From positions 3,738,823 through 3,802,822 of the forward strand of contig NZ_CP036265.1 in the NCBI RefSeq assembly GCF_007743815.1: a stretch of 64,000 nt of DNA, in the 5' to 3' direction. Position numbers and translations under genes: made by a program. The DNA is from Alienimonas californiensis. Lineage in GTDB: Bacteria > Planctomycetota > Planctomycetia > Planctomycetales > Planctomycetaceae. This document shows positions 1 to 64,000 of the stretch, one piece after another (position 1 is the first letter of the stretch; each line of letters opens with the position of its first letter). The notes beneath the pieces were generated by a model. That model was not told the origin of the DNA. It searched no databases and worked only from the letters and a program-made list of their open reading frames with translations.

Positions 1-2
1 GG

Positions 3-551
3 CTGGTCGGCCGGTTGCCGGCGATGCTGGCGGCGACGATCAACGCGCGCGTGGGCGGGACCGAGGGGCGGGTCTACCGGGCCGCGGTTCAGCTGCCGGC
101 CGCGGCCGGGCCGAACCTCGCCCTCGCCTCGCTGCTGACCTGGGAGGCCGGCCTGAGCGGGGTCCGCTCCGCCGACCCGACGACCGTGGCCGCCGCCCCC
201 GTGGACAACGCCACGCTCGCCGAAAAGCTGGACCGGTTGGTGGACGTCGACTTCCGCCGTACCCCGATGCAGGAGGCATTTCTGTTCATCGGGGAGGAGG
301 CGAAGTTTCCGATCGAACTGGACGGCAACGCGATTCGCGACGGCGGCATGACGCAGAACATGACGCAGGAGTTCGCCCTGGGCAAAGTGTCCGCGAAGGA
401 CGCGATCGCCCGCATTATGCAGAACCACCCGAAGCTGGCGGCCGTCGCAGACGCGCCGCAGCCGGGCATGTTGCTGATCACGACGTACAAAGCCGCGGTG
501 GCCGCGGGGCAGACGCCGCTCCCGATCGGTCCCGGCCCGCCGGCGGAGTGA
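3..551 (+). CDS. Unrecognised protein, C-terminal part (5' end outside window)
   Basis: The frame is open back to the window edge, so the true start lies upstream; TTG at 15 and ATG at 24 are only internal candidates. About 182 codons are visible. The first third is Ala/Leu-rich. From roughly 220 onward the protein reads like a small mixed alpha/beta domain of the STN/secretin-short type (segment starting LDRLVDVDFRRTPMQEAF), ending in a Pro-rich tail. The next gene ends in a domain of the same style, so the two probably belong to one envelope-related set. Function is not recognised; the domain resemblance is by eye only. Confidence 0.6.
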   Translation: MVGRLPAMLAATINARVGGTEGRVYRAAVQLPAAAGPNLALASLLTWEAGLSGVRSADPTTVAAAPVDNATLAEKLDRLVDVDFRRTPMQEAFLFIGEEAKFPIELDGNAIRDGGMTQNMTQEFALGKVSAKDAIARIMQNHPKLAAVADAPQPGMLLITTYKAAVAAGQTPLPIGPGPPAE

Positions 552-581
552 ACGGCGGAGCCCCATGACCCGCGGAGCCCC

Positions 582-1424
582 ATGAGCCGTCCCCCCCTGC
601 GCAAACCGGCGACGCCGGTGCGGCGTCCGCCGCCCGCGGCGTTCCGCTGCCCGGCCTGCGACGAGGCGCTGCGGGTCCGCGGCGACGCCGTCGGCAGCGC
701 CTTCGAATGCCCGGCCTGCGGCGCCGGCCTGCTGATCGGCCGGGACGACGACCGCGAACTGACGGTCCGGCCGATGGGCGGGACAACGGAGCGCCCGGCG
801 CCGCGGTGGCCCTTCTTCCTCGCCGCGTTCGGCGTGGCGTGCGCCGCGACGGCGGGGTGGCTCGTACTCCGCTCCGGACCGGCCGCGGACCCGGCGGAGC
901 GGAGCGAGGAACCGGCGAAGATCATCGCCGCCGATCCGCCCCCGGTCGCTCCGCCCGCGGCTTCCGATCGGCCGCCGGCGGAGCCTCAGCCGGAGCCGCC
1001 GCCGATGGCGGTCGACGTCGCTCCGGCGCCCTTGCCGCCGCCCGAACCGCAGCCGACCGCTCCGACGGTGACGCTCGAACCGTACGAACCGGACCCGGTC
1101 CGGCCGCCGGCGACGGCTCCCCGGCCGACGGCCGATCTGGCAGTGCGGCGGATCGAACGCCGGCTGGACGCGACGCTGTCCTCCTACCAAATGCCCGCCG
1201 CCCGCCCGCTGCGGGAGGCAATCGCCGATCTGGAGGACCTGCTCCGCGAGCGGATCACGATCGAGGCCCGGGCGGAGACGCCGGTGCGGCTCGATCTGCC
1301 AGGGCCGCTGACGGTGCGCACGGCGCTGGAGGAACTCGCCGCCGCCGCCGGCCTGCGGGCGGAGATCGACGCCGACGGGGTGCGGCTGGTCCCCGCCGCT
1401 CCCCCCGCTTCGCCGTCGCCGTGA
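582..1424 (+). CDS. Zinc-ribbon, single-TM, proline-rich envelope protein
   Basis: 280 aa. Visible parts in order: a zinc ribbon formed by CPAC at residues 23-26 and CPAC at 43-46; one membrane helix around 77-96; a long Pro/Ala/Glu-rich linker about 100-185; and a C-terminal small domain about 190-275 that resembles the one ending the preceding gene. ATG at 582 has GGAG seven bases upstream. The last eight residues (PPASPSP region) and the TGA stop are encoded by one arm of the dispersed 25-bp palindromic repeat at 1409-1433, so the native C-terminus may have been altered by the repeat. Specific role unknown. Confidence 0.75.
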   Translation: MSRPPLRKPATPVRRPPPAAFRCPACDEALRVRGDAVGSAFECPACGAGLLIGRDDDRELTVRPMGGTTERPAPRWPFFLAAFGVACAATAGWLVLRSGPAADPAERSEEPAKIIAADPPPVAPPAASDRPPAEPQPEPPPMAVDVAPAPLPPPEPQPTAPTVTLEPYEPDPVRPPATAPRPTADLAVRRIERRLDATLSSYQMPAARPLREAIADLEDLLRERITIEARAETPVRLDLPGPLTVRTALEELAAAAGLRAEIDADGVRLVPAAPPASPSP

Positions 1425-1433
1425 GGCGGCGCG
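1409..1433 (+). repeat. Family-A palindromic arm, overlaps stop codon
   Basis: One 25-bp arm beginning TTCGCCGTCGCCGTGAGGCG, identical to the copy at 50405-50429. It covers the last codons and the TGA (1422-1424) of the zinc-ribbon gene. The arm itself can fold as a 6-bp stem with a 3-base loop. Confidence 0.85.
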
Positions 1434-1454
1434 AACCCCTGAGCGACGCCGCGA

Positions 1455-1967
1455 CTACTCGACGGCGTTGACCGGGATCGAGTGACTCGGGGCGGCGGCG
1501 TTCTTCTTAAGCGTGACGGTCAGCAGACCGTGCTTCAGATCGGCCGACACCCCGGCCGGATCGACGGCGGCGGGCAGGGAGACCGAGCGGGTGAACGTCC
1601 CGTGCGGACGCTCGCTCTGAGTCGCGGAGGCGCCGGGCGCCGGCGGGAAGGCCGGCAGCGTGCCGGCGACCGTCAGGATGCTGCCGGACAGGTCCACCGT
1701 CACGCCGCCCGGCTTCACCCCGGGCAGGTCCACGCGGACGATCACGGCCTCCGGGGCGTCGGTGACGTCGACGGGCGGGAACATCCCGCGACGCGGCGGC
1801 GGCTTGATGCCGACCGTCTCCAGGGCGCGCTCGCCCTGGTTCACCGCGGATTCGACCAGACGTTCCACCTCGGACCGCACCCGGTCCACGGCGGACTGCA
1901 CCGCGCTGGAGCTGTTGGCGCCCGCGGAGGCGTGGGAGTTGGCGGAGGAGGACGTGTGCATGGTCAT
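1455..1967 (-). CDS. Hsp20 / alpha-crystallin small heat-shock protein
   Basis: 170 aa from ATG at 1967 (a second ATG lies at 1961). The N-terminal arm is Ser/Ala-rich; the alpha-crystallin domain runs about residues 60-160, with the typical DVTDAPEAVIVRVDLPGVKP strand start and the GLLTVTLKK end strand. It is a cytoplasmic ATP-independent holdase by family. A Gly/Ser/Ala insertion ([16 protein letters not shown]) lies in the inter-strand loop. No CIRCE operator is visible upstream; TAGACT lies about 80 bp upstream but without a convincing -35. The gene is transcribed towards the zinc-ribbon gene. Confidence 0.9.
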   Translation of the reverse strand: MTMHTSSSANSHASAGANSSSAVQSAVDRVRSEVERLVESAVNQGERALETVGIKPPPRRGMFPPVDVTDAPEAVIVRVDLPGVKPGGVTVDLSGSILTVAGTLPAFPPAPGASATQSERPHGTFTRSVSLPAAVDPAGVSADLKHGLLTVTLKKNAAAPSHSIPVNAVE

Positions 1968-2141
1968 GGATCGGCGGGCGAACGACGCGCTGGGGTGGGG
2001 ATAGGAGGAGATTCGCCGCGACGGCGGCGATCTTCGACCGCCGCAGTCTAATCGGCGGCGTCCCCGCGGCGGGGCGGCGTTACCCTTTCGCTCCCCCGAA
2101 CTTCCCCCGAACGCCGGCCCGCCCGCAGGCCGGACGCAGGT

Positions 2142-2675
2142 GTGCCGATGCCCGACGCCCCCCCCGACCACCGGCACGCCGCCTATCTGGGCAGCTTCGA
2201 CCCGGTCACGCTGGGGCACGAGGACATCATCCGCCGCGGTGCCAAGCTGTTCGATCGCCTGACCGTCGGCGTCGGCATCAACCCGGACAAGCAGCCGCTG
2301 TTCACCCCGGCGGAACGCGTCGAACTGGTCCGCGAGGCGCTCGCCGACCTGCCCAACGTCACGGTCGCCACCTTCGACGGGCTGGCGGTGGACTTCGCCC
2401 GGGAGATCGGCGCCGCCGCGTTGCTGCGGGGCGTGCGCAGCCTGATGGACATCGAGGCGGAACTGACGATGTCCCTGACGAACCGCACCCTCGCCCCGGA
2501 GCTGGAAACGGTGTTCCTGATGGCGCACGAGAACCTCTCGCACGTCTCCAGCAGCCTGATCAAGCAGATCGCCCGCTTCGGCGGCCCGGCGGTCGCGGGG
2601 CAACTCCACCAGTTCGTCCCTCCGGCGGTGGTCGGCCCGCTGCTGGAGAAGTACCGGCGGACCGAGGACGCCTGA
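2142..2675 (+). CDS. coaD: Phosphopantetheine adenylyltransferase
   Basis: 177 aa from GTG 2142; ATG at 2148 is an equally possible start. CoaD transfers AMP from ATP to 4'-phosphopantetheine in CoA synthesis. Visible: the nucleotidyltransferase signature GSFDPVTLGHEDII with T23-x-G25-H26, the RGVRSLMDIEAE substrate loop, and the C-terminal SHVSSSLIKQIARFGG segment typical of the family. Length fits the usual 160-170 aa. Single gene, followed at about 120 bp by a thioredoxin-fold gene. Confidence 0.97.
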   Translation: MPMPDAPPDHRHAAYLGSFDPVTLGHEDIIRRGAKLFDRLTVGVGINPDKQPLFTPAERVELVREALADLPNVTVATFDGLAVDFAREIGAAALLRGVRSLMDIEAELTMSLTNRTLAPELETVFLMAHENLSHVSSSLIKQIARFGGPAVAGQLHQFVPPAVVGPLLEKYRRTEDA

Positions 2676-2792
2676 GGGCAGATCGCAACCGGATGCATGC
2701 GTCCGGCTTGGGCCGGGGGATGCCCGGTTGACGGAACGACGCGGCGGCGGTGGTCTAGGGGTTCATCTCGAACCCTGACGAAAGCCCCCCCG

Positions 2793-3383
2793 ATGGTCCG
2801 TACCGCTTCCACGATGCTCGAACTGGGCACCGCGGCCCCGCCGTTCTCGCTGCCCGCCGCCGGCTCCGAGGAGACGGTCAGCCTGTCCGACTACGAGGGT
2901 CGGCCGCTGCTGGTCATGTTCATCAGCAACCACTGCCCCTACGTGAAGCACCTGCGCAGCGCGCTGGCGGAGTTCGGCAAGGAGTACGAATCGAAGGGGC
3001 TGGGCATCGTGGCGATCAGCTCCAACGACGCCGTGGAGTACCCGGACGACAGCTTCGAGAAGATGGCCGAGGAGAAAGCGGCCGTCGGCTACACGTTCCC
3101 GTACCTGTACGACGAAGACCAGAGCGTCGCCAAAGCCTACCGGGCCGCCTGCACGCCGGATCTCTTCCTGTTCGACAAGGCTCACAAACTGGCCTACCGC
3201 GGGCAGTTCGACGACAGCCGCCCCGGGAACGAGCAGCCGGTGACCGGCGGCGATCTGCGGGCCGCCGCGGAGCAGGTCCTCTCCGGGGCCCCGGTCCCGC
3301 CGGACATGCAAAAACCCTCCATCGGCTGCAACATCAAGTGGAAGGACGCCCCGGACTACTTCACCGGCCAGCGGGCGGAATAA
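2793..3383 (+). CDS. Thioredoxin-fold (AhpC/TSA-like redoxin) protein
   Basis: 196 aa from ATG 2793; ATG 2814 would remove seven residues and begin directly at the fold. The redoxin core is clear: GTAAPPFSLPA, a strand LLVMFISNHCPYVKHL with a single active-site-like cysteine (CPYV rather than CXXC), and VAISSNDAVEYPDD. This matches the uncharacterised thioredoxin-family subgroup with the NHCPYVKH motif; the absence of a second vicinal Cys argues for a peroxiredoxin-like or one-Cys mechanism. No signal peptide, so cytoplasmic. Ends eight bases before a perfect 32-bp palindrome that separates it from the convergent mcsB. Confidence 0.88.
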   Translation: MVRTASTMLELGTAAPPFSLPAAGSEETVSLSDYEGRPLLVMFISNHCPYVKHLRSALAEFGKEYESKGLGIVAISSNDAVEYPDDSFEKMAEEKAAVGYTFPYLYDEDQSVAKAYRAACTPDLFLFDKAHKLAYRGQFDDSRPGNEQPVTGGDLRAAAEQVLSGAPVPPDMQKPSIGCNIKWKDAPDYFTGQRAE

Positions 3384-3391
3384 CTCGAGCG

Positions 3392-3423
3392 TAACGCCGA
3401 GGCCCCGCGGGGCCTCGGCGTTA
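3392..3423. terminator. Family-B 32-bp palindrome, convergent terminator
   Basis: Perfect palindrome with half-site TAACGCCGAGGCCCCG. It lies between the convergent thioredoxin-fold gene and mcsB and its last three bases are the TAA stop of mcsB (minus strand). The strong GC stem fits a bidirectional terminator. The same sequence recurs at 40949-40980 and inside the ABC permease at 55375-55406. Confidence 0.8.
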
Positions 3424-4491
3424 TTGATCCGTGTCCAGTTCCGCGTTTGCGAGCTTGTCGCGGAGGTAGCCGGCGCGGGCGACGTTGCGTTGGGGGGAGG
3501 ACAGCTCCTGCCCCTTCAATTTCTGGAGGTGGGCCGGCTGCGTGTGGATGAACATCTCGTTCACCGTGGCCGGGTCCAGTTCGTCGATCAGACCGAGGTT
3601 CACGCCCAGGCGCAGGGAACTGAGCAGGCCCATCGTCTCGTCGCTGCTGATCGTCTGGGCGCTCTTCAACACCCCGTGCGCCCGAGCGATCTGGTCGTGG
3701 AGGCTGCGGCGGTCCTGCCGCACCAACGCCTTTCGCACCCGGCGTTCGTAGGAGATGATGTTCGGGACGACCTCGGCGACCTTCTCCACGAGTTCGGTCT
3801 CGCTCAGGCCGAGCGTCACCTGATTGCTGATCTGGTAGAAGTCGCCCATCGCCTGCGAGCCTTCGCCGTAGAGGCCGCGGACGGCGAGGCGGATTTTTTG
3901 CAGGGCCTGGAAAACCTTTTGGATTTCCTTGGTCAGCACCAGCGCCGGGAGGTGCAGCATCACGCTGACCCGCAGGCCGGTGCCGCAGTTGGTGGGGCAG
4001 GCGGTGAGGAAGCCGAACTGCTCGTCGAACGCGTACGGCAGTTGGGCCTCGATCGCGTCGTCAATGGCGTCCGCTTTCGCCCAGGCGCCCTTCACGTCGA
4101 AGCCGCTGGCGAGCACCTGGATGCGGAGGTGGTCCTCCTCGTTCATCATCACCGAGACGGTTTCGTCCCGGCTGACGGCCACGCCGCGGGGGCCGTCGCC
4201 GTCGGCGAGTTCGCGGCTGATCAGTTGCCGTTCGACCAGCAGTTGAGCGTCGATCTCCTCTAATTCTCCCAGATCGAACGGGTGCAGCGTGGGGCTGGCG
4301 TCCAGCTCGCCCAGCGTGCCGGAGAGCAGCGAGAACACCTCCGCCTTGGTGGCGTCCTCCGCCCGCACGGGGAAGGGGAACTGGGAGAGGTTGCGGGCCA
4401 GCCGGATGCGGCTGGAGACGACGACGTCGCTGTCCGGTCCGGTGCCGCGGAGCCACTCGCCGCTGTTGGCGGTCAGGGTGTCCAGATGCAC
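3421..4491 (-). CDS. mcsB: Protein-arginine kinase McsB (ATP:guanido phosphotransferase)
   Basis: 356 aa from GTG 4491; no better in-frame start exists nearby. McsB phosphorylates arginines on proteins, marking them for ClpCP in Firmicutes. Visible: SSRIRLARN (26-34), the NEEDHLRI loop with acidic catalytic residues (E118/E119), CPTNCGTGLR with the conserved C165, and RNVARA at 335-340, in the place of the RDxxRA phospho-arginine-sensing motif but with Asn for Asp. There is no mcsA, ctsR or clpC next to it. A good promoter lies at 4561-4588. Stop codon lies in the shared palindrome. Confidence 0.95.
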   Translation of the reverse strand: MHLDTLTANSGEWLRGTGPDSDVVVSSRIRLARNLSQFPFPVRAEDATKAEVFSLLSGTLGELDASPTLHPFDLGELEEIDAQLLVERQLISRELADGDGPRGVAVSRDETVSVMMNEEDHLRIQVLASGFDVKGAWAKADAIDDAIEAQLPYAFDEQFGFLTACPTNCGTGLRVSVMLHLPALVLTKEIQKVFQALQKIRLAVRGLYGEGSQAMGDFYQISNQVTLGLSETELVEKVAEVVPNIISYERRVRKALVRQDRRSLHDQIARAHGVLKSAQTISSDETMGLLSSLRLGVNLGLIDELDPATVNEMFIHTQPAHLQKLKGQELSSPQRNVARAGYLRDKLANAELDTDQ

Positions 4492-4560
4492 CGGGGCGAG
4501 CTTTCGTCGACAACCATCCGCGTTTTGATCACCCCGTCGCGGAGAATGCGGGGGAAGCGG

Positions 4561-4588
4561 ATTCTAGGTGACCCCGGGGGGCGGTCAA
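4561..4588 (-). promoter_or_regulatory. Probable sigma-70 promoter of mcsB
   Basis: On the minus strand TTGACC (4588-4583), a 16-bp spacer and TAGAAT (4566-4561), five of six matches to each consensus. The start would be about 65 nt upstream of the mcsB GTG. It is also the best sigma-70-like site in the window. Confidence 0.65.
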
Positions 4589-4691
4589 CGTGAGCGACCC
4601 GCAGTCCGGCGGCGTCGTCGTGGGATCGGGGACGCGACGGGGCGGCGGCGGACTGGCGTCCTGGGCGGTTCGTCCCGACGATGCCCGCGCC

Positions 4692-6302
4692 ATGCCCGCA
4701 CCGCACGCCCAACGACATACGCCCAACCGCGAGACGTTCCTCGCCATGGCCGAGGGCGTCGATCAGGTTGAGGACGAAGGCGACCGGACTGTCCTCGTGC
4801 CCGTCTTCCGGCGGTTGACGGCGGACGCCCTCACCCCGGTGGCGGCCTATCAGAAGCTCCGCTGGGGCGGGCGGGGATTTTTGTTTGAATCGGTGGTCGG
4901 CGGGGAAAAGATCGGCCGGTACAGCTTCGTCGGTGCCGACCCGTTCCTGACGATCGAGGCCCGACCAATTGGGGAGGGGCGGCACGAAGTTACGCTCCGC
5001 GGTTCCGACGGCGAGGGCGGAACCTCGGTCCAGACGTTCGAGCGGAAGGACCCGCTCGCCCAGTTGGAGAGCCTGCTGGCGGAGTACCGCATCCTCACGC
5101 CGCCCGGGCTGCGACCCGGGGCGTTGCCGGCGTTTCGGGGCGGGGCCGTCGGCTATGCGGGGTACGACACCGTCCGCTACGTCGAACGCCTGCCGAACGC
5201 TCCGAAAGACGACCGCGGTCTACCGGACATGCAGTTCGGCCTGTACGACCGGCTGGTGGTCTTTGATCACATTTCGAAGACGATCCTCGTCGTCGCTCAT
5301 GCCGAGGCGAGCGCCGCCGACCCCGCCGCCAGTTACGACGCGGCCTGCCGAAAGGTCGACGAGGCCGTGCGGCAACTCCAACAGGGGACGGTGGACCTGC
5401 CGATCACGGACATCGACCCGGTCGCGGCCGCCCCGGGGCCGGCGCCGGAGAGCAATATGACCCGGGAGGCCTTTGAGGAGGCGGTGCGGCAGGGCAAGGA
5501 GTACATCGCCGCCGGGGACGTGTTCCAGTTCGTGCCCAGTCAGCGCTTCCGCCGGGAGACGCACGCCCGGCCGCTGGACATCTACCGGGCCCTGCGGGTG
5601 GTGAACCCGAGCCCGTTCATGTTCCTGCTCGACGGGCCGGACTGCACGCTGATCGGGGCGAGTCCGGAGATCATGGTGCGGGTCGAAACCGCCCCCGACG
5701 CCACCCCGGAGGATCACAAGCGGGACGTGACGATCCGCCCGCTGGCCGGCACCCGCCGACGGGGGACGACCCCGGCGGAGGACGACGCCCTCGCCGCCGA
5801 ACTGTTGGCAGACCCCAAGGAGCGGGCGGAGCACGTCATGCTGATCGACCTCGCCCGTAACGACGTCGGCCGGGTGAGCCGGTTCGGCTCGGTCCGGCTG
5901 ACGGACGTGATGGAGGTCGAGCGCTACAGCCACGTGATGCACCTCACCTCCAACGTCACCGGCACGCTCAAGCCGGGGCTGACGGCGCTGGACGCCCTCC
6001 GCAGCGGCCTGCCCGCCGGCACGGTGTCCGGGGCACCGAAGGTGCGGGCCATGGAGATCATCGACGAACTCGAACCGCACCGCCGCGGGCCGTACGGCGG
6101 GGCCGTGGGCTACGTGGACTTCGGCGGCGACATGGACGTCTGCATCGCCCTGCGGACGATGGTGATGATCGGCCAGACCGTCGACGTGCAGGCCGGCTGC
6201 GGGGTCGTCGCCGACAGCGATCCGAGCCTCGAATACGAGGAGACGGTGCACAAAGCCCGGGCCCTGCTGCGGGCGATCGACGTGGCGGAGGGGCAGCTAT
6301 GA
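4692..6302 (+). CDS. trpE: Anthranilate synthase component I
   Basis: 536 aa from ATG 4692; an upstream GTG (4590) only adds low-complexity Gly/Arg sequence. Converts chorismate with ammonia to anthranilate, first step of tryptophan synthesis. Visible: N-terminal regulatory region with [17 protein letters not shown] (equivalent of the LLES Trp-binding segment), then the chorismate-binding domain with [53 protein letters not shown] and the Mg-binding end [12 protein letters not shown]. No trpG nearby. The stop overlaps the ATG of the next gene (ATGA at 6299-6302). Confidence 0.96.
6287..6291 (+). promoter_or_regulatory. Shine-Dalgarno site of the Nramp-like gene
   Basis: GGAGG inside the 3' end of trpE, seven bases before ATG 6299. 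It supports 6299 as a real start even though the first codons are made of a palindromic repeat. Confidence 0.6.
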
Positions 6303-7780
6303 GTTCCGTAGGGTCCGCTGTGCGGACCGAATCGAGCGATTCGGCGGTCCGCACAGCGGACCCTACAGAACCGCCGACGACGCTGCTCGGCACGCTGAAG
6401 CACCTGGGGCCGGGGGTGATCATCGCCGGGGCGATCGTGGGCAGCGGAGAGCTGTTCGCCACAACCGGGACCGGGGCGCGGGTGGGGATCGGGCTGCTCT
6501 GGCTGATCCTGCTGGGGTGCGCGATCAAGGTGTTCGTGCAGGTGGAACTCGGCCGGGCGGCGGTGGCGACGGGGCGGACGACGCTCGATCTGCTCAACCG
6601 CGTCCCCGGCCCCCGAGTGCCCACCGGCGCCCGGTTCTCCGATGGGACGGCGCGGGCGGTGAACTGGGTCGTCCTGCTGTGGGCGGCGATGATGCTCACC
6701 CAGCTCGGGCAGGTCGGCGGGCTGGCCGGCGGCGTGGGGCAGGCGATGCACCTCGCGCTGCCGGGCCTGGGAGAACATGGCCCGGCGCTGTGGGCGACGC
6801 TCGCCGGCATCCTGACCGCGGCGCTGCTGTGGGGCGGGCGGTATCGGCTGATTCAGGCCCTCTCCGCCGTGCTGGTCGCGGCGTTCACGGCCCTGACGGT
6901 GGGCAACGCCGTCGCCCTGCAATCCACCCCGGAGTTCGCCCTGCCGACCGGCGACCTGCTGGCCGGGCTGAACCCGCTGAACGACCTCGTCGACGCCCCG
7001 GACGCCGTGTTCATCGCCCTCGCCGCGTTCGGGCTGATCGGCGTGGGAGCGACGGAGCTGGTCGCCTACCCCTACTGGTGTCTGGAGAAGGGATATGCTC
7101 GCTTCGCCGGCGTCCGGCCGAACGAAGCGTCTGCGGAGACCCCGGCCTGGACGGCCCGGGCGAAGGGCTGGATGCGGGTGATGCGGGCGGACGCCTTCGC
7201 GGCGCTGGTCGTCTACACCGTCAGCACGGTGGCGTTCTACCTGATCGGGGCGGCAGTCCTGCACCCGACCGGCGTGCACCCGCAGGGGAGCGAGACGATC
7301 TCGGCCCTCGCCTCCGCCTACGAGCCGGTCTTCGGGAAGGAGGCCGGTTGGCTGTTCCTCGCCGGGGCGGTGGCGGTGCTGTACTCGACGCTGCTGATCG
7401 CCACCGCCGCGAACGCCCGGATGTGGGCCGACGGCGCCCGCGTCGCCGGTTGGTTGCGGGACGACGAGGGAACGTATCGCTTCGCGGTGAAGATTCTGTC
7501 CGTGCTGCTGACGGCGATCAGCGTGGGGCTGTTCGTCTTCGTCAGTTCCGACCCGGTGCTGCTGGTCGTGATCGGCGGGGTCGCCCAGAGCCTGCTGCTC
7601 CCCGTGCTGGGGGTCGCCGCCCTTTGGATGCGATTCCGCGTCGCCCCGCCGGGCCTGCGGCCGGGGGCGGTCTGGACCGCCTGCCTGTTCCTCAGCGTCG
7701 CGGGGCTGGCGCTGGCGGGGGCCTTCGGCGGGTACACCGCGGCGATGAAGCTCATCGAGTGGCTGAACGCCGCCGTTTGA
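6299..7780 (+). CDS. Nramp-related membrane transporter
   Basis: 493 aa, about 11 membrane helices. The first helix reads [20 protein letters not shown]: the DPGN metal motif of classical Nramp is replaced by a GSGE-type sequence, and the sixth helix region has [11 protein letters not shown] where MPH is expected. Transport of a divalent metal is therefore uncertain; the family is common in planctomycetes. Start ATG 6299 overlaps the trpE stop and has a good Shine-Dalgarno. Residues 4-23 ([20 protein letters not shown] region) are encoded by a 59-bp perfect-armed hairpin, so the N-terminus is repeat-derived; the fold starts near residue 29. Confidence 0.85.
6308..6366. repeat. 59-bp inverted repeat forming an N-terminal coding hairpin
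   Basis: Arms 6308-6328 (GTAGGGTCCGCTGTGCGGAC then C) and 6346-6366 are perfect 21-bp reverse complements; the loop contains a nested GAATCG/CGATTC stem. It lies right after the overlapping trpE stop / transporter start and is translated as residues 4-23. Only one copy in this window. Confidence 0.85.
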
Positions 7781-7805
7781 GGGAGGAACGTCTCCCCGAC
7801 CGGCG

Positions 7806-8258
7806 TCACTCGTGCCGCATCGTGGCTTCGCCGCGGAAGCTCTCGCCGCCCAGCCAGCGGAGCATGCCCCAACTGGCCTCGTCCCAGGGCACGGTGACCC
7901 GCACCGTGACGCGGTCGCCGCTCTCGGCGTCGACGACGCTCTGCGGGGCGGCGCCCTCGCGGTTCGGGCCGGAACTCACCGTGATCTCCACGCCCACGTG
8001 CTCCGCCGGGACGTCCGCGGCGTTCTGCAGGAAGGTCGTGACGTGCTCGCGGACCTCGTCGTCGTCGCTGCCGTAGAGGATCGCCTGGCGGGCGCCCTCG
8101 CGGGCGGCGTTCGTCACCAACTGGCCGACCATCATCGCCCGGCCGAACTCCACGATCGCCAGGATGGCCAGGAAAAAGATCGGCAGCACGACCGCCGCCT
8201 CGACCAGCGCCGCCCCGCGGCGGCGACGTGTGCGATGAGGGTGTGACAGGCGGAGCAT
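7806..8258 (-). CDS. TadE-like pilus/secretion-associated protein
   Basis: 150 aa from ATG 8258; a TTG at 8273 would add five residues but leave a longer charged N-terminus. After an Arg-rich start comes the TadE signature RRGAALVEAAVVLPIFFLAI with conserved E in the membrane helix, followed by ATNAAREGAR-type sequence (here NAAREGARQAILYG) and an extracytoplasmic domain. TadE-family proteins are minor pilins of Flp/Tad systems, but no tad genes are near, which is usual in planctomycetes where such proteins are scattered. It converges on the Nramp-like gene with 25 bp between. Confidence 0.9.
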   Translation of the reverse strand: MLRLSHPHRTRRRRGAALVEAAVVLPIFFLAILAIVEFGRAMMVGQLVTNAAREGARQAILYGSDDDEVREHVTTFLQNAADVPAEHVGVEITVSSGPNREGAAPQSVVDAESGDRVTVRVTVPWDEASWGMLRWLGGESFRGEATMRHE

Positions 8259-8312
8259 GCGCGCGGCTTTCAATCGGGGCGACGCTGGAGCCTAGGTCAT
8301 CCGGCCTGCCTG

Positions 8313-8344
8313 TAACGCAGAGGGCCGGCCGGCCCTCTGCGTTC
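8313..8344. repeat. Family-B palindrome (variant core)
   Basis: TAACGC end followed by a different stem (half-site TAACGCAGAGGGCCGG); 8314-8343 is perfectly self-complementary. It lies between the divergent TadE and HIT genes, where a terminator would not be expected, so a mobile-repeat or other origin must be considered. Confidence 0.75.
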
Positions 8345-8372
8345 TGCGGTTGCGAGGGGGGGCGCAACGAGT

Positions 8373-8401
8373 TTGCGGGTCGCGCCGCCCGCCGGTACGG
8401 T
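8373..8401 (+). promoter_or_regulatory. Promoter of HIT gene, leaderless arrangement
   Basis: TTGCGG (8373-8378), 17-bp spacer, TACGGT (8396-8401), then exactly six bases before ATG 8408. Transcription would begin at or next to the start codon. Confidence 0.55.
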
Positions 8402-8407
8402 CGCGAC

Positions 8408-8755
8408 ATGTCGCACGAACCCACGATCTTCCAGAAGATTCTTGATGGGGAGATCCCCGCGGACGTGGTGCTGGAGACGGAGGACTGCCTCGCCTTCCGC
8501 GACGTGAGCCCGAAGGCGCCGGTGCACGTGCTGGTGATCCCCAAGAAGCCGCTGGTGAACCTCGCCGACGCGACGGATGAGGACGCCGCGCTGCTCGGCA
8601 AATGTCTGCGGGTCTGCGACGCGGTGGCGAAACAGGAGGGCTGCGGCGAGGCCTACCGGGTGGTCGCGAACACCGGCGTCGGGGCCGGGCAGAGCGTGTT
8701 CCACCTGCACTTCCACGTGATGGGCGGCCGGGACCTCGGCTGGCCGCCGGGGTGA
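8408..8755 (+). CDS. HIT family nucleotide-binding hydrolase
   Basis: 115 aa from ATG 8408, full length for the HINT branch. The catalytic histidine triad is seen in SVFHLHFHVMGGRDL near the C-terminus; the N-terminal TIFQKILDGEIPAD segment is typical. Proteins of this branch hydrolyse adenosine phosphoramidates or related AMP conjugates. A frame-open extension upstream to 8228 has no support. The TGA stop overlaps a GTG start of the next gene (8752-8755), suggesting translational coupling. Confidence 0.94.
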   Translation: MSHEPTIFQKILDGEIPADVVLETEDCLAFRDVSPKAPVHVLVIPKKPLVNLADATDEDAALLGKCLRVCDAVAKQEGCGEAYRVVANTGVGAGQSVFHLHFHVMGGRDLGWPPG

Positions 8756-10008
8756 GCGACGGCCCGCCCCCGCCAGTCCCCGGCTCCCGCATCGAGGTCG
8801 TGGAGCGTGACGAACGGCTCGTGCTGCGCATCCCCGCCGGGGGACCTCGGGCCCGTTCGATCTTCTGGTTCGCGCTCTTTTGGAACGCCCTCTCGTGGGC
8901 GGTGGCCGGGACCTTCTGGGGCGTGGCCGTGGCGAACGGCGTCGACTGGAACCTCAAGCCGGCCGGGGGGCAGGACGGGCCGGTGCCGTGGTTCGTGCTG
9001 CCCCTCGTCGGGCTGTTCCCGGCCATCGGCGTCGGGCTGGTGATTTGGTGGTCGAAGCTGCGATTTACCCACACGCTGCTGTTCGCCGCCCCGGCCACGG
9101 GCGGCGAACCCGCCACGGTCGCGGTGCGGACGGAGTGGTTCGGCCGGGAGCGCACCCGCACGATTCGCCTCGAACCCGGGGACCGGGCGGAGCTGGAGGT
9201 CGCCTACGAGGAGAACGACAGGCCCCGCTACCGGGTGCGGGTCGGGCCGCAAGAGGAGAAGGACCGCACGCTGGCCTTTGGGACGGCGTGGGCGGACGAC
9301 GAGGTGCGCTGGGTCGCGGAGTCGATCAACCAGACCCTCGGCGTGGAGGCGGAGCGCTTCCCTGACGACGCGCCCGGCGCCCCGCCCCGCACGGCGCCCG
9401 TCGCGGCCGACGCGAATGCCGATCACCCGCACGTCCGGACCGGGCTCGACGCCCGCGGGCGGTCGATCGTGGAGGCCCGCTGCTGGCCCGGCTGGCCGCC
9501 GGGGAAGCGGACGCTGGCGGCCTTCATGACCGTGTCCGCCCTCGCCTGGTGGGCCGCCCTGATCTTCATCGCGGTGCGGGCCTTGCCGGACGCCGGGCAG
9601 GCGGGCGGGCGGGACCTGGTGGGTTTCCTGTTCCTCGTGCCGTTCGCCCTGGTGGGAATGATGATCATCAGCGTGCCGGTCGCCGTTTGCCGGGCGTCGG
9701 TGCGGACGACGATCGCGGAGGAGGGGCTGATCCTGCGATGGGGCGTGGGACTGCTGCGGTACACCTACCGCGTGCCGCGGGAGCGGATCTCGGCGGTGGT
9801 GGTGTGGGAGAACTTCGGCACGGTCCGGGACGCCCGGGGCAGCCGGCCGGTGACGGTCGCCGCCGTCCGGGTCGATCCGCCGGTCAAATTGGGATCGCAC
9901 GTGCCGCTGAGCCTCGGCGGGGGCCGTGAGGTGGCCGAGGACGTCGCCGGGCTGGTGCGACACCGCCTCGAATCGACCGGCTGGAGGCCGGTCCCCGATG
10001 GCCTCTGA
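8752..10008 (+). CDS. Unrecognised multi-pass membrane protein (paralogue 1)
   Basis: 418 aa from GTG 8752, which overlaps the HIT stop as GTGA. Two pairs of membrane helices are visible: about residues 30-55 and 75-100, and about 255-275 and 285-310, each pair followed by a soluble beta-rich segment (WFGRERTRTIRLEPGDRAEL; LRYTYRVPRERISAVVVWEN). This two-fold layout suggests internal duplication of a membrane-hairpin plus PH-like beta domain. The next gene has the same layout. Function unknown. Confidence 0.75.
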   Translation: MSDGPPPPVPGSRIEVVERDERLVLRIPAGGPRARSIFWFALFWNALSWAVAGTFWGVAVANGVDWNLKPAGGQDGPVPWFVLPLVGLFPAIGVGLVIWWSKLRFTHTLLFAAPATGGEPATVAVRTEWFGRERTRTIRLEPGDRAELEVAYEENDRPRYRVRVGPQEEKDRTLAFGTAWADDEVRWVAESINQTLGVEAERFPDDAPGAPPRTAPVAADANADHPHVRTGLDARGRSIVEARCWPGWPPGKRTLAAFMTVSALAWWAALIFIAVRALPDAGQAGGRDLVGFLFLVPFALVGMMIISVPVAVCRASVRTTIAEEGLILRWGVGLLRYTYRVPRERISAVVVWENFGTVRDARGSRPVTVAAVRVDPPVKLGSHVPLSLGGGREVAEDVAGLVRHRLESTGWRPVPDGL

Positions 10009-11296
10009 GCCCGCCCCGCCGACGCCGATCCGCCCCGCCGCGCCGCCGCTGAACGGCGCCGTTTTCGAGGCGTCATTCGGCCCGTCGCCGGCCTCACGCC
10101 CGCTGGCGTTCTGCGGGGCGCTCGCCGCCCTCGCGGCCGCGGGGTTCGGTCTGCTGTTTCTGATCGAGGCAGGGCTGGGGATGCGGGCGCGGGGGTTGGC
10201 CACCCTGGGCGAACTGGCGCAGGGGCTGGCCTGTTCGGCCGTTCCGCTACTCCTCTTGAGCGTTCACCTCTGGGAGTTCCGGCTCGAACTGGCCCGCAGT
10301 TGGTTCCGCGTCACGCCGGAGAGGCTCGAATGGGAGTGCGTCTGGTGGGGCGTGCGGCGGTTCGGGACGGTGGAGATCCTGCCGGGCGACGGGCTGCTGG
10401 ACGAACCCGGCCCGTGGTTCGGGGAGGAAACCAAGGCGGCGGTCTCCGCGATCGTCGGCGGCAAGACGACGCCCCTCACCCGACGCCTGAGCGGCGAGGA
10501 CGGCGCCCGGGTGCGGGCCGGCGTGGCGGGGGTCCTGGGCGTCCTCCCCGCCGGCCGGCCGGTCGGGCCGTGGCTGGCGCCGGCCGATCCGCAGGCCCCG
10601 CCGCACCCGCTGGTGCGGGTCCACCACGATGGGCGGGGCCGACCGGCCGTCATAACGCCGCTGGACGCCCGGCGGGGGTGGGGGCGTCGGGTCTTTGTGG
10701 CGCTCGGTGTGGCGTTGGCGTCTGCGATTCCGACTTTCTGGTGGGAACGGCGGTCGGAATGGGAGCCGGCCACGCTTGGGTCGTCATTCGGGTGGTCCGT
10801 CTGGGCAGCGGCCGGGCTGATCACGGGAGCCGCGGTCGCGGCGGCGCCGTGGGCCACGAGGCAGGTCGCGTTCCGGCGAGCCTGCAGCGTCGGCCCCCGC
10901 TGGCTGCGGGGGGAGGACCGACTGCTCGTCCGCACGGGCTGGGGCCGGCTGCGGTTCGGCCGGTCGGTTCGAGCCTCCGCCGTGTGCGACGTGGCGACGG
11001 CGCTCCACCTGCCGGCGCCGTGGGGATTGCCGCAGGCTCATGCGAAGATTTCCGGGTTGGAGGCGTTTCGCTGCCGACGGAACCCGGGGGCGGTCCTGGT
11101 TCACCCGGCCCGCTGGGCGCCCGCGGGGCGAACGGAACGGGCGCTGACCGGCCGCGCCCCCCGAGACCGTCCCGAGGCGTTCGCCGCCGCGGCGGCCGGA
11201 GCGGTGAAGGCGATGCTGATCGCCGAGGGCTGGCAGCCGCAGCCGCGGCAAGACTGGCGATTCGGCGTCTTCGAGGACGATCCCGCCGCCCCATGA
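9998..11296 (+). CDS. Unrecognised multi-pass membrane protein (paralogue 2)
   Basis: 432 aa from ATG 9998, overlapping the previous gene by 11 bp. Same order as its neighbour: two helices (about 35-55, 70-95), a beta-rich segment starting SWFRVTPERLEWECVWWGV, a second helix pair (about 230-250 and 265-285), and a second soluble segment ending near the C-terminus. Neighbouring paralogues with overlapping ends point to tandem duplication and a joint product. I do not recognise the family; a bacterial PH-like domain is a possibility by pattern only. Confidence 0.72.
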   Translation: MASEPAPPTPIRPAAPPLNGAVFEASFGPSPASRPLAFCGALAALAAAGFGLLFLIEAGLGMRARGLATLGELAQGLACSAVPLLLLSVHLWEFRLELARSWFRVTPERLEWECVWWGVRRFGTVEILPGDGLLDEPGPWFGEETKAAVSAIVGGKTTPLTRRLSGEDGARVRAGVAGVLGVLPAGRPVGPWLAPADPQAPPHPLVRVHHDGRGRPAVITPLDARRGWGRRVFVALGVALASAIPTFWWERRSEWEPATLGSSFGWSVWAAAGLITGAAVAAAPWATRQVAFRRACSVGPRWLRGEDRLLVRTGWGRLRFGRSVRASAVCDVATALHLPAPWGLPQAHAKISGLEAFRCRRNPGAVLVHPARWAPAGRTERALTGRAPRDRPEAFAAAAAGAVKAMLIAEGWQPQPRQDWRFGVFEDDPAAP

Positions 11297-11320
11297 CGCG
11301 GCCGCCGCCGGCCCCTCGCC

Positions 11321-11326
11321 TACCAT
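11321..11326 (+). promoter_or_regulatory. TACCAT -10-like element, six bases before GTG
   Basis: TACCAT ends exactly six bases before the GTG start at 11333. No convincing -35 sits 16-18 bp upstream. Same spacing as at 8396, 42024, 45744 and 56474. Confidence 0.4.
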
Positions 11327-11332
11327 CGCCGC

Positions 11333-12778
11333 GTGAATTCCCCGTCCGACGCCCCCCGCTCCCCAAAGCCCCGGCGGGAGCGGCGCGGGAAGCGACTCGG
11401 GTCGATGCCGTTGCACGCCGCGGTGCTGACGCTGGCCTGGCCGGTGCTGGGGGAGCAGATTCTGGGGTTCGGGGTCGGGCTGTTCGATACCTGGCTCAGC
11501 GGGCGGATCAGCTCCGGGGCGACGGCGGCGGTGGGGCTGGCGGCGTACGTCGCCTGGCTGGCGACAATGCTGTTCGGCGTGGTCAGCGTCGGCGCCACCG
11601 CGATCGTCGCCCGTCACTGGGGCGCCGGCGAGACCGCCCGGGCCAACGCCGTGGCGAACCGCGTGCTCGGTCTGGGACTGATCGCGGGGGGCCTCTACTA
11701 CGCCCTGATCTGGCCGCTCGCCCCGTACTTCGCCGCGGGGCTGCGGTTGGAGGGGGAAACGTTCGACATCGCCGTCCGCTACCTGCGGATCGACGGGCTG
11801 GGGCAGGTGATCACCGCGATGAGCCTCGCCGGGTTCGCCGCCCTGCGGGGGGCCGGGGATATGACCACGCCGCTGATCCTCGGGGCGGGGATGAACCTGC
11901 TGAACGCCGCCGCCAGTTGGGCGTTCGTCTACGGCGTGGAGGCGATCGGCCTGCCGGCGTGCGGGGCGAACGGGATCGTGTACGGCACCGTCGCGGCCCG
12001 CACCTTCGGCGGGTTGGCCCTGTTGGCGACGCTGGCCAGCGGTTCGACCCGACTCCGGCTGCTCGCCGCGGAGCTGCTGCCGGACCGTGCGACCACCGCC
12101 CGCGTGCTGAAGATCGGTCTGCCGGCCGCGGTCGACGGGGCGATCCGCTGGGCCGGTCACTTCGTGTTCCTGGCCCTGATCGCCGGCCTGCCCCTCACTG
12201 CGGCAGCGGGGGTGGGCTCGGCGGCGGATGACGACGGGGAGACGACCTTCGCCGCCCACATCGTCGCGGTGCGGCTGGAGGCGATCACGTATCTCCCGTC
12301 GGTCGCGTGGGGGGCGGCGGCGGCGACGATCGTGGGGCAGAGCCTCGGGGCGAAGCGGCTGCGGCGGGCGAAGGCCGTCGGGCACGTCGCCGCGGGGCAG
12401 TGCGCGGCGCTGGGGGCACTCATCAGCGCCCTGTTCCTGCTGGCCGCGGAGCCGCTGGTGGGCTTCATGCACCTCGACCCAGCGGTGCGGGCCGAGGCCG
12501 CCCCGGCGCTGCGGGCGCTGGCCCTCTGCCAGATCCCGCTGACCGGCAGCATCGTCTACGTCACCGCGTTGCGGGGGGCGGGGGAGACGCGCGTCCCGCT
12601 GCTGCTCACGCTGGCGGGGATGTACGGCCTGCGGTTGCCGCTGGCGTGGGTCGGCGGCGTGTGGCTGGGCTGGGGGCTGCCGGGGGCGTATCTGGGGATG
12701 TTCGGCGACGTCGCGTTCCGGGCGACGGCGGGGGGGATCTGGTACCGCGTCGGCGGGTGGTGGCGGAAGGAGGTCTGA
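11333..12778 (+). CDS. MATE family efflux transporter
   Basis: 481 aa from GTG 11333. Twelve membrane helices in two MatE halves; the first half begins LTLAWPVLGEQILGFGVGLFDTW and contains AALRGAGDMTTPLI, the second contains SVAWGAAAATIVGQSLGAK and VTALRGAGETRVPLL, the usual pseudo-symmetry markers. Such proteins export cationic compounds or metabolites in exchange for Na+ or H+. A charged 25-residue N-terminal tail precedes the first helix. A short acidic insert (ADDDGETT) lies in the central loop. Confidence 0.93.
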   Translation: MNSPSDAPRSPKPRRERRGKRLGSMPLHAAVLTLAWPVLGEQILGFGVGLFDTWLSGRISSGATAAVGLAAYVAWLATMLFGVVSVGATAIVARHWGAGETARANAVANRVLGLGLIAGGLYYALIWPLAPYFAAGLRLEGETFDIAVRYLRIDGLGQVITAMSLAGFAALRGAGDMTTPLILGAGMNLLNAAASWAFVYGVEAIGLPACGANGIVYGTVAARTFGGLALLATLASGSTRLRLLAAELLPDRATTARVLKIGLPAAVDGAIRWAGHFVFLALIAGLPLTAAAGVGSAADDDGETTFAAHIVAVRLEAITYLPSVAWGAAAATIVGQSLGAKRLRRAKAVGHVAAGQCAALGALISALFLLAAEPLVGFMHLDPAVRAEAAPALRALALCQIPLTGSIVYVTALRGAGETRVPLLLTLAGMYGLRLPLAWVGGVWLGWGLPGAYLGMFGDVAFRATAGGIWYRVGGWWRKEV

Positions 12779-12831
12779 CTCGCCACATTGGATGCGTTCG
12801 CCCTTCCCGTTGTCGTTTGAGGCCCCGTCCG

Positions 12832-13584
12832 ATGCTTCGTTCCCGCGTGTTGCTCTCCGGCCTGTGCGTTCCGCTGCTCGCCGCGACCGCGGTCGGCTTT
12901 CAGGAATGGAAAAGCGGCATCAAGTGGGAGGAGCCGAAGGTCGTCACCCCCGGCGAGACCGCCGCGGACCCGCCCTCGGACGCGATCATCCTGTTCGGCG
13001 GCACCGATTTGTCGGCGTGGGAAGGCGCCGACAAATGGAAGATCGAGCACGGCGTCGCCACGGTGAACGGCGGCACGATTAAGACGAAGCAGTCGTTCGG
13101 CGACTGCCAGGTGCATCTGGAGTTCCGCAGCCCCGCCGAGGTGAAAGGCAGCGGGCAGGGCCGCGGCAACAGCGGGCTGCACCTGATGGAGCAGTACGAG
13201 GTGCAGATCCTCGACTCCTACGACAACACCACCTACTACGACGGGCAGGCCTCCTCAATCTACAAGCAGAGCCCGCCGCTGGTGAACGCCTCCCGCCCGC
13301 CGGGCACCTGGCAGACCTACGACATCCTCTTTGAAGCCCCGAAATTCGACGAGCACGGCGCGCTCGTCCGGCCGGCGTACGTCACCGTGCTGCACAACGG
13401 CGTCGCCACGCAGGTGCATCAGGAGATCCTCGGCGGCACCGCCTGGCACAAGCCGCCCAGCTACGACAGCAAGGCGGAGAAGGCCCCGATGACCCTCCAG
13501 TGGCACAACAACCCGGTCAGCTTTCGCAACATCTGGGTGCGCGAGTTGGAACTGGACCGCGGCGAGCAGTACCCGGACGCCTGA
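12832..13584 (+). CDS. Secreted DUF1080 (3-keto-disaccharide hydrolase fold) protein 1
   Basis: 250 aa from ATG 12832. A signal peptide (LLSGLCVPLLAATAVGF) precedes the domain with GGTDLSAWEG, GTIKTKQSFGDCQVHLEFR, GRGNSGLHLMEQYEVQILDS, a hallmark of DUF1080, and a final FRNIWVRELE strand. Members are glycoside-processing enzymes or carbohydrate-binding proteins abundant in planctomycetes. It sits 56 bp upstream of a close paralogue that ends with an almost identical peptide, so the two are a recent tandem duplication. Confidence 0.92.
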   Translation: MLRSRVLLSGLCVPLLAATAVGFQEWKSGIKWEEPKVVTPGETAADPPSDAIILFGGTDLSAWEGADKWKIEHGVATVNGGTIKTKQSFGDCQVHLEFRSPAEVKGSGQGRGNSGLHLMEQYEVQILDSYDNTTYYDGQASSIYKQSPPLVNASRPPGTWQTYDILFEAPKFDEHGALVRPAYVTVLHNGVATQVHQEILGGTAWHKPPSYDSKAEKAPMTLQWHNNPVSFRNIWVRELELDRGEQYPDA

Positions 13585-13640
13585 CGCCCGACCGCCGTTC
13601 GCTCCGTTTCCTGCCGCACCTTCTGACAGAAGCTCCGCCG

Positions 13641-14405
13641 ATGTTCCGTCGCTCCACACTGCTCGCCGGCCTGTGCCTCCCGGCGCTCGCCGCCACCGCG
13701 GTCGGCTTTCAGGAGTGGAAAAGCGGGATCGAGTGGAAGGAGCCGGCGATCGTTACGCCCGGCGAGACCGCGGTCGCTCCGCCCTCGGACGCGATTATCC
13801 TGTTCGGCGGGACGGACCTCTCCGCCTTCAACGGCGGCGAGAAGTGGGAGGTGAAGCACGGCGTCGCCACCGCCGGCGGCGGGACCATCTCCACGAAGCA
13901 GAAGTTCGGCGACGTCCAGGTTCATCTCGAGTTCCGCAGCCCCCTGGAGGTGGAGGGCCAGGGGCAGGGCCGCGGCAACAGCGGGCTGTACCTGATGAAC
14001 CGTTACGAGGTGCAGATCATGGACTCGTACGAGAACCAGACGCAGTTCGACAGTCAGGCCGCGGCTCTCTACAAGCAGTCCCCGCCGCTGGTGAACGCCT
14101 GCCGCCCGCCGGGCGCCTGGCAGACCTACGACGTGCTGTTCGAGGCCCCGCGGTTCGACGAGAACGGCGTCGTCGTCCGCCCGGCCTACGCGACCGTGAT
14201 CCACAACGGCGTCGCCGTGCAGGTGCGGAAACAACTGAACGGCGCCACCGCCCGCAACCCGCGGCTCGGCAAGCGGCACGTCTACGAGGCGCACCCGCTG
14301 AAGGAGTCGTTCAACCTCCAGTGGCACGGCGACAAAGTCAGCTTCCGCAACATCTGGGTGCGCGAGTTGGAGCTGGATCGCGGCGAGACGTACCCGGACG
14401 CCTGA
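13641..14405 (+). CDS. Secreted DUF1080 (3-keto-disaccharide hydrolase fold) protein 2
   Basis: 254 aa from ATG 13641, with signal peptide LLAGLCLPALAATAVGF. The same motifs as its neighbour are present (GGTDLSAFNG, GNSGLYLMNRYEVQIMDS, FRNIWVRELELDRGE). The main difference is the loop before the last strands, where LNGATARNPRLGKRHVYEAH replaces a shorter sequence, so substrate preference may differ. Followed six bases later by a full palindromic element. Confidence 0.92.
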   Translation: MFRRSTLLAGLCLPALAATAVGFQEWKSGIEWKEPAIVTPGETAVAPPSDAIILFGGTDLSAFNGGEKWEVKHGVATAGGGTISTKQKFGDVQVHLEFRSPLEVEGQGQGRGNSGLYLMNRYEVQIMDSYENQTQFDSQAAALYKQSPPLVNACRPPGAWQTYDVLFEAPRFDENGVVVRPAYATVIHNGVAVQVRKQLNGATARNPRLGKRHVYEAHPLKESFNLQWHGDKVSFRNIWVRELELDRGETYPDA

Positions 14406-14410
14406 TCCGG

Positions 14411-14474
14411 TTCGCCGTCGCCGTTAGGCGGCGAGATTCCAGAGCGACGCGCGCCGCCTAGCGGCGACGGCGAA
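14411..14474. terminator. Family-A element, full hairpin (64 bp)
   Basis: Left arm 14411-14435 and right arm 14450-14474 are near-perfect reverse complements (two mismatches); the right arm is the exact reverse complement of the 25-bp arm at 48288-48312. Located between the convergent DUF1080 and maf genes, so it can act as a bidirectional terminator. Confidence 0.8.
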
Positions 14475-14486
14475 GCGGGGGGAGCC

Positions 14487-15110
14487 TCAAGGGAGGTCGT
14501 GCCCCGCGTCTCGCAGCCACGCGGCGACGGTGAGCAGCGGGAGGCCGATGACGGCGGTCCAGTCGGCGGCGTCGATCCGCTCGAACAGCGCCAGTCCGCC
14601 GGGCTCTTCGAGCTTGAAGCTGCCGGCGCAGTTGACCGGGTTCACCTTCGCCACGTAGGCCCGCAAGCGGTCGTCGGAGAGCGGGTGCAGGACGAGGTCG
14701 GACCGCACCACGGTCGCCCGCCGCCGCTCGCCGGGGCCGGCGAGGGCGACGCCGCAGAACAGGCTCAGCCCGCCGTCGCGGGCGGCGATCAACTGGGCCA
14801 GTGCCCGCTCCGGCGTGCCGGGCTTGGAGACGATCTCGCCCCCCGCCACCGCGACCTGATCGCTGCCGAGGCAGGCGGCCTGCGGGTTTCGCTCCGCCAC
14901 CGCCTCCGCCTTCAACACGGCGAGACGTTCGGCGAGGGCGGCGGGGTCCGCCGGTTTCGATATGGACAGGGCCGCCGTCACCGCCTCCTCGTCGACACCG
15001 GGCGACTGCTGCGTGTACGACACGCCGAGGCGGTCCAGCAGCATGGCCCGGTAGGGCGAGGTGCTGGCGAGGATCAGCGGCGGCGGGGCAGGTGGTTCGG
15101 CCCCGCTCAT
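14487..15110 (-). CDS. maf: Maf/YceF-type nucleoside triphosphate pyrophosphatase
   Basis: 207 aa from ATG 15110. Visible: LILASTSPYRAMLLDRLGV at the start (Ser-rich NTP loop), the SPGVDEEAV segment, GSDQVAV with the acidic residue, SKPGTPERALAQL, and NPVNCAGSFKLE near the C-terminus. This subgroup hydrolyses modified or canonical nucleoside triphosphates in the cytoplasm; the NCAGSFK motif fits the YceF (m7GTP) branch. Its start overlaps the stop of the upstream transglutaminase-like gene (ATGA), so the two form an operon. Confidence 0.93.
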   Translation of the reverse strand: MSGAEPPAPPPLILASTSPYRAMLLDRLGVSYTQQSPGVDEEAVTAALSISKPADPAALAERLAVLKAEAVAERNPQAACLGSDQVAVAGGEIVSKPGTPERALAQLIAARDGGLSLFCGVALAGPGERRRATVVRSDLVLHPLSDDRLRAYVAKVNPVNCAGSFKLEEPGGLALFERIDAADWTAVIGLPLLTVAAWLRDAGHDLP

Positions 15111-16672
15111 TTCGACTCGACGACTGTCACGGTCAGACGGCCGATCACTTCCAGCATCGGCAGGAAACTGGCGACCGGGGAGGCGTCGTCGTCACTCAGG
15201 TCGCTGCGGCCGAGCAGCAGGTGCCCGCCGCCGATCGCCCCGCCGGTGATCGTCGGGTCCAGCGGCACCCACAGCGCCTCGGCCGGGCCGGCGGGGCCGT
15301 CGGCGTCCAGCAGGGCCTCGACCCACATGTGCCCGCCCATCTGCCCGCGGCCGGGGATCGTCACCAGTCCCACGCAGACCCGGCTGGGCACGCCGCGGGC
15401 CCGCAGCATCGCGGCGCACAGCACGCTGTGCTCCGTGCAGTCGCCGGAAAGGTTCTCCGCGACCTCCGCGGCGCTGGCCAGGGCGGTGCTGAAGTTCTTG
15501 TCCGTCAGCACCCGGCTCACGTACTCCGCACAGCCCTCGGCAATCCGCCCGGCGGAGGCGTCCTCCGGGGCCGCGGCCTTCGCGTGTTCGATCACCCGCG
15601 GATCGTCGCTCTGCAGGTAGCGGGTCGACTTGAGCAGGTCCGGGGCGACCCCCGCGGTCGCCTCCCGCATGACCGGCAGACCGACCACCGTGATCTTGGC
15701 CTGTTCGCCGGTCCCCTTCAGGGGCTCGACCTGTTGGGAAGCCGTCGACAGAAACAGCTTCGTCGCCTCGGCCCCCTCGACGGTCACCCGGTAGACGACC
15801 TGCTGCGTGCTGTGGACGTTCGGCACCACGTCCACGGCGACGAGGGTGTCGAAGCCCATGTCGGCGCCCTTATTGAAGACGGCCCGCACGGCTTCCTCCT
15901 GGCTCACCTCGTAGGTCAGCAGCTTCTGGCCGAGGAAGTCCATCGACTCGAACACCGACTCGCCCTCCTCGTCCACGTACAGCGTGGTCGGGAAGGGCAG
16001 CACGTCCTGGGCGACCGTCACCACCGTGAGCGAACGGCGTTCGCCCGTCGGCGTGACGACCGGCTCCGCGGCGGCGGCCTTTGTCAGCGTGACGGTGCCC
16101 ACCTTTCCCAGTTCCGGGAAGTACGTTTTGAAGCTGAGCGGCTTCCCCGGCGTGAGGGCGTCGCCGGTGAGCACGTCGTCGAGGTAGGCGGGGCTTTTCA
16201 GGTCGGCCGGCAAGTCGACGTCACGGGTGGACTCCTTGCCGCCGACGGTCGTGGTGAGGTGCAGCACGTCGCCCTCGCGGACGCCGACGGCCCGCGTCGG
16301 GGCGGCGCCGGGGTTCTTGGTGACGAGGGTGAACCCCCGCAGAGCGCCGTCGGCGGACTCCGTCGTCTCCAACTCGACCGTCATCGCGATCGACTGGCCG
16401 AACCGCTGGAACTCCATGCTGGTCTCTTGCTCCGTCCGCGTGCCGGCGTTCGGGCCGTCGCCGAGGGGAGCGGTCGTGGTGCGGGTCCAGCCGATCTTCT
16501 CCCCGCCGAGCGTGAGGACGGACCAGGCGGTCTCCCCCGCGGGGTTCAGCTCACTGCCCGCCGGGGCGACCGGGGCGGACTCCTCCTGGGCCGGGGCGAA
16601 CTGTGCCGGGAGGCCCAGGGCGGCGGCGGCGAGCGACAGCGCCGCGAAGGGCGGGAGGGCGAAACGAAGCAT
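15107..16672 (-). CDS. Secreted transglutaminase-like protein
   Basis: 521 aa from ATG 16672, with a signal peptide of about 25 residues ending near PAQFAPAQE. The N-terminal 380 residues form a beta-rich region (GEKIGWTRTTTAPL, LTVVTVAQDVLPFPTTLYVD) usual for this family. The transglutaminase core near the C-terminus keeps the Cys-His-Asp triad: C412 in GDCTEHSVL, H448 in GGHMWVEA and D472 in PLDPT. Acts outside the cytoplasm, probably as a protease or amide-bond enzyme; the substrate is unknown. A TAGGAT -10-like site lies at 16711-16706. Confidence 0.9.
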   Translation of the reverse strand: MLRFALPPFAALSLAAAALGLPAQFAPAQEESAPVAPAGSELNPAGETAWSVLTLGGEKIGWTRTTTAPLGDGPNAGTRTEQETSMEFQRFGQSIAMTVELETTESADGALRGFTLVTKNPGAAPTRAVGVREGDVLHLTTTVGGKESTRDVDLPADLKSPAYLDDVLTGDALTPGKPLSFKTYFPELGKVGTVTLTKAAAAEPVVTPTGERRSLTVVTVAQDVLPFPTTLYVDEEGESVFESMDFLGQKLLTYEVSQEEAVRAVFNKGADMGFDTLVAVDVVPNVHSTQQVVYRVTVEGAEATKLFLSTASQQVEPLKGTGEQAKITVVGLPVMREATAGVAPDLLKSTRYLQSDDPRVIEHAKAAAPEDASAGRIAEGCAEYVSRVLTDKNFSTALASAAEVAENLSGDCTEHSVLCAAMLRARGVPSRVCVGLVTIPGRGQMGGHMWVEALLDADGPAGPAEALWVPLDPTITGGAIGGGHLLLGRSDLSDDDASPVASFLPMLEVIGRLTVTVVESK

Positions 16673-17043
16673 GCGGTACCGAACGGACGGGCGGCGGGGG
16701 CCGGAATCCTACCGGGAGCGGGCGCCGGCGGGGAGATGAGCGGTTCCGGTGGGGCACGCCGGCGAGGGCGGGCTTGCGGGCGGGGGCGAGGTGTGCGGGC
16801 TGCTCCGACCGCGCGGGGCGGCGGAGCGGGTTCCGTGCGGGCGCGGAGGGAAACTTCGCGCCGGCGCCCCGGACGCGGGGTAGGTTCGTTCGCGACCGCG
16901 GCGATTCGCTCCCGTCCCAGCCGGGCGGGAGGGAATCGACCGCAGGTCGCCGCCGCTGAGGAGGACGCGGCCGCCGGACGGCATCGGGTTCCTGACGAAC
17001 CCCCGTCGGTCCGGCTCCCCGCCTCCCCCCGCCCGACGCCGGC
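16673..17043. other. Divergent intergenic region, 371 bp
   Basis: Separates the minus-strand transglutaminase gene from the plus-strand hypothetical at 17044. No protein with sensible composition is visible; open frames here are GC-rich shadows. TAGGAT (16711-16706, minus) could be a -10 for the left gene and TAGGTT (16880-16885, plus) for the right one, neither with a clear -35. Confidence 0.5.
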
Positions 17044-17724
17044 ATGAGTTTCCTCACCGAATTCCTGAAAACCCGCGGCGGCGGCCCCGACGCCTCCGCT
17101 CCCAGCAGCTTCGGCGGGCTTTCCGACGAGCAGCTGGAACGGCACCTGAAGGTCGCCAAGTACGGCGACTTCACGCTGACCGACGCCGTCCGCCCCGCCT
17201 ACGACCTGCGGGTCGTCCCGAAGGCCGGCTATCGCCGCGATCACTTCGTGGACAGCGCCAGCGGCGTGCGGGTGCCGGTCCTGATGGCCTCCGCCAGCCG
17301 GGAGGTCCTGTTCGAGGTGTTCCTCGATCTGCTCGACCCGCTGGGGGACGAGGTGGACGTGGTCCTCGAAAGCAGCCACTCCGCGGGGAAGAGCGGCCAC
17401 CGGGACCTGGTCCGCGAGGGCATCGACCTGCCGGTGCTCAAGAGCGCCCTGTACGACTTCGAGGAGGAGATCCTCGACGACGGCTGCCTCGGCATCGCCG
17501 TGCTGAACGCCAAGGTCCCGCTGGAGGTCCAGTTCGACGAGCACAAGCTGCTCGTGATGTACGGCCAGGACCTGTTCGAGTTCGAAAAGGTCCTGTTCGA
17601 ACACCGCCTGACCCGGGACGACGGCATGAAGTTCGTCACCGAGGCCGAGCACGTGCACAGCAGCACGGACGAACTCGCCGAGGCGTTCTCGAAGCTGTCG
17701 TACGAGATCAGCGCCGAGGCGTAA
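17044..17724 (+). CDS. Conserved-looking acidic protein of unknown function
   Basis: 226 aa from ATG 17044. Soluble, no signal peptide or membrane segment. An N-terminal amphipathic stretch (SFLTEFLKTRGGG) is followed by a low-complexity linker and then a compact acidic alpha/beta region (RRDHFVDSASGVRVPVLMAS; DEVDVVLESSHSAGKSGH; LEVQFDEHKLLVMYG). The codon and residue use looks like a genuine house-keeping gene. I do not recognise a family. It stands alone and converges on the protease gene across an 18-bp-arm hairpin. Confidence 0.75.
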   Translation: MSFLTEFLKTRGGGPDASAPSSFGGLSDEQLERHLKVAKYGDFTLTDAVRPAYDLRVVPKAGYRRDHFVDSASGVRVPVLMASASREVLFEVFLDLLDPLGDEVDVVLESSHSAGKSGHRDLVREGIDLPVLKSALYDFEEEILDDGCLGIAVLNAKVPLEVQFDEHKLLVMYGQDLFEFEKVLFEHRLTRDDGMKFVTEAEHVHSSTDELAEAFSKLSYEISAEA

Positions 17725-17743
17725 GCCGCGAGTGTGAACCGCG

Positions 17744-17820
17744 AGAGCCGCGACCGTCAGGGAGCGCGGGAACCGGCCGTCGGTCGGACCCGCACGGCGC
17801 TGCCTGACGGTCGCGGCTCT
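17744..17820. terminator. 77-bp inverted repeat, convergent terminator
   Basis: Arms 17744-17761 (AGAGCCGCGACCGTCAGG) and 17803-17820 are perfect 18-bp reverse complements, with T residues just after (TTTCGG). Placed between convergent stops at 17724 and 17828. Only one copy in this window. Confidence 0.75.
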
Positions 17821-17827
17821 TTCGGTC

Positions 17828-19396
17828 CTATTCCTCGTCCAGCTTGAGGAAGGTGTAGAGCCGGTCGCCGCCGCGGAGGATGTCGCAGCGGAGCATCTTC
17901 ACGCCGTCGTCGGCGGCGAGGTTGAGGATGTAGGCGAAGTCCGCGGGGATCAGCGTGCTGAAGTCGTGCAGGCCCAGCAGGATGTCGCCGGTTTTGATCA
18001 GCGCCCGGTCGGCCGGGCCGCCGGAGCGGACCTCGGCGACGCGGTAGCCGCCCTTGTAGCCGAACTCCGCCAGCCGTTCGCCCGGGGCGGCGGCCACCCG
18101 TTCCACCTTGCAGCCGGAGCGGGCCTCGAACCGTTGCACCGCGTCGTCCGCGGTCGCCCTCTTCGCGGTCAGTTCCGCCTTGCCGGGCAGCTCCACCGTC
18201 CGCACCGCGGCGGTGCGGGCGGCGATCTGCCGCGTCTGGCTCGGTGCCTGGGCGACGGCCCGGCCGGCGCCCGGCAGGCTCAGGGCGACCGGCACCCGGC
18301 TCCCGTCCCGCAGGACGGTCAGCGTCACCGTTTCGCCGGGCCGCACGCCCAGCAGGGCCCGCTCGAAGTCGGCGGCGTCCTCGACCGGGGTGCGGCCGAC
18401 CCGTTCCACCACGTCGCCGCGGTTCAGCCCGCCCTGGCCGTCCGCCCCGCGGCCCGCCGGGCTGCGGGGATCGACCCGGGCCACCACCGCCTGCTTGGTC
18501 TCGGGCGTTTTGCGGTCGGAGAACAGGGCCCCGTGGGTGCGGTTCTCCAGCCGTTCGACGCTCATCAACTGGGCCAGCACCTCGCGGGCGTCGTCGATGG
18601 GGATGGCGAACCCGATCCGCTGGGCGCCGGCCCGGATGGCGACGTTGATGCCGATCACCTCGCCCCGCACGTTGATCAGCGGCCCGCCGCTGTTCCCCGG
18701 GTTGATGCTGGCGTCGGTCTGAATGAGGTTCCGGTAGCTCTGCGTCTCCGTGACTTCCACGTCGCGGAACAACTGGGAGATGATGCCCTTGGAGACGGTG
18801 TGTTCGTAGCCGAAGGCGTTGCCGATGGCGATGACCGTTTCGCCCCGCATCAGGTCGCAGCTGGTGCCCAGCGGCATCACGGGGAGGTTGTCGGCGTCGA
18901 TCTTCACCAGCGCCAGGTCGTGCTGCGGATCGACCGACAGCGTGCGGGCCACGTAGCTGGCGCCGGATTCGTCCGTCGCCCGCAGGCTCTCCACCCCGTC
19001 GACGACGTGGTGGTTGGTGAGCAGATACCCCCGCGGATCGACCACGATCGCCGTGCCCATCCCGTTCACCTTGCGGGGCTTGCGGGAGCCGAAGACGGGC
19101 TCGTCGTCGTACGTCGTTTTGACGGAATGCAGGTTCAGCACGCTCGGCGCCGCCCGCCGCACGGCCGCGACCGTGGGGGAGATGCGGGAGACGGCGGCGT
19201 AGTCCGGCGTCTGGGCACTGCTCCGCGGCGCTCCGCAGAGCAACGCCAACAGGGTGAGGTAGGCGGCGACGCCGACGCGGGACGTCGCGATTCCGACGGC
19301 GCTCGCCGGGGCGGACCCGCAGGCGACAGTCCCGACGGCGCCGGTCCCAAAGGGAGCGGAGCCGCACGCGGCGAGCGGTGAATCGGTGTGAATCAT
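17828..19396 (-). CDS. DegP/HtrA-like serine protease with PDZ domains
   Basis: 522 aa from ATG 19396, chosen because a longer frame upstream is Arg/Pro-rich shadow sequence; GGCGAG lies eight bases upstream. A signal or anchor helix spans about 41-60. The trypsin-like domain keeps the triad: H130 (TNHHVVDG), D160 (DPQHDLALVKID) and S236 (NPGNSGGPL). Two PDZ-type regions follow (about 330-410, with NRGDVVERVGRTPVED, and about 440-515, with IKTGDILLGLHDF). Periplasmic protein quality control is the likely role. The second PDZ is preceded by an Ala-rich linker. Confidence 0.93.
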   Translation of the reverse strand: MIHTDSPLAACGSAPFGTGAVGTVACGSAPASAVGIATSRVGVAAYLTLLALLCGAPRSSAQTPDYAAVSRISPTVAAVRRAAPSVLNLHSVKTTYDDEPVFGSRKPRKVNGMGTAIVVDPRGYLLTNHHVVDGVESLRATDESGASYVARTLSVDPQHDLALVKIDADNLPVMPLGTSCDLMRGETVIAIGNAFGYEHTVSKGIISQLFRDVEVTETQSYRNLIQTDASINPGNSGGPLINVRGEVIGINVAIRAGAQRIGFAIPIDDAREVLAQLMSVERLENRTHGALFSDRKTPETKQAVVARVDPRSPAGRGADGQGGLNRGDVVERVGRTPVEDAADFERALLGVRPGETVTLTVLRDGSRVPVALSLPGAGRAVAQAPSQTRQIAARTAAVRTVELPGKAELTAKRATADDAVQRFEARSGCKVERVAAAPGERLAEFGYKGGYRVAEVRSGGPADRALIKTGDILLGLHDFSTLIPADFAYILNLAADDGVKMLRCDILRGGDRLYTFLKLDEE

Positions 19397-19769
19397 GCGA
19401 CGCTCGCCGGGGCGCGGTGCCGCCCCCATCCTGCGCGACCGCCGCGGAGAAGGGGGTGAGGCGTGGGTGTCCATTCCGTGCGGGAGGCCGCAATCCGGCT
19501 TCCCGCCGGGCCTCCTTCGACGGTTCGTCAAACCCCCCTTGACGCCCCGCGTACAGTCCCGCACAGATTCCCGGAGCCGTTCCGTGCCACCCCGCACGGC
19601 CGTTACGGGCGGCGCGGAAACTGCGCAACCCAAGCGATGCGCCGCCCTCCGCAAGGCCCCCGATCCGCCTCCCCCGGGGCGTCGCGGGGGCGATCGGCGG
19701 GAGCCCCGTGGGAGGCGAAGGAGCCCCGGGCGGGTACACTCCCCCGCCCGAACCAACGCTCGCTGCGCC
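19397..19769. other. Divergent intergenic region, 373 bp
   Basis: Between the protease (minus) and the TPR gene (plus). No gene seen. Two promoter-like sites point right: TTGACG (19539-19544), 17 bp, CACAGA (19562-19567); and TACACT (19735-19740) about 30 bp before ATG 19770, within a small GGGCGGG/CCCGCCC stem. Which one is used cannot be told from sequence. Confidence 0.45.
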
Positions 19770-20105
19770 ATGTCCGACCCCCAATCGCCGCCCGCCGCGC
19801 CCACCCGCCGGCAGAAGCTCGAACGCCTGCTCGCCGACGACCCCGGCGACGCGTTCCTCCGCTATTCCCTCGCGCTCGAACTGGCCAAAACCGACGAGGC
19901 CGCCGCCCTGCGGGAGTTCGACCGCGTGATCGCGGAGCACCCGGACTACGTGCCGGCCTACTTCATGAAGGGCCAGACCCTCGCCCGGGCCGACCGGGAC
20001 GACGAGGCCCGCGAGACCCTGACGGCCGGCGTCGAGGTCGCGATCCGGACCGGCGACGACCACGCCGCCGGCGAGATGAGCGGCTTCTTAGAGACCCTGG
20101 GCTGA
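19770..20105 (+). CDS. Small tetratricopeptide-repeat protein
   Basis: 111 aa from ATG 19770. After a short Pro-rich start come about two and a half TPR-like helical hairpins: LLADDPGDAFLRYSLALELA, the ALREFDRVIAEHPDYVPAYF unit and GQTLARADRDDEARETL. Proteins of this size are protein-protein adaptors; the partner is unknown. The last base of the TGA stop is the first base of a 78-bp inverted repeat. A longer open frame upstream has no protein-like sequence. Confidence 0.88.
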   Translation: MSDPQSPPAAPTRRQKLERLLADDPGDAFLRYSLALELAKTDEAAALREFDRVIAEHPDYVPAYFMKGQTLARADRDDEARETLTAGVEVAIRTGDDHAAGEMSGFLETLG

Positions 20106-20182
20106 GGCGAGCGCGGGGGCGTCAGCCCCCCGCGTCCGTCCCGGCCCGCGAACACACGGAGGGCTGACGCCCCCGCTCGCCT
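20105..20182. repeat. 78-bp inverted repeat (family C, copy 1)
   Basis: Ends AGGCGAGCG.../...CGCTCGCCT with long, slightly imperfect arms carrying the GGGCTGACGC segment. Its twin at 36983-37060 has exactly the same length. It starts on the TPR stop codon and ends 11 bp before the next ATG; terminator-like folding is possible but both flanking genes run the same way. Confidence 0.8.
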
Positions 20183-20193
20183 TCGAGTTCGAA

Positions 20194-21282
20194 ATGCTTT
20201 CCCCCGAACTGCTCGCCGACCTCCGCCAGCTCGCTGAGGAGCAGGAACGCGCCGGCTGGTCCGAGCCCGGCCGCGGGTGCGAGGCGGCCTGGGCTCTGAT
20301 GGCCCGGGCCGGGGTGCTCGGGTGGGTGATCCCGGAACGGTTCGGCGGGTCGGACCTGCCGGCGCCGGAGGTGATGGCCGGGTACGAGCAACTCGCGGCC
20401 GCGAACCTGTGCGCGACGTTCGTCCTGACCCAGTTCAACGCCGCCGCCGCCCGCATCGCAGAGTGCGACAACGAAGATCTCAAGGCCCGATCTCTGCCCG
20501 GGATGGCGGCCGGCAGGACGACGGCGACCGTCGGCATCAGCCACCTCACCACCTCCCGCCGTCACACCGGCCGGCCGATGGTGCGGGCTGAGCCGGCCTT
20601 CGGGACTGGGTGGACCGGCCACCGGCTGACGGGCACGCTGCCGTGGTGCACGAACGCGGGGTTCGCCGACCTGATCCTCGTCGGCGCCGAGCGACCCGAC
20701 GGCCGGCAACTCCTCGCCGTTATCAACGGGACCGACGATCCCGCCGTCCAGGACCACGCCTGTCCGGAACTGCTGGCCCTGTCCGCCAGCCGCACCGCCG
20801 AGGTGACGCTGGACGGCGTGGACGTGCCGGACACCGACCTTGTCGCCGGGCCGGTGGAAGAGGTGATGAGGCAGGGCGCCGGCGGGACCGGCTCGGTCGG
20901 CACCAGCGCCCTCGCCGTCGGCCACGCCGCCGGCTCCCTGCGGGGGCTCGTCGCGGAGGCGGAGAAGCGGCCGGAGTTGGGGGAAACGCTCGAACCGCTC
21001 CAGCGGGAGCGGGCGAAGCTGTCGGCGGACATCCAGACGATCGCCGCGGCCTCTTCGCCGGAGGAACTGCCGGAGGGTCTGAACGCCCAGACGGTTCGCG
21101 CCCGGGCCAACTCGCTCTGCCTCCGCAGCGCCCAGGCGTACCTCACGGCCAGCAAGGGGGCCGGCTTCGTCGCCGGCCACCCCGCCGGTCGATTCGTGCG
21201 GGAAGCGATGTTCTTCCAAGTTTGGAGCTGCCCCGCCCCCGTCGCCGCCGCCGCCCTGCGCGAGTTCGCCTGCGGCCTCTGA
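20194..21282 (+). CDS. Acyl-CoA dehydrogenase family flavoprotein
   Basis: 362 aa from ATG 20194. The N-terminal helical domain has the family pattern GVLGWVIPERFGGSDLPAPE and the middle part TATVGISHLTT followed by a beta domain (TGTLPWCTNAGFADLILVGA). The C-terminal helices end with AQAYLTASKGAGFVAGHPAG and FVREAMFFQVWSCP. Substrate is unknown; the shortish length and unusual active-site surroundings argue against assigning a classic beta-oxidation role. Next gene is convergent with only three bases between the stops. Confidence 0.85.
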   Translation: MLSPELLADLRQLAEEQERAGWSEPGRGCEAAWALMARAGVLGWVIPERFGGSDLPAPEVMAGYEQLAAANLCATFVLTQFNAAAARIAECDNEDLKARSLPGMAAGRTTATVGISHLTTSRRHTGRPMVRAEPAFGTGWTGHRLTGTLPWCTNAGFADLILVGAERPDGRQLLAVINGTDDPAVQDHACPELLALSASRTAEVTLDGVDVPDTDLVAGPVEEVMRQGAGGTGSVGTSALAVGHAAGSLRGLVAEAEKRPELGETLEPLQRERAKLSADIQTIAAASSPEELPEGLNAQTVRARANSLCLRSAQAYLTASKGAGFVAGHPAGRFVREAMFFQVWSCPAPVAAAALREFACGL

Positions 21283-21285
21283 TCG

Positions 21286-23409
21286 CTACTGCACGCGGCG
21301 GATCTGGAACGCTGCGGCGTTTGCTTGCGGCTTCGCCGGGTCCTCCAAGGCGGCCCAAGCCTCCAATAGATCCCGCGCGACCGGCCCGGCGTCGGCCCCG
21401 CCGCTGCCGCCGTGCTCCAGCATCACGCAGACGGCCACCGCCGGTCGGTCCGCCCCGGGCAGCGTGCCGTACCCGGCGAACCAGGCGTGGCTGGGCCGGT
21501 CGCCGCCGACTTGGGCCGTGCCCGTCTTGCCCGCGACCCGCAGCCGCTTGGAGCGGGCGTGTCCATAGGCGGTGCCCAACGGATCGTTGACCGCCCTGTC
21601 CATGCCGGACCGCAGGGCGAGCCAGGTGCGGTCAGAAAGTTCCACCGCTTCGCCGTCGCCGCCAGGCGGCGCGAGCACGGAAGGCGCGCCGCCTGGCGGC
21701 GACGGCGAAACGGGGAGGGCCACTTGAGGGATCACCAGTCGTCCCCCGTTCGCGATCGCGGCGGTCATGCGGCAGACCTGCAACGGCGTCGCGGTGACCT
21801 CGCCCTGGCCGACGCCGGTTTCGATCAGCAGATCGCGGGACACTTTCTTATCGTCCACCGGCAGGACGGATCCGGCCCGCTCGCCGGGGAGTCCCGTGCC
21901 GGGGGCAACGCCGAAGCCGAACGCGTTCGCCCAGTGCCGCACGTCGGCGGGACCGAGGCGGTCGGCGGCGTCGAAGCACCAGACGTTACAACTCCGGCAG
22001 AGGGCGTCCGCGGGCTTCACGTAGCCGTGGCCGACCTCCTCCTGGATGAAGCAGGCGCAGCGGTGCCGCTCCGGCCGGTCGAGGTAGCCGCGGCACTCGA
22101 TCGAACCGTCGCCGAATACCACGCCCTCCTCCAGCGCCGCGGCGACGATCACCGGCTTGAACACGCTGCCCGGCGGCAGGGCCGCGGCGGTGACCCGGTC
22201 CAGCAGCGGCGCCCGCGGATCGCTCCGCAGGTCGGCCCAGCGGTCCGGGTCGCGGAGATCGGCGGGGTCGTACCTCGGCAGGCTCGCCGCCGCGAGCACG
22301 GCGCCGGTGTGCACGTCCATCAGCACGGCGGCGGCGCCGGTGGGGATTGGGCGGCCCTCCGGCGGCGTCATCGCCACCGCCAGGCGAGAGACCAGGCGGG
22401 TTTGCAGATCGGCCCGCACCGTCAGTCGCACGTCCCGGCCGGGCCGCGGCGGTTTGAGTAACTCCGTTCGCACCGCCGCCCCCCGGCGGTCCTCCCAGAT
22501 GCGGCGGGCCCCGGCCCGATGGGTGAGCACGCCGTCGAACGCCGCTTCGACCCCCGTCAGGCCGGTCCGCACGTCGTCTTCATGCTGGTCCGATCCCCCG
22601 GACGCCCGCAGCCCGACGAGGTGCGGGGCCGGCAGCCCCTCGGCGGTGCGGCGGCCGACGACCGGCAGGACCCGCACGCCGGGGAACCGTTCGGGAGAGC
22701 CCTCGATCGCCGCGGCGACCCGCGGCCCCAGCCCGGACAGCGCCCGGTGATAGGCGAGTTCCTCCGCGAGCGTGTCGTCCACCCTCCCGCCGCGTTCCGG
22801 CGGGGTGGTGAGTTCCGCGATCACGCGGTCCAGCGGGCCGTCGCCGACCGCGGCGGCCCGTTCGGCGGCGGCGGCGGACCGCTTCGCCTCCCGGGCGGCG
22901 ACGATCTTCGCCTTCATCTCGGCGATGCGGCCGTCGATCGCGGCGAAGCGGCGGGCGACTTCGCCCACGTCCACCCCGCAGGCCGCCGCCAACCGCACGC
23001 GCAGGGCGTCGCGTTCGGCCCGAATCTCCGCCTCCGCCGCGGCGAGCGTCGCCGGGTCGTTCCGCTCCTCCCGGGACAGCCGCGACCGCAGTTGATCGCC
23101 GAGCCATCCTTCGTCCGGCTCCGTCTGGAGCCAGCGGTAATGCACGTGCACCTCGAACCGCGCCTCGTCCCAGGCCCAGAGGGCGCCGTCCGCGGAGAGC
23201 ACCCGTCCGTCGGCGGCGGGCACGGGCTCGTCGCGCGGCCGCGGTTCGTCCCGACCGGCGGCGACCGCTGCGCCGCAGGTGAGCTGGATGAAGGCCACCC
23301 GGCCCCCGATCACGACCAACGGGAGCAGGAACGCCGTGGCGAGGACCCCGGCGCGCACGCCGGCGCCCGCCGTCGGTTTGAAGGGGGAATTGAGGGAGGA
23401 ACCGCTCAC
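21286..23409 (-). CDS. mrdA: Penicillin-binding protein 2 (elongasome transpeptidase)
   Basis: 707 aa from GTG 23409, which overlaps the mreD stop as GTGA; GTG 23415 would add two residues. One membrane anchor (about 20-40), a dimerisation/pedestal region with an alpha-helical Ala/Arg insertion, and a transpeptidase domain with S-x-x-K in PPGSVFKP (about 414), S-C-N near 471 and KTG in VAGKTGTAQV (about 628). Cross-links peptidoglycan during cell elongation. Residues about 567-587 (SPSPPGGAPSVLAPPGGDGE) are encoded by a full palindromic element lodged in a loop between the SxN and KTG motifs. Confidence 0.94.
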   Translation of the reverse strand: MSGSSLNSPFKPTAGAGVRAGVLATAFLLPLVVIGGRVAFIQLTCGAAVAAGRDEPRPRDEPVPAADGRVLSADGALWAWDEARFEVHVHYRWLQTEPDEGWLGDQLRSRLSREERNDPATLAAAEAEIRAERDALRVRLAAACGVDVGEVARRFAAIDGRIAEMKAKIVAAREAKRSAAAAERAAAVGDGPLDRVIAELTTPPERGGRVDDTLAEELAYHRALSGLGPRVAAAIEGSPERFPGVRVLPVVGRRTAEGLPAPHLVGLRASGGSDQHEDDVRTGLTGVEAAFDGVLTHRAGARRIWEDRRGAAVRTELLKPPRPGRDVRLTVRADLQTRLVSRLAVAMTPPEGRPIPTGAAAVLMDVHTGAVLAAASLPRYDPADLRDPDRWADLRSDPRAPLLDRVTAAALPPGSVFKPVIVAAALEEGVVFGDGSIECRGYLDRPERHRCACFIQEEVGHGYVKPADALCRSCNVWCFDAADRLGPADVRHWANAFGFGVAPGTGLPGERAGSVLPVDDKKVSRDLLIETGVGQGEVTATPLQVCRMTAAIANGGRLVIPQVALPVSPSPPGGAPSVLAPPGGDGEAVELSDRTWLALRSGMDRAVNDPLGTAYGHARSKRLRVAGKTGTAQVGGDRPSHAWFAGYGTLPGADRPAVAVCVMLEHGGSGGADAGPVARDLLEAWAALEDPAKPQANAAAFQIRRVQ
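21649..21709. repeat. Family-A element inside the mrdA coding region (61 bp)
   Basis: Both arms present (21649-21673 and 21685-21709), perfectly complementary. It is read without a stop in the mrdA frame and gives peptides SPSPPGGA and APPGGDGEA, the same reading frame used by the single arms in the Hsp70 and ABC ATPase genes. In other PBP2 proteins this position is a variable loop. Confidence 0.85.
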
Positions 23410-23906
23410 GCCCACCCTCGATCGGCGGATCGGGAACTGCCGCCGACCGCGGCGACGAGGCCGCCGCCGAGCAGTCCGACGACGACCGCCAGAGGCAGGG
23501 AGCGCCAGCCAGGTTCAACGCCACCGCCGCTGAACGTTTCCGCGGCGGCCGTCAGGCCCGCGGCGGCGGCCCAGCCGAGCGGCCCCGCCAGCGCCCAGCG
23601 TCGACCCGGCTCCGAGGTGAGCAGGCGCAGCCCGGCGGCAAGGGCGGCCGTCGCGGCGACGGCGATTCCCGGCGCCCCGGCCGTCGCCGCGGCGTGCAGC
23701 AGGCCGACCCACACGGCCAACGCCGCCCCGCCGGCCGAACCTCGCCCCGCTGACAGGGCGAGCCCGCAGATCAGCGTCGCCGGCGGCGCCCACGGGCCGG
23801 CGGCCTCGCTCCACCGCAGTTCGATGCAGTACAGCAGGAACAGGGCGCCGGCCGCCGCGACGGTGAGCGCCGCCTCTTGGGCGGGGGAGGGGGAGGCTTG
23901 GTTCAC
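23406..23906 (-). CDS. mreD: Rod shape-determining protein MreD-like
   Basis: 166 aa from GTG 23906. Five or so membrane helices, almost entirely Ala/Leu/Gly-rich (LTVAAAGALFLLYCIELRW; LPLAVVVGLLGGGLVAAVGG), with no conserved catalytic motif, as in MreD. The assignment rests mainly on position between mreC and mrdA, with overlapping start and stop codons on both sides (GTGA). It would act as a membrane part of the elongasome. Confidence 0.8.
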   Translation of the reverse strand: MNQASPSPAQEAALTVAAAGALFLLYCIELRWSEAAGPWAPPATLICGLALSAGRGSAGGAALAVWVGLLHAAATAGAPGIAVAATAALAAGLRLLTSEPGRRWALAGPLGWAAAAGLTAAAETFSGGGVEPGWRSLPLAVVVGLLGGGLVAAVGGSSRSADRGWA

Positions 23907-24793
23907 GGCTGTTCCTCTGGCGAACCAACGCGACGCCGGTTCAGGCCGGCCCGCACCACTTGAACGGCCCCGCCGGCCCGGCCGGCGAGGGTCGCCAGCG
24001 GCCGCACCCGGACGAGGCGCCGCCCGTCCGCGGCGGCCGGTTCGACCGCCGACACCACGCCCACGGGCACCGCGGCCCCGCCGGTTTCCGCGGCTTCGCA
24101 GGCGACGACGGCGCCCACGGCGATTGTGGCGGCGGTGGGCACGTGCAGCAGGACGGCGCCGGCGTCGCCGTCGCCGGCCAGCACCGCGGTCGCCTCCTCC
24201 CCGCCGCCCGGCGCGGCGTTCCCCGGCACGGTAACGGCGAGGCGAAAGTCGGCGTCGGTCACGGGACGCACGGTCGCGGTCCAGCGGCCCGCCGCCGCGA
24301 TCCGGCCGACCACAGCGCCGCCGGTGACGACGAGGTCCCCCACATGCACCTGCCGGTCGGCGCCGGCGTCGATCGCGGGGAGATTTTCGGTCAGCAGGGC
24401 GACGTCGTCCGCCGCCGTCTCCGTGCCGACCCGGGCGATGAGCAGTTCCGCGACGGCTCCCCGCCGCTCCGCCGTCCCGAGCGTCGCGGCCGTCAGCCAG
24501 AGCGGACCGACCAGCCGGTCCGCCGGCGCGTCGGCGGGCGTCGCGGCGAGTTCGGTCCGCAGCCGGGCCACCTCCCGGGCGAGTTCCGCGACGGGCGCCT
24601 CCGCCGTCTCGGCCGGGGCGGAGGAGGCCGGGAGCCGGGAGAGAACCGGGCCGGCCAAGTCGTGGAGCTGAGTGCGAACGATCAGTTCGACCCCCGGCGG
24701 GGCGGCGGCCAGCAGCGCCCCCAGCGCGATCGCCGCCGCGGTCGGCCAGAGGCCGCGGCCGCTGCGGGGGGAGTCGTCGAGGGCTCCGCTCAC
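23903..24793 (-). CDS. mreC: Rod shape-determining protein MreC
   Basis: 296 aa from GTG 24793, overlapping the mreB stop (GTGA at 24790-24793). An N-terminal membrane helix (AAAIALGALLAAAPPGVELI) and a short coiled coil (VAELAREVARLRTELAAT) precede the two beta-barrel domain typical of MreC, with DRQVHVGDLVVTGGAVVGRI and the later GVVSAVEPAAADGRRLVRVRP. Periplasmic scaffold linking MreB filaments to PBP2. Longer frames upstream overlap mreB and are shadows. Confidence 0.9.
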   Translation of the reverse strand: MSGALDDSPRSGRGLWPTAAAIALGALLAAAPPGVELIVRTQLHDLAGPVLSRLPASSAPAETAEAPVAELAREVARLRTELAATPADAPADRLVGPLWLTAATLGTAERRGAVAELLIARVGTETAADDVALLTENLPAIDAGADRQVHVGDLVVTGGAVVGRIAAAGRWTATVRPVTDADFRLAVTVPGNAAPGGGEEATAVLAGDGDAGAVLLHVPTAATIAVGAVVACEAAETGGAAVPVGVVSAVEPAAADGRRLVRVRPLATLAGRAGGAVQVVRAGLNRRRVGSPEEQP

Positions 24794-25851
24794 GCGGCCC
24801 TCGCCGCGGGGGTGAGCCAGTGACGCCAGACGTCCCGGTTCTCCAGCGCCACGATCGCCCCGCGGACCGCTGCGGAACCGGGGTCGGGGGCGATGCGCAC
24901 CGGCAGGTTCAGCCGGTCGGTGAGGTAGCGGTCCAGCCCCCGCAGGTTCGCCCCGCCGCCGCACAGCGTCAGCCCGCCGCGGGCGAGGTCGGCGACCAGT
25001 TCGGTGCCGCAGTCCTCCACGGTCTCGGCGATCGCGGTGACGACCTTCTCCAGCGGATCGGCGAGGGCGTCGCGGATCTCCTCCGCGGTGACGGCCACGG
25101 TGCGGGGCACCCGGCCGGCGACGTCCAAACCGCTGACCTCCGTCGTCGCCTCGTCCCCGGTGCGGGCGGCGGAGCCGACCTCGTGCACCACGCGGGCGGC
25201 GGTTTCGGCGCCGATCTTCAGTCCGTGAACCGACCGCAGGTGTTCCCGCACGGCGACGCCCCAGTCGTCCCCGCCGGTGCGGACGGAGCGGCCGGCGATG
25301 CGGTCGCCGAGGCTCAGCACGGCGACTTCGCAGGTCGCCGCCCCCACGGTGCAGATCAGGCTGGCGATCGGTTCGCTGACCGGTAGGCCGGCGCCCAGCG
25401 CGGCGGCCCGGGCGGCGTCCAGCAGACCGACCGACCCGGCCCCGGCCCGTTCCAGCACGCCGACCGCCGCCCGGCGTTCCACCGGGGTCAGTCCGCCGGC
25501 GACCGTCAGCAACACCCGGCTGCGGGGGCCGCGGCGACCGCGGCGGGCCTTTTGAATGAGTACCGCCATCAACGCTTCGGCGAGGTCGAAGTCCGCCACG
25601 ACGCCGCCGACGATTGGCCGCACGGCGTCCACGCCCGCCGGGGTGCGGCCGAGCGTCTGGCTGGCGAGGCGTCCCACCGCCGCCCCGCGGCCCAGCACCC
25701 GGCGACCGCCGCGGGCCACGGCGACGACCGTGGGTTCGTCAATCAGCCGCGGCACGGGCGAACGATCCCCCGCCACCGCGACCCGGCAGCGGGCGCTGCC
25801 GAGGTCCACGGCCAGATCGGGCCGGACGGTGCGGGTCAGCCGCCGCCACAT
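24790..25851 (-). CDS. mreB: Rod shape-determining actin homologue MreB
   Basis: 353 aa from ATG 25851. Actin-fold: first phosphate loop DLAVDLGSARCRVAVAG, GVDAVRPIVGGVVADFDLAE, RSRVLLTVAGGLTPVERRA, a second phosphate segment and the adenosine motif LTLCGGGANLRGLDRYL. The sequence diverges from model MreB (Val/Ala-rich, TVGAATCEVAVLSLG instead of DIGGGTTEVAVISLG), so nucleotide handling may be altered. It heads the four-gene set mreB-mreC-mreD-mrdA. MreB homologues are present in only some planctomycetes. Confidence 0.88.
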   Translation of the reverse strand: MWRRLTRTVRPDLAVDLGSARCRVAVAGDRSPVPRLIDEPTVVAVARGGRRVLGRGAAVGRLASQTLGRTPAGVDAVRPIVGGVVADFDLAEALMAVLIQKARRGRRGPRSRVLLTVAGGLTPVERRAAVGVLERAGAGSVGLLDAARAAALGAGLPVSEPIASLICTVGAATCEVAVLSLGDRIAGRSVRTGGDDWGVAVREHLRSVHGLKIGAETAARVVHEVGSAARTGDEATTEVSGLDVAGRVPRTVAVTAEEIRDALADPLEKVVTAIAETVEDCGTELVADLARGGLTLCGGGANLRGLDRYLTDRLNLPVRIAPDPGSAAVRGAIVALENRDVWRHWLTPAARAA

Positions 25852-25980
25852 GCGAGGGGGGAGGGGTCGGTTCTTGCGGGGGCGCGGAAACGCTTCGGGC
25901 GCGAACCGGGGGTTGTCGTTCTCAGGCGGGGGCGGCGCGAAGGGCGATTCGGGAAGAAGTCGGCGCGCATGAAAAGACCC

Positions 25981-26004
25981 AAGCCGGAGCCATGGCTCCG
26001 GCTT
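25981..26004. terminator. Family-D 24-bp palindrome
   Basis: Perfect palindrome with half-site AAGCCGGAGCCA, identical to 47427-47450 and one base off 39682-39705. It lies in the spacer between the small membrane ORF and mreB, both on the minus strand, so it probably ends the transcript coming from the coiled-coil genes. Confidence 0.65.
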
Positions 26005-26039
26005 AGGTCATCAGAGTTTTGGCCGAGTCCGCGTCCCGG

Positions 26040-26174
26040 TCAGGGGGCGACCTGCCAGCCGTAGGAGCCGAGGTGCAGGACCAGGAAGATGATCCCGCAG
26101 GACAGCGCGCCGACGGCGCAGGCCAGCAGCACGTCGTAGACGCCCGGTTCGGGACTAGAGTCGGGTCTTGACAT
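26040..26174 (-). CDS. Small single-helix membrane protein (44 aa)
   Basis: ATG 26174 to TGA 26040. The product has a polar N-terminus (MSRPDSSPEPGVYD), one membrane helix (VLLACAVGALSCGIIFLVLH) and a short Gly-Ser-Tyr-Gly-Trp tail. Its start overlaps the end of the upstream coiled-coil membrane protein by 20 bp, suggesting co-translation. Composition, membrane helix and tight linkage make it more credible than a chance frame, but there is no homology evidence. Confidence 0.55.
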   Translation of the reverse strand: MSRPDSSPEPGVYDVLLACAVGALSCGIIFLVLHLGSYGWQVAP

Positions 26175-27003
26175 CGTCGCCCTCTTTCACGGTGGCAGTG
26201 GGGTTTTTGGAGATGAGGTTGCCGATCGCGGAGTCGTAGCCGACCTCCACCAGTCGGATCTTGCCGATGTACTTGCCGCCGCCGGTCATGCGGACGACTT
26301 CCAGTTCGTCGCCCTCACGCAGGCCGTCGTCGCTGCCGACGGAGATGGCGACCTTGGTGCCGGCGCTGCCGCGTTCGTCCACGGCGGTGATCTTGCCGGA
26401 GACGTCCGGAGCGGGATCGGTGCCGGTGAAGGCGGAGTTCGGGGCGATCCCGATTTCGCGGAGCTGAGCCCGCAGGGAGGCGACCTCGTCCAGCAGCCGG
26501 CCGTTCGTCTGAGCCATCTGGGTGATGGTGACGGACTGGCTGAAGGCTTCGTCGGTGAGGGCGGCGATCTCGCCCTCGGAGGCGACGAACTTCTCGGAGA
26601 GATCCGCCGTCCGCTGGCGACCGGCGAGCACCTCGACGCGGCGGTCCTCGGCCTCGGCCTGGGCGATCTCGGTGTCCGCCGTCTGCACGTTCAGGGCGGT
26701 GTTGGTGGTCGCCAGTTCGCCCTGGAGGAGCTGGTTCTGCTGGGCGAGCTGCGTGGCGGTCTGCGTTTGCAGGTCGCGCTCGTCGGTCACCTTGGCCAGT
26801 TCGGCCTCGATGTCGCCGATCTGCTTGAGGAGTTCCTCCTCGCGGTCCTTCAGGCGGGTCTCGAGCGTGGCGTACTGATCCTTCTGGGTTTCCAGTTCTT
26901 TACGGTAGTTGAACTGAGCGGAGTAGACCGCCGCCGACAGCGAGGCGAACACCAGGCTGAGGGCCAGGATCAGCCCGATCAGGATTTTGCCGAACAGGGT
27001 CAT
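26155..27003 (-). CDS. Membrane-anchored coiled-coil protein
   Basis: 282 aa from ATG 27003. N-terminal membrane helix (ILIGLILALSLVFASLSAAV), then a long coiled coil from about 35 to 185 rich in Glu/Gln/Lys (ETQKDQYATLETRLKDREEE), and a C-terminal beta domain with ISVGSDDGLREGDELEVVR and YIGKIRLVEV. That last part resembles the small C-terminal domain of FlgT or similar outer-membrane-linked proteins. Role unknown; envelope spacer or scaffold is likely. TACACT lies at 27044-27039 upstream without a -35. Confidence 0.8.
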   Translation of the reverse strand: MTLFGKILIGLILALSLVFASLSAAVYSAQFNYRKELETQKDQYATLETRLKDREEELLKQIGDIEAELAKVTDERDLQTQTATQLAQQNQLLQGELATTNTALNVQTADTEIAQAEAEDRRVEVLAGRQRTADLSEKFVASEGEIAALTDEAFSQSVTITQMAQTNGRLLDEVASLRAQLREIGIAPNSAFTGTDPAPDVSGKITAVDERGSAGTKVAISVGSDDGLREGDELEVVRMTGGGKYIGKIRLVEVGYDSAIGNLISKNPTATVKEGDDVKTRL

Positions 27004-27137
27004 GGCGGGGGGCGGCGGCGTGGGGGGCGAACGAAGAAGTGTAGGGGCGCGGCGACGATGCGGGGGAGGCCCGCCGGCGGCGGGCGTCCGGCGTCAGCGG
27101 GACGGACGACTCAGGGGGGCGTCTTGTTCAAAGCGTC

Positions 27138-27791
27138 TTATTCGAGGCGTTCGGTCAGTTGCTGACGACGCCGCTCCGCCCGGGCCAGCGCCCCCTCCAG
27201 CCGCACCTTGCGGTCCTTCAGGGCGGCGATCTGTTCCAGCACGCGGTAGAGGTCCGTCCGGATCGCGTCGAGTTCCGAGGCGAGGCGATCGGCGTCCTCG
27301 GCCCGGGTGGCGGCCTCGGAACGAAGCTGTTCGGCCTGATCGACCAAACGGGCGCCCTCGGCGGTGACGGCCTTCAGCTCTTCCGTCAGGCGCTCGAACT
27401 CCGACTGCTGGAAGGCGAGGCGGGCGTCCATCGCGGTCCGATCCGCTTTATTCAGGCGGGTGCGGAGCGGCGCCTCGGCGGCCATCCGGTCCACCCGGTC
27501 CTGGAGGGCCTGGCGTTCGGCCTGGAGGCGGTTCGTGCGTTCGCGGTAGGCGGCGACGACGGCGGCGGCCAGGGAGTCCGAGGTCGTGACCGTCTCCGTG
27601 GTCACCCGATCGGTCACCTGAAACCGGACCGGCTGTTCGCCGCCGCCGACGCGGGTGATGGAGAACTCGTCCAGTTCCGCCCGCCGCGCGTCCCAGTTCT
27701 GCCCGCCGGCGCTGATCGCCGCGGCAAAGCCGCAGAACAGCACGCAGAGCACGAACGCGGCGACCGCCAGCGGTTTGCCGAGTCGGGCCAT
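27138..27791 (-). CDS. Membrane-anchored coiled-coil protein 2
   Basis: 217 aa from ATG 27791. One N-terminal helix (PLAVAAFVLCVLFCGFAAAI), a short polar region and a coiled coil from about 75 to the C-terminus (ERLTEELKAVTAEGARLVDQ and so on) ending in a basic stretch. Same orientation and general plan as the next gene at 26155-27003, 134 bp away, so they likely act together in the envelope. The family is not recognised. Confidence 0.75.
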   Translation of the reverse strand: MARLGKPLAVAAFVLCVLFCGFAAAISAGGQNWDARRAELDEFSITRVGGGEQPVRFQVTDRVTTETVTTSDSLAAAVVAAYRERTNRLQAERQALQDRVDRMAAEAPLRTRLNKADRTAMDARLAFQQSEFERLTEELKAVTAEGARLVDQAEQLRSEAATRAEDADRLASELDAIRTDLYRVLEQIAALKDRKVRLEGALARAERRRQQLTERLE

Positions 27792-28239
27792 GAGGGAATG
27801 TGGAACGGGGGCGCGGGGAAAGCGACGCGGAACGGTCGCGGGAGGCCGATATCGTGCGGGGGGCGCGCGGGCCTGTCAAACTGCGATCGGCGTTGCAAGT
27901 CCGCCGGATGAACGTCGTTCGCCCCCGACCACAGGACCGCGCCAACCGCCCCGACGGGTCGTGCGGGCCGCGGCGACCGCCCGGATTGTTCGGGTCCGGC
28001 GCCGCGGGCGGACCCGGCCCGTTGCGGGCGGTCGGGGGATTCTCGCGGCGGGGGGAGGGGGCGGGCGCCGACGGCTCCGGCGGCGCCCGCCTGTTCAATG
28101 AAATCTTCCAGCGGAACTCCCTACTATTCCGGGAACGCTGTCGCCTCGGGGGCGTTTCGATACTCTCGGGAAGCGTCCGCGGCGCCGTCCGGCCCCGTTC
28201 CCTCCGTCGCCCACCACCCCCTCCCGCAAGGTCTCGCCT
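27792..28239. other. Divergent intergenic region, 448 bp
   Basis: Between the coiled-coil gene (minus) and the STAS-membrane gene (plus). No credible gene. Leftward promoter candidate at 27851-27879. Rightward, TACTAT (28122-28127) and GATACT (28158-28163) look like -10 hexamers but have no clear -35. The sequence around 28095-28130 is locally A/T-rich compared with the rest. Confidence 0.45.
27851..27879 (-). promoter_or_regulatory. Promoter candidate for the 27138-27791 gene
   Basis: Minus strand TTGACA (27879-27874), 17-bp spacer, CACGAT (27856-27851). A perfect -35 with a weak -10. Similar CA-starting -10 boxes follow TTGAC at 39774 and 43041. Confidence 0.45.
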
Positions 28240-29166
28240 GTGGCCACCGAGCGCGCCTGCCGGTTCGAGCAGGACGGCAATCTGCTCATTATCACCCTGC
28301 TCCCGGAACTGGCGGAGGTGCCGTGGGCGGACGTGGAGGAGATTGGGTCCAGCCTGGAGACCCGGGTGTTGGATCGGGACAAGCCGCAGGTGATCGTCGA
28401 CCTGACCCCGCTGGCCCACATGGGCAGCGGGATGGTCGCCCTGGTGGTGCGAATCTGGAAGGCCGCCCAGCAGCAGGGCGGGAAGTTCGCGGTGGTGAAC
28501 GATCACGAACTGGTTGGGGAGGTGCTCCAGTTGGCGGGGCTGGCCGACCGCTGGACGATTGTGTCCACCCGGGACGAGGCCCGTAAACGCCTCGACGTCC
28601 GCGCCAGGGCCGCCCCGGCCCGGGCGGCGATCGTCGGCGGGGCCCCCGCCGCGGCGGCGGCCGGCGGCGGCGGACTGCTGGCGGCCTGCGGGGTGGGCGC
28701 GGTGTTGCTGAGTGCCGCGGCGTTGATCCTCATGTTCCTCGCCCCGGACCTGCTGCCCGCCCTGGCCCTGAAGGCGACGCTGTTCGCCGGGGCCGTGATC
28801 GGCATTGTGCTCGGCACCCTCACGCTGGCGTGGTACCTCGGCGTGCCCCGGTTCACCGGCGTGGGCGTGCTGCTGTGCAGCGTGGCGCTGCTGATCGCCG
28901 GGCTGGTGCTCGAACCGAATCGGCTCCCCGCGGACGACGGTCCGAACGACTCCGCGGACCTCGTCGTCCCCGACGCCGAGCCTTCCACGGCCCCGCAGGC
29001 TCCCGGCTCCACGGCCGACCCGCTCGCGGAACCGGCCCCCGAACCCCCGTCGACCCCCGCGGAGGCTCTCAACGGCGCGAGCGACGACGCGGCCCTGATC
29101 GGCGCGGGCCAACCAGACGCCGGCCGCCCGACCGAAGTCCTCTCCGCCGGCTCCGTCCGCGACTGA
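28240..29166 (+). CDS. STAS domain fused to a four-helix membrane region
   Basis: 308 aa from GTG 28240. Residues 1-110 form a STAS (anti-sigma-factor antagonist-like) domain: NLLIITLLPELAEVPWADVE, then VIVDLTPLAHMGSGMVALVV, where SGMV replaces the usual phosphorylatable SSG-type turn (Ser is kept), and FAVVNDHELVGEVLQLAGLA. After a Gly/Ala linker there are about four membrane helices (130-225), and an acidic Pro/Ala-rich tail. A soluble regulator tied to the membrane is unusual. The GspE-like gene follows 75 bp downstream in the same direction. Confidence 0.85.
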   Translation: MATERACRFEQDGNLLIITLLPELAEVPWADVEEIGSSLETRVLDRDKPQVIVDLTPLAHMGSGMVALVVRIWKAAQQQGGKFAVVNDHELVGEVLQLAGLADRWTIVSTRDEARKRLDVRARAAPARAAIVGGAPAAAAAGGGGLLAACGVGAVLLSAAALILMFLAPDLLPALALKATLFAGAVIGIVLGTLTLAWYLGVPRFTGVGVLLCSVALLIAGLVLEPNRLPADDGPNDSADLVVPDAEPSTAPQAPGSTADPLAEPAPEPPSTPAEALNGASDDAALIGAGQPDAGRPTEVLSAGSVRD

Positions 29167-29241
29167 CGCCCGCGGGGACGCCGCCCCCGCCGCCCCGTTT
29201 TCGTTCACCTCTCTCACACCGTCTCCCGCCGGATCGCCCCC

Positions 29242-30657
29242 GTGAGTACCGACGAACCGAACGCCGACCGTCCGAAGTCGGGCAATCCCGCCCGGCCGCG
29301 GCGGAACCCCTCCGAGCAGCGGGCCCTCCAAGCGGAGCTGCGCGAACTGGCGGACGTGGTCGGCCCCGGCCCGCTCGTCGATCTGCTGCTGGAACGGGCG
29401 TTCCAGATGCAGGCGACGGACATCCACCTCGACCCGACCGGCAACGACCTGCGGGTCCGCGTTCGGGTGGACGGGCTGTTGCACGACATCCTCCGCCTGC
29501 CCTCGGACACCCAGAACCAGGTGATCAGCCGGGTCAAGCTGCTGGGCGGGATGGACATCACGGAGCGCCGTCACGCCCAGGACGGGCACATCTCCAACAG
29601 CATCGCCGGCGTCGAGCGGGACGTGCGGATCGGCAGCGGGCCGACGATCCACGGCGAACGGCTCGTGCTGCGGCTCATGCCCGAAAGCGGGAACTTCACC
29701 CGGCTGGAGGAACTGGGCATTCGACAAGCCCAGCAGGAACTGCTCGAACGGCAGCTCAACCGGCCGTACGGCATGATCCTGGCGGTCGGCCCGGTCGGCA
29801 GCGGCAAGACGACCACCATGTACGCCGGCCTGCACGGCCTGAACGAACCCCACCGCAGCCTCGTCACGATCGAAGACCCGGTCGAACGTCGGATCGAGGG
29901 CGTGAACCAGATTCAGGTCGACAACCGGACCAGCTTCGGCTTCGCCGAGGCCCTGCGGGCCTGCCTGCGGCAGGACCCGAACGTGATGATGGTCGGCGAG
30001 ATCCGCGACGCGGAGACCGCCCACATCGCCGGCCGGGCGGCGCTGACCGGGGTGCTGGTGCTCTCCACGATGCACGCCAACGACGCGGCCAGCGCCGTCG
30101 ACGTACTGCGGGAGTTCGACGTGCCGCCGGCCGTCATCGCGGATTCGGTCAACTGCATCGTCTCCCAGCGCCTGCTCCGCCGGGCCAGCGAACGCAGCCG
30201 GGAGGAGTACAGCGCGGACGACGCCACCGCGGAGATCCTCGGCCTCTCCGCCGAGGAGCGGGCCGACGCCACGTTGGTGCGGGGCATTCCCTCGGAGGAG
30301 AACTTCCAGACCGGCTACGTCGGCCGGACCGGCGTTTACGAGGTGATGCCGATCGACGGCGACGTGCGGAAGGCGATCCTCCGCGGCGCCCCCACGCGGG
30401 AGATCCGTGACATCGCCCGGGCCAACGGGATGAGCAGTTTGGAATCCGAAGCCCGGGCGAAGGCGCTGTCCGGGGAAACCACCGTCGAGGAGTTCGTGCG
30501 GTTGCAGGCCGGCCTCTCCGACGATCCGACCGGCAAGCGGGACCGCACGCACGGCGAGTTCGCCGGCAACCCGGATCGCCGCCCCGACGGCCCGCCGCAG
30601 GGCGGCGGCGACGGCCGGTCGAATCCGCCGAAGTCGTCCACCGTCCGCGTCGCCTGA
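29242..30657 (+). CDS. GspE/PilB-type secretion ATPase
   Basis: 471 aa from GTG 29242. Core of the type II/IV pilus ATPase family: LLLERAFQMQATDIHLDPTG, then Walker A GPVGSGKTTT near 182-190, aspartate/Walker B region NVMMVGEIRDAETA, and the His box LSTMHANDAASA. Near the C-terminus a GYVGRTGVYEVMPID segment is present, but the tetra-Cys zinc motif of classical GspE is absent and the N-terminal MshEN-type domain is missing. No pilin, GspF-like or secretin gene adjoins, so it must work with parts encoded elsewhere. Confidence 0.92.
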   Translation: MSTDEPNADRPKSGNPARPRRNPSEQRALQAELRELADVVGPGPLVDLLLERAFQMQATDIHLDPTGNDLRVRVRVDGLLHDILRLPSDTQNQVISRVKLLGGMDITERRHAQDGHISNSIAGVERDVRIGSGPTIHGERLVLRLMPESGNFTRLEELGIRQAQQELLERQLNRPYGMILAVGPVGSGKTTTMYAGLHGLNEPHRSLVTIEDPVERRIEGVNQIQVDNRTSFGFAEALRACLRQDPNVMMVGEIRDAETAHIAGRAALTGVLVLSTMHANDAASAVDVLREFDVPPAVIADSVNCIVSQRLLRRASERSREEYSADDATAEILGLSAEERADATLVRGIPSEENFQTGYVGRTGVYEVMPIDGDVRKAILRGAPTREIRDIARANGMSSLESEARAKALSGETTVEEFVRLQAGLSDDPTGKRDRTHGEFAGNPDRRPDGPPQGGGDGRSNPPKSSTVRVA

Positions 30658-30682
30658 GCGGCTGTCCGTCGGGCCGTCAAGG

Positions 30683-30750
30683 TTTGCCGTCGCCGCTAGG
30701 CGGCGCGAGGTTGCTGGCCTGTCGACGCGCCGCTTAACAGCGACGGCGAA
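30683..30750. terminator. Family-A element, full hairpin (68 bp)
   Basis: Two arms with some mismatches (left arm TTTGCCGTCGCCGCTAGGCG..., right arm ending CGACGGCGAA) around a 15-20 bp loop. Between the convergent GspE-like gene and the metallopeptidase gene, so a bidirectional terminator role fits. Confidence 0.75.
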
Positions 30751-30769
30751 CCGATTTGTCCCGTCCGCC

Positions 30770-32137
30770 TCACTCCGTCTTCACGGCCGTCAGCCGCACG
30801 GTGAGGCGGCCGTCGTTGTCGTCCAGTTGGCCCCACTTGTCCCGGCAACGGAGCACCAACTGGCCTGACGCCGGGGCGGTGAACGTGCCGGCGGCGCCCA
30901 GTTCGAACTCCTCGCTGAGGGTGTAGTCGTTCGGGTCGAAGATCGCCCCGACCAGCCGGCCGCGGCCGTCCTCCCCGCCGTCGGCGGTCACCGGCGGCGG
31001 CGGTTCGGTCGGTTCGGCGTCGTCCTCCGGCTTCGGCTCCTCGTAGTCGTCGTCCAGCACGGTGACGTGCGTGGGGCGGGGTTCGTCCCGGCCGACGCTC
31101 CACTCGCCCTCGGCGGCGTATTCGATCACGACGCCCTCCGTCAGTTCCGCGGCCCCGGGCTGCCAGCCGGCGTCCGCCTTCAGCCGGGCGGTCGCCCGAC
31201 GGCCCTCCCGCAGCGGGCGGTAGCGGCCCTTCCAATCCCAAGCGATCAGGTCCGGCCGCACGCCCTGTTCGAGCACGTCGAGGAAGAAGTCGTATTCGAA
31301 GGTGATCTCCCGCGCCATCGGCCCGTAGACGGACTCGAAGCTCAGCTTGCCGTCCTCGTTCATCAGGCTCACGCCCAGCGGGCGGTAGCGGTCGCGGTAG
31401 TTCGGGTTGTAGGCCAGCACGTGCGCCAACGCCCAGCGCCAGGCGTAGTTCTCCCAGCTGTCGCCGGTGACGGCGTTCGGGTCGAGGATCTCACGCAGGG
31501 TTTGCCGCGGCGAGGTTTGCAGGTGGCTCATCACCGGCTCAGAGACCCGCACGCTGACGTCGCCCTGACGGAAGTAGGAGCCCAGTTCCGCCAGCCCCTC
31601 GCTGTACCAGACCGGCCCGGTGCCGCCGAAGGTCAGCATGCAGTAGGCATGGACGGACTCGTGCAGCGGGGTGCCGCGGCGGGAGGAGGCGTAGGCGGTC
31701 GCGCTGGCGTCGGTGGCCCGGAACTGGCCGGTGAAGGTGTTTTGCAGGCCCATCGTCGAGCCGATCGTGACTCCGCCGCCCTCGCGCATCTTCGCGGCGG
31801 CCTCGGGCGGCAGCGGCACGCCCTGCCATTTCGCGGTGTCCTTCCAGACCAGCAATGGGATCGGCTTGCGCAGCGGCGCGCCGAAGAACCGGCCGACCAG
31901 ATCGAGCATCGTTTCCAACTCGACCAGCAGCGCCTCGGATTTCTCCGCGGGCAGGTCGGTGGTGAGGATCACGTTCCGGCTGCGAAAGACGTTCAACGCC
32001 GGGCCGGTCGCCTCTCCCGCATTGCCGGCATCGCCGCTGGCCGGCGGCTGGGCGAGCGCCGGGCCGCAACACGTTAACGCGGCGAGGGCGGCGAAGGTCA
32101 GGCCGAAGGTGCGGCGGGCGGAACGCGGGGCGGGCAC
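30770..32137 (-). CDS. Secreted HExxH zinc metallopeptidase with C-terminal beta domain
   Basis: 455 aa from GTG 32137, with signal peptide LTFAALAALTCCGPALAQ. The peptidase part has H159-E160-S-V-H163 and, downstream, WYSEGLAE with E180 as probable third zinc ligand (gluzincin-like, as in DUF1570 proteins). The C-terminal 70 residues read LVGAIFDPNDYTLSEEFELG then LVLRCRDKWGQLDDNDG, a galactose-binding lectin-like (PA-IL) or C2-like beta sandwich. An acidic linker joins the two. A weak TATTCT -10 (32176-32171) is upstream. Substrates unknown; extracellular or periplasmic. Confidence 0.82.
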   Translation of the reverse strand: MPAPRSARRTFGLTFAALAALTCCGPALAQPPASGDAGNAGEATGPALNVFRSRNVILTTDLPAEKSEALLVELETMLDLVGRFFGAPLRKPIPLLVWKDTAKWQGVPLPPEAAAKMREGGGVTIGSTMGLQNTFTGQFRATDASATAYASSRRGTPLHESVHAYCMLTFGGTGPVWYSEGLAELGSYFRQGDVSVRVSEPVMSHLQTSPRQTLREILDPNAVTGDSWENYAWRWALAHVLAYNPNYRDRYRPLGVSLMNEDGKLSFESVYGPMAREITFEYDFFLDVLEQGVRPDLIAWDWKGRYRPLREGRRATARLKADAGWQPGAAELTEGVVIEYAAEGEWSVGRDEPRPTHVTVLDDDYEEPKPEDDAEPTEPPPPVTADGGEDGRGRLVGAIFDPNDYTLSEEFELGAAGTFTAPASGQLVLRCRDKWGQLDDNDGRLTVRLTAVKTE

Positions 32138-32203
32138 GGGGCGTCTCTCAAGGCGGGGCGTCGTGCGGCCAGAATAACGTCCCCGCCGTCCCGCGGCCGG
32201 CGT

Positions 32204-33799
32204 TCAGTCCGCCCGCCAGAAGCTCACGACCACCGAGCCGGCGTTGTCGTGTAGTTGGCCCCACCGGTCGCGGCAGCGCACGGCGAGGTGGCCGTCGGTC
32301 GGCGCCACGAACTCGCCCTCCGCGCCGAGTTCGATTTCTTCCGAGAAGCTCAGCCCGACCGGGTCGAACACCGCGGCCACGAGGACGCCGCGGGAGTCCG
32401 CGAGCCCGTCCGCGTCGCAGGGGGCGTAGGCCGCCGCCGGAGGCCCGGCGGGGTCGGCCGGGGCGGGGTCGGCGTCGAAGTGCGGGACCGGAGCATCCGG
32501 ACCGACGATCCAATGCCCCCACGTGCGTACCCTCAGGCGCTGCCCCTCCACGACCGCCAGCCCCGTTGGCTGCCACCCGCGGCGGGCGATCACCTCACCC
32601 CCCGTCCAGTTCCCCCGGCCCGGCGGGATGGGCGCAGCGGCGACCGACCAGTCCCAGGCGGTCAGCGCCGGGTCCGCTCCCTGCTCGAACGTGTCCAGAA
32701 AGTGGTCGAATTCGAAGGCGATGCGGGGGGCGTCCCGGCCGAAGGCGGCGTCGTAGCGGTCTTCGACGGCGTCGGCGAGGGATTCGGCGACCTCCGGGGC
32801 CGGCGGCGGCGCCGGCCGCAGCAGCGTGGCCCCGCCCGGCCCCGAACCGACCGATTGCACGACCACCTGCTGAACCGGCTGCGAGGGCGACTGGGACGCG
32901 GCGAGCGTCGCTTCCGCAGAGCCCATGCCCGACAGCAGCCCCGGCAACGCGTCCCGGAAGCGGGCGGCGTAATTGGGGTTGTGCAACATCATGTGGGTGA
33001 ACGCCCACCGAAACGGAACCGACGTCGCCGGGTCCAGCCCGTAGGGAGCGAAGTCCTCGTTGAGGGCCGGCGGGCCGGCGGCGAAGTCCGCGATCTCCGC
33101 GGCGTGGGGTCGTTCGTCGGGGTGGGCGGCGGTGTGCCGAAGGTAGTCGTACTCCCGCTTAACCACGCACACGCGGCCGCCGCCGGTCGTGCGATACCGG
33201 CCGACTTCCGCCAGCCCGTCCCGCAGCCAACTGGACGCGGTGACGCCGTAGTCCGTCGCCAACAACGCCGCGACGGCGCCGCGGCCCGCCATCCCGCCGG
33301 CGGCCGGGCCGTACCATTCGGTGCGGTCCGGGCTGTCCTGCTGGGCGACCAAGACCCCGTTCATGACGCGCGCGGCGGGCAGCAGAGCGGTTCCCCCGGG
33401 CGTTGCGCGGGCGGCGCCGGCCTGCCACGGCAGGGGGAGGTTCTCCCACGGCTCACCTTGATCCCAGGCGAACAGCCTCACCGGGTCGCCGGCGATCGTC
33501 ACGCCCGGGAAGGGGCGGGCGGGGATCCCCCGCTGCGGGCGGCGGGGCCGGTCCGGCTCGGTCTTCAACAGGCGCCGCACCGCCTCCGCGTTCGCCGCCG
33601 CCCGCGCCCCTTCCGCCGCGGCCAGTTCCGGCGAAAGGTCCGTGTGCAGCGTGAGGTTGGGGAGCGTATAGGCCCGGATCTCCGGCGGGACGGCGCCGTC
33701 CGCCGGGGGCGGGTCCGGCGGCGGGTCCGCCGCCAGGACCGGGGCACAGGAGACGACCAACGCGGCCGCGAACGGGACAAACGGGCGGACGCCGAACAC
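32204..33799 (-). CDS. Secreted paralogue of the metallopeptidase, active site lost
   Basis: 531 aa from GTG 33799. Signal peptide FVPFAAALVVSCAPVLAA. It keeps the general plan, the WxxDGLAEVGRY segment, the HNPNYAARFRD and FDHFLDTFEQGADPALTAWD blocks and the C-terminal beta domain (LVAAVFDPVGLSFSEEIELG, RCRDRWGQLHDNAG) of its downstream neighbour. The zinc motif is gone: the place of HESVH is R173-G-A-V-A177, and the third ligand Glu is D194. An extra Pro/Ala linker sits before the late part. Likely a non-catalytic partner or a sugar-binding decoy of the active paralogue. Confidence 0.8.
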   Translation of the reverse strand: MFGVRPFVPFAAALVVSCAPVLAADPPPDPPPADGAVPPEIRAYTLPNLTLHTDLSPELAAAEGARAAANAEAVRRLLKTEPDRPRRPQRGIPARPFPGVTIAGDPVRLFAWDQGEPWENLPLPWQAGAARATPGGTALLPAARVMNGVLVAQQDSPDRTEWYGPAAGGMAGRGAVAALLATDYGVTASSWLRDGLAEVGRYRTTGGGRVCVVKREYDYLRHTAAHPDERPHAAEIADFAAGPPALNEDFAPYGLDPATSVPFRWAFTHMMLHNPNYAARFRDALPGLLSGMGSAEATLAASQSPSQPVQQVVVQSVGSGPGGATLLRPAPPPAPEVAESLADAVEDRYDAAFGRDAPRIAFEFDHFLDTFEQGADPALTAWDWSVAAAPIPPGRGNWTGGEVIARRGWQPTGLAVVEGQRLRVRTWGHWIVGPDAPVPHFDADPAPADPAGPPAAAYAPCDADGLADSRGVLVAAVFDPVGLSFSEEIELGAEGEFVAPTDGHLAVRCRDRWGQLHDNAGSVVVSFWRAD

Positions 33800-33897
33800 G
33801 TTGAGACTCCGAATGGAGCGAAACTGAGGGGAGCCTTCAACCTACCGGGCCTGATCCGCCCGCGGAAGACCTTCCTCCGATCGCACCCCGGCGTGCC

Positions 33898-35955
33898 TCA
33901 CCCCCGTCGAGCCCGGATCGCGGCCCGCACGTCGGCGGCGCTGACGGTCGCGGCGGGCGCCGGGGGGGCTTCGTCGGCCGCTTCCCCGCTAGCGGCCAGC
34001 GTTTCGCAGCCCGCGAGGGCTTCCGGGGTCAGGAACGGGGTGAGTTCCGAGAAGCCGTAGCCGTCCCGCAGCCCGTGCCGTTTGAGGTGCCGGGTGAGCG
34101 GGTGGCAGATCGTCAGGTGCGTACGGGCCCGGGTGAGGGCGACGTAGAACAGTCGGCGCTCCTCCTCCAGCGCCGCGTCGTCCTCCGCCTGCTCGCTGGG
34201 AATCCCGCCCTGGCAGGCGTTCAGCACGAACACCGCCTCGAACTCCAGGCCCTTGGCGGAGTGCATTGTGGAAAGCGTGACCGTCTCCTCGTCCTCCCGC
34301 GGCCCGGCCGACGCCGCGGCGCTGCTGGGCGGGTCGAGCGTCAGGTCCGCGAGGAACGACGCTCGATCCCGTCCCCGGCCGGCGAGCAGTTCGATTTGCT
34401 CCAGGTCCCGGTTCCGCTCGGCGGCGTTGTCGTAGGTCGCCTCCATCAGCGGGCGGTACAGGCGCCGGACGCGCCGGATCTGGGACGACAGATCCTCCCG
34501 GTTCGCGGCGAGCAGCGGCATCAGGTCGAGGAACGCCTTCCACTCGGCGACTCCCCCTCCCGGGGCGGCTAACTCTTTCCAACTCCCGAAGTCTCCGTTT
34601 GACTCCCGCAGTAGGGCGACCGCCTTCGCCGCCCGACTCCGCCCGACTCCCGGGAGGAGGAGCAGGCAGCGGAGGGTGCTGATCTCGTCCCGCGGGTTCT
34701 CGGCCAGTCGCAGGAATGCCAGCAGGTCCTTCACATGGGCCGTCTCGAGGAACCGCAGCCCGCCGAACTTTTTGAAGGGGACGTCCCGCTTTTGGAGTTC
34801 CAACTCCAACGCGAGGCTGTGGTGGGAGGCCCGGAACAGCACGGCCTGTTTGTCGAGTTCGAGGCCGCTGTCGCGGAGTTCCAGCAGGCGGTCGGTGACG
34901 AAGCGGGCCTGTTCCGCCTCGTCCTTGCAGCGGACGACCAGCGGGGGCGGGCCGATCTGCCGGGTGGCGGTGAGGGTCTTTTCGTGGCGCTCCGCGGCGG
35001 CGGCGATGACGGCGTTGGCGACCGTCAGGATCGCCGCCGTGCTGCGGTAGTTCGTCTCCAGCGGCAGGACGGTCGCGGCGGGGTAGTGCTCGGCGAAATC
35101 GAGAATGTTCCGCACCGTGGCGGCCCGGAAGCTGTAGATCGCCTGGGCGTCGTCGCCGACGGCGGTGAGGCCGCGGCCGTCCGGGGCGAGGTTCTTCAGC
35201 AAGCGGGCCTGGAGGACGTTCGTGTCCTGGTATTCGTCCACCAGCACGCGGGGGAACCGCGACCGCAGCGCCGGGCCGGCCTCCGGGTCGGCGGCGAGGG
35301 CCTCCCAGAAGAGCAATAAATCGTCGAAGTCGAGCAGGTTCTGCTCCCCCTTCGCCTCGTCATAGAGGTCGAACAGGCGCCGCAGGGTCGGTTCGTGTTG
35401 GAGGAGGTGCGGGTAGCGGGTTTCGAGCACCTCCGCGACGGTCTCCCCGCTGTTCGCCGCGCGGCTGACGATCGCGGCGCAGACAGCTTTCTTCGGGAAT
35501 CGCGCCCCGCCGCTGGGCAGTTCGAGTCGGCCGCGGCAGAGGTCGAGCAGGTCCTCCGTATCGCCTCGATCGAGAATCGAAAAGTCCCGCGGCAGGCCCA
35601 GGGCGGCGTGGTAGACCCGCAGGATGCGGGCGGCGACGCCGTGGAAGGTGCCGCCCCACACCTGCCGGGCGGCCCGCTCGCCGGCCTCGCCCAGCGCCCC
35701 CCGCAGGCGGCGGGCGACGCGGTCCAGCATCTCCGTCGCGGCCCGGCGGGTGAAGGTGAGCAGCAGGATGCCGGACGGGTCGGCGCCCTCGCGGATCAGG
35801 TGGGCGACGCGGGCGGCGAGGGTCGTCGTCTTGCCGGTGCCGGCGCCGGCGACGATCAACAGCGGGCCGTCGCCGTGGCTCGCCGCGGCCCGCTGCTGGG
35901 GGTTGAGGCCGGCGAGGACGGGGTCGTCGGGAGCGTCGGCGTCGTTCTGCGGCAT
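33898..35955 (-). CDS. UvrD/PcrA-family superfamily-1 DNA helicase
   Basis: 685 aa from ATG 35955. 3'-5' helicase by family, used in repair or replication restart. Visible: the Q motif GLNPQQRAAA, Walker A AGAGTGKTTT (36-45), motif Ia LLLTFTRRAATEM, motif II VDEYQDTN, motif III DDAQAIYSFRAA, motif IV with LETNYRST, motif V TLSTMHSAKGLEFEAVF and motif VI RRLFYVALTRAR. Shorter C-terminal tail than E. coli UvrD. GACACT is six bases before the start codon on the minus strand, close to but not matching the TANNNT pattern seen elsewhere. Confidence 0.95.
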   Translation of the reverse strand: MPQNDADAPDDPVLAGLNPQQRAAASHGDGPLLIVAGAGTGKTTTLAARVAHLIREGADPSGILLLTFTRRAATEMLDRVARRLRGALGEAGERAARQVWGGTFHGVAARILRVYHAALGLPRDFSILDRGDTEDLLDLCRGRLELPSGGARFPKKAVCAAIVSRAANSGETVAEVLETRYPHLLQHEPTLRRLFDLYDEAKGEQNLLDFDDLLLFWEALAADPEAGPALRSRFPRVLVDEYQDTNVLQARLLKNLAPDGRGLTAVGDDAQAIYSFRAATVRNILDFAEHYPAATVLPLETNYRSTAAILTVANAVIAAAAERHEKTLTATRQIGPPPLVVRCKDEAEQARFVTDRLLELRDSGLELDKQAVLFRASHHSLALELELQKRDVPFKKFGGLRFLETAHVKDLLAFLRLAENPRDEISTLRCLLLLPGVGRSRAAKAVALLRESNGDFGSWKELAAPGGGVAEWKAFLDLMPLLAANREDLSSQIRRVRRLYRPLMEATYDNAAERNRDLEQIELLAGRGRDRASFLADLTLDPPSSAAASAGPREDEETVTLSTMHSAKGLEFEAVFVLNACQGGIPSEQAEDDAALEEERRLFYVALTRARTHLTICHPLTRHLKRHGLRDGYGFSELTPFLTPEALAGCETLAASGEAADEAPPAPAATVSAADVRAAIRARRG

Positions 35956-36025
35956 GCCCGGAGTGTCGCGGGTCGGCGTGCGGCGGCCAACCGGTTAGCC
36001 TGTCGCCCCCGTTCCCAAGGCCCCC

Positions 36026-36976
36026 ATGATGCTCGAAGTTCCCGCCCTCCCGCCGATCAAGCCGAACCGGACGATCCGGGGCGCCTCGGCGATTCTGCTG
36101 CCGTTTCTGAGCGACGGTTCGATCGACTGGGCCTCCTTCGACGCCCATCTCGAACGCACCGCCGAAGCGGGGCTCACGCCGGCGGTCAACATGGACACCG
36201 GCTACCTCCACCTGATCACTGAGGCGCAGCGAGAGGCCGTGCTGGATCGCACCGAGCGCGTGCTGGGCGGGGCGGAGTTCTTCGCCGGGGCGTTCGTGAA
36301 GGACGAACCGGGGGCGAAGTTCGACCTCGACGGCTACGCCGGCGCCGCCGAACGCATCCGGCAGCGGGGCGGCCTGCCGGTCGTGTTCCAGTCGTTCGGC
36401 CTGACCGCCGGCGACGCGGCGGAGATCCTGCCCCGCTACGAAGCCTTCGGGGAGCGGGCCGGCGAGTTCTTCGCCTTCGAACTGACCCCCGATCTGGCGG
36501 CGTTCGGCAAGGTCTACTCACTAGAAACGTTCCGCGGACTGCTGGCGATGCCCCGCTGCATCGGCTCGAAGCACAGCAGCTTCCACCGTCAGCCGGAATG
36601 GGATCGGATCGAGTTGCGGGACGAACTGCGGCCGGACTTCCGCCTGATGACCGGCAACGACTTCGCCATCGACATGGTTATGTGGGGCAGCGACTACCTG
36701 CTCGGCCTGTCCACCTTCGCCCCGGACCGCTTCGCCCGCCGGGACCGGCTGTGGGCCGACGGCGACCCGGCGTTCTTCGAACTGAACGACGAGTTGCAGT
36801 ACCTCGGCCGGTTCGCCTTCCGCACGCCGGGCGCCGCGTACAAACACAGCGCCGCCCAGTTCCTGAAGCTTCGCGGCTGGCTCCAAACGGACCTCACCCA
36901 CCCGGACAGCCCCACCCGCCCGGACTCGGACGTCGCCGTGCTGCGGGAGTGCGCGGAGCGGCTGGGGGTGCTGTGA
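36026..36976 (+). CDS. Dihydrodipicolinate synthase (DapA)-like aldolase-fold protein
   Basis: 316 aa from ATG 36026 (ATG 36029 also possible). TIM-barrel of the NAL/DapA family: ASAILLPFLSDGSIDWASFD at the start, MDTGYLHLITEAQREAVLDR in the second strand, and Schiff-base Lys K182 in CIGSKHSSFHR. The Tyr of DapA (PYYNKP) is not found; the comparable strand reads VVFQSFGLTAG. It is therefore probably not the lysine-pathway enzyme; a related aldolase or lyase is more likely. Transcribed divergently from the helicase gene. Confidence 0.85.
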   Translation: MMLEVPALPPIKPNRTIRGASAILLPFLSDGSIDWASFDAHLERTAEAGLTPAVNMDTGYLHLITEAQREAVLDRTERVLGGAEFFAGAFVKDEPGAKFDLDGYAGAAERIRQRGGLPVVFQSFGLTAGDAAEILPRYEAFGERAGEFFAFELTPDLAAFGKVYSLETFRGLLAMPRCIGSKHSSFHRQPEWDRIELRDELRPDFRLMTGNDFAIDMVMWGSDYLLGLSTFAPDRFARRDRLWADGDPAFFELNDELQYLGRFAFRTPGAAYKHSAAQFLKLRGWLQTDLTHPDSPTRPDSDVAVLRECAERLGVL

Positions 36977-36982
36977 CCCGGG

Positions 36983-37060
36983 AGGCGAGTGGTGGGCGTC
37001 AGCCCTCCGTGTCCTCGGGAGCGTGCGAACACACGGAGGGCTGACGCCCACCGCTCGCCT
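36983..37060. terminator. 78-bp inverted repeat (family C, copy 2)
   Basis: Same ends and same length as 20105-20182 (AGGCGAGTGGTGGGCGTCAG ... CGCTCGCCT), with better-matching arms. It fills the whole gap between the convergent DapA-like gene and mutS; its last base is directly next to the mutS stop. Terminator-like. Confidence 0.8.
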
Positions 37061-39652
37061 TCAATGCGCGCTGTCGCGGAGTTCGGCGAGGGTTCGCAGG
37101 GCTTCCATCGGGGTGAGGTGGTCCGGGTCGAGGCCCTTCAGTCGCACCAGCGCCGGGTGCGGCTCCGGTTCCATGCGGAACAGGGCGATCTGCTTTTCCT
37201 TGCGGCGGCCGTTGCGGTGGCCGTTCCTGGCCGGGGCGGCGCCCTCCTCCAAGCCCCGCAGCACCTCCGCGGCCCGGTCCAGCACGGGGCGGGGGACGCC
37301 GGCCAGTTTGGCGACGTGGATGCCGTAGCTCTGGCTGGCCGGGCCGGTGCGGATGGTGTGCAGGAACACGATCGTCCCGTCCCGCTCCGCGACCGCGACG
37401 TGCCGGTTGGAGAGCCCGGCGAGGTCTTTGTCGAGGCCGGTCAGTTCGTGGTAGTGGGTGGCGAACAGGGTGCGGGCCTTCACCGCATCGTGCAGGTGCT
37501 CCGTGACGGCCCAGGCGAGGCTCAGCCCGTCGTAGGTGCTCGTGCCGCGGCCGATCTCGTCGAGGATGACGAGGGACTTCTCCGTCGCGGCGTTGAGGAT
37601 CCGGGCGGTCTCGGTCATCTCGACCATGAAGGTGCTCTGCCCGCGGCCGAGGTCGTCGCCGGCGCCGACGCGGGCGAACACGCGGTCGGCCAGCCCGATC
37701 GTCGCCGCCTCCGCCGGCACGAAGCTGCCGCACTGGGCGAGGATCAGGATCAGCGCCGTCTGCCGGATGTAGGTGCTCTTGCCGGCCATGTTCGGGCCGG
37801 TGATGAGGTGCACGCGGTCGGCGGGGGTGAGCGTCGTGTCGTTCGGCACGAACTCCCCGCCCGGGCGGAGCACGTCGAGCACCGGGTGCCGGCCGGCGGT
37901 GATGCTCAGCACCGGCTCTGCGGAGAGTTCCGGCCGCACGTAGCGGCGGGTGGCGGCGAGGTGGGCGAAGCAGGCCAGTACGTCCAGTTCCGCCAGCACG
38001 CCGGCGGAGCGTTGCAGGGCGGGGACGAACTCCGCGACCCGCTCCCGCAGGGCGGTGAACAGTTCCTGCTCCAGCGAGACGGCCCGCTCCTCGGCCCGCA
38101 GCACCTTGTCCTCATACTCCTTCAGGGCGGGGGTGATGTAGCGTTCGCGGTCCTTGAGCGTCTGCTTGCGGGTGTAATCCTCCGGCACCTTATCTTTGTG
38201 CGTGGTGGTGACTTCGAGGTAGTAGCCGAACACCTTGTTGAAGCCGACCTTCAGCGAACTGATGCCCGTCCGCTCCGCCTCCTCGGCCCGGTATTTGGCG
38301 ATCCACTCCTTACCGCCCTTGGCGAGGGCCCGCAGTTCGTCCAGCTCCGGGGAGAAGCCGGTGCGAATCAGGCCGCCGTCGGTGATCTGGATCGGCGGAT
38401 CGTCCGTGAGGGCCGCCGCGACGGCCTCCCGGACGTCGGGGCAGGGGTCGAGTGACCCGTTCAGTGCCGTGAGGCGCTCCGCGTGGCGGGCGTGCAGCAG
38501 GTCCTTGATTTTGGGGAGCAGACCGAGCGTGCGGCAGAGCCCGCCCAGGTCCCGCGGCGAGGCCCGCCGCGTCGCCACCCGGCCGGCGAGGCGTTCCAGG
38601 TCGTAGACCCCGGCGAGCGCCTCCCGCAGCGCGGTTCGGTCGGCGGCGGCGTTGCAGAGGTCCTCGACCGCGTCGTGCCGGGCGGCGATCGCAGCCCGGT
38701 CCGTCAGCGGTTCGGCCAGCCAGTCCGCCAGCCGGCGGGCGCCCATCGGGGACTTCGTTTCGTCCAGCACGTCCAACAGCGACCCGCTTCGATCGCCGTC
38801 GCGGAGCGTGCGGGTCAGTTCGAGGCTGCGGCGGGTGGCCTCGTCGATCCGCAGGCAGTCGTCGCAGCGGTAGGGCGATAGGCCGGTGATGTGCGGGAGG
38901 GCGGCCTTCTGGGTGTCGGCGGCGTACTCCAGCAGCGCCGCGGCGGCGGCCACGCCGGGGCCGGCGTCGTCCAGGTCGAACCCCGCCAGCGTGCCGGTGC
39001 CGAAGTGCTCCGTGAGCCGCTTGATCGCCGCGTCCGTGCCGAAGGCGTACGCCGGGCGCTCCGTGACGAGGGAGCCGATTCTCTCGGCGGCCTCGGGGAC
39101 TTCGGTCCCCTCGGCGATCAGCAGTTCCGCGGGGGCGATGCGGGCCAGTTCGTCCGGCAAATCGGCCGGGGCGAGGTCCGCGGTGACGAACCGGCCGGTG
39201 CTGACGTCCAGCCAACTCAGCCCGACCCGCCCGCCCTTCGCCGCCTTGCCGCGGGGGCGGTGCAGGGCGGCTAGGAAGTTCGACCGGTTCGGTTCGAGCA
39301 GGTCGTCGTCCGTCAGCGTGCCGGGGGTGACGACCTGCGTGACCTCCCGCCGCACCATCCCCTTCGCCGTGGCCGGGTCCTCCATCTGCTCGCAGACGGC
39401 GACGCGGTGCCCCTTGCGGATCAGCTTCGAGAGGTGGTTCCGCAGCGCGTGATGGGGGAACCCGGCCATCGGTACCGGGTTGCTGGAGCCCTTGTCCCGG
39501 CTGGTCAGCGTGATGCCGAGGTGCTTCGCGGCGAGTTCGGCATCCTCGTAGAACAGCTCGTAGAAGTCCCCCATCCGGAAGAGCAGCAGCGTGCCGGGGT
39601 GCTCGGCTTTCACCTCCAGATAGCGGGCCATCATGGGGGTGGGTTCGCTCAT
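37061..39652 (-). CDS. mutS: DNA mismatch repair ATPase MutS
   Basis: 863 aa from ATG 39652. Mismatch-reading N-terminal domain with [10 protein letters not shown] (Phe-x-Glu: F and E of the mismatch wedge), connector, core/lever and clamp domains, then the ABC-type ATPase with Walker [11 protein letters not shown] (about residue 620), [18 protein letters not shown], Walker [13 protein letters not shown] and H-loop [10 protein letters not shown] basic Arg/Asn linker ([11 protein letters not shown]) near the C-terminus is typical. Length fits the MutS1 class. Divergent from serC. Confidence 0.97.
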
Positions 39653-39681
39653 GCGGGTGAGGTCTCAGTCACGCGGGGCCC

Positions 39682-39705
39682 AAGCCGGAGGCATGCCTCC
39701 GGCCT
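39682..39705. repeat. Family-D palindrome, variant (mutS/serC divergent region)
   Basis: Half-site AAGCCGGAGGCA with one mismatch in the right arm. Located between two divergent start codons, so not a normal terminator position; possibly regulatory or simply an inserted repeat. Confidence 0.6.
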
Positions 39706-39773
39706 GGGGGAAGGGTGGGGGGGAGGACGAACCGAAGGATACCCGCGCCTGTCGGGCCGTGAGGGCCGTCCCG

Positions 39774-39802
39774 TTGACCCGCCGCGAAGGCCCCGGCACA
39801 GT
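39774..39802 (+). promoter_or_regulatory. Promoter candidate for serC
   Basis: TTGACC (39774-39779), 17-bp spacer, CACAGT (39797-39802); start codon of serC 51 bp further. Weak -10. Confidence 0.4.
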
Positions 39803-39853
39803 GCCGCGCGAATCCTTCGAACCCGTCGCGCCCGCTTTCCCGACCTCGCCCCG

Positions 39854-40951
39854 ATGTCCGCGCCCCTGCGTCACTACAACTTCTCCGCCGGCCCCGCGGT
39901 GCTGCCGGAAAGCGTGCTGGAGGAAGCCGGCCGGAACCTAATGAGCCTCGGCGACACCGGCGTCGGGATCATGGAGCACTCCCACCGCGGCAAGCCGTTC
40001 GTCGCGATCATCGAGCGGGCCGAAGCGTTGATCCGCAAGATCGCGAACGTCCCGGACGGCTATTCCGTCCTCTTTTTGCAGGGCGGGGCGAGCCTTCAGT
40101 TCGCCATGTGCCCGATGAACTTCCTGCCGGACGGCGGCACCGCGGACTACCTCATGACCGGCTCCTGGAGCAAGAAAGCCGGCAAGGAGGCGAAATTGTT
40201 CGGCAAGGTGCACACCGCGTGCAGCAGCGAGGCCACGAACTTCGATCGCATCCCCTCCCCGGCGGAGACGACCTACAGCGACGACCCGGCCTACGTTCAC
40301 TTCACCAGCAACAACACGATCTTCGGCACGCAGTTCCCCACGGAGCCGACGCCCCCCGGCGACGCGTTCCTGGTGTGCGACGCCAGCAGCGACATCTTTT
40401 CCCGGCCGGTGGACGTCTCCAAGTACGGCCTGCTGTACGCCGGGGCTCAGAAGAACCTCGGCCCCAGCGGCGTGACGCTGGCGATCCTGCGGAACGATCT
40501 GCTGGAGCGGAAGTGCCGCGAGGTGCCGGCGATGCTGGACTACAAGACCTACGTGGAGGGCCAGAGCCTCTACAACACCCCGCCGACGTTCGGCATCTAC
40601 GTGCTGATGTTGGTGCTCGAATGGATTGAAAAGGAAGGCGGCCTGTCGGCCATCGGCGAGCGGAACGAGGCGAAGGCGACGAAGCTCTACGACTACCTGG
40701 ACAGTTCGAAGCTCTTCAAACCGACCGCGGCGAAGGGCAGCCGCAGCCTGATGAACGTGTGCTTCGTCACCGGCAACGAGGAGACCGACGCCGCCTTCAT
40801 CAAGTACGCCGACGAACGCGGCCTGAAGACGTTGAAGGGCCACCGCAGCGTCGGCGGCATGCGGGCCAGCCTGTACAACGCCTTCCCGCCGGCCGGCGTC
40901 GACAAGCTGATCGAGGCGATGCAGGAGTTCGAGTCGACCCACGCCGCCTAA
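39854..40951 (+). CDS. serC: Phosphoserine aminotransferase
   Basis: 365 aa from ATG 39854; the frame upstream to 39407 overlaps mutS antisense and is not real. PLP enzyme converting 3-phosphohydroxypyruvate to phosphoserine in serine synthesis. Visible: [61 protein letters not shown] and [11 protein letters not shown] with the PLP-binding Lys. Ends with [14 protein letters not shown]. The TAA stop is the first three bases of a family-B palindrome. Confidence 0.97.
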
Positions 40952-40980
40952 CGCCGAGGCCCCGCGGGGCCTCGGCGTGA
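40949..40980 (+). terminator. Family-B palindrome overlapping the serC stop
   Basis: Same 32-bp sequence as 3392-3423 except one base (40979, T to G). That change creates GTGA at 40977, in frame with ldhA, but the better ldhA start is 41007. Contains the serC stop codon. Confidence 0.8.
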
Positions 40981-40996
40981 CGGCCCCCCCTTTCTT

Positions 40997-41001
40997 GGAG
41001 G
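40997..41001 (+). promoter_or_regulatory. Shine-Dalgarno of ldhA
   Basis: GGAGG five bases before GTG 41007. It decides the ldhA start in favour of 41007 over GTG 40977, which would fall in the palindrome. Confidence 0.65.
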
Positions 41002-41006
41002 CGAAG

Positions 41007-41996
41007 GTGCAGATCGCCCTGTTCAGCGCGAAGCCCTACGACCGGGAGTTCTTCGCCGCTGCCGCGGAGGGCTCCCCGCATGAGGTGCGATTCGTCGAGG
41101 CGACGTTGTCCGCGGACACCGCCCCCCTCGCCGAGGGGGCGGACGCCGTCTGCATCTTCGTCAACGACCGCTGCGACGCCGCAGCGGCAAACGCCCTCGC
41201 CGACCTCGGCGTGAAGGCGATCGCCCTGCGGTGCGCGGGGTTCAATAATGTCGATCTGGACGCCGCGCAGGACCGGGGCCTCGCCGTGGTGCGGGTGCCG
41301 GCCTACTCGCCGCACGCGGTCGCGGAGCACACGCTCGGGCTGATTCTCTGCCTGAACCGCCGCATTCACCGGGCCTACAACCGGGTGCGGGAGCACAACT
41401 TCGCCCTCTCCGGGCTGCTGGGCTTCGACCTGTACGGCAAGACCTGCGGGGTCGTCGGCACGGGGGCGATCGGGACCTGCGTCGTGCAAATCCTCCGCGG
41501 GTTCGGCTGCCGCGTGCTGGCGGTCGACCCGAAGCAGAACCCGGACGCCCTCGCCGCCGGGGCGGAATACGTCGACCTGCCCCGCCTGCTGGCGGAGTCG
41601 GACGTGATCACGCTGAACTGCCCGCTGAACGACGCGACCCTCCGGCTGATCGACGCCGACGCCCTCGCCGCGATGAAGCCGGGCGTGATGCTGGTGAACG
41701 TCTCCCGCGGCGCCGTCGTCGACCACGCCGCCGTGCTAGCCGGCCTGAAGAGCGGCAAGATCGGTTCGCTGGCCCTGGACGTCTATGAGGAGGAAGAGGT
41801 GTTCTTCCGCGACGTCAGCGACGAGACCCTCGCCGACGACCAACTCGCCCGCCTGCTGACCTTCCCCAACGTCCTGGTGACGGGGCATCAGGCCTTCTTC
41901 ACCCGCGAGGCCCTCACCGCGATCGCGGAGACCACGCTGGCGAACCTCAGCGACGTGGAAGCGGGCCGCGACTGTCCCAATCGGGTCTCTAAGTAA
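41007..41996 (+). CDS. ldhA: D-lactate dehydrogenase (LdhA type)
   Basis: 329 aa from GTG 41007 with Shine-Dalgarno. Reduces pyruvate to D-lactate using NADH. Close to the E. coli LdhA pattern: [62 protein letters not shown]-binding [20 protein letters not shown], catalytic Arg in [12 protein letters not shown], Glu in [13 protein letters not shown], and His in [21 protein letters not shown] at 40977 would add ten residues read from the terminator. The TAA stop opens the next family-B palindrome. Confidence 0.95.
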
Positions 41997-42025
41997 CGCG
42001 GACGCCCGGCCGGGCCTCCGCGTTA
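41994..42025. terminator. Family-B palindrome after ldhA (variant core)
   Basis: Half-sites TAACGCGGACGCCCGG and, reverse complemented, TAACGCGGAGGCCCGG: same TAACGC ends, different core, one mismatch. First three bases are the ldhA stop; the last two overlap a TACGAT element placed six bases before the next start. Confidence 0.75.
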
Positions 42026-42029
42026 CGAT
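42024..42029 (+). promoter_or_regulatory. TACGAT -10-like element, six bases before ATG
   Basis: TACGAT followed by six bases and ATG 42036. It shares its first two bases with the end of the preceding palindrome. No clear -35. Confidence 0.45.
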
Positions 42030-42035
42030 GCACGC

Positions 42036-42965
42036 ATGACGGAAACGCCGCTCCCCCGCGAAGAGTACGTCGAGCAGCGGCACTTCTTCCGCACGCTCCG
42101 CGGCCGCCTGGCGGAGGGCGTGCCCACGCAGGAAGCGCTCGGCCAGGTGCGCGAGGAGTTGCTCGCCACGACCCGTCTGCCGGTGGCGATCGACCTGCTG
42201 AACGACGAACTCCGCCAGTCCGGCCGGATGAGCCCGGCGATGGAGCGGCTGAACTTCTACTTCACCCCCTTTCAGGCCTTCGTGGTGGGGAAGGGGGAGG
42301 AGGACCGCACGAAGTTCGACAGCACGCTGGCGTTCCTGATCCTCGAACGCCTCGCCGGGTACATGACCGGCGATCGGCCGATCCGCTCCGAGGCCCGCGA
42401 GGTGGACGACGCCCCCTCCCGCCGCGGGCTGTTTCTCTACCAGTTCGAAACGCTGGCCCGCAGTCGGCTGGGGTACACGGCCGGCCTGACCGCGGTCGCC
42501 GCGGACCCGTTTTACGACGAGACCTGGTCCGGCTGGATCAAGACGATGCGGCGGGCGATCGGCGAGGTGGACTTCGCCGAACTGCTCTATCGCCGCAGCG
42601 GGTGGTTCCTCGAACTGAAGCGGCGGGCTGACGGCGATCGGGAGGTGACGGTGCCGTTCGACCTGCTGTTCGGCGAGGCGGAGGGCCGCATCGCCTGGGC
42701 GAATCGCGGCAAGGACCCGCTGTACCTGTTCGCGGCGCTCCAGCGGCAACTCGGCTACCCGGAGGTCCCCCGCCCCCCGCGCACCGCCCGGGCCGAGGAG
42801 ATCCCCCCAGCCGTCCAGGCCCAACTGCACCGGCTCGAACGTCGCCTGCAGTTTCTGGAAGCGGAGCAGAAAGGCGGCTTGAATCTCGACGAACTGGCGG
42901 TGCGGGCGGATCGACCGGCGTTTCGGGACGAACCCAACCGTCTGCCGCCCCCGGGACGCCCCTGA
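42036..42965 (+). CDS. Conserved-looking protein of unknown function
   Basis: 309 aa from ATG 42036. Soluble, mostly helical. First part (EEYVEQRHFFRTLRGRLAEG) suggests a helical domain; aromatic-rich middle (MERLNFYFTPFQAFVVG; GLFLYQFETLARSRLGYTAG); a C-terminal short coiled coil (VQAQLHRLERRLQFLEAEQK) and Pro-rich tail. No family recognised. Well-behaved composition and a clean start next to a TACGAT element support a real gene. Confidence 0.78.
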   Translation: MTETPLPREEYVEQRHFFRTLRGRLAEGVPTQEALGQVREELLATTRLPVAIDLLNDELRQSGRMSPAMERLNFYFTPFQAFVVGKGEEDRTKFDSTLAFLILERLAGYMTGDRPIRSEAREVDDAPSRRGLFLYQFETLARSRLGYTAGLTAVAADPFYDETWSGWIKTMRRAIGEVDFAELLYRRSGWFLELKRRADGDREVTVPFDLLFGEAEGRIAWANRGKDPLYLFAALQRQLGYPEVPRPPRTARAEEIPPAVQAQLHRLERRLQFLEAEQKGGLNLDELAVRADRPAFRDEPNRLPPPGRP

Positions 42966-43040
42966 GGGTCCCCCCACGGCCCGCGACCTCCCTGATCAGT
43001 CCCCGCCGCCGCGGGGGCGCCCCCTCCGCCGCGGAATCGC

Positions 43041-43069
43041 TTGACCGCCTGCGCCCCGGGCCGCAAGAT
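43041..43069 (+). promoter_or_regulatory. Promoter candidate for the STAS gene
   Basis: TTGACC (43041-43046), 17-bp spacer, CAAGAT (43064-43069), 31 bp before ATG 43101. Confidence 0.45.
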
Positions 43070-43100
43070 TTGCGACCCGCCCCGCTTGCCGAGAGTACCG

Positions 43101-43454
43101 ATGGCCGACCACCGCCGAATCAACGTCGAGGAGATCGACGGTGTGACCGTCGCCCGATTCGTCGACAAGAAGATCCTCGACGAGACCAATATCCAGCACA
43201 TCGGCGACCAGCTGTTCAGTCTGGTGGACGACGACGGGCGTCAGAAGATCCTGCTGGACTTCGAGAACGTCGAGTACCTCTCCAGCGCCGCCCTCGGCAA
43301 GCTCATCACCATGGACAAGAAGGTGAAGGCGGCGGGCGGCAAACTGAAGTTGTGCAGTGTCCGGCCGGAGATTTACGAGGTGTTCGCGATCACCAAGCTG
43401 AACAAATTATTCGACATTCGCGAAGACCAGGAGCGAGCCCTCGAAGGGTTCTGA
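43101..43454 (+). CDS. STAS-domain anti-anti-sigma factor
   Basis: 117 aa from ATG 43101. Single STAS domain: VTVARFVDKKILDETNIQHI, LLDFENVEYLSSAALGKLIT with S61/S62 as the expected phosphorylation site, and a last helix with FAITKLNKLFDIREDQE. Such proteins bind a kinase-type anti-sigma factor and release its target when unphosphorylated. The kinase-like gene follows 93 bp downstream, so the two form a partner-switching pair. No sigma factor gene is adjacent. Confidence 0.93.
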   Translation: MADHRRINVEEIDGVTVARFVDKKILDETNIQHIGDQLFSLVDDDGRQKILLDFENVEYLSSAALGKLITMDKKVKAAGGKLKLCSVRPEIYEVFAITKLNKLFDIREDQERALEGF

Positions 43455-43547
43455 CCCGGACTTTCCGCTCTGAGGTCCCGACCCGGCGGACGTCTCGCCG
43501 GGCGAGCATTCGGCGACCTCGTTCCCGATTCCAACGGTGACGATTTG

Positions 43548-43970
43548 ATGGCGGCTGCAGCTGGCGAAAAGTTCGCGCTGACGATCCCCAGCGACACCGA
43601 GGCCGGTATGGCCGCGCAGAACCGCATTCTCAAGTCCTTGGAGCGCCTCGGCTACACGGAGCGGGACCTGTTCGGGATGCGGCTGGCTTTGGAGGAGGCG
43701 CTGGTCAACGCGATTAAGCACGGGAACAAACGCTCCGAGGACAAGGTCGTCCGCGTGATGTGCCAACTGGACGAGGAATCCGCCCGCGTGGTGATCCGCG
43801 ATCAGGGCGAGGGTTTCGATCCCGGCGACGTGCCGGACCCCACGGCGGAGGAGAATCTCGACCGTCCCTGCGGCCGCGGCATCATGCTGATGCGCTCGTT
43901 CATGACCGAGGTCACCTACGCCGACAGCGGCCGCGAAGTGACGTTGGTAAAGGACCGCACGATCGGCTGA
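43548..43970 (+). CDS. RsbW/SpoIIAB-type anti-sigma serine kinase
   Basis: 140 aa from ATG 43548; an in-frame TTG precedes it by one codon. GHKL ATPase fold: N box with E50-A-L-V-N54 (EEALVNAIKHGNK), G1 box D85-Q-G-E-G-F, G2 box GRGIMLMRSFMTEVTY. By family it phosphorylates the STAS partner and can hold a sigma factor or another regulator. The preceding 93 bp contain a small CCCGGCG/CGCCGGG stem (43482-43502) of unclear importance. Confidence 0.92.
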   Translation: MAAAAGEKFALTIPSDTEAGMAAQNRILKSLERLGYTERDLFGMRLALEEALVNAIKHGNKRSEDKVVRVMCQLDEESARVVIRDQGEGFDPGDVPDPTAEENLDRPCGRGIMLMRSFMTEVTYADSGREVTLVKDRTIG

Positions 43971-44013
43971 GGCGCCCGCGGGCGAACCGGTCGGGAACTG
44001 CGGGTGTCAGGGC

Positions 44014-44042
44014 TTGCGAAAGTTTGGCGAGAACCCTACCGT
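44014..44042 (+). promoter_or_regulatory. Promoter candidate for tRNA-Asn
   Basis: TTGCGA (44014-44019), 17-bp spacer, TACCGT (44037-44042), about 53 bp before the tRNA. Confidence 0.45.
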
Positions 44043-44095
44043 TCCGCCCCGCCGCTTCGGCCGTCCCTCTTGGGCGCCGCCGCGACGATCCTCGA

Positions 44096-44167
44096 TCCCC
44101 GATAGCTCAACGGTAGAGCGAGCGGCTGTTAACCGCTAGGTTGTAGGTTCGAATCCTACTCGGGGAG
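44096..44167 (+). tRNA. tRNA-Asn (GTT)
   Basis: 72-nt cloverleaf: acceptor TCCCCGA paired with TCGGGGA, discriminator G; D arm GCTC/GAGC; anticodon stem AGCGG/CCGCT with loop CTGTTAA (anticodon GTT at 44128-44130); T arm GTAGG TTCGAAT CCTAC. CCA is not encoded. Confidence 0.97.
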
Positions 44168-44478
44168 CTCTCTTTGACTGTCGCCCCGGGATCGGGGCGG
44201 TTCGACGCCCGCGATCTTCGCGGGCGATTTGCGTTTGGGTCTCCGCAACGGCGCACGTCGGCACCGTCCCCGTCGTCGGGAGCCCGTCGTCGGACAATGT
44301 CGGCACGGTGGCGGCGGCGGACGGGGTCGCGATACCGTGAGCGGCCGGCAATCCGGCGACCCGACGAGACGGCACGATCACATCGCACGCTTCTAATTCG
44401 TCCGTCCGCGGACCGCTCGAACCCCCCCGCAACTCGTCAGACGAACCGTCGGCTGACGGACCGGGTCCGCGGTTTCGG
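44168..44478. other. Non-coding stretch after tRNA-Asn, 311 bp
   Basis: Holds the tRNA terminator hairpin (44206-44226) and a second small stem (44182-44199). The last 138 bases (44341-44478) are open in the frame of the following transporter but lack ATG, GTG or TTG; see that gene. Confidence 0.45.
44206..44226 (+). terminator. Terminator of tRNA-Asn
   Basis: Perfect 9-bp stem CGCCCGCGA / TCGCGGGCG with a TCT loop, followed by ATTTGCGTTTGGG. About 40 bases after the tRNA. Confidence 0.6.
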
Positions 44479-45717
44479 CTGCGGGATCTGGGGCCGGCGA
44501 TCATCGTCGCCAGCGTGGTGCTCGGGCCGGGCAGCATTCTGACCGCCTCGCAGGTCGGAGCGGCGAGCGGATCGCGGCTGCTGTGGGTCCTCGTCTTCGC
44601 CGCGGCCGTGATGGCCGGGACCGTGGCGCTGGCGGCCCGGGTGGGGGCGGCGTTGGCCGGCAGTCCGTGCGACGAGCTCGCCGCCCGCCTGGGCCGGCCG
44701 GTCGCAGTTTTGGTCGGGGGGACGCTGTTTCTGGTGGTGGTCGGTTTTCAGTCGAGCAACAACTTCGCCGTCGTCACCGCCCTCGAACCGCTGTTGCTGG
44801 GGCCCGACGGCGGGGCGTTCCCGGATTGGGCGACCGCCGCGATTCTGCTGGGGGTGAACGGGGTTGTGGTGGCCGCGGTGCTCGGGCTGCGGGGGCTCTA
44901 CGCCAAGCTGGAGGGGCTGATGCGGGCGCTGGTTGCGGTGATGGCGGCGGCGTTCCTCGTCAATCTGGCCTTCGCCCGGCCGTCGATCTCGGAGGCGCTG
45001 CGCGGACTGATCCCCTCGGCGCCCGGCGGGGACCTGCGAGCGCTGGGCGTGCCGTTACTGGGGTTGGTGGCGACGACCTTCTCCGTCGCCGGGGCGTTCT
45101 ATCAGGCCTATCTCGTCAAGGAAAAAGGCTGGACGCGGGCGGACGGGGGGCGGGCGAGCGTCGAGGCGGTGCTCGGGGCGGCGGCGCTGGGGGCGATGAC
45201 GGGAACGATTCTGTTGACCGCCGCCGCCACCCTGCACGGGCGGGCGGGCGGCGCCGAGGTGGCCTCGACGGCCGATCTGGCCCGGCAACTCGAGCCGCTG
45301 TTCGGCGGGTGGGCGGTGGCGATCTTCGCGATCGGCATCTGCGCGGGGGCCTTGGGGTCCTTCCTCGGCAACGCCCTGATCGGCGGCACGCTGCTGGCGG
45401 ACGGGCTGGGGAAGGGGACCTCGCTCGAATCCGGCTGGGTCCGTGGGCTGACGGTCGCGGCGCTGCTGACCGCGGCCGGCATCGCCGCCGTGGTGCTGGC
45501 CGGCGGGGCGGAGCGGGTCACGGCGATCGTCGTCGCCCAGGCTCTCACCGTGCTCGGCGGGCCGCTGCTGGCCGGGGCGCTGCTGTATCTGGGCACCTGC
45601 GTGACGCCGCGGCCGCCGCTGTGGACCTTTGCCGCAGCGGGTCTCGGGGCGGCGATCCAGTTGGCGCTGGCCGTCCGTACGGCGTGGCGCCTGTGGGAGT
45701 CGGCGACCGGCGGGTGA
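44479..45717 (+). CDS. Nramp-related membrane transporter 2 (start unclear)
   Basis: About 412 aa if translated from CTG 44479 (RDLGPAIIVASVVLGPGS). Eleven or so helices; first helix carries GPGSILTASQVGAASG in place of the DPGN motif, like its relative at 6299. The first canonical start in frame is GTG 44515, inside helix 1, which would cut the helix in half; upstream the frame is open to a TGA at 44338 but has no ATG, GTG or TTG. Either a rare start codon is used or a frameshift has separated the start (an ATG at 44298 lies in another frame). Substrate unknown. Confidence 0.75.
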   Translation: MRDLGPAIIVASVVLGPGSILTASQVGAASGSRLLWVLVFAAAVMAGTVALAARVGAALAGSPCDELAARLGRPVAVLVGGTLFLVVVGFQSSNNFAVVTALEPLLLGPDGGAFPDWATAAILLGVNGVVVAAVLGLRGLYAKLEGLMRALVAVMAAAFLVNLAFARPSISEALRGLIPSAPGGDLRALGVPLLGLVATTFSVAGAFYQAYLVKEKGWTRADGGRASVEAVLGAAALGAMTGTILLTAAATLHGRAGGAEVASTADLARQLEPLFGGWAVAIFAIGICAGALGSFLGNALIGGTLLADGLGKGTSLESGWVRGLTVAALLTAAGIAAVVLAGGAERVTAIVVAQALTVLGGPLLAGALLYLGTCVTPRPPLWTFAAAGLGAAIQLALAVRTAWRLWESATGG

Positions 45718-45743
45718 GGTCGCGGCGCCGAGGGTTCGCTCCG

Positions 45744-45749
45744 TAAGCT
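45744..45749 (+). promoter_or_regulatory. TAAGCT -10-like element, six bases before ATG
   Basis: TAAGCT then six bases then ATG 45756 of nagB. The longer string TCCGTAAGCTG also occurs at 58435 upstream of the VWA gene, there with a leader of about 46 bases. Confidence 0.45.
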
Positions 45750-45755
45750 GCATCG

Positions 45756-46496
45756 ATGCAAATCGAAATCCATTCCGACGCCGCCGCGATGGGGCGGGCC
45801 GCCGCCGCCCGCGGAGCCGACGTGCTTCGCAGGGCCATCGCGGAAAATGGCTCCGCGGCCCTGATCGTCGCCACCGGGGCCAGTCAGTTCGAAGTGCTCG
45901 CGGCGCTGGTGAAGGAACCGGACATTGACTGGTCGAAGGTCGTCGGCTTTCACCTCGACGAATACCTCGGCCTGCCGCTGGACCACCCGGCCAGCTTCCG
46001 GGGGTATCTGCGGGAACGGTTCGTCAGCAAAGTCCCGCTGAAGGCGTTTCACGAACTGAACGGCGAGGCGGCCGACCCGGACGCCGAACTTCGCCGGGTG
46101 GGCGACCTGCTGACGGCCCAGCCGATCGACGTGGCGTTCGTCGGCATCGGCGAGAACGGGCACCTCGCCTTCAACGATCCGCCGGCGGACTTCGAGACCC
46201 GCGACCCCTATCTGGTCGTCGACCTGGACGAGGCCTGCCGTCGGCAACAACACGGCGAGGGCTGGTTCGACTCGCTGGAGGCCGTACCGAAACAAGCCCT
46301 CAGCATGTCCGTCCGGCAGATTCTCCAGAGCCGCATGATCGTCTGCTCCGTGCCGGACGAGCGGAAGGCGGACGCGGTGCGGGCGTCGGTCGAGGGGCCG
46401 GTCACGCCGGAGGTGCCGGCGTCCATCCTTCAACAGCATGCCGACTGCACGCTGATGCTGGACGAGGCGGCGGCGTCGAAGTTGTCGAACCGATGA
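45756..46496 (+). CDS. nagB: Glucosamine-6-phosphate deaminase
   Basis: 246 aa from ATG 45756. Converts glucosamine 6-phosphate to fructose 6-phosphate and ammonia. Visible: [20 protein letters not shown] (phosphate loop), [20 protein letters not shown] with the catalytic Asp, [17 protein letters not shown] with the catalytic His, and [18 protein letters not shown]. No allosteric-domain features beyond this length. Its stop overlaps the nagA start (ATGA), so the two act as an amino-sugar operon. Confidence 0.94.
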
Positions 46497-47428
46497 GCGG
46501 GCCGCACAACCCGCCGGCGTTCTTCGACTTGCAGGTGAACGGCTACGCCGGCGTCGACTTCAACCGCGACGGCCTCACCGCCGACGACCTGCACGCCGCC
46601 TGCGCACGCATCGCCGTGGACGGCGTCGCCGGGTTCCTGCCGACGGTCATCACGGACGACCTCGACGCGATGGGCCGCCGCCTGCGGCGGCTCGCCGAAC
46701 TGCGGGAGCAGGACGAACTCGCCCGCCGGCTGATCGTCGGTCTGCACGTCGAGGGGCCGTTCCTCAACGAAACCGCCGGCTACATCGGTGCCCACCCGAT
46801 CGCCCACGCCCGGCCGGCCGACGCGGAGGCGATGCACCGGTTGCTGGAGGCCGGCGGCGGGCTGGTGCGGCTCGTCACGCTCGCTCCGGAACGCGACCCG
46901 GGGTTCGCCGTCACCCGGCTGCTCGCGGACGCCGGGGTGACGGTCGCCGCGGGGCACTGCGACCCGTCGCGGGACGAGCTCGCCGCGGCGTGCGACGCCG
47001 GGCTGACCCTGTTCACGCACCTCGGCAACGGCTGCCCGGCGAGCCTGCCGCGGCACGACAACGTGATCCACCGGGCGCTCTCCCTGCGGGACCGGCTGCG
47101 GTTCACGCTGATCGCCGACGGCGTCCATCTCCCGTTCTGGTTTCTGCGGGACGTGATCGCACTGGCGGGGCTCGACCGCTGTGCGGTCGTCAGCGACGCC
47201 GTCACCGCGGCCGGGCTGGGGCCGGGGCGGTTCACCTTGGGGGCTTGGGAGCTGGAAGTGGGCGAGGACCTCGCCTGCCGGGCCCCGGGCGGGGAGCACC
47301 TCGTCGGCTCGGCCTGCCCGCTGTCGATCGCCTTCGAGCGGCTGCAATCCGCCTGCGGCTTCACCCGGACGGAGGCGACGAGCCTCACCAGCGCCCACCC
47401 CCGGGCGTTCCTCGGCGACGCGACCTAA
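46493..47428 (+). CDS. nagA: N-acetylglucosamine-6-phosphate deacetylase-like protein
   Basis: 311 aa from ATG 46493, overlapping nagB. Amidohydrolase TIM barrel: [26 protein letters not shown] (metal Glu), [42 protein letters not shown] and [15 protein letters not shown] with the catalytic Asp. It lacks the N-terminal beta-sandwich segment of typical NagA (about 380 aa), and THLFNAM is replaced by THLGNGCP, so substrate could differ from standard GlcNAc-6-P. Position after nagB supports amino-sugar use. Confidence 0.87.
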
Positions 47429-47450
47429 GCCGGAGCCATGGCTCCGGCTT
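47427..47450 (+). terminator. Family-D 24-bp palindrome after nagA
   Basis: Identical to 25981-26004 (half-site AAGCCGGAGCCA). Its first two bases are the last two of the nagA stop. Confidence 0.7.
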
Positions 47451-47499
47451 GGGGCGTCTGGGTTGTTCACGCATCGCCGGAGCGGATCATGCCCGCATC

Positions 47500-50391
47500 G
47501 TGACGAACCCCGACCCAACCACCGACGCCGCCGCTCCCCCCCGCTACATCGTGGGGATCGACCTGGGCACGACGAACTGCGCCGTCGCCTTCGTCGACAC
47601 CGCGGCCGGTGAGGCGGGCGCCGCCGGCACTCGGGTCCGCACCTGGACGATCCCGCAACTCGTCGCCGCGGGCACGGTCGAGGGGCGGGAGAACCTGCCG
47701 TCGTTCCTCTATTGCCCCGCCGAGGGCGAGTTCCCCCCGCACGCCCTCGCCCCCCCGTGGGGCGACCCGGCGGCGGTGGGAACCGGGGCGAAGGGCGCGG
47801 TGCCGGAGTGGGCCGTCGGCACGTTCGCCCGGGACCACGGGGCGAAGGTGCCCGGTCGGCAGGTGAGCAGTTCGAAGTCCTGGCTGTGCCACCCCGGCGT
47901 GGACCGCACCGCCCCGCTGCTGCCCTGGCACGCGGCGGAGGGCGTGGAGCGGCTCTCCCCGGTGGAGGCCTCCGCGGCCCTGCTGGCCCACCTCCGGGCG
48001 GCGTGGGATCACGCCCACCCGCACGCCCCGCTGGCGGAGCAGGACGTCGTCCTCACCCTCCCGGCCAGCTTCGACGAGGTCGCGAGGGAACTCACGGTGA
48101 AGGCCGCCCGCACCGCCGGGCTGCCGCGGGTCGTGCTGATCGAGGAACCGCAGGCGGCCTTTTACGCCTGGCTGGCCCGGCACCCCGACAACTGGCAGGA
48201 ACAGGTCGCCCCGAACACCAACGTCCTCGTCTGCGACATCGGCGGCGGCACCAGCGACTTCGCGCTCATCAGAGTGAAGCCCCCTGCTTCGCCGTCGCCG
48301 CTAGGCGGCGCGACTGACGGCAAGGTCGAGTTCCACCGCGTCGCCGTCGGCGAGCACCTGATCCTCGGCGGCGACAACCTCGACTTGGCCCTCGCCCATC
48401 ACCTCGAAGACCGGCTGAAGAAGGACGGCACGGAGCTGGCCCCGAAGCAGTGGGACGTGCTGGTCCGCCAGAGCCGCCGGGCGAAAGAAACGCTGCTGGG
48501 CGAGGACGCCCCGGCGTCCGTCACCGTCACGCTGCCCGGGGCCGGGCGGGCGCTGGTGGCCGGCGGGCTGAGCGTCTCCGCCGACGGCGACGCCGCCCGC
48601 GCGGCCCTCCTCGAGGGCTTCTTGCCGACCGTGCCCGTCACCGCCGTGCCGGACCGCAAAGACGCGGGCTTCCGCGAGGTCGGCCTGCCCTACGCCGCGG
48701 ACGCCGGCATCACCCGGCACCTCGCCCGCTTCCTCTCCACCCACGGGGCCGTCGCAGGGGCGGGCGAGGGCGAACCGGCCCGGCCGGACGCGGTCCTGTT
48801 CAACGGCGGCTTCTTCGCCTCCCCGGTGCTGCGGGACCGCCTGCTGGGGGCTCTCTCCGATTGGTTCCCGACCGGCGACCGCCCGGTCGTGCTGGCGAAC
48901 GATCGGCTCGACCTCGCCGTCTCCCGCGGGGCGGCGTACTTCGGTCTGGTGCGGCGGGGGCTGGGCGTGCGGGTCGAAGCCGGCCTCGCCCGCACTTATT
49001 ACCTTGGGGCCGAGGACGGGGAGCACGGCGAGCCGCGGGCCGTCTGCGTGGTCCCGGCCGGCACCCGACCGGGCGAAACGGTCCGCCTGCCGGACACCCC
49101 GGTGCGGGTTCGCGTCGGCCGGCCGGTCGAGCTGCCGGTGTTCAGCAGCGGGGTGCGTCTGACCGACCCCGCCGGCTCCGTGCATGCGGTGGACGAAACG
49201 CAGTTCGCCTCCCTGCCGCTGATCCGCACGGTCCTCAAGGCGAAGGGGAAGGAGGGCGACGAACTGCCGGCGCTGCTGGAAGCGGGGCTGTCCGAGATCG
49301 GCACGCTGGACCTCGCCGTGCGGGAACGGCGGGAGGACGGCACGTCCGGCAACCGGTGGCGGTTGTCGTTCGACGTCCGCAGCACGACCCGCACGGATCT
49401 CTCCGCCCACGCCGGCGCCGGGGAGGCGGCCGGGGTGGCGGACGACGAAACGCTCGCCGCGCTGGAGGCCGTGCTGGACGACGCCTTCGGTTCGGCGGAC
49501 GGCTCGATGAAGCCCTCGCTCAAACCGCGGGACGTGAACGACGCCCTCGCCGAGGCCGCCGGTTCGCCCCGCTCCGACTGGCCGCCCACCCTGCTGCGGA
49601 GCCTGTGGGAAGGGCTGATGGATCGCGAATCGGGCCGGCGGGAGTCGTCCGCCCGGGAGGCCCGCTGGCTGAACCTGCTCGGCTACGCCCTGCGGCCGGG
49701 CTACGGCGTGGCGCTGGACGACTGGCGCGTCGCCGAGACCTGGCGCCGCCTGCACGGCCGCCTGGCCCATGCGGACCCGGCGGTCGTCAGCCAGTCGCAC
49801 GTCCTCTGGCGGCGGATCGGCGGCGGGCTGGAAGCTGGGCAGCAAAGGGCGCTCGCCTCGCCGCTGATGGGAGCGGTGAAGAGTGGCGGGAAGAAGGGCC
49901 CCGCGGCGGATCCGGAGTTGCTGCGCTTGCTTGCCTCGCTGGAGCGCCTGCCGACCGGCGAGCGGGAAACGCTCGGTCGGGCCTTCGTCAAGCTGGCGGC
50001 GAAGGAGGAGAACGCCGGCCGCCGGGAGACGCTCTGGTGGGCCGTCGGCCGCACCGGCGCCCGCGTGCCGCTGTACGGCCCGGCGAACAGCGTCGTTCCC
50101 GCCCGCGTCGCCGCAGACTGGGCCGATTCGCTCATCGGGCAGTTCGAGTCGCTGCCCGACGCCGACGACAATCGCCCGCCGCTCTGGCCGGTCGTGCAGC
50201 TGGCCCGCAAAACTGGCGACCGCTACCTCGACTTCGCCCGGGAGCCGCAGCTCCGCGTGATGCAGTGGCTCGCCGAGGAGGACGCCCCCTCGCACTGGGT
50301 GGCCCTGGTGCGGGACGGCGGTCGATTGGATCACGAGGAAGAGGGCCTGGCGTTCGGCGAAAGCCTCCCGGCTGGGTTGCGGTTGGGGTGA
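47500..50391 (+). CDS. Large Hsp70-family chaperone
   Basis: 963 aa from GTG 47500; the frame upstream to 46990 runs inside nagA and is a shadow. N-terminal ATPase: YIVGIDLGTTNCAVAFVDT, VVLTLPASFDEVARELTVKA, LIEEPQAAFYAW and NVLVCDIGGGTSDFALIRV. The middle has FNGGFFASPVLRDRLLGALS in the adenosine region. The C-terminal 450 residues differ from DnaK and are of unknown function. Residues about 263-271 (SPSPLGGA) come from a palindromic arm inserted in the beta-hairpin after the phosphate-2 motif. No DnaJ or GrpE gene nearby. Confidence 0.9.
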   Translation: MTNPDPTTDAAAPPRYIVGIDLGTTNCAVAFVDTAAGEAGAAGTRVRTWTIPQLVAAGTVEGRENLPSFLYCPAEGEFPPHALAPPWGDPAAVGTGAKGAVPEWAVGTFARDHGAKVPGRQVSSSKSWLCHPGVDRTAPLLPWHAAEGVERLSPVEASAALLAHLRAAWDHAHPHAPLAEQDVVLTLPASFDEVARELTVKAARTAGLPRVVLIEEPQAAFYAWLARHPDNWQEQVAPNTNVLVCDIGGGTSDFALIRVKPPASPSPLGGATDGKVEFHRVAVGEHLILGGDNLDLALAHHLEDRLKKDGTELAPKQWDVLVRQSRRAKETLLGEDAPASVTVTLPGAGRALVAGGLSVSADGDAARAALLEGFLPTVPVTAVPDRKDAGFREVGLPYAADAGITRHLARFLSTHGAVAGAGEGEPARPDAVLFNGGFFASPVLRDRLLGALSDWFPTGDRPVVLANDRLDLAVSRGAAYFGLVRRGLGVRVEAGLARTYYLGAEDGEHGEPRAVCVVPAGTRPGETVRLPDTPVRVRVGRPVELPVFSSGVRLTDPAGSVHAVDETQFASLPLIRTVLKAKGKEGDELPALLEAGLSEIGTLDLAVRERREDGTSGNRWRLSFDVRSTTRTDLSAHAGAGEAAGVADDETLAALEAVLDDAFGSADGSMKPSLKPRDVNDALAEAAGSPRSDWPPTLLRSLWEGLMDRESGRRESSAREARWLNLLGYALRPGYGVALDDWRVAETWRRLHGRLAHADPAVVSQSHVLWRRIGGGLEAGQQRALASPLMGAVKSGGKKGPAADPELLRLLASLERLPTGERETLGRAFVKLAAKEENAGRRETLWWAVGRTGARVPLYGPANSVVPARVAADWADSLIGQFESLPDADDNRPPLWPVVQLARKTGDRYLDFAREPQLRVMQWLAEEDAPSHWVALVRDGGRLDHEEEGLAFGESLPAGLRLG
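48288..48312 (+). repeat. Family-A single arm inside the Hsp70 coding region
   Basis: 25-bp arm starting TTCGCCGTCGCCGCTAGGCG, read as SPSPLGGA. Exact reverse complement of 56680-56704 and of the right arm at 14450-14474. It occupies a turn between two strands of the actin fold. Confidence 0.85.
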
Positions 50392-50404
50392 GGGCCTTCC
50401 CCGG

Positions 50405-50429
50405 TTCGCCGTCGCCGTGAGGCGGCGCG
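50405..50429 (+). repeat. Family-A single arm after the Hsp70 gene
   Basis: Identical to 1409-1433. 13 bp after the Hsp70 stop. A lone 6-bp-stem hairpin, too weak to be sure of terminator function. Confidence 0.75.
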
Positions 50430-50494
50430 AACGCGGGGTTGCGCATGAAGACTGTCCCGCCGCGTATCCCCTTTCGCCGATGCGTCGTCCGCGG

Positions 50495-50500
50495 GATACT
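50495..50500 (+). promoter_or_regulatory. GATACT -10-like element, six bases before ATG
   Basis: GATACT, six bases, ATG 50507. Five of six in the TANNNT scheme plus the same spacing as other genes here. Confidence 0.35.
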
Positions 50501-50506
50501 CGCCAC

Positions 50507-52066
50507 ATGCTCGCCCGCCTCGCCGCCGCCGTTCTCGCCAGCGGACTCGCCGCCGGGGGGACGTTCGCCGCCGAGGCGCCGCCGGGACGAGTGGAGTTCC
50601 TGCTGCTCGCCCCTCGCGGGCCGGTGCGGGTGGCGGTGGACGTGACGGTCGATCGCCAGCCCTTCACGGACTCCGCCGCACGCTATCGGGACACGCTGCT
50701 GGCCTCCGTGGACGCCGACGGCGACGGCCGCGTCACCCGGGCCGAGGCCGCCCGCACGCCGACCCCCCGGGCGCTGGGCGCCGGTGCGAACGCCAATGAC
50801 GCCGTCGAAGAATTGCTCGCCCTGTTCGACGCCGCCGACGAGTCCGGCCTGCCGGCCGAGCAATTCCGCGCCTGGGTCGAGGGGGTGATGGGGCCGCCGC
50901 TGCGGGTTCGGCAACGCTTCGCCGGCGGGGACGCCGCGGACGTGGTCCACGTCCTGGACGCGGACGGCGACGGCCGCCTCACCCCGGAGGAACTGCGGAA
51001 CGACCAGTCGATCAGCCACGGCGTCGCCGGGCCGTACGACTTCGACGCCGACGGTACCCTCTCCGCGGCGGAACTGGCGCCCTTCCGTTCCGCGACGCAG
51101 CGGGCCGAACGCCGACACTTTCCGCCCTCCAGCCCCTTTCGATTGCTCTCCCCCGCGGCGGCGCCCGGACTGTCCGCGGACCTCGCCGCCCGTTACGGGA
51201 CCTCCGAAACGCCGCCGGAGCCGCACCTCGAACTGAGCGTGCGGCTGATCGCCCGCAGCTTCGGCCTGCCGCGGCTCGCCGTGGTCGAGAACCGGGCGCC
51301 GGAGCGGCTGACGGTCGTGCCGGACCGGCGCTCCCTCACCCTCACCGTGGACGCCGACGAGGCCGCCGGGGAGCCGGGGCTGGAGGTCGAGTTTGCGGCG
51401 GATCGGGTCGAACTGCTGGGCTCCGACGCGATCTCGCTGGGCCTGCTGGACATGGTGCGGGCGGACGCCGACGCCAACGACTACCTCGACGAAATGGAGT
51501 TTCCCGCCGCGAACCTCCCCGGCGGGCCGGAGTTCGAGGACGTGGACCGCGACGGCGACGGCCAGGCGACCCGGGAGGAAGTGCGGGCCTATCTGGAGGA
51601 GGATCAACGGTTGGCGAACAGCCGGATCTACCTGCTCAGCGAGGCGGCGCGGTCGGAGTTGTTCGGCCTGCTGGACGCGAACGGCGACGGTCGACTGACC
51701 CCGGCCGAGCGGGTCGCCGCCGCGGGGGCCTTCGCCGCCTCCGGGTCGGACAGCGGGGCGCTGGCCTCGCTGGACCGCGACGGTGACGGGGCGGTGGTCC
51801 CCGGCGAACTGATCGGCCGGTTCACGCTGCACCTCGGCCCCGGCCGGGCCCCGGACCGCCCGCCGTCGGAGGAGGAACTGGAGACGATCCGCGGCCGCGA
51901 GCCGAGCGTTCCGACCGAGGAGGGCCCGGAGTGGTTCCGCCGCTCCGACCGCAACGGCGACGGGGCGGTCACCTGGGCGGAGTTCGTCGGCCCCCGGGAT
52001 GCCTTCGTGCGGTTCGATGCCGACGGCGACGGCTCCCTCACCCCGGACGAAACGGCGGCGAAATGA
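50507..52066 (+). CDS. Secreted multi-EF-hand calcium-binding protein
   Basis: 519 aa from ATG 50507, which opens directly on a signal peptide (LARLAAAVLASGLAAGGTFA); ATG 50480 would add a nine-residue charged leader. Nine EF-hand-type loops can be counted, for example DADGDGRVTRAE, DADGDGRLTPEE, DFDADGTLSAAE, DRDGDGQATREE, DANGDGRLTPAE, DRDGDGAVVPGE, DRNGDGAVTWAE and DADGDGSLTPDE. A beta-rich segment lies between loops 3 and 4. Probably a Ca-dependent extracytoplasmic binding or structural protein. Confidence 0.88.
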   Translation: MLARLAAAVLASGLAAGGTFAAEAPPGRVEFLLLAPRGPVRVAVDVTVDRQPFTDSAARYRDTLLASVDADGDGRVTRAEAARTPTPRALGAGANANDAVEELLALFDAADESGLPAEQFRAWVEGVMGPPLRVRQRFAGGDAADVVHVLDADGDGRLTPEELRNDQSISHGVAGPYDFDADGTLSAAELAPFRSATQRAERRHFPPSSPFRLLSPAAAPGLSADLAARYGTSETPPEPHLELSVRLIARSFGLPRLAVVENRAPERLTVVPDRRSLTLTVDADEAAGEPGLEVEFAADRVELLGSDAISLGLLDMVRADADANDYLDEMEFPAANLPGGPEFEDVDRDGDGQATREEVRAYLEEDQRLANSRIYLLSEAARSELFGLLDANGDGRLTPAERVAAAGAFAASGSDSGALASLDRDGDGAVVPGELIGRFTLHLGPGRAPDRPPSEEELETIRGREPSVPTEEGPEWFRRSDRNGDGAVTWAEFVGPRDAFVRFDADGDGSLTPDETAAK

Positions 52067-52178
52067 ACACGGTCCGCCTCCCGCTGCGTTGTTCGTATCA
52101 GTGATCGCCGTTCAAGAACCCGGACGCGTCGGCGAATCGTTAGACTGAAGCCCCCTGACTCCCACCGGACCCGCCGCG

Positions 52179-53978
52179 ATGTCGCCGACCTCACCGCCCC
52201 GCGAGTTGGACCGGATGCTCTCCGCGATCCGCCGTCGCCTCGCCTGGGCGGCGTTCGGTCGGGCGCTGCTGTGGGCCGCCGCCGCGGGCTGCGTGGCCGG
52301 GGCCTGTCTGGTGCCGCTGGCTTGGTGGCGGCCGGACTGGCTGCCCACGCTGATCGCCGCCGCTGTGCCGGTCGCGGCGCTGCTGGCCCTCGGGCTGGCG
52401 TGGGCCTTCCGGGAACGGCCGACGCGGGAGGACGCCGCCAATCGGGCCGACCGCTTCGCCGGCACGAAAGACCTGTTCCTCACCGCGGCGGAGTTGGACC
52501 GCCACGAGCGGGCGCCCGCCTTCGCCCCGCTGGTCCTCGCCGACGCCGCGGCCCGCGTGCCGGCCGTCGACCCCGCGGCCGCGGTCCCCTTCGACCTGCC
52601 GGGCCGGCGCCTGATCCCGGCCGGGGCGGCGCTGGCGGTGCTGGTGGGCACGCTGTTCCTCGTGCCCCGGGTCGACCCGTTCGGGGCCGTCGCCGCCGCG
52701 AAGGAAGCGGAAACCGCCGCGAAGAACTCCGAACGCACCGCGGACGAAGCGAAGCGGCGGACGGAGGAACTGAAGCGTTCGCAGCCGGAGAGCGAACTCT
52801 CCCCGGAGGTCGCCTCCGCGGTCCAGAAGCTCGCCGCCGACCTCAAGCAGACCAAGCGGGGCGAGGTGAAGGCGAACCGCGAAAAGCTGGCCGAACGACG
52901 GGCGGACCTCGGCAAACTGTGGCGGAACGTCAGCGCGGAGCAGGCCCGCGGGTTGCTCGCCGAGGAGGACGACCGCCGCAGTCTGGGCATAAACCCGGAC
53001 GCCGACGAGCGGAAGAAGTGGCTCAGCGATCTGAAGCAGGGAAGCGCGGAGAGCGTCCGCGAAGCCCTGAACCGCATGATGGCCGAGGCCGCCGAGGCCG
53101 CGAACGAATCCGACCCCGCCGCCCGGGCCGAGAAGATGCAGGCCCTGCGGGAGCAGGCCCGCAAGCTGGAGAACTTCGCCCGCAACGACGCCGGCGACGA
53201 CCGCCTCGCCGAGGCGATGCGGCAGGCCGGCGAACAGTTGCGTAACGCCGCCGAGCAGGCGAAGGCCGAAGCGAACGGCGAGGGCTCCCCGGAGGCCAGC
53301 CGCGCCGCGATGAAGCAGGCCGCGGAAGCCGCCAAGGCGGTGCTCGAACAGGCCGGGCTGGAGACCGAAAAGCTCGCCCAGGCGGCCCGCGACATGGCCG
53401 AGTTGGAGCAGGCCCTCGAAGCGGCCCGGCAGGCCGGACAGCTCAACGAGATGGGCGAACTGGAAGGCCAGGAGGCCGCCGACGCCGCCTCCATGGCGGA
53501 GTTTCTCGAGGTCTATGAGGAGATGCTCGCCGAGAGCGGGCAGCAGGCGACCGAGGCGACCGCGGGCAGCGTCCGCGGCTCCGGCGACGGTGAGGGAGAC
53601 GGTGAGGGAGACGGCGACGGTGAGGGGGACGGCGACGGCGAGAGCAGCGGCGGGACCGGCCGCGGCGAGCGCGAGGAGGTCGACGGTCGCGCCATGGACG
53701 AAGCCCCCGACGCCAAAACCGGCTTCCGCACCGAGGTCTCCAAGAGCCACCTCGTCGCCGGCAAAACGCTGATGAGTCTCAAATCCAAGGGCGACAGCGA
53801 ACGCGGCGAACGCACCACGGAGTACATGGAGAACCTCGCCCGGGTGAAGGAGGGCGTGGACGAGGCGATCTTCGCCGAGGACGTGCCCCCCGGGTATCGC
53901 GGCGGCATCCAACGGTACTTCGACGCCCTCGGCCCCGGCGCTGACGCCGCCGGCAATCCGGGCGCCGACGATGAATGA
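52179..53978 (+). CDS. Membrane protein with long coiled coil and acidic repeat
   Basis: 599 aa from ATG 52179. Two N-terminal helices (about 25-45 and 50-70), a third near 148-165, then a large helical region of Glu/Ala/Lys coiled coil (about 175-460), a GDGEGD low-complexity run near 470-490, and a conserved-looking C-terminal segment (HLVAGKTLMSLKSKGDSERG, DVPPGYRGGIQRYFDALGP). The end piece recalls planctomycete DUF4175-type proteins. Function unknown. TAGACT lies at 52141-52146. Its stop overlaps the next gene by 8 bp, so they may be co-transcribed. Confidence 0.78.
   Translation: MSPTSPPRELDRMLSAIRRRLAWAAFGRALLWAAAAGCVAGACLVPLAWWRPDWLPTLIAAAVPVAALLALGLAWAFRERPTREDAANRADRFAGTKDLFLTAAELDRHERAPAFAPLVLADAAARVPAVDPAAAVPFDLPGRRLIPAGAALAVLVGTLFLVPRVDPFGAVAAAKEAETAAKNSERTADEAKRRTEELKRSQPESELSPEVASAVQKLAADLKQTKRGEVKANREKLAERRADLGKLWRNVSAEQARGLLAEEDDRRSLGINPDADERKKWLSDLKQGSAESVREALNRMMAEAAEAANESDPAARAEKMQALREQARKLENFARNDAGDDRLAEAMRQAGEQLRNAAEQAKAEANGEGSPEASRAAMKQAAEAAKAVLEQAGLETEKLAQAARDMAELEQALEAARQAGQLNEMGELEGQEAADAASMAEFLEVYEEMLAESGQQATEATAGSVRGSGDGEGDGEGDGDGEGDGDGESSGGTGRGEREEVDGRAMDEAPDAKTGFRTEVSKSHLVAGKTLMSLKSKGDSERGERTTEYMENLARVKEGVDEAIFAEDVPPGYRGGIQRYFDALGPGADAAGNPGADDE
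53583..53642 (+). repeat. Tandem GDGEGD codon repeat
   Basis: 60 bp, about 20 codons of alternating Gly with Asp or Glu, made of GGCGACGGTGAGGGAGAC-type units. In-frame length change by slippage is likely between strains. Confidence 0.75.
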
Positions 53979-55035
53979 GGCCGCCGCGTCCCGGCGGGCG
54001 TTCCTCGGGGCGGCGTCAGCGGGCCTGTTCCTTGGCGCCGCCGGCTGCGGGGGCCGCGGCGGGGAGGAGGTGGTCCTTTACTGCGCCGCGGACCGCCTGC
54101 ACGCCGAGCCGATTCTGCGGGAGTTCGAATCCCGCACCGGCGTCCACGTACGGGCCAAGTTCGACACGGAGGCCACAAAAAGCCTGTCGCTGGTCGGGTC
54201 GCTGATCCGCGAGGCCGACGCCCCCGTCTGCGACCTGTTCTGGAACAACGAACGCGGCGGCACGGAGGACCTCGCCGCCCGCGGGCTGCTCGCCCCGCAC
54301 CGGGGGGAGGCGTGGGAGGCCACACCGCCGCAGCACCGCGACCCCGAAGGCCTCTGGTGCGGCTTCGGCGGCCGGCTGCGGGTCTGGATCGTCAACACTG
54401 ACCGCCTGCCCGCCACCCGCGAGGCGGTCGAGGCGGAACTCGCCAAGGAGGCGGACCTCAGCTTCGCCTACGCCAACCCCCGCTACGGCACCACGCTGAC
54501 GCACTTTTCGTTGCTCCACCGCGAGTTGGGCGACGACGGGCTGCGGGCGTTTGCGGAGCGTTTGGACGACGCCGGAGCGGTCACGGCGTCCGGCAACGCG
54601 GCGGTGAAGGACCTCGTCGCCGCCGGCACGGTCGCCTGCGGCTGGACCGACACCGACGACGCCTATCTCGCGATCGAAGCCGGCGCTCCGGTCGAGACGC
54701 TGCCCGTCGAAGTCCCCGGCCCGCCCGGACCGGCGCCGATCTGCATCCCGAATACTGTCGCCCTGACCCGAGGCGGCCCGAACGCGGCGCACGCCGCCCG
54801 GCTGGCGGATTATCTGCTTGGCAAAGAGGTCGCGGTGCGGCTGGCGAACGGGCCGTCGCGGCAGATTCCGCTCACGCCGGTCTCCGGGCCGCTGCCGGAG
54901 GACGTGAAGCAGTTCGCGGGTTTGGCCCGCGACGCCGTGCCGCTGGCGGGGCTGGCCCCGCATCGAGACGCCGTACTGGCGTGGCTGTCCGGCGAAGAAA
55001 CGGCCGGCGCCTCGGCGAGCGGCGACGCGGCGTGA
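53971..55035 (+). CDS. ABC importer substrate-binding lipoprotein (iron type)
   Basis: 354 aa from ATG 53971. Twin-Arg-like start (ASRRAFLGAASAGLFLGAAG) ending with a lipobox GAAGC, so exported and lipid-anchored. Solute-binding fold of the Fe3+/spermidine class: EEVVLYCAADRLHAEPILRE, FDTEATKSLSLVGSLIREAD, LRVWIVNTDRLPATREAVEA and late PICIPNTVALTRGGPNAAHA. The permease and ATPase follow with stop/start overlaps (GTGA, ATGA). Substrate is probably iron by resemblance of the binding protein; not proven. Confidence 0.88.
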   Translation: MNEAAASRRAFLGAASAGLFLGAAGCGGRGGEEVVLYCAADRLHAEPILREFESRTGVHVRAKFDTEATKSLSLVGSLIREADAPVCDLFWNNERGGTEDLAARGLLAPHRGEAWEATPPQHRDPEGLWCGFGGRLRVWIVNTDRLPATREAVEAELAKEADLSFAYANPRYGTTLTHFSLLHRELGDDGLRAFAERLDDAGAVTASGNAAVKDLVAAGTVACGWTDTDDAYLAIEAGAPVETLPVEVPGPPGPAPICIPNTVALTRGGPNAAHAARLADYLLGKEVAVRLANGPSRQIPLTPVSGPLPEDVKQFAGLARDAVPLAGLAPHRDAVLAWLSGEETAGASASGDAA

Positions 55036-56489
55036 GTCTGTGGCCGAGCGTCCTGTTTTCGCTGGTCCGGGCGGCGTTGGTCGTCGGGCTGGCGTTGCCC
55101 GCGGCGGCGCCGATCGCCCGGCGGCTGCGGGAGGACCGGGCTGGGCTGTGGTGGGCGGCGACGCTCGCCCCGCTGCTCGTCCCCGAACTGCTGACCGGCT
55201 ACGGATGGAGCAATTTTTCGTTGTCGCTCGCCGCAGATCCGGGGGCGAACGAGGCGCTGACGGCGGCGCTGATCTGGGGCCGGTGCGTCTGCGCCGCGGC
55301 GGCGTTGCTGGCCGTCGCCCCCGCCCCGGCCCGCACCGCGTCCGCGGTGTTCCTCAGAAAACTTATGTGGTCGCTAACGCCGAGGCCCCGCGGGGCCTCG
55401 GCGTTAGGGGCGTGGCTGAAGGAAGGGGCGCTGCGAACCCTCGCCCGGTTCGGGCCGGCGGCGGGGGTGGCGGGGCTGTACGCCTTCGGGCAGTTCGAGA
55501 CGCCCAGCCTCGCTGGGACGACGGCGTGGACCGTCACGCTATTCGACGCTCACGCCCGGATGATCGACCTGTGGGATTCGCTCCGGCTGGCGTGGCCGGC
55601 CGCGGCGGTGCAACTGGTCGGGCTCGTCCCGCTGCTGATCTGGCTGCGGGGCGTGACGGGGCCGGGACGCCGGGACGAACGGCGGGCGCCAGCGTCGCGG
55701 CGGTCGAACTTTGTTGCCGGGCTGACCCTCGCGGCGGCGGGCGGGTTGACGGTGGTCGTTCCCGCCGCGGTGGTCGCCGGGGAGACGGGGGCGGAGGGGT
55801 TTCGCACGCTGGCCGAAAGCGGCTGGCGGGCGCAGCAGTTCGCGGCGGAGTGCGGCCGATCGCTGGCGATCGGCACCGTGGCGGCCGCCGTGGCGACCGG
55901 ACTGCTGTGGGCGGTCGGCCGGGTGCGGGGGCCGGCGGGGACGGTGCTGCTGGCGGGGCTGATCGCCCCGGGGCTGTGCGGTTCGCTGATCGTGGGGCTG
56001 GTCGTGCAGGCCGGCCTGACGGCCGCGGCGGCGCACGGATGGCCGGGGGCGCGGGCGGTGCGGGACTCGGCGGTTCCGTTGATCCTTGCCCTCGCCGTGG
56101 TCCTCCTGCCGCGGGCGGCGCTGCTGCGGGCGTTCGCCGAGGGCCGGACCGCGGGGCGGTTCCTCACGCGGTTGCTGCGAACCGGCACGCTGTCCCAGCG
56201 GCGGGCGGGGGGGCGGTTGTGGTGGGGCCTGACCGGCCGGGCGGCGTGGGTGCGGGGGGGGCTGCTGACGCTGTGGGCCGCCGCGGACGTCGCCGCCGCC
56301 GCCGTGCTGCTTCCGCCGGGGCTGGAGACCGCCCCGCCGGGCCTCTACAACCTCATGCATTACGGCCACAATGCGGTGCTGGGGGCGCTCTGCCTGCTCA
56401 ACACCGTCCTCCCGGCCGTGCTGTTGGCGCTGGGAGCGTGGGCGGCGCCGCGGCTCGCGGGGGCGCCCGTCGGTATGGTGCAGCGATGA
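55032..56489 (+). CDS. ABC importer permease (FbpB-like, two-domain)
   Basis: 485 aa from GTG 55032, which overlaps the binding-protein stop (GTGA). About twelve membrane helices in two halves. Each half should carry an EAA loop; the second includes LPRAALLRAFAEGRTAG. Residues about 115-125 ([11 protein letters not shown]) come from a perfect 32-bp palindrome lodged in the loop between RKLMWS and GAWLKEGALRT in the first half, so this loop may be longer than in relatives. Its stop overlaps the ATPase ATG (ATGA). Confidence 0.85.
   Translation: MSLWPSVLFSLVRAALVVGLALPAAAPIARRLREDRAGLWWAATLAPLLVPELLTGYGWSNFSLSLAADPGANEALTAALIWGRCVCAAAALLAVAPAPARTASAVFLRKLMWSLTPRPRGASALGAWLKEGALRTLARFGPAAGVAGLYAFGQFETPSLAGTTAWTVTLFDAHARMIDLWDSLRLAWPAAAVQLVGLVPLLIWLRGVTGPGRRDERRAPASRRSNFVAGLTLAAAGGLTVVVPAAVVAGETGAEGFRTLAESGWRAQQFAAECGRSLAIGTVAAAVATGLLWAVGRVRGPAGTVLLAGLIAPGLCGSLIVGLVVQAGLTAAAAHGWPGARAVRDSAVPLILALAVVLLPRAALLRAFAEGRTAGRFLTRLLRTGTLSQRRAGGRLWWGLTGRAAWVRGGLLTLWAAADVAAAAVLLPPGLETAPPGLYNLMHYGHNAVLGALCLLNTVLPAVLLALGAWAAPRLAGAPVGMVQR
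55375..55406. repeat. Family-B palindrome inside the permease coding region
   Basis: Perfect palindrome identical to 3392-3423, here with an open frame (codons CTA ACG CCG AGG CCC CGC ...). As a strong GC hairpin it might also pause transcription or translation of this operon. Confidence 0.85.
56474..56479 (+). promoter_or_regulatory. TATGGT -10-like element, six bases before ATG
   Basis: TATGGT inside the end of the permease gene, six bases before ATG 56486. Could give a separate, leaderless ATPase transcript, or be chance. Confidence 0.35.
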
Positions 56490-58375
56490 CGGCCCCGCTG
56501 TTCACCCTGTCGCACGTCTCGCTGCCCGGCCGCCCCGGTCGTCCGCGACTGGACGACGTCTCGCTGACGATCCCCCCCGGCGTCACCGCGGTGGTGGGGG
56601 CGAGCGGGGCGGGGAAGTCGTCGTTGTTGGAGGTGTTGGTGGGGTTTGAGGCCCCGAGTTCGGGGATGATTAAGCGGGGCGCGCCGCCTAGCGGCGACGG
56701 CGAAGCGGGGGGACTGTTTTGGGTTCCTTCGGACCTCGGCCTGTGGCCAGGGGAGACGGTGATGGGGCACCTGCTCGCGGTGCAGCCGGAGCGGGACGAG
56801 GCGGCGGCGGAGGCGCTGCTGGATCGCTTCGGCCTCGCCGGCGTTGCGGACCGCCGGCCGGGGACGTTGTCGGCGGGGGAGCGATCTCGGTTGGCCCTCG
56901 CCCGGGCGGTGGCGAGCGGGGCGGGCGTGCTGGTGTTGGACGAACCGCTGGCTCACGTCGACCCCGCCGCGCTGCCCGGGCTGTGGGCCGTGTTGCGGGA
57001 GCATTGGGACGGGACCGCGGACGGCGTGCGGCGCTCCGTCGTCTTCGCCATCCACGACCCGGCGGCGGCGCTGAGGGAATCGACCCACTGCGTGGCGCTG
57101 GCGGACGGGCGAGTGCGGTTCGCCGGGCCGACGACCGAACTGCACGAGAACCCGCCGGACCGGGCGACCGGGGCGCTGCTCGGGCCGCTCAATGAACTGC
57201 CGGACGGCCCCCGGCGGTTCGTTCGGGCCGAACGGCTCGAGTTGGCCCCGCAGGCGGACGGGCCGCTGACGGTCGTGCGCACCGCCCCCGCCGGCCCCGT
57301 CACCACCACCGAACTGACCGACCCCGCGGGAACGCGCACCGTGCTGCATCATCGTCCCGGTCCGCCGCTGCCTGTCGGGGCCCGGGTGGCGACGCGGCTG
57401 GCGTTCGCCCTGCTGGCGGCGGTTCTGCTCGGCGTCGCGGCGGGGTGCGACGGCGGGGGGGCGGACGGGCCGGCGCTGAGGTTCGCGGAGGTGCGGGTGC
57501 GGGCGACGCCGAACGCCGGACCGCAGTTGCCGGCCCCGCGGGGCGTGGGCATCGGTCCCGGCAACGAGGCGTACGTGCTGGACGACGCCGGCCGGGTGCT
57601 GGTGTTCTCGCCGGAGGGGGAGGAACTGCGGCGCTGGGACATGCCCTCCAACGTGCAGGGCAACCCGGAGGGCATCTGCGTCTACCGCCCGCCGGGTGTG
57701 GACGAGTGGCTCGTCGCGGTGGCGGACACGCACTACCACCGGGTCGTGCTGTTTACGACCGCGGGGGAGGTGGTGACCGAGTGGGGCGTGGAGGGGGACG
57801 AACCCGGCAACTTTCGATTCCCCGTCGCCGTGACCGCCGACGACGCCGGCCGGCTGTACGTCGGCGAGTACGGCGGGAACGACCGCGTGCAGGTCTTCAG
57901 CCCTCACCCGGAGAACGCCCCGCTGCGGTCGATCGGTTCGTTCGGCACCGGGCCGGGGCAGTTCAGCCGGGCCAGCGGCGTGGCCTGGGTCCCTCCGGCC
58001 TCCGCGGGCGGCGACGGCGAGAGCGGCGACGCCTTCGTGCTGGTCGCGGACGCCTTCGGCGATCGCATTCAACGCTTCACGACGGAGGGCGACTACCGCG
58101 GCGTGCTGGGCGGGGACGACGCCGTCTCGCTGCACAGCCCCTACGACCTGGCCCGCGCCGCGGACGGCACACTGTGGATCCCGGAGTACCACGGCGGCCG
58201 GATCACGGCGCTGCGGGCCGACGGCACGCTGCTGGGCCGGTGGAGCGGCGACGCGGATTCCTCGGATGGGAGGACCGGCCCGCTGGTCACCCCCTGGGGG
58301 CTGGATGTGGACCGAACGGGCCGCGTCTGGATCGCGGATACGGGCAACCGGCGGCTGGTGACGCTCGTGCCCTGA
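56486..58375 (+). CDS. ABC ATPase reading through into an NHL-repeat lipoprotein
   Basis: 629 aa from ATG 56486 with no stop between the parts. Residues 1-300: ABC ATPase with Walker A GASGAGKSS (38-46), signature LSAGE (128-132), Walker B VLVLDEP (147-153), H190; the Q-loop Gln appears replaced by S82 in VPSDLGLWP. A TOBE-like end follows. Then ATRLAFALLAAVLLGVAAGC with lipobox Cys at 321, and six NHL propeller blades (RVLVFSPEGEELRRWDMPSN and so on). GTG 57386 (residue 301) would start a normal 329-aa lipoprotein. Residues about 65-73 come from a palindromic arm. So either a fusion or two products. Confidence 0.82.
   Translation: MTAPLFTLSHVSLPGRPGRPRLDDVSLTIPPGVTAVVGASGAGKSSLLEVLVGFEAPSSGMIKRGAPPSGDGEAGGLFWVPSDLGLWPGETVMGHLLAVQPERDEAAAEALLDRFGLAGVADRRPGTLSAGERSRLALARAVASGAGVLVLDEPLAHVDPAALPGLWAVLREHWDGTADGVRRSVVFAIHDPAAALRESTHCVALADGRVRFAGPTTELHENPPDRATGALLGPLNELPDGPRRFVRAERLELAPQADGPLTVVRTAPAGPVTTTELTDPAGTRTVLHHRPGPPLPVGARVATRLAFALLAAVLLGVAAGCDGGGADGPALRFAEVRVRATPNAGPQLPAPRGVGIGPGNEAYVLDDAGRVLVFSPEGEELRRWDMPSNVQGNPEGICVYRPPGVDEWLVAVADTHYHRVVLFTTAGEVVTEWGVEGDEPGNFRFPVAVTADDAGRLYVGEYGGNDRVQVFSPHPENAPLRSIGSFGTGPGQFSRASGVAWVPPASAGGDGESGDAFVLVADAFGDRIQRFTTEGDYRGVLGGDDAVSLHSPYDLARAADGTLWIPEYHGGRITALRADGTLLGRWSGDADSSDGRTGPLVTPWGLDVDRTGRVWIADTGNRRLVTLVP
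56680..56704 (-). repeat. Family-A single arm inside the ABC ATPase coding region
   Basis: Reverse-oriented 25-bp arm, read as GAPPSGDGEA. It lies between Walker A and the Q-loop region, at the beta-hairpin where ATPases are variable in length. Confidence 0.85.
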
Positions 58376-58491
58376 CGCGGCGGCCCGCCGGTCGCGGATT
58401 CGTCGTGAACCGGTTGTGCCCGCGGCGACGTTGTTCCGTAAGCTGACGCCGTTCCGCTCGGTTCGTTCCCTTCGCCCCGGCCCCCCGCCCG

Positions 58492-61400
58492 ATGGCCCCC
58501 CCGCCGCCCCGCCGGCCCACCCTCACCGCCGCCGGGCGGCGTGAGCCGGCGGGCGCGGGGGAGCGGCTGTGGCGCTCGCTGTTCCCGGCGGCCCGCACCC
58601 CGGTGCGGTGGCGGGACGGCTGGCCGCTGGCGGCGTTCGGGCTGATCGCGATCGGGCTATTCGTCTGGCTGGAACTCGACCGCCGGGTGCTGTTCGCCCG
58701 GCCGACGCTGTTCGGGCTGTTGCTGTTCGCCCCGTGGGTCTGGTGGCTGGCCGTTGCGAACCGCGGCGGATTGGGCACGACGCGGGCGGAGGCCTCCACG
58801 TTCCTGCGGCTCTGCCTGCTCGGGTTGTGCGTCGCGGCCCTGGCGGAGCCGCGGGCGGTGCGGGAGCGGGACGTGACCAGCGTGGTGTTCGCCCTGGACG
58901 TCTCCGATAGCGTCGGCCGCAGCGTGGAGAGCCAGGCGCTGGAACTGTTCAGCGGGGCGGTCGCCGCCAAGCCCACCACCGACGAGGCCGGCCTGGTCGT
59001 GTTCGGCCGCAACGCCGCGGTGGAGCTGCCGCCGAAGAAAAGCGTCGCCTTCGAGGGCGTCATCAACTCCCAGGTGGACCGCGACGCGACGAATCTGGAG
59101 CAGACCCTCAGCCTGTCCGCGGCGATGATTCCTGAGGAGAACGCCGGCCGGGTGGTGCTGATCTCCGACGGCACGGAGACCGAGGGCCGGCTCGCCTCGG
59201 AGCTGGATCAACTGCGGGGCCGGGGCATCAAGGTGGACGTGTTGGCGGTGGACTATGCTGGCCGGGAGGAGGTCTGGCTGGAACGGCTGGACCTGCCGCG
59301 GTTCGTGCGGGAAGGGGAGAGCTACGAGGCCAGTGTGGTGCTCAGCAGCCTCGGCGCCGGCGCCGGCACGCTGACCCTCACCGAAAACGGCGAGGAGATC
59401 GCCCGGGAGCAGGTGGACTACGCCGCCGGCAAGAACCGGTTCAGCTTTCCGATCCGCCTCCGCGGCCCCGGCTACTACGAGTACGCCGCGACGATCAAAG
59501 CAAACGACACGGCCTCCGGGGAGCCGGGCGACGGCGTGGAGGACAACAACACCGCTCTCAACTACCTCTATCTGGAGGGGGCGGGGAAGGTGCTGGTCGT
59601 GACGGACCCGGGCGGCGATCCGCGGGACGTGGAGGATTTCGTCGCCGCCGCCCGCGAGGGGGAGCGGGAGGTCACGGTGATGGACGGCTACGCCTTCCCG
59701 CGGGACGTGCTCAGCCTGATGCCCTACGACCTGATCGTGTTCGCCGGCGTGCCCGCGGACGTCTTCGACGCCCGCCAACTCGCCGCGGTGCGGACGGCCG
59801 TCTCCGACATGGGCGTGGGCTTCCTGATGCTCGGCGGGGAGAACAGCTTCGGCGCCGGCGGGTATCAGAACACCCCCGTCGAGGAGGCGTTGCCGGTCGA
59901 TCTGGACATCACCCGCCGCAAGGTGCTGCCCAAGGGGGCGCTGGTCATCATCCTGCACACCTGCGAGTTCCCGCAGGGCAACACCTGGGGCAAGCGGATC
60001 TGCAAACGGGCGATCAAGGTCTTGGGCGATCAGGACGAATGCGGCGTGCTGGTGGCGGACTACGTCGAGGGGGAGGAGTGGCTGTTCGAACTGACGCCCG
60101 CGGCCCGCTACCCGGAGCTGGTGCCCAAGATCAACGCCGCCCAGATCGGGGATATGCCGGACTTCGCCCAGACCATGAACGCCGGCCTGAAGGCGCTGAA
60201 AGACAGCGACGCCAGTGCCAAGCACATGATCATCATCTCCGACGGCGACCCCAGCCCGCCGTCGCCGGCGCTGGTCAAGCAGTTCGCCGACGCCCAGATC
60301 GCGATCAGCACCGTCGCCGTCTTCCCGCACCAGGGCGACCGGGCCAGCCTGAACACGATGCGCGGCATCGCCGCCGGCACCGGCGGCCGGTTCTACCTGC
60401 CGGACGACCCGAACCAACTGCCCGGCATCTTCGTGAAGGAGGCGAAGACCCTCCGCCGCACGCTGATCCAGAACAACACCGTGCAGCCGGAGGTGGCCCT
60501 CGGTCACCCGATCCTCAAGGGGCTCGGGCCGCTGCCGCCGGTGCGGGGCTACGTGCTAACGACGCCGAAGGAGGCGCTGACCGAACAGATCCTGCGGGTG
60601 CCCTCCGACGAACAGGTCGCCCCCGGGGAGTACGATCCGATCCTCGCCGTCCGCCAGTTCGGCCTCGGCCGCACCGGGGCGTTCACCGCGGACCTCGGCC
60701 CGAACTGGGGCGCCGACTGGGTCACGTGGGACGGCTACGGCCCGTTCGTGCGGCAGCTCATCACGCACCTGGGCCGGGTCCGCAAGCAGGGGCACCTGCG
60801 GATGAGCACCTACACGGACGGCTCCGACGGGGTGATCGTTGTGGAAGACTTCTCGCCCCAGGAACGCTTCCTTGAGATCACCACCTCCGTCGCCGGACCG
60901 CGAGACCGCACGGAGACCGTTTCGCTGGTGCAGGTCGGGCCGCGTCGGTATCAGGCCCGCGTGCCGCTGTGGGGGAAGGGCCGTTACCAGGTCATCGGCC
61001 GCTCTGCGACGGTCGGCGGCGGCGCCGCGGAAGCCCCCGCCGCGGCCCCGGCGCCCGAGGGCCCCACGCCCATGGGCACCATCGCCGGGGCGAACGACGC
61101 CATCGAGGAGGAGCCGGTCGGACCGGCGGACGACGGCACGGAGCAGGTCGCCGGCGGTTTCATCCTGCCCTATAGCGCCGAGTACCTGCGGTTCCGCAGC
61201 GACCCGATCGTGTTGAAACGGGTCGCCGAACGCACCGGCGGCCGGGAACTGATCGTCGACGAGAACACGCCGAAAACGCTGTTCACCGAGGACCGCCAGC
61301 CGAAGCGCAGCAGCCGGCCGATCTTCGACTGGTTGCTGATCCTCGTGGCCTGCCTGATCCCGCTGGACATCGCCGTGCGGCGGGTGCAGCTCGACTGGGC

Positions 61401-61671
61401 GCTGGTGCGGGAGCTGTTTAAACGGGAGAAACTTGGCACGGCGACCGCCGGCGCCGGCGGGCCGACGCTGGAGGGCCTGCTCGCCAAAAAGCGGGAGAGC
61501 TCGCCCCCCTCACCCGGCCGTCGTACCCCGAGCAGAACGGGTGAATCACGTGGGGTTTCGCAGGCGCCCGCGAAACCGCAAGCGGACGTCGCCCCGCCGA
61601 AGAAACCGGCCCCGCCGGCGAACACCACCGCGGCCCTGCTGGATTTGAAGAAGAAACGCGACCGGTCCTGA
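58492..61671 (+). CDS. VWA-domain membrane protein with amidotransferase-like region
   Basis: 1059 aa from ATG 58492. Helices near 43-60, 73-89 and 105-120; VWA domain from about 130 with MIDAS D136-V-S138-D-S140 and LISDGTETEGR; a beta region (VREGESYEASVVLSS); then a ThuA/glutamine-amidotransferase-like Rossmann region starting VLVVTDPGGDPRDVEDFVAA and including GFLMLGGENSFGAGGYQNTP; a long beta part; a last helix near 943-963 and a Lys/Pro-rich tail. Common neighbour of MoxR in planctomycetes, probably an envelope-stress or complex-assembly module. The tail has hairpin-rich DNA (61507-61577). Confidence 0.88.
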   Translation: MAPPPPRRPTLTAAGRREPAGAGERLWRSLFPAARTPVRWRDGWPLAAFGLIAIGLFVWLELDRRVLFARPTLFGLLLFAPWVWWLAVANRGGLGTTRAEASTFLRLCLLGLCVAALAEPRAVRERDVTSVVFALDVSDSVGRSVESQALELFSGAVAAKPTTDEAGLVVFGRNAAVELPPKKSVAFEGVINSQVDRDATNLEQTLSLSAAMIPEENAGRVVLISDGTETEGRLASELDQLRGRGIKVDVLAVDYAGREEVWLERLDLPRFVREGESYEASVVLSSLGAGAGTLTLTENGEEIAREQVDYAAGKNRFSFPIRLRGPGYYEYAATIKANDTASGEPGDGVEDNNTALNYLYLEGAGKVLVVTDPGGDPRDVEDFVAAAREGEREVTVMDGYAFPRDVLSLMPYDLIVFAGVPADVFDARQLAAVRTAVSDMGVGFLMLGGENSFGAGGYQNTPVEEALPVDLDITRRKVLPKGALVIILHTCEFPQGNTWGKRICKRAIKVLGDQDECGVLVADYVEGEEWLFELTPAARYPELVPKINAAQIGDMPDFAQTMNAGLKALKDSDASAKHMIIISDGDPSPPSPALVKQFADAQIAISTVAVFPHQGDRASLNTMRGIAAGTGGRFYLPDDPNQLPGIFVKEAKTLRRTLIQNNTVQPEVALGHPILKGLGPLPPVRGYVLTTPKEALTEQILRVPSDEQVAPGEYDPILAVRQFGLGRTGAFTADLGPNWGADWVTWDGYGPFVRQLITHLGRVRKQGHLRMSTYTDGSDGVIVVEDFSPQERFLEITTSVAGPRDRTETVSLVQVGPRRYQARVPLWGKGRYQVIGRSATVGGGAAEAPAAAPAPEGPTPMGTIAGANDAIEEEPVGPADDGTEQVAGGFILPYSAEYLRFRSDPIVLKRVAERTGGRELIVDENTPKTLFTEDRQPKRSSRPIFDWLLILVACLIPLDIAVRRVQLDWALVRELFKREKLGTATAGAGGPTLEGLLAKKRESSPPSPGRRTPSRTGESRGVSQAPAKPQADVAPPKKPAPPANTTAALLDLKKKRDRS

Positions 61672-61716
61672 CCCGCCCCCGCGGGCTCCCGGCCTCCTTC
61701 CCCCGACGTTCGACGC

Positions 61717-62787
61717 ATGACCGACCTCCCCCCGCCCGACGCCTCCCTCCCCGCTCCGGACGGGGCGCCGGCGCCCGTCGACCCGGACCGCCTGCGGGCC
61801 GAAGCCGCGGAGTTCCGCACGATCTTCGAGCAGGTCCGCACAGAGGTCGGCCGCGTGATGGTCGGGCAGGTCGGGGTGATCGAAGCCGTGCTGACCGCCC
61901 TGTTCGCCGGCGGCAACGTCCTGCTGGAGGGCGTTCCCGGGCTCGGCAAGACGGAGCTGGTGAAGGCCCTGTCGAAGGTGTTGGACCTCGACTTCAAACG
62001 CATCCAGTTCACCCCGGACCTGATGCCGGCGGACATCGTGGGCACCCAGGTGATGAGCGCCGACGAGCACGGCCAGTACCGCTTCGAATTCCGGCAGGGG
62101 CCGATCTTCACCCAGCTTTTGCTGGCCGACGAGATCAACCGGGCCAGTCCGAAGACGCAGTCGGCCCTGCTGGAAACGATGCAGGAGGGTAGCGTGACCA
62201 CCTCCGGCACGCGGTACGTCCTGGAGCAGCCGTTCTTCGTGATGGCGACCCAGAACCCGCTGGAACAGGAGGGGACCTACCCGCTGCCGGAGGCTCAGCT
62301 GGACCGGTTCCTGTTCAAGGTCAACGTGCCGCTGCCGGACCGGGCGGAGCTGAACGAAATCGTCGGCCGGACGATCCTCAAGCAGCCGATCGACCCGGCC
62401 CAGATCCTCGACAGTGCCGCGATCCTGCGGCATCGGCGGACGCTGAACAACGTGGTCGTCACGGACGCCGTGCGGGACTACGCAGTGCGGCTGGTGCTCT
62501 CCACGCACCCGCAGGCCGTGCTGGCCCAGGGCGAAGCCGGCGAGGCGGTCACCCGGTACGTAAAGGCCGGCGCCAGCCCGCGGGCCGCGCAAAGCCTCAT
62601 CAAGGCCGCCCGGGTCCGGGCCCTGGCGGAGGGGCGCCCGCATGCGGCGTTCGAAGACGTCGCCCACTTCGCCCCGGCTGTGCTCCAGCACCGCGTGTTG
62701 CTGAACTACGACGGTCAGGCCGACGACGTGAGCGTGCCGGACCTCATCGCCGATCTCACGAAAAGCCTGCCGGAGCGGGCGGCGTGA
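61717..62787 (+). CDS. MoxR-type AAA+ ATPase
   Basis: 356 aa from ATG 61717. AAA+ chaperone of the MoxR branch: acidic, Pro-rich N-terminus; Walker A EGVPGLGKT (71-79), Walker B LLLADEIN (134-141), sensor region MATQNPLEQEGTYPLPEAQL, and an arginine-finger/lid domain ending with AALFED-like VAHFAPAVLQHRVLLNYDG. Partner genes VWA, DUF58 and BatA surround it, the usual arrangement, with GTGA overlap to the next gene. Likely inserts cofactors or assembles complexes with VWA proteins. Confidence 0.94.
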   Translation: MTDLPPPDASLPAPDGAPAPVDPDRLRAEAAEFRTIFEQVRTEVGRVMVGQVGVIEAVLTALFAGGNVLLEGVPGLGKTELVKALSKVLDLDFKRIQFTPDLMPADIVGTQVMSADEHGQYRFEFRQGPIFTQLLLADEINRASPKTQSALLETMQEGSVTTSGTRYVLEQPFFVMATQNPLEQEGTYPLPEAQLDRFLFKVNVPLPDRAELNEIVGRTILKQPIDPAQILDSAAILRHRRTLNNVVVTDAVRDYAVRLVLSTHPQAVLAQGEAGEAVTRYVKAGASPRAAQSLIKAARVRALAEGRPHAAFEDVAHFAPAVLQHRVLLNYDGQADDVSVPDLIADLTKSLPERAA

Positions 62788-63686
62788 GCGGTTCGTCGCT
62801 CACCACGCTGCTGCCCAACGACGTACTCGGCCGGTTGGAACGGGTGCGGTTGCAGCCGGTCCGCCGCCTGACGAACCCCTCCCGCGGCGAGCACCTCGCC
62901 GGAAAGGGCGGCAGCAGCACGGAGTTCGCCGACTACCGCGACTACGCCCCCGGCGACGACGTGCGGTTCGTCGACTGGAACATTTTTAGTCGGCTCAACA
63001 AGCCGTATATGAAGCTGTACCGGCACGAGGAGGAGCTGCACGTCTGCCTGATCGTCGACGCCAGCGCCTCTATGAAATATGGGACCGGCGAGACGAAGCT
63101 GATGCGGGCCAGCCGGATCGCGGCGGCGTTCGGGATCTGTGCGTTGACCAGCGTCGAAAAAGTCTCCGCGCACGTCTGCCACGCGGCGGGCACGGAGCCG
63201 GTGCGCATGCCGCCGTCCACGGGCCGCAAGTCGCTGCCGCGGTTGCTGAAGTTCCTCGAAACGGTGCAGCCCGGCGGGGACTACCCGATTGAATCGGCGG
63301 TCGCCGACGTGCTCAAACGGCATCGCGGCCGCGGCATCGCCGTGATCGCCAGCGACTTTCTGACCTTCGGGGACGTCTCCGGCCTGTTCGGGCGGTTGCA
63401 GGCGGCGGGGCTGGAGCCGTGGGCGGTGCAGGTGCTCAGCCCGGAGGAGATCGACCCGGACCTCTCCGGCGATCTGCGGCTGGTCGACTGCGAGAACGGC
63501 GCCGGGCTGGACGTCACCCGGGCCGGCGACCTGCTGGGCTTCTACCACGACCACCGCCTCGCCCTGGAGGACGAACTGGCCGTGCAGTGTCGCCAGCGAG
63601 GCGGCCGGTTCCTGCCGGTCAGCACGACCGAGCCGCTCAAGGACCTGCTGTTCGGCACCCTCCGCCGCCGGGGGTGGCTGCGATGA
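62784..63686 (+). CDS. DUF58 protein (VWA-like, MoxR-associated)
   Basis: 300 aa from GTG 62784, overlapping the MoxR stop. Typical DUF58 core: GEHLAGKGGSSTEFADYRDY, PGDDVRFVDWNIFSRLNKPY, LYRHEEELHVCLIVDASASM with the MIDAS-like D-A-S-A-S, and IAVIASDFLTFGD near the middle. Acts with MoxR by gene context. Stop overlaps the ATG of a mini-ORF (ATGA at 63683-63686). Confidence 0.92.
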   Translation: MSGSSLTTLLPNDVLGRLERVRLQPVRRLTNPSRGEHLAGKGGSSTEFADYRDYAPGDDVRFVDWNIFSRLNKPYMKLYRHEEELHVCLIVDASASMKYGTGETKLMRASRIAAAFGICALTSVEKVSAHVCHAAGTEPVRMPPSTGRKSLPRLLKFLETVQPGGDYPIESAVADVLKRHRGRGIAVIASDFLTFGDVSGLFGRLQAAGLEPWAVQVLSPEEIDPDLSGDLRLVDCENGAGLDVTRAGDLLGFYHDHRLALEDELAVQCRQRGGRFLPVSTTEPLKDLLFGTLRRRGWLR

Positions 63687-63811
63687 GCGACCAACGTGAG
63701 CCCGGAGCGCAAGCTCCGGCCGGCGAGCGAAGCGAGCCGGTCGTTCCGCGACATAAAACCACGCATTGCCGGAGCTTGCGCTCCGGGCTCACCGGGGGGG
63801 CCGCCAGATGA
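63683..63811 (+). CDS. Repeat-derived mini-ORF joining DUF58 and BatA genes
   Basis: 42 aa (MSDQREPGAQAPAGERSEPV and on), ATG overlapping the DUF58 stop and TGA overlapping the next ATG (both ATGA). Almost all of it is encoded by a 93-bp inverted repeat. The sequence is unlike a folded protein (Arg/Ser/Gly/Pro-rich). It could be an accidental frame, kept open because it passes ribosomes from one gene to the next. Confidence 0.4.
   Translation: MSDQREPGAQAPAGERSEPVVPRHKTTHCRSLRSGLTGGAAR
63698..63790. repeat. 93-bp inverted repeat between DUF58 and BatA
   Basis: Arms 63698-63720 (GAGCCCGGAGCGCAAGCTCC then GGC) and 63768-63790 are perfect 23-bp reverse complements; a nested CCGGCGAGCG/CGAGCCGG-like stem lies in the loop. 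The CCGGAG/CTCCGG core resembles family D. Confidence 0.85.
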
Positions 63812-64000
63812 ACGCCCTCTCCTCGATCGGGTTTGCGAACCTCGCCGCCGGGGCGCTGGCGGCGTTGGCGGCGCCGATCATCCTGTTCTACTTCCTCAAA
63901 CTGCGGCGGCCGCGGGCGGAGGTGCCCAGTCTGGCCCTGTGGCGGCGGGTGGTGAACGACAAACGGGTGAACAGCCCGTTCCAGAAGTTCCGCCGCAACC
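63808..64000 (+). CDS. BatA-type membrane protein, N-terminal part (cut by window end)
   Basis: 64 codons visible from ATG 63808. Begins NALSSIGFANLAAGALAALA then APIILFYFLKLRRPRAEVPS, the usual N-terminal double-helix segment of aerotolerance/BatA proteins, followed by a soluble stretch LALWRRVVNDKRVNSPFQKF. Belongs to the preceding MoxR-DUF58 operon. Confidence 0.85.
   Translation, partial: MNALSSIGFANLAAGALAALAAPIILFYFLKLRRPRAEVPSLALWRRVVNDKRVNSPFQKFRRN

Follow-up and report, generated by a model that had tools for sequence, protein, structure and literature searches.

The window, a stretch of 64,000 nucleotides of the Alienimonas californiensis genome, was found to contain a fused gene at 56486-58375 of the forward strand, in which an ABC ATPase is followed by a TOBE domain, a lipoprotein signal and an NHL propeller in a single frame (629 aa). 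The ORF scan found 629 open codons ending in the TGA stop at 58373-58375, as the sequence-only reading had claimed when it described an ATPase and a TOBE-like end running into a lipoprotein signal without a stop. The GC content of the gene is 0.75, which makes long chance frames common, and the same frame was found to extend accidentally backward to 55040.

The first importer gene (53971-55035, forward strand) encodes an FbpA-like substrate-binding protein (SBP_bac_11/8) with an N-terminal export signal; it is found upstream in the relatives too, and the nearest solved relatives of its product are the iron ABC-transporter binding proteins 3wae and 4elo (1.5e-10). Its end is overlapped by the gene of a divergent importer permease (54981-56489, forward strand, start uncertain), which gave no Pfam or NCBIfam match and whose position is occupied in some relatives by homologues of 29-40% identity; it was taken as the importer membrane subunit because of its place and its neighbours. 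The ATG at 56486 overlaps the permease stop (ATGA), as seen in operons whose translation is coupled. The importer is putatively of the ferric-ion type, on the basis of the distant similarity of the binding protein to iron-binding proteins. The order binding protein, permease (of weak similarity), ATPase, NHL protein, VWA/glutamine-amidotransferase-like protein and MoxR was found to be kept in Planctomycetota and Verrucomicrobiota, with the ATPase and the NHL protein either fused or split. The cassette (52179-62787) also includes a coiled-coil/low-complexity protein, and its order is kept in both phyla, suggesting that the importer and the MoxR/VWA pair are functionally linked. The MoxR ATPase also gave a weak match to bpMoxR from the MoxR-vWA-propeller ternary systems. 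Just upstream of the cassette, 50417-52066 encodes a protein rich in EF-hand motifs that is predicted to be exported.

The ABC ATPase domain (residues 1-237; 56486-57196, forward strand) was found to contain the Walker A motif GASGAGKS, the signature LSAGE, the Walker B motif VLVLDEP and the H-loop His190, and matched ABC_tran (PF00005, 4.5e-23) over residues 22-156. The residues G38, S40, G41, G43, K44, S129, G131, E132, D152, E153 and P154 were invariant in 36 homologues and H190 was nearly so. The signature is of the form LSxGE rather than LSGGQ, and a Q-loop glutamine was not evident in the ATPase sequence. The TOBE regulatory domain (residues 238-305; 57197-57400, forward strand) was recognised in the AlphaFold2 model and by alignment of the homologue profile to FbpC 3fvq (over 10-310) and to CysA 1z47 (over 21-314); since both alignments reach to about residue 310, the domain was considered complete to its end. 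The top Foldseek match of the ATPase part was 9j4r, the FbpC of Thermus FbpBC. By its motifs, its TOBE domain and its gene neighbours, the ATPase is of the FbpC/CysA importer type. In the FbpC structure the regulatory TOBE domain lies at the base of the dimer (PMC2896483). The otherwise intact low-GC fused homologue L016 (G020) was found to contain an in-frame TAA in its ATPase part, away from the junction and right after the ABC signature (LSQGER*RLSVARA), which is either a draft error or the mark of a broken gene.

The junction signal ATRLAFALLAAVLLGVAAGC ends at Cys321 (TGC, 57446-57448). It contains a charged n-region, for which the last TOBE strand (residues 300-305 in the AlphaFold2 model) doubles, followed by a hydrophobic h-region (residues 306-317; 57401-57436, forward strand), modelled as a helix over 306-316, and by the internal lipobox AAGC (57437-57448, forward strand), which has the form [GAS]C. 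With the lipobox Cys of each locus assigned by alignment, Cys321 was invariant in all 85 fused loci, and the residue before it was G in 81, S in three and A in one, all of them residues allowed there in a lipobox. The lipobox is, as judged by this alignment, under selection, and the signal was rightly called a real lipoprotein signal. In the fused homologues the Cys is preceded by an uncharged run of 13 residues (median), with 11-18 residues in all but one locus; this run is likewise short in the split lipoproteins. The strict PROSITE lipobox core was present in 55 of the 85 fused loci vs 28 of 34 split ones; lipoboxes off this core carry P, N, C, Q or H at positions -2 to -4. In the full frame the signal is internal, at residue 321, and not at the N-terminal position by which lipoproteins are defined. 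The genome was also found to encode both Lgt (1.1e-48) and LspA (2.7e-26).

The six-bladed NHL beta-propeller (residues 335-629; 57488-58372, forward strand), proposed earlier from the sequence, was recovered in the model as about 24 strands of high pLDDT. It matched NHL PF01436 over residues 602-624 (8.8e-11), and Foldseek matched it to the NHL domain of Thin (6d69/6xg7, TMt 0.82-0.84), the range being 0.79-0.84 when the TRIM71 and TRIM2 NHL domains are included; the homologue profile also aligned to the NHL propellers of Thin and TRIM71. The propeller residues D414, T415, H416, E461, D522, E567 and D618 (within 57725-58339) were invariant in 36 homologues and may make up a site for binding or catalysis. 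The spacing between Cys and propeller did not differ between fused and split forms, being mostly 26-27 residues. AlphaFold2 gave concordant models for the window protein (mean pLDDT 90.3) and for L035, a Gimesia-like homologue without an internal start (92.0), with an ATPase and TOBE part whose last strand passes straight into a helix, followed by a disordered lipobox and the propeller. In both models two confidently predicted domains are joined strand to helix with no linker between them; in the window protein these are strand 300-305 and helix 306-316. The pTM of 0.53 in both models means that the relative placement of the two halves is not given by them.

The relatives were searched in three sets, namely 59 relatives, then 170 genomes of the family, and then other families together with Verrucomicrobiota. 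Among the 59 relatives, about 18 genera gave matches over the full length in a single frame (40-73% identity), and many more fused matches, complete genomes among them, were found in the 170 family genomes. After deduplication the total came to 85 fused loci and 36 loci with two adjacent genes, one frameshifted draft locus being left out of this count. The fused loci span about 25 genera of the family of the window, other planctomycete families and Verrucomicrobiota, where the isolate Chthoniobacter flavus Ellin428 carries the fused form. A frame kept open merely by GC content was ruled out, because relatives with a GC content of 42-55% also carry the fused form as an open frame and because stops interrupt the other two frames in 84 of the 85 loci within 80 codons around the junction (4.4 stops on average), whereas the fusion frame contains none there. 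The codon changes at the junction between close relatives were mostly synonymous; the ATPase-column codon comparisons of L046/L049 and L056/L059, being out of register, were left out. Only short, unremarkable repeats were found at the junction.

In the split relatives the same two proteins were found to be adjoining, the ATPase ending shortly past the same TOBE strand and the lipoprotein opening with the same lipobox, and the two fused halves were shown to be orthologous to the separate adjacent genes. The split ATPases mostly end about 9-20 residues past the motif that opens the last TOBE strand; these end points and the modelled strand-helix join indicate that fusion merged the TOBE end with the n-region of the signal. 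In a tree that leaves the junction out, the fused and split states require at least 11 changes, five of them forced by well-supported branches. The fusion is, on this comparison, conserved and has been repeatedly gained or lost. In one locus (L080 of G067, about 1282-1870) the ATPase and the NHL part share a frame, with an early in-frame stop in the ATPase and a new ATG before the lipobox; its TOBE part is not recognisable, and it looks like the fission of a once fused gene.

The 36 relatives with two separate genes could be read in favour of a stop codon lost from this genome, as had been suggested, or of a sequencing error, and a comparison with relatives does find separate adjacent genes in these 36. 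Against it, a stop before 57386 is absent in most relatives, the junction being open in 85 distinct fused loci of two phyla, among them a relative of the same genus at 73% identity and complete genomes, and a lost stop or sequencing error is accordingly given a negligible probability. The sequence-only reading had also pointed to GTG 57386-57388 (forward strand; codon 301), 20 codons upstream of Cys321, as an internal start, so that two overlapping coding units would give a long protein from 56486 and a lipoprotein from this or a similar start. The GTG is usable in this genome and would yield a normal signal, and among ATG, GTG and TTG, the only starts counted, some candidate lies 13-30 codons upstream of the Cys in 68 of the 85 fused homologues. 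However, 17 of the 85 have none there and 11 have none within 13-40 codons, and the position and presence of the candidates differ even inside one genus; in g57, a Gimesia-like genus with 16 loci, ATG was found in none and six loci had no candidate of any kind at 13-30 codons. An ATG 13-40 codons before the Cys was present in only 17 of 85 fused genes vs 24 of 36 split ones (Fisher p = 1.7e-6, the related loci not being independent). The rate of candidate starts at 13-30 codons upstream is 0.075 per codon vs 0.051 in the neighbouring TOBE region, a rise that the Val, Leu and Met codons of the hydrophobic stretch would also explain. No Shine-Dalgarno-like sequence was found before GTG 57386, and neither an internal promoter, in a scan for the sigma-70 consensus only, nor a terminator was found near the junction. 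Internal initiation would moreover leave the persistent lack of a stop in many lineages unexplained. Across the homologues an internal start is not a general feature of the fused genes, and two overlapping coding units are considered rather unlikely.

The continuous frame, and the positive charges before a hydrophobic segment that lies between the two domains, would also fit an uncut bitopic protein, in which segment 306-320 serves as a permanent anchor and joins the ATPase and the propeller across the membrane. Such an anchor does not predict a Cys preceded by G, S or A in 85 of 85 loci, the uncharged run with its median of 13 residues is short for a stable anchor, and the orthologues are separate lipoproteins. 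In type I importers the TOBE domain is located at the cytoplasmic, membrane-distal end. Since this end is distal and no linker follows it in the window protein, a permanent tether is hard to fit with permease docking, the tethered ATPase being hardly able to reach the permease, and cutting is favoured; the uncut protein is thus held to be improbable. The conserved frame, the conserved lipobox and the lack of conserved internal starts point instead to a natural polyprotein whose internal signal inserts it N-in and which is lipidated and cut at Cys321 through Lgt and LspA into an ATPase and a lipoprotein, a reading to which we give a probability of about 0.6. The suggestion that one gene makes two products is, on these features, probably correct.

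In the polyprotein reading, the ATPase and TOBE domains would remain cytoplasmic and the hydrophobic segment after the last TOBE strand would act as an internal Sec signal that exports the NHL propeller. Lgt would then lipidate Cys321, followed by cleavage by LspA before this residue, which would yield, in a fixed 1:1 ratio, an ATPase ending in a short hydrophobic tail and a propeller anchored by its lipid. The tail may be trimmed by an intramembrane protease such as RseP, which eliminates signal peptides from the Escherichia coli membrane (PMC8144685). The earlier objection that a fusion would place a lipobox inside a cytoplasmic protein would be resolved if the lipobox belongs to an internal signal with the N-terminal part in the cytoplasm and the C-terminal part outside. 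The topology, the lipidation, the cleavage and the accessory role of the propeller in the importer are all predictions.

The ferric-ion importers FbpABC (FbpC ATPase 3fvq, 9j4r) resemble the importer genes of the window: an FbpA-like binding protein and a permease come before an ATPase that bears a TOBE domain. FbpC stops after its regulatory domain whereas the window frame continues into a lipoprotein, and the window was found to contain a shorter TOBE part and a very divergent permease. The separate NHL lipoproteins of split relatives (L021, L124, L131) have the same lipobox, propeller distance and gene order, but each has its own start codon and its own gene. The cytochrome b/c1 precursor FbcH of Bradyrhizobium holds a membrane part and an exported one in a single chain, which is cleaved at a signal sequence inside it; FbcH uses signal peptidase I and cytochromes, whereas the window protein would use LspA and an ABC ATPase. 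We know of no ABC ATPase that is fused to an exported lipoprotein. In the OpuA-type ABC importers an extracytoplasmic binding domain is fused to the permease (PMC11065425), so that an extracytoplasmic domain is carried by an importer subunit in both; OpuA joins a permease to a substrate-binding domain, whereas the window protein joins a cytoplasmic ATPase to a propeller with an internal lipobox. A literature search that covered mostly work outside subscription journals turned up nothing comparable, be it for internal lipoboxes, for polyproteins of bacteria or for fusions of NHL and ABC proteins. The components are of known kinds, and their combination is, as far as found in the literature examined, undescribed.

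More tentatively, LspA might be the protease that matures an ABC transporter in a widespread polyprotein; its cut would free the cytoplasmic motor and the lipid-anchored periplasmic subunit equally and would make the assembly of the motor await its exported partner. A real cut would make a large cytoplasmic-periplasmic polyprotein a substrate of LspA, which would widen the known substrate range of a drug target, and the gene would break the N-terminal-lipobox rule on which signal predictors and gene finders rely. Should no cut occur, the recurrent fusion still connects an NHL lipoprotein that is unstudied with an importer of the iron type, and offers a testable system in culturable species.
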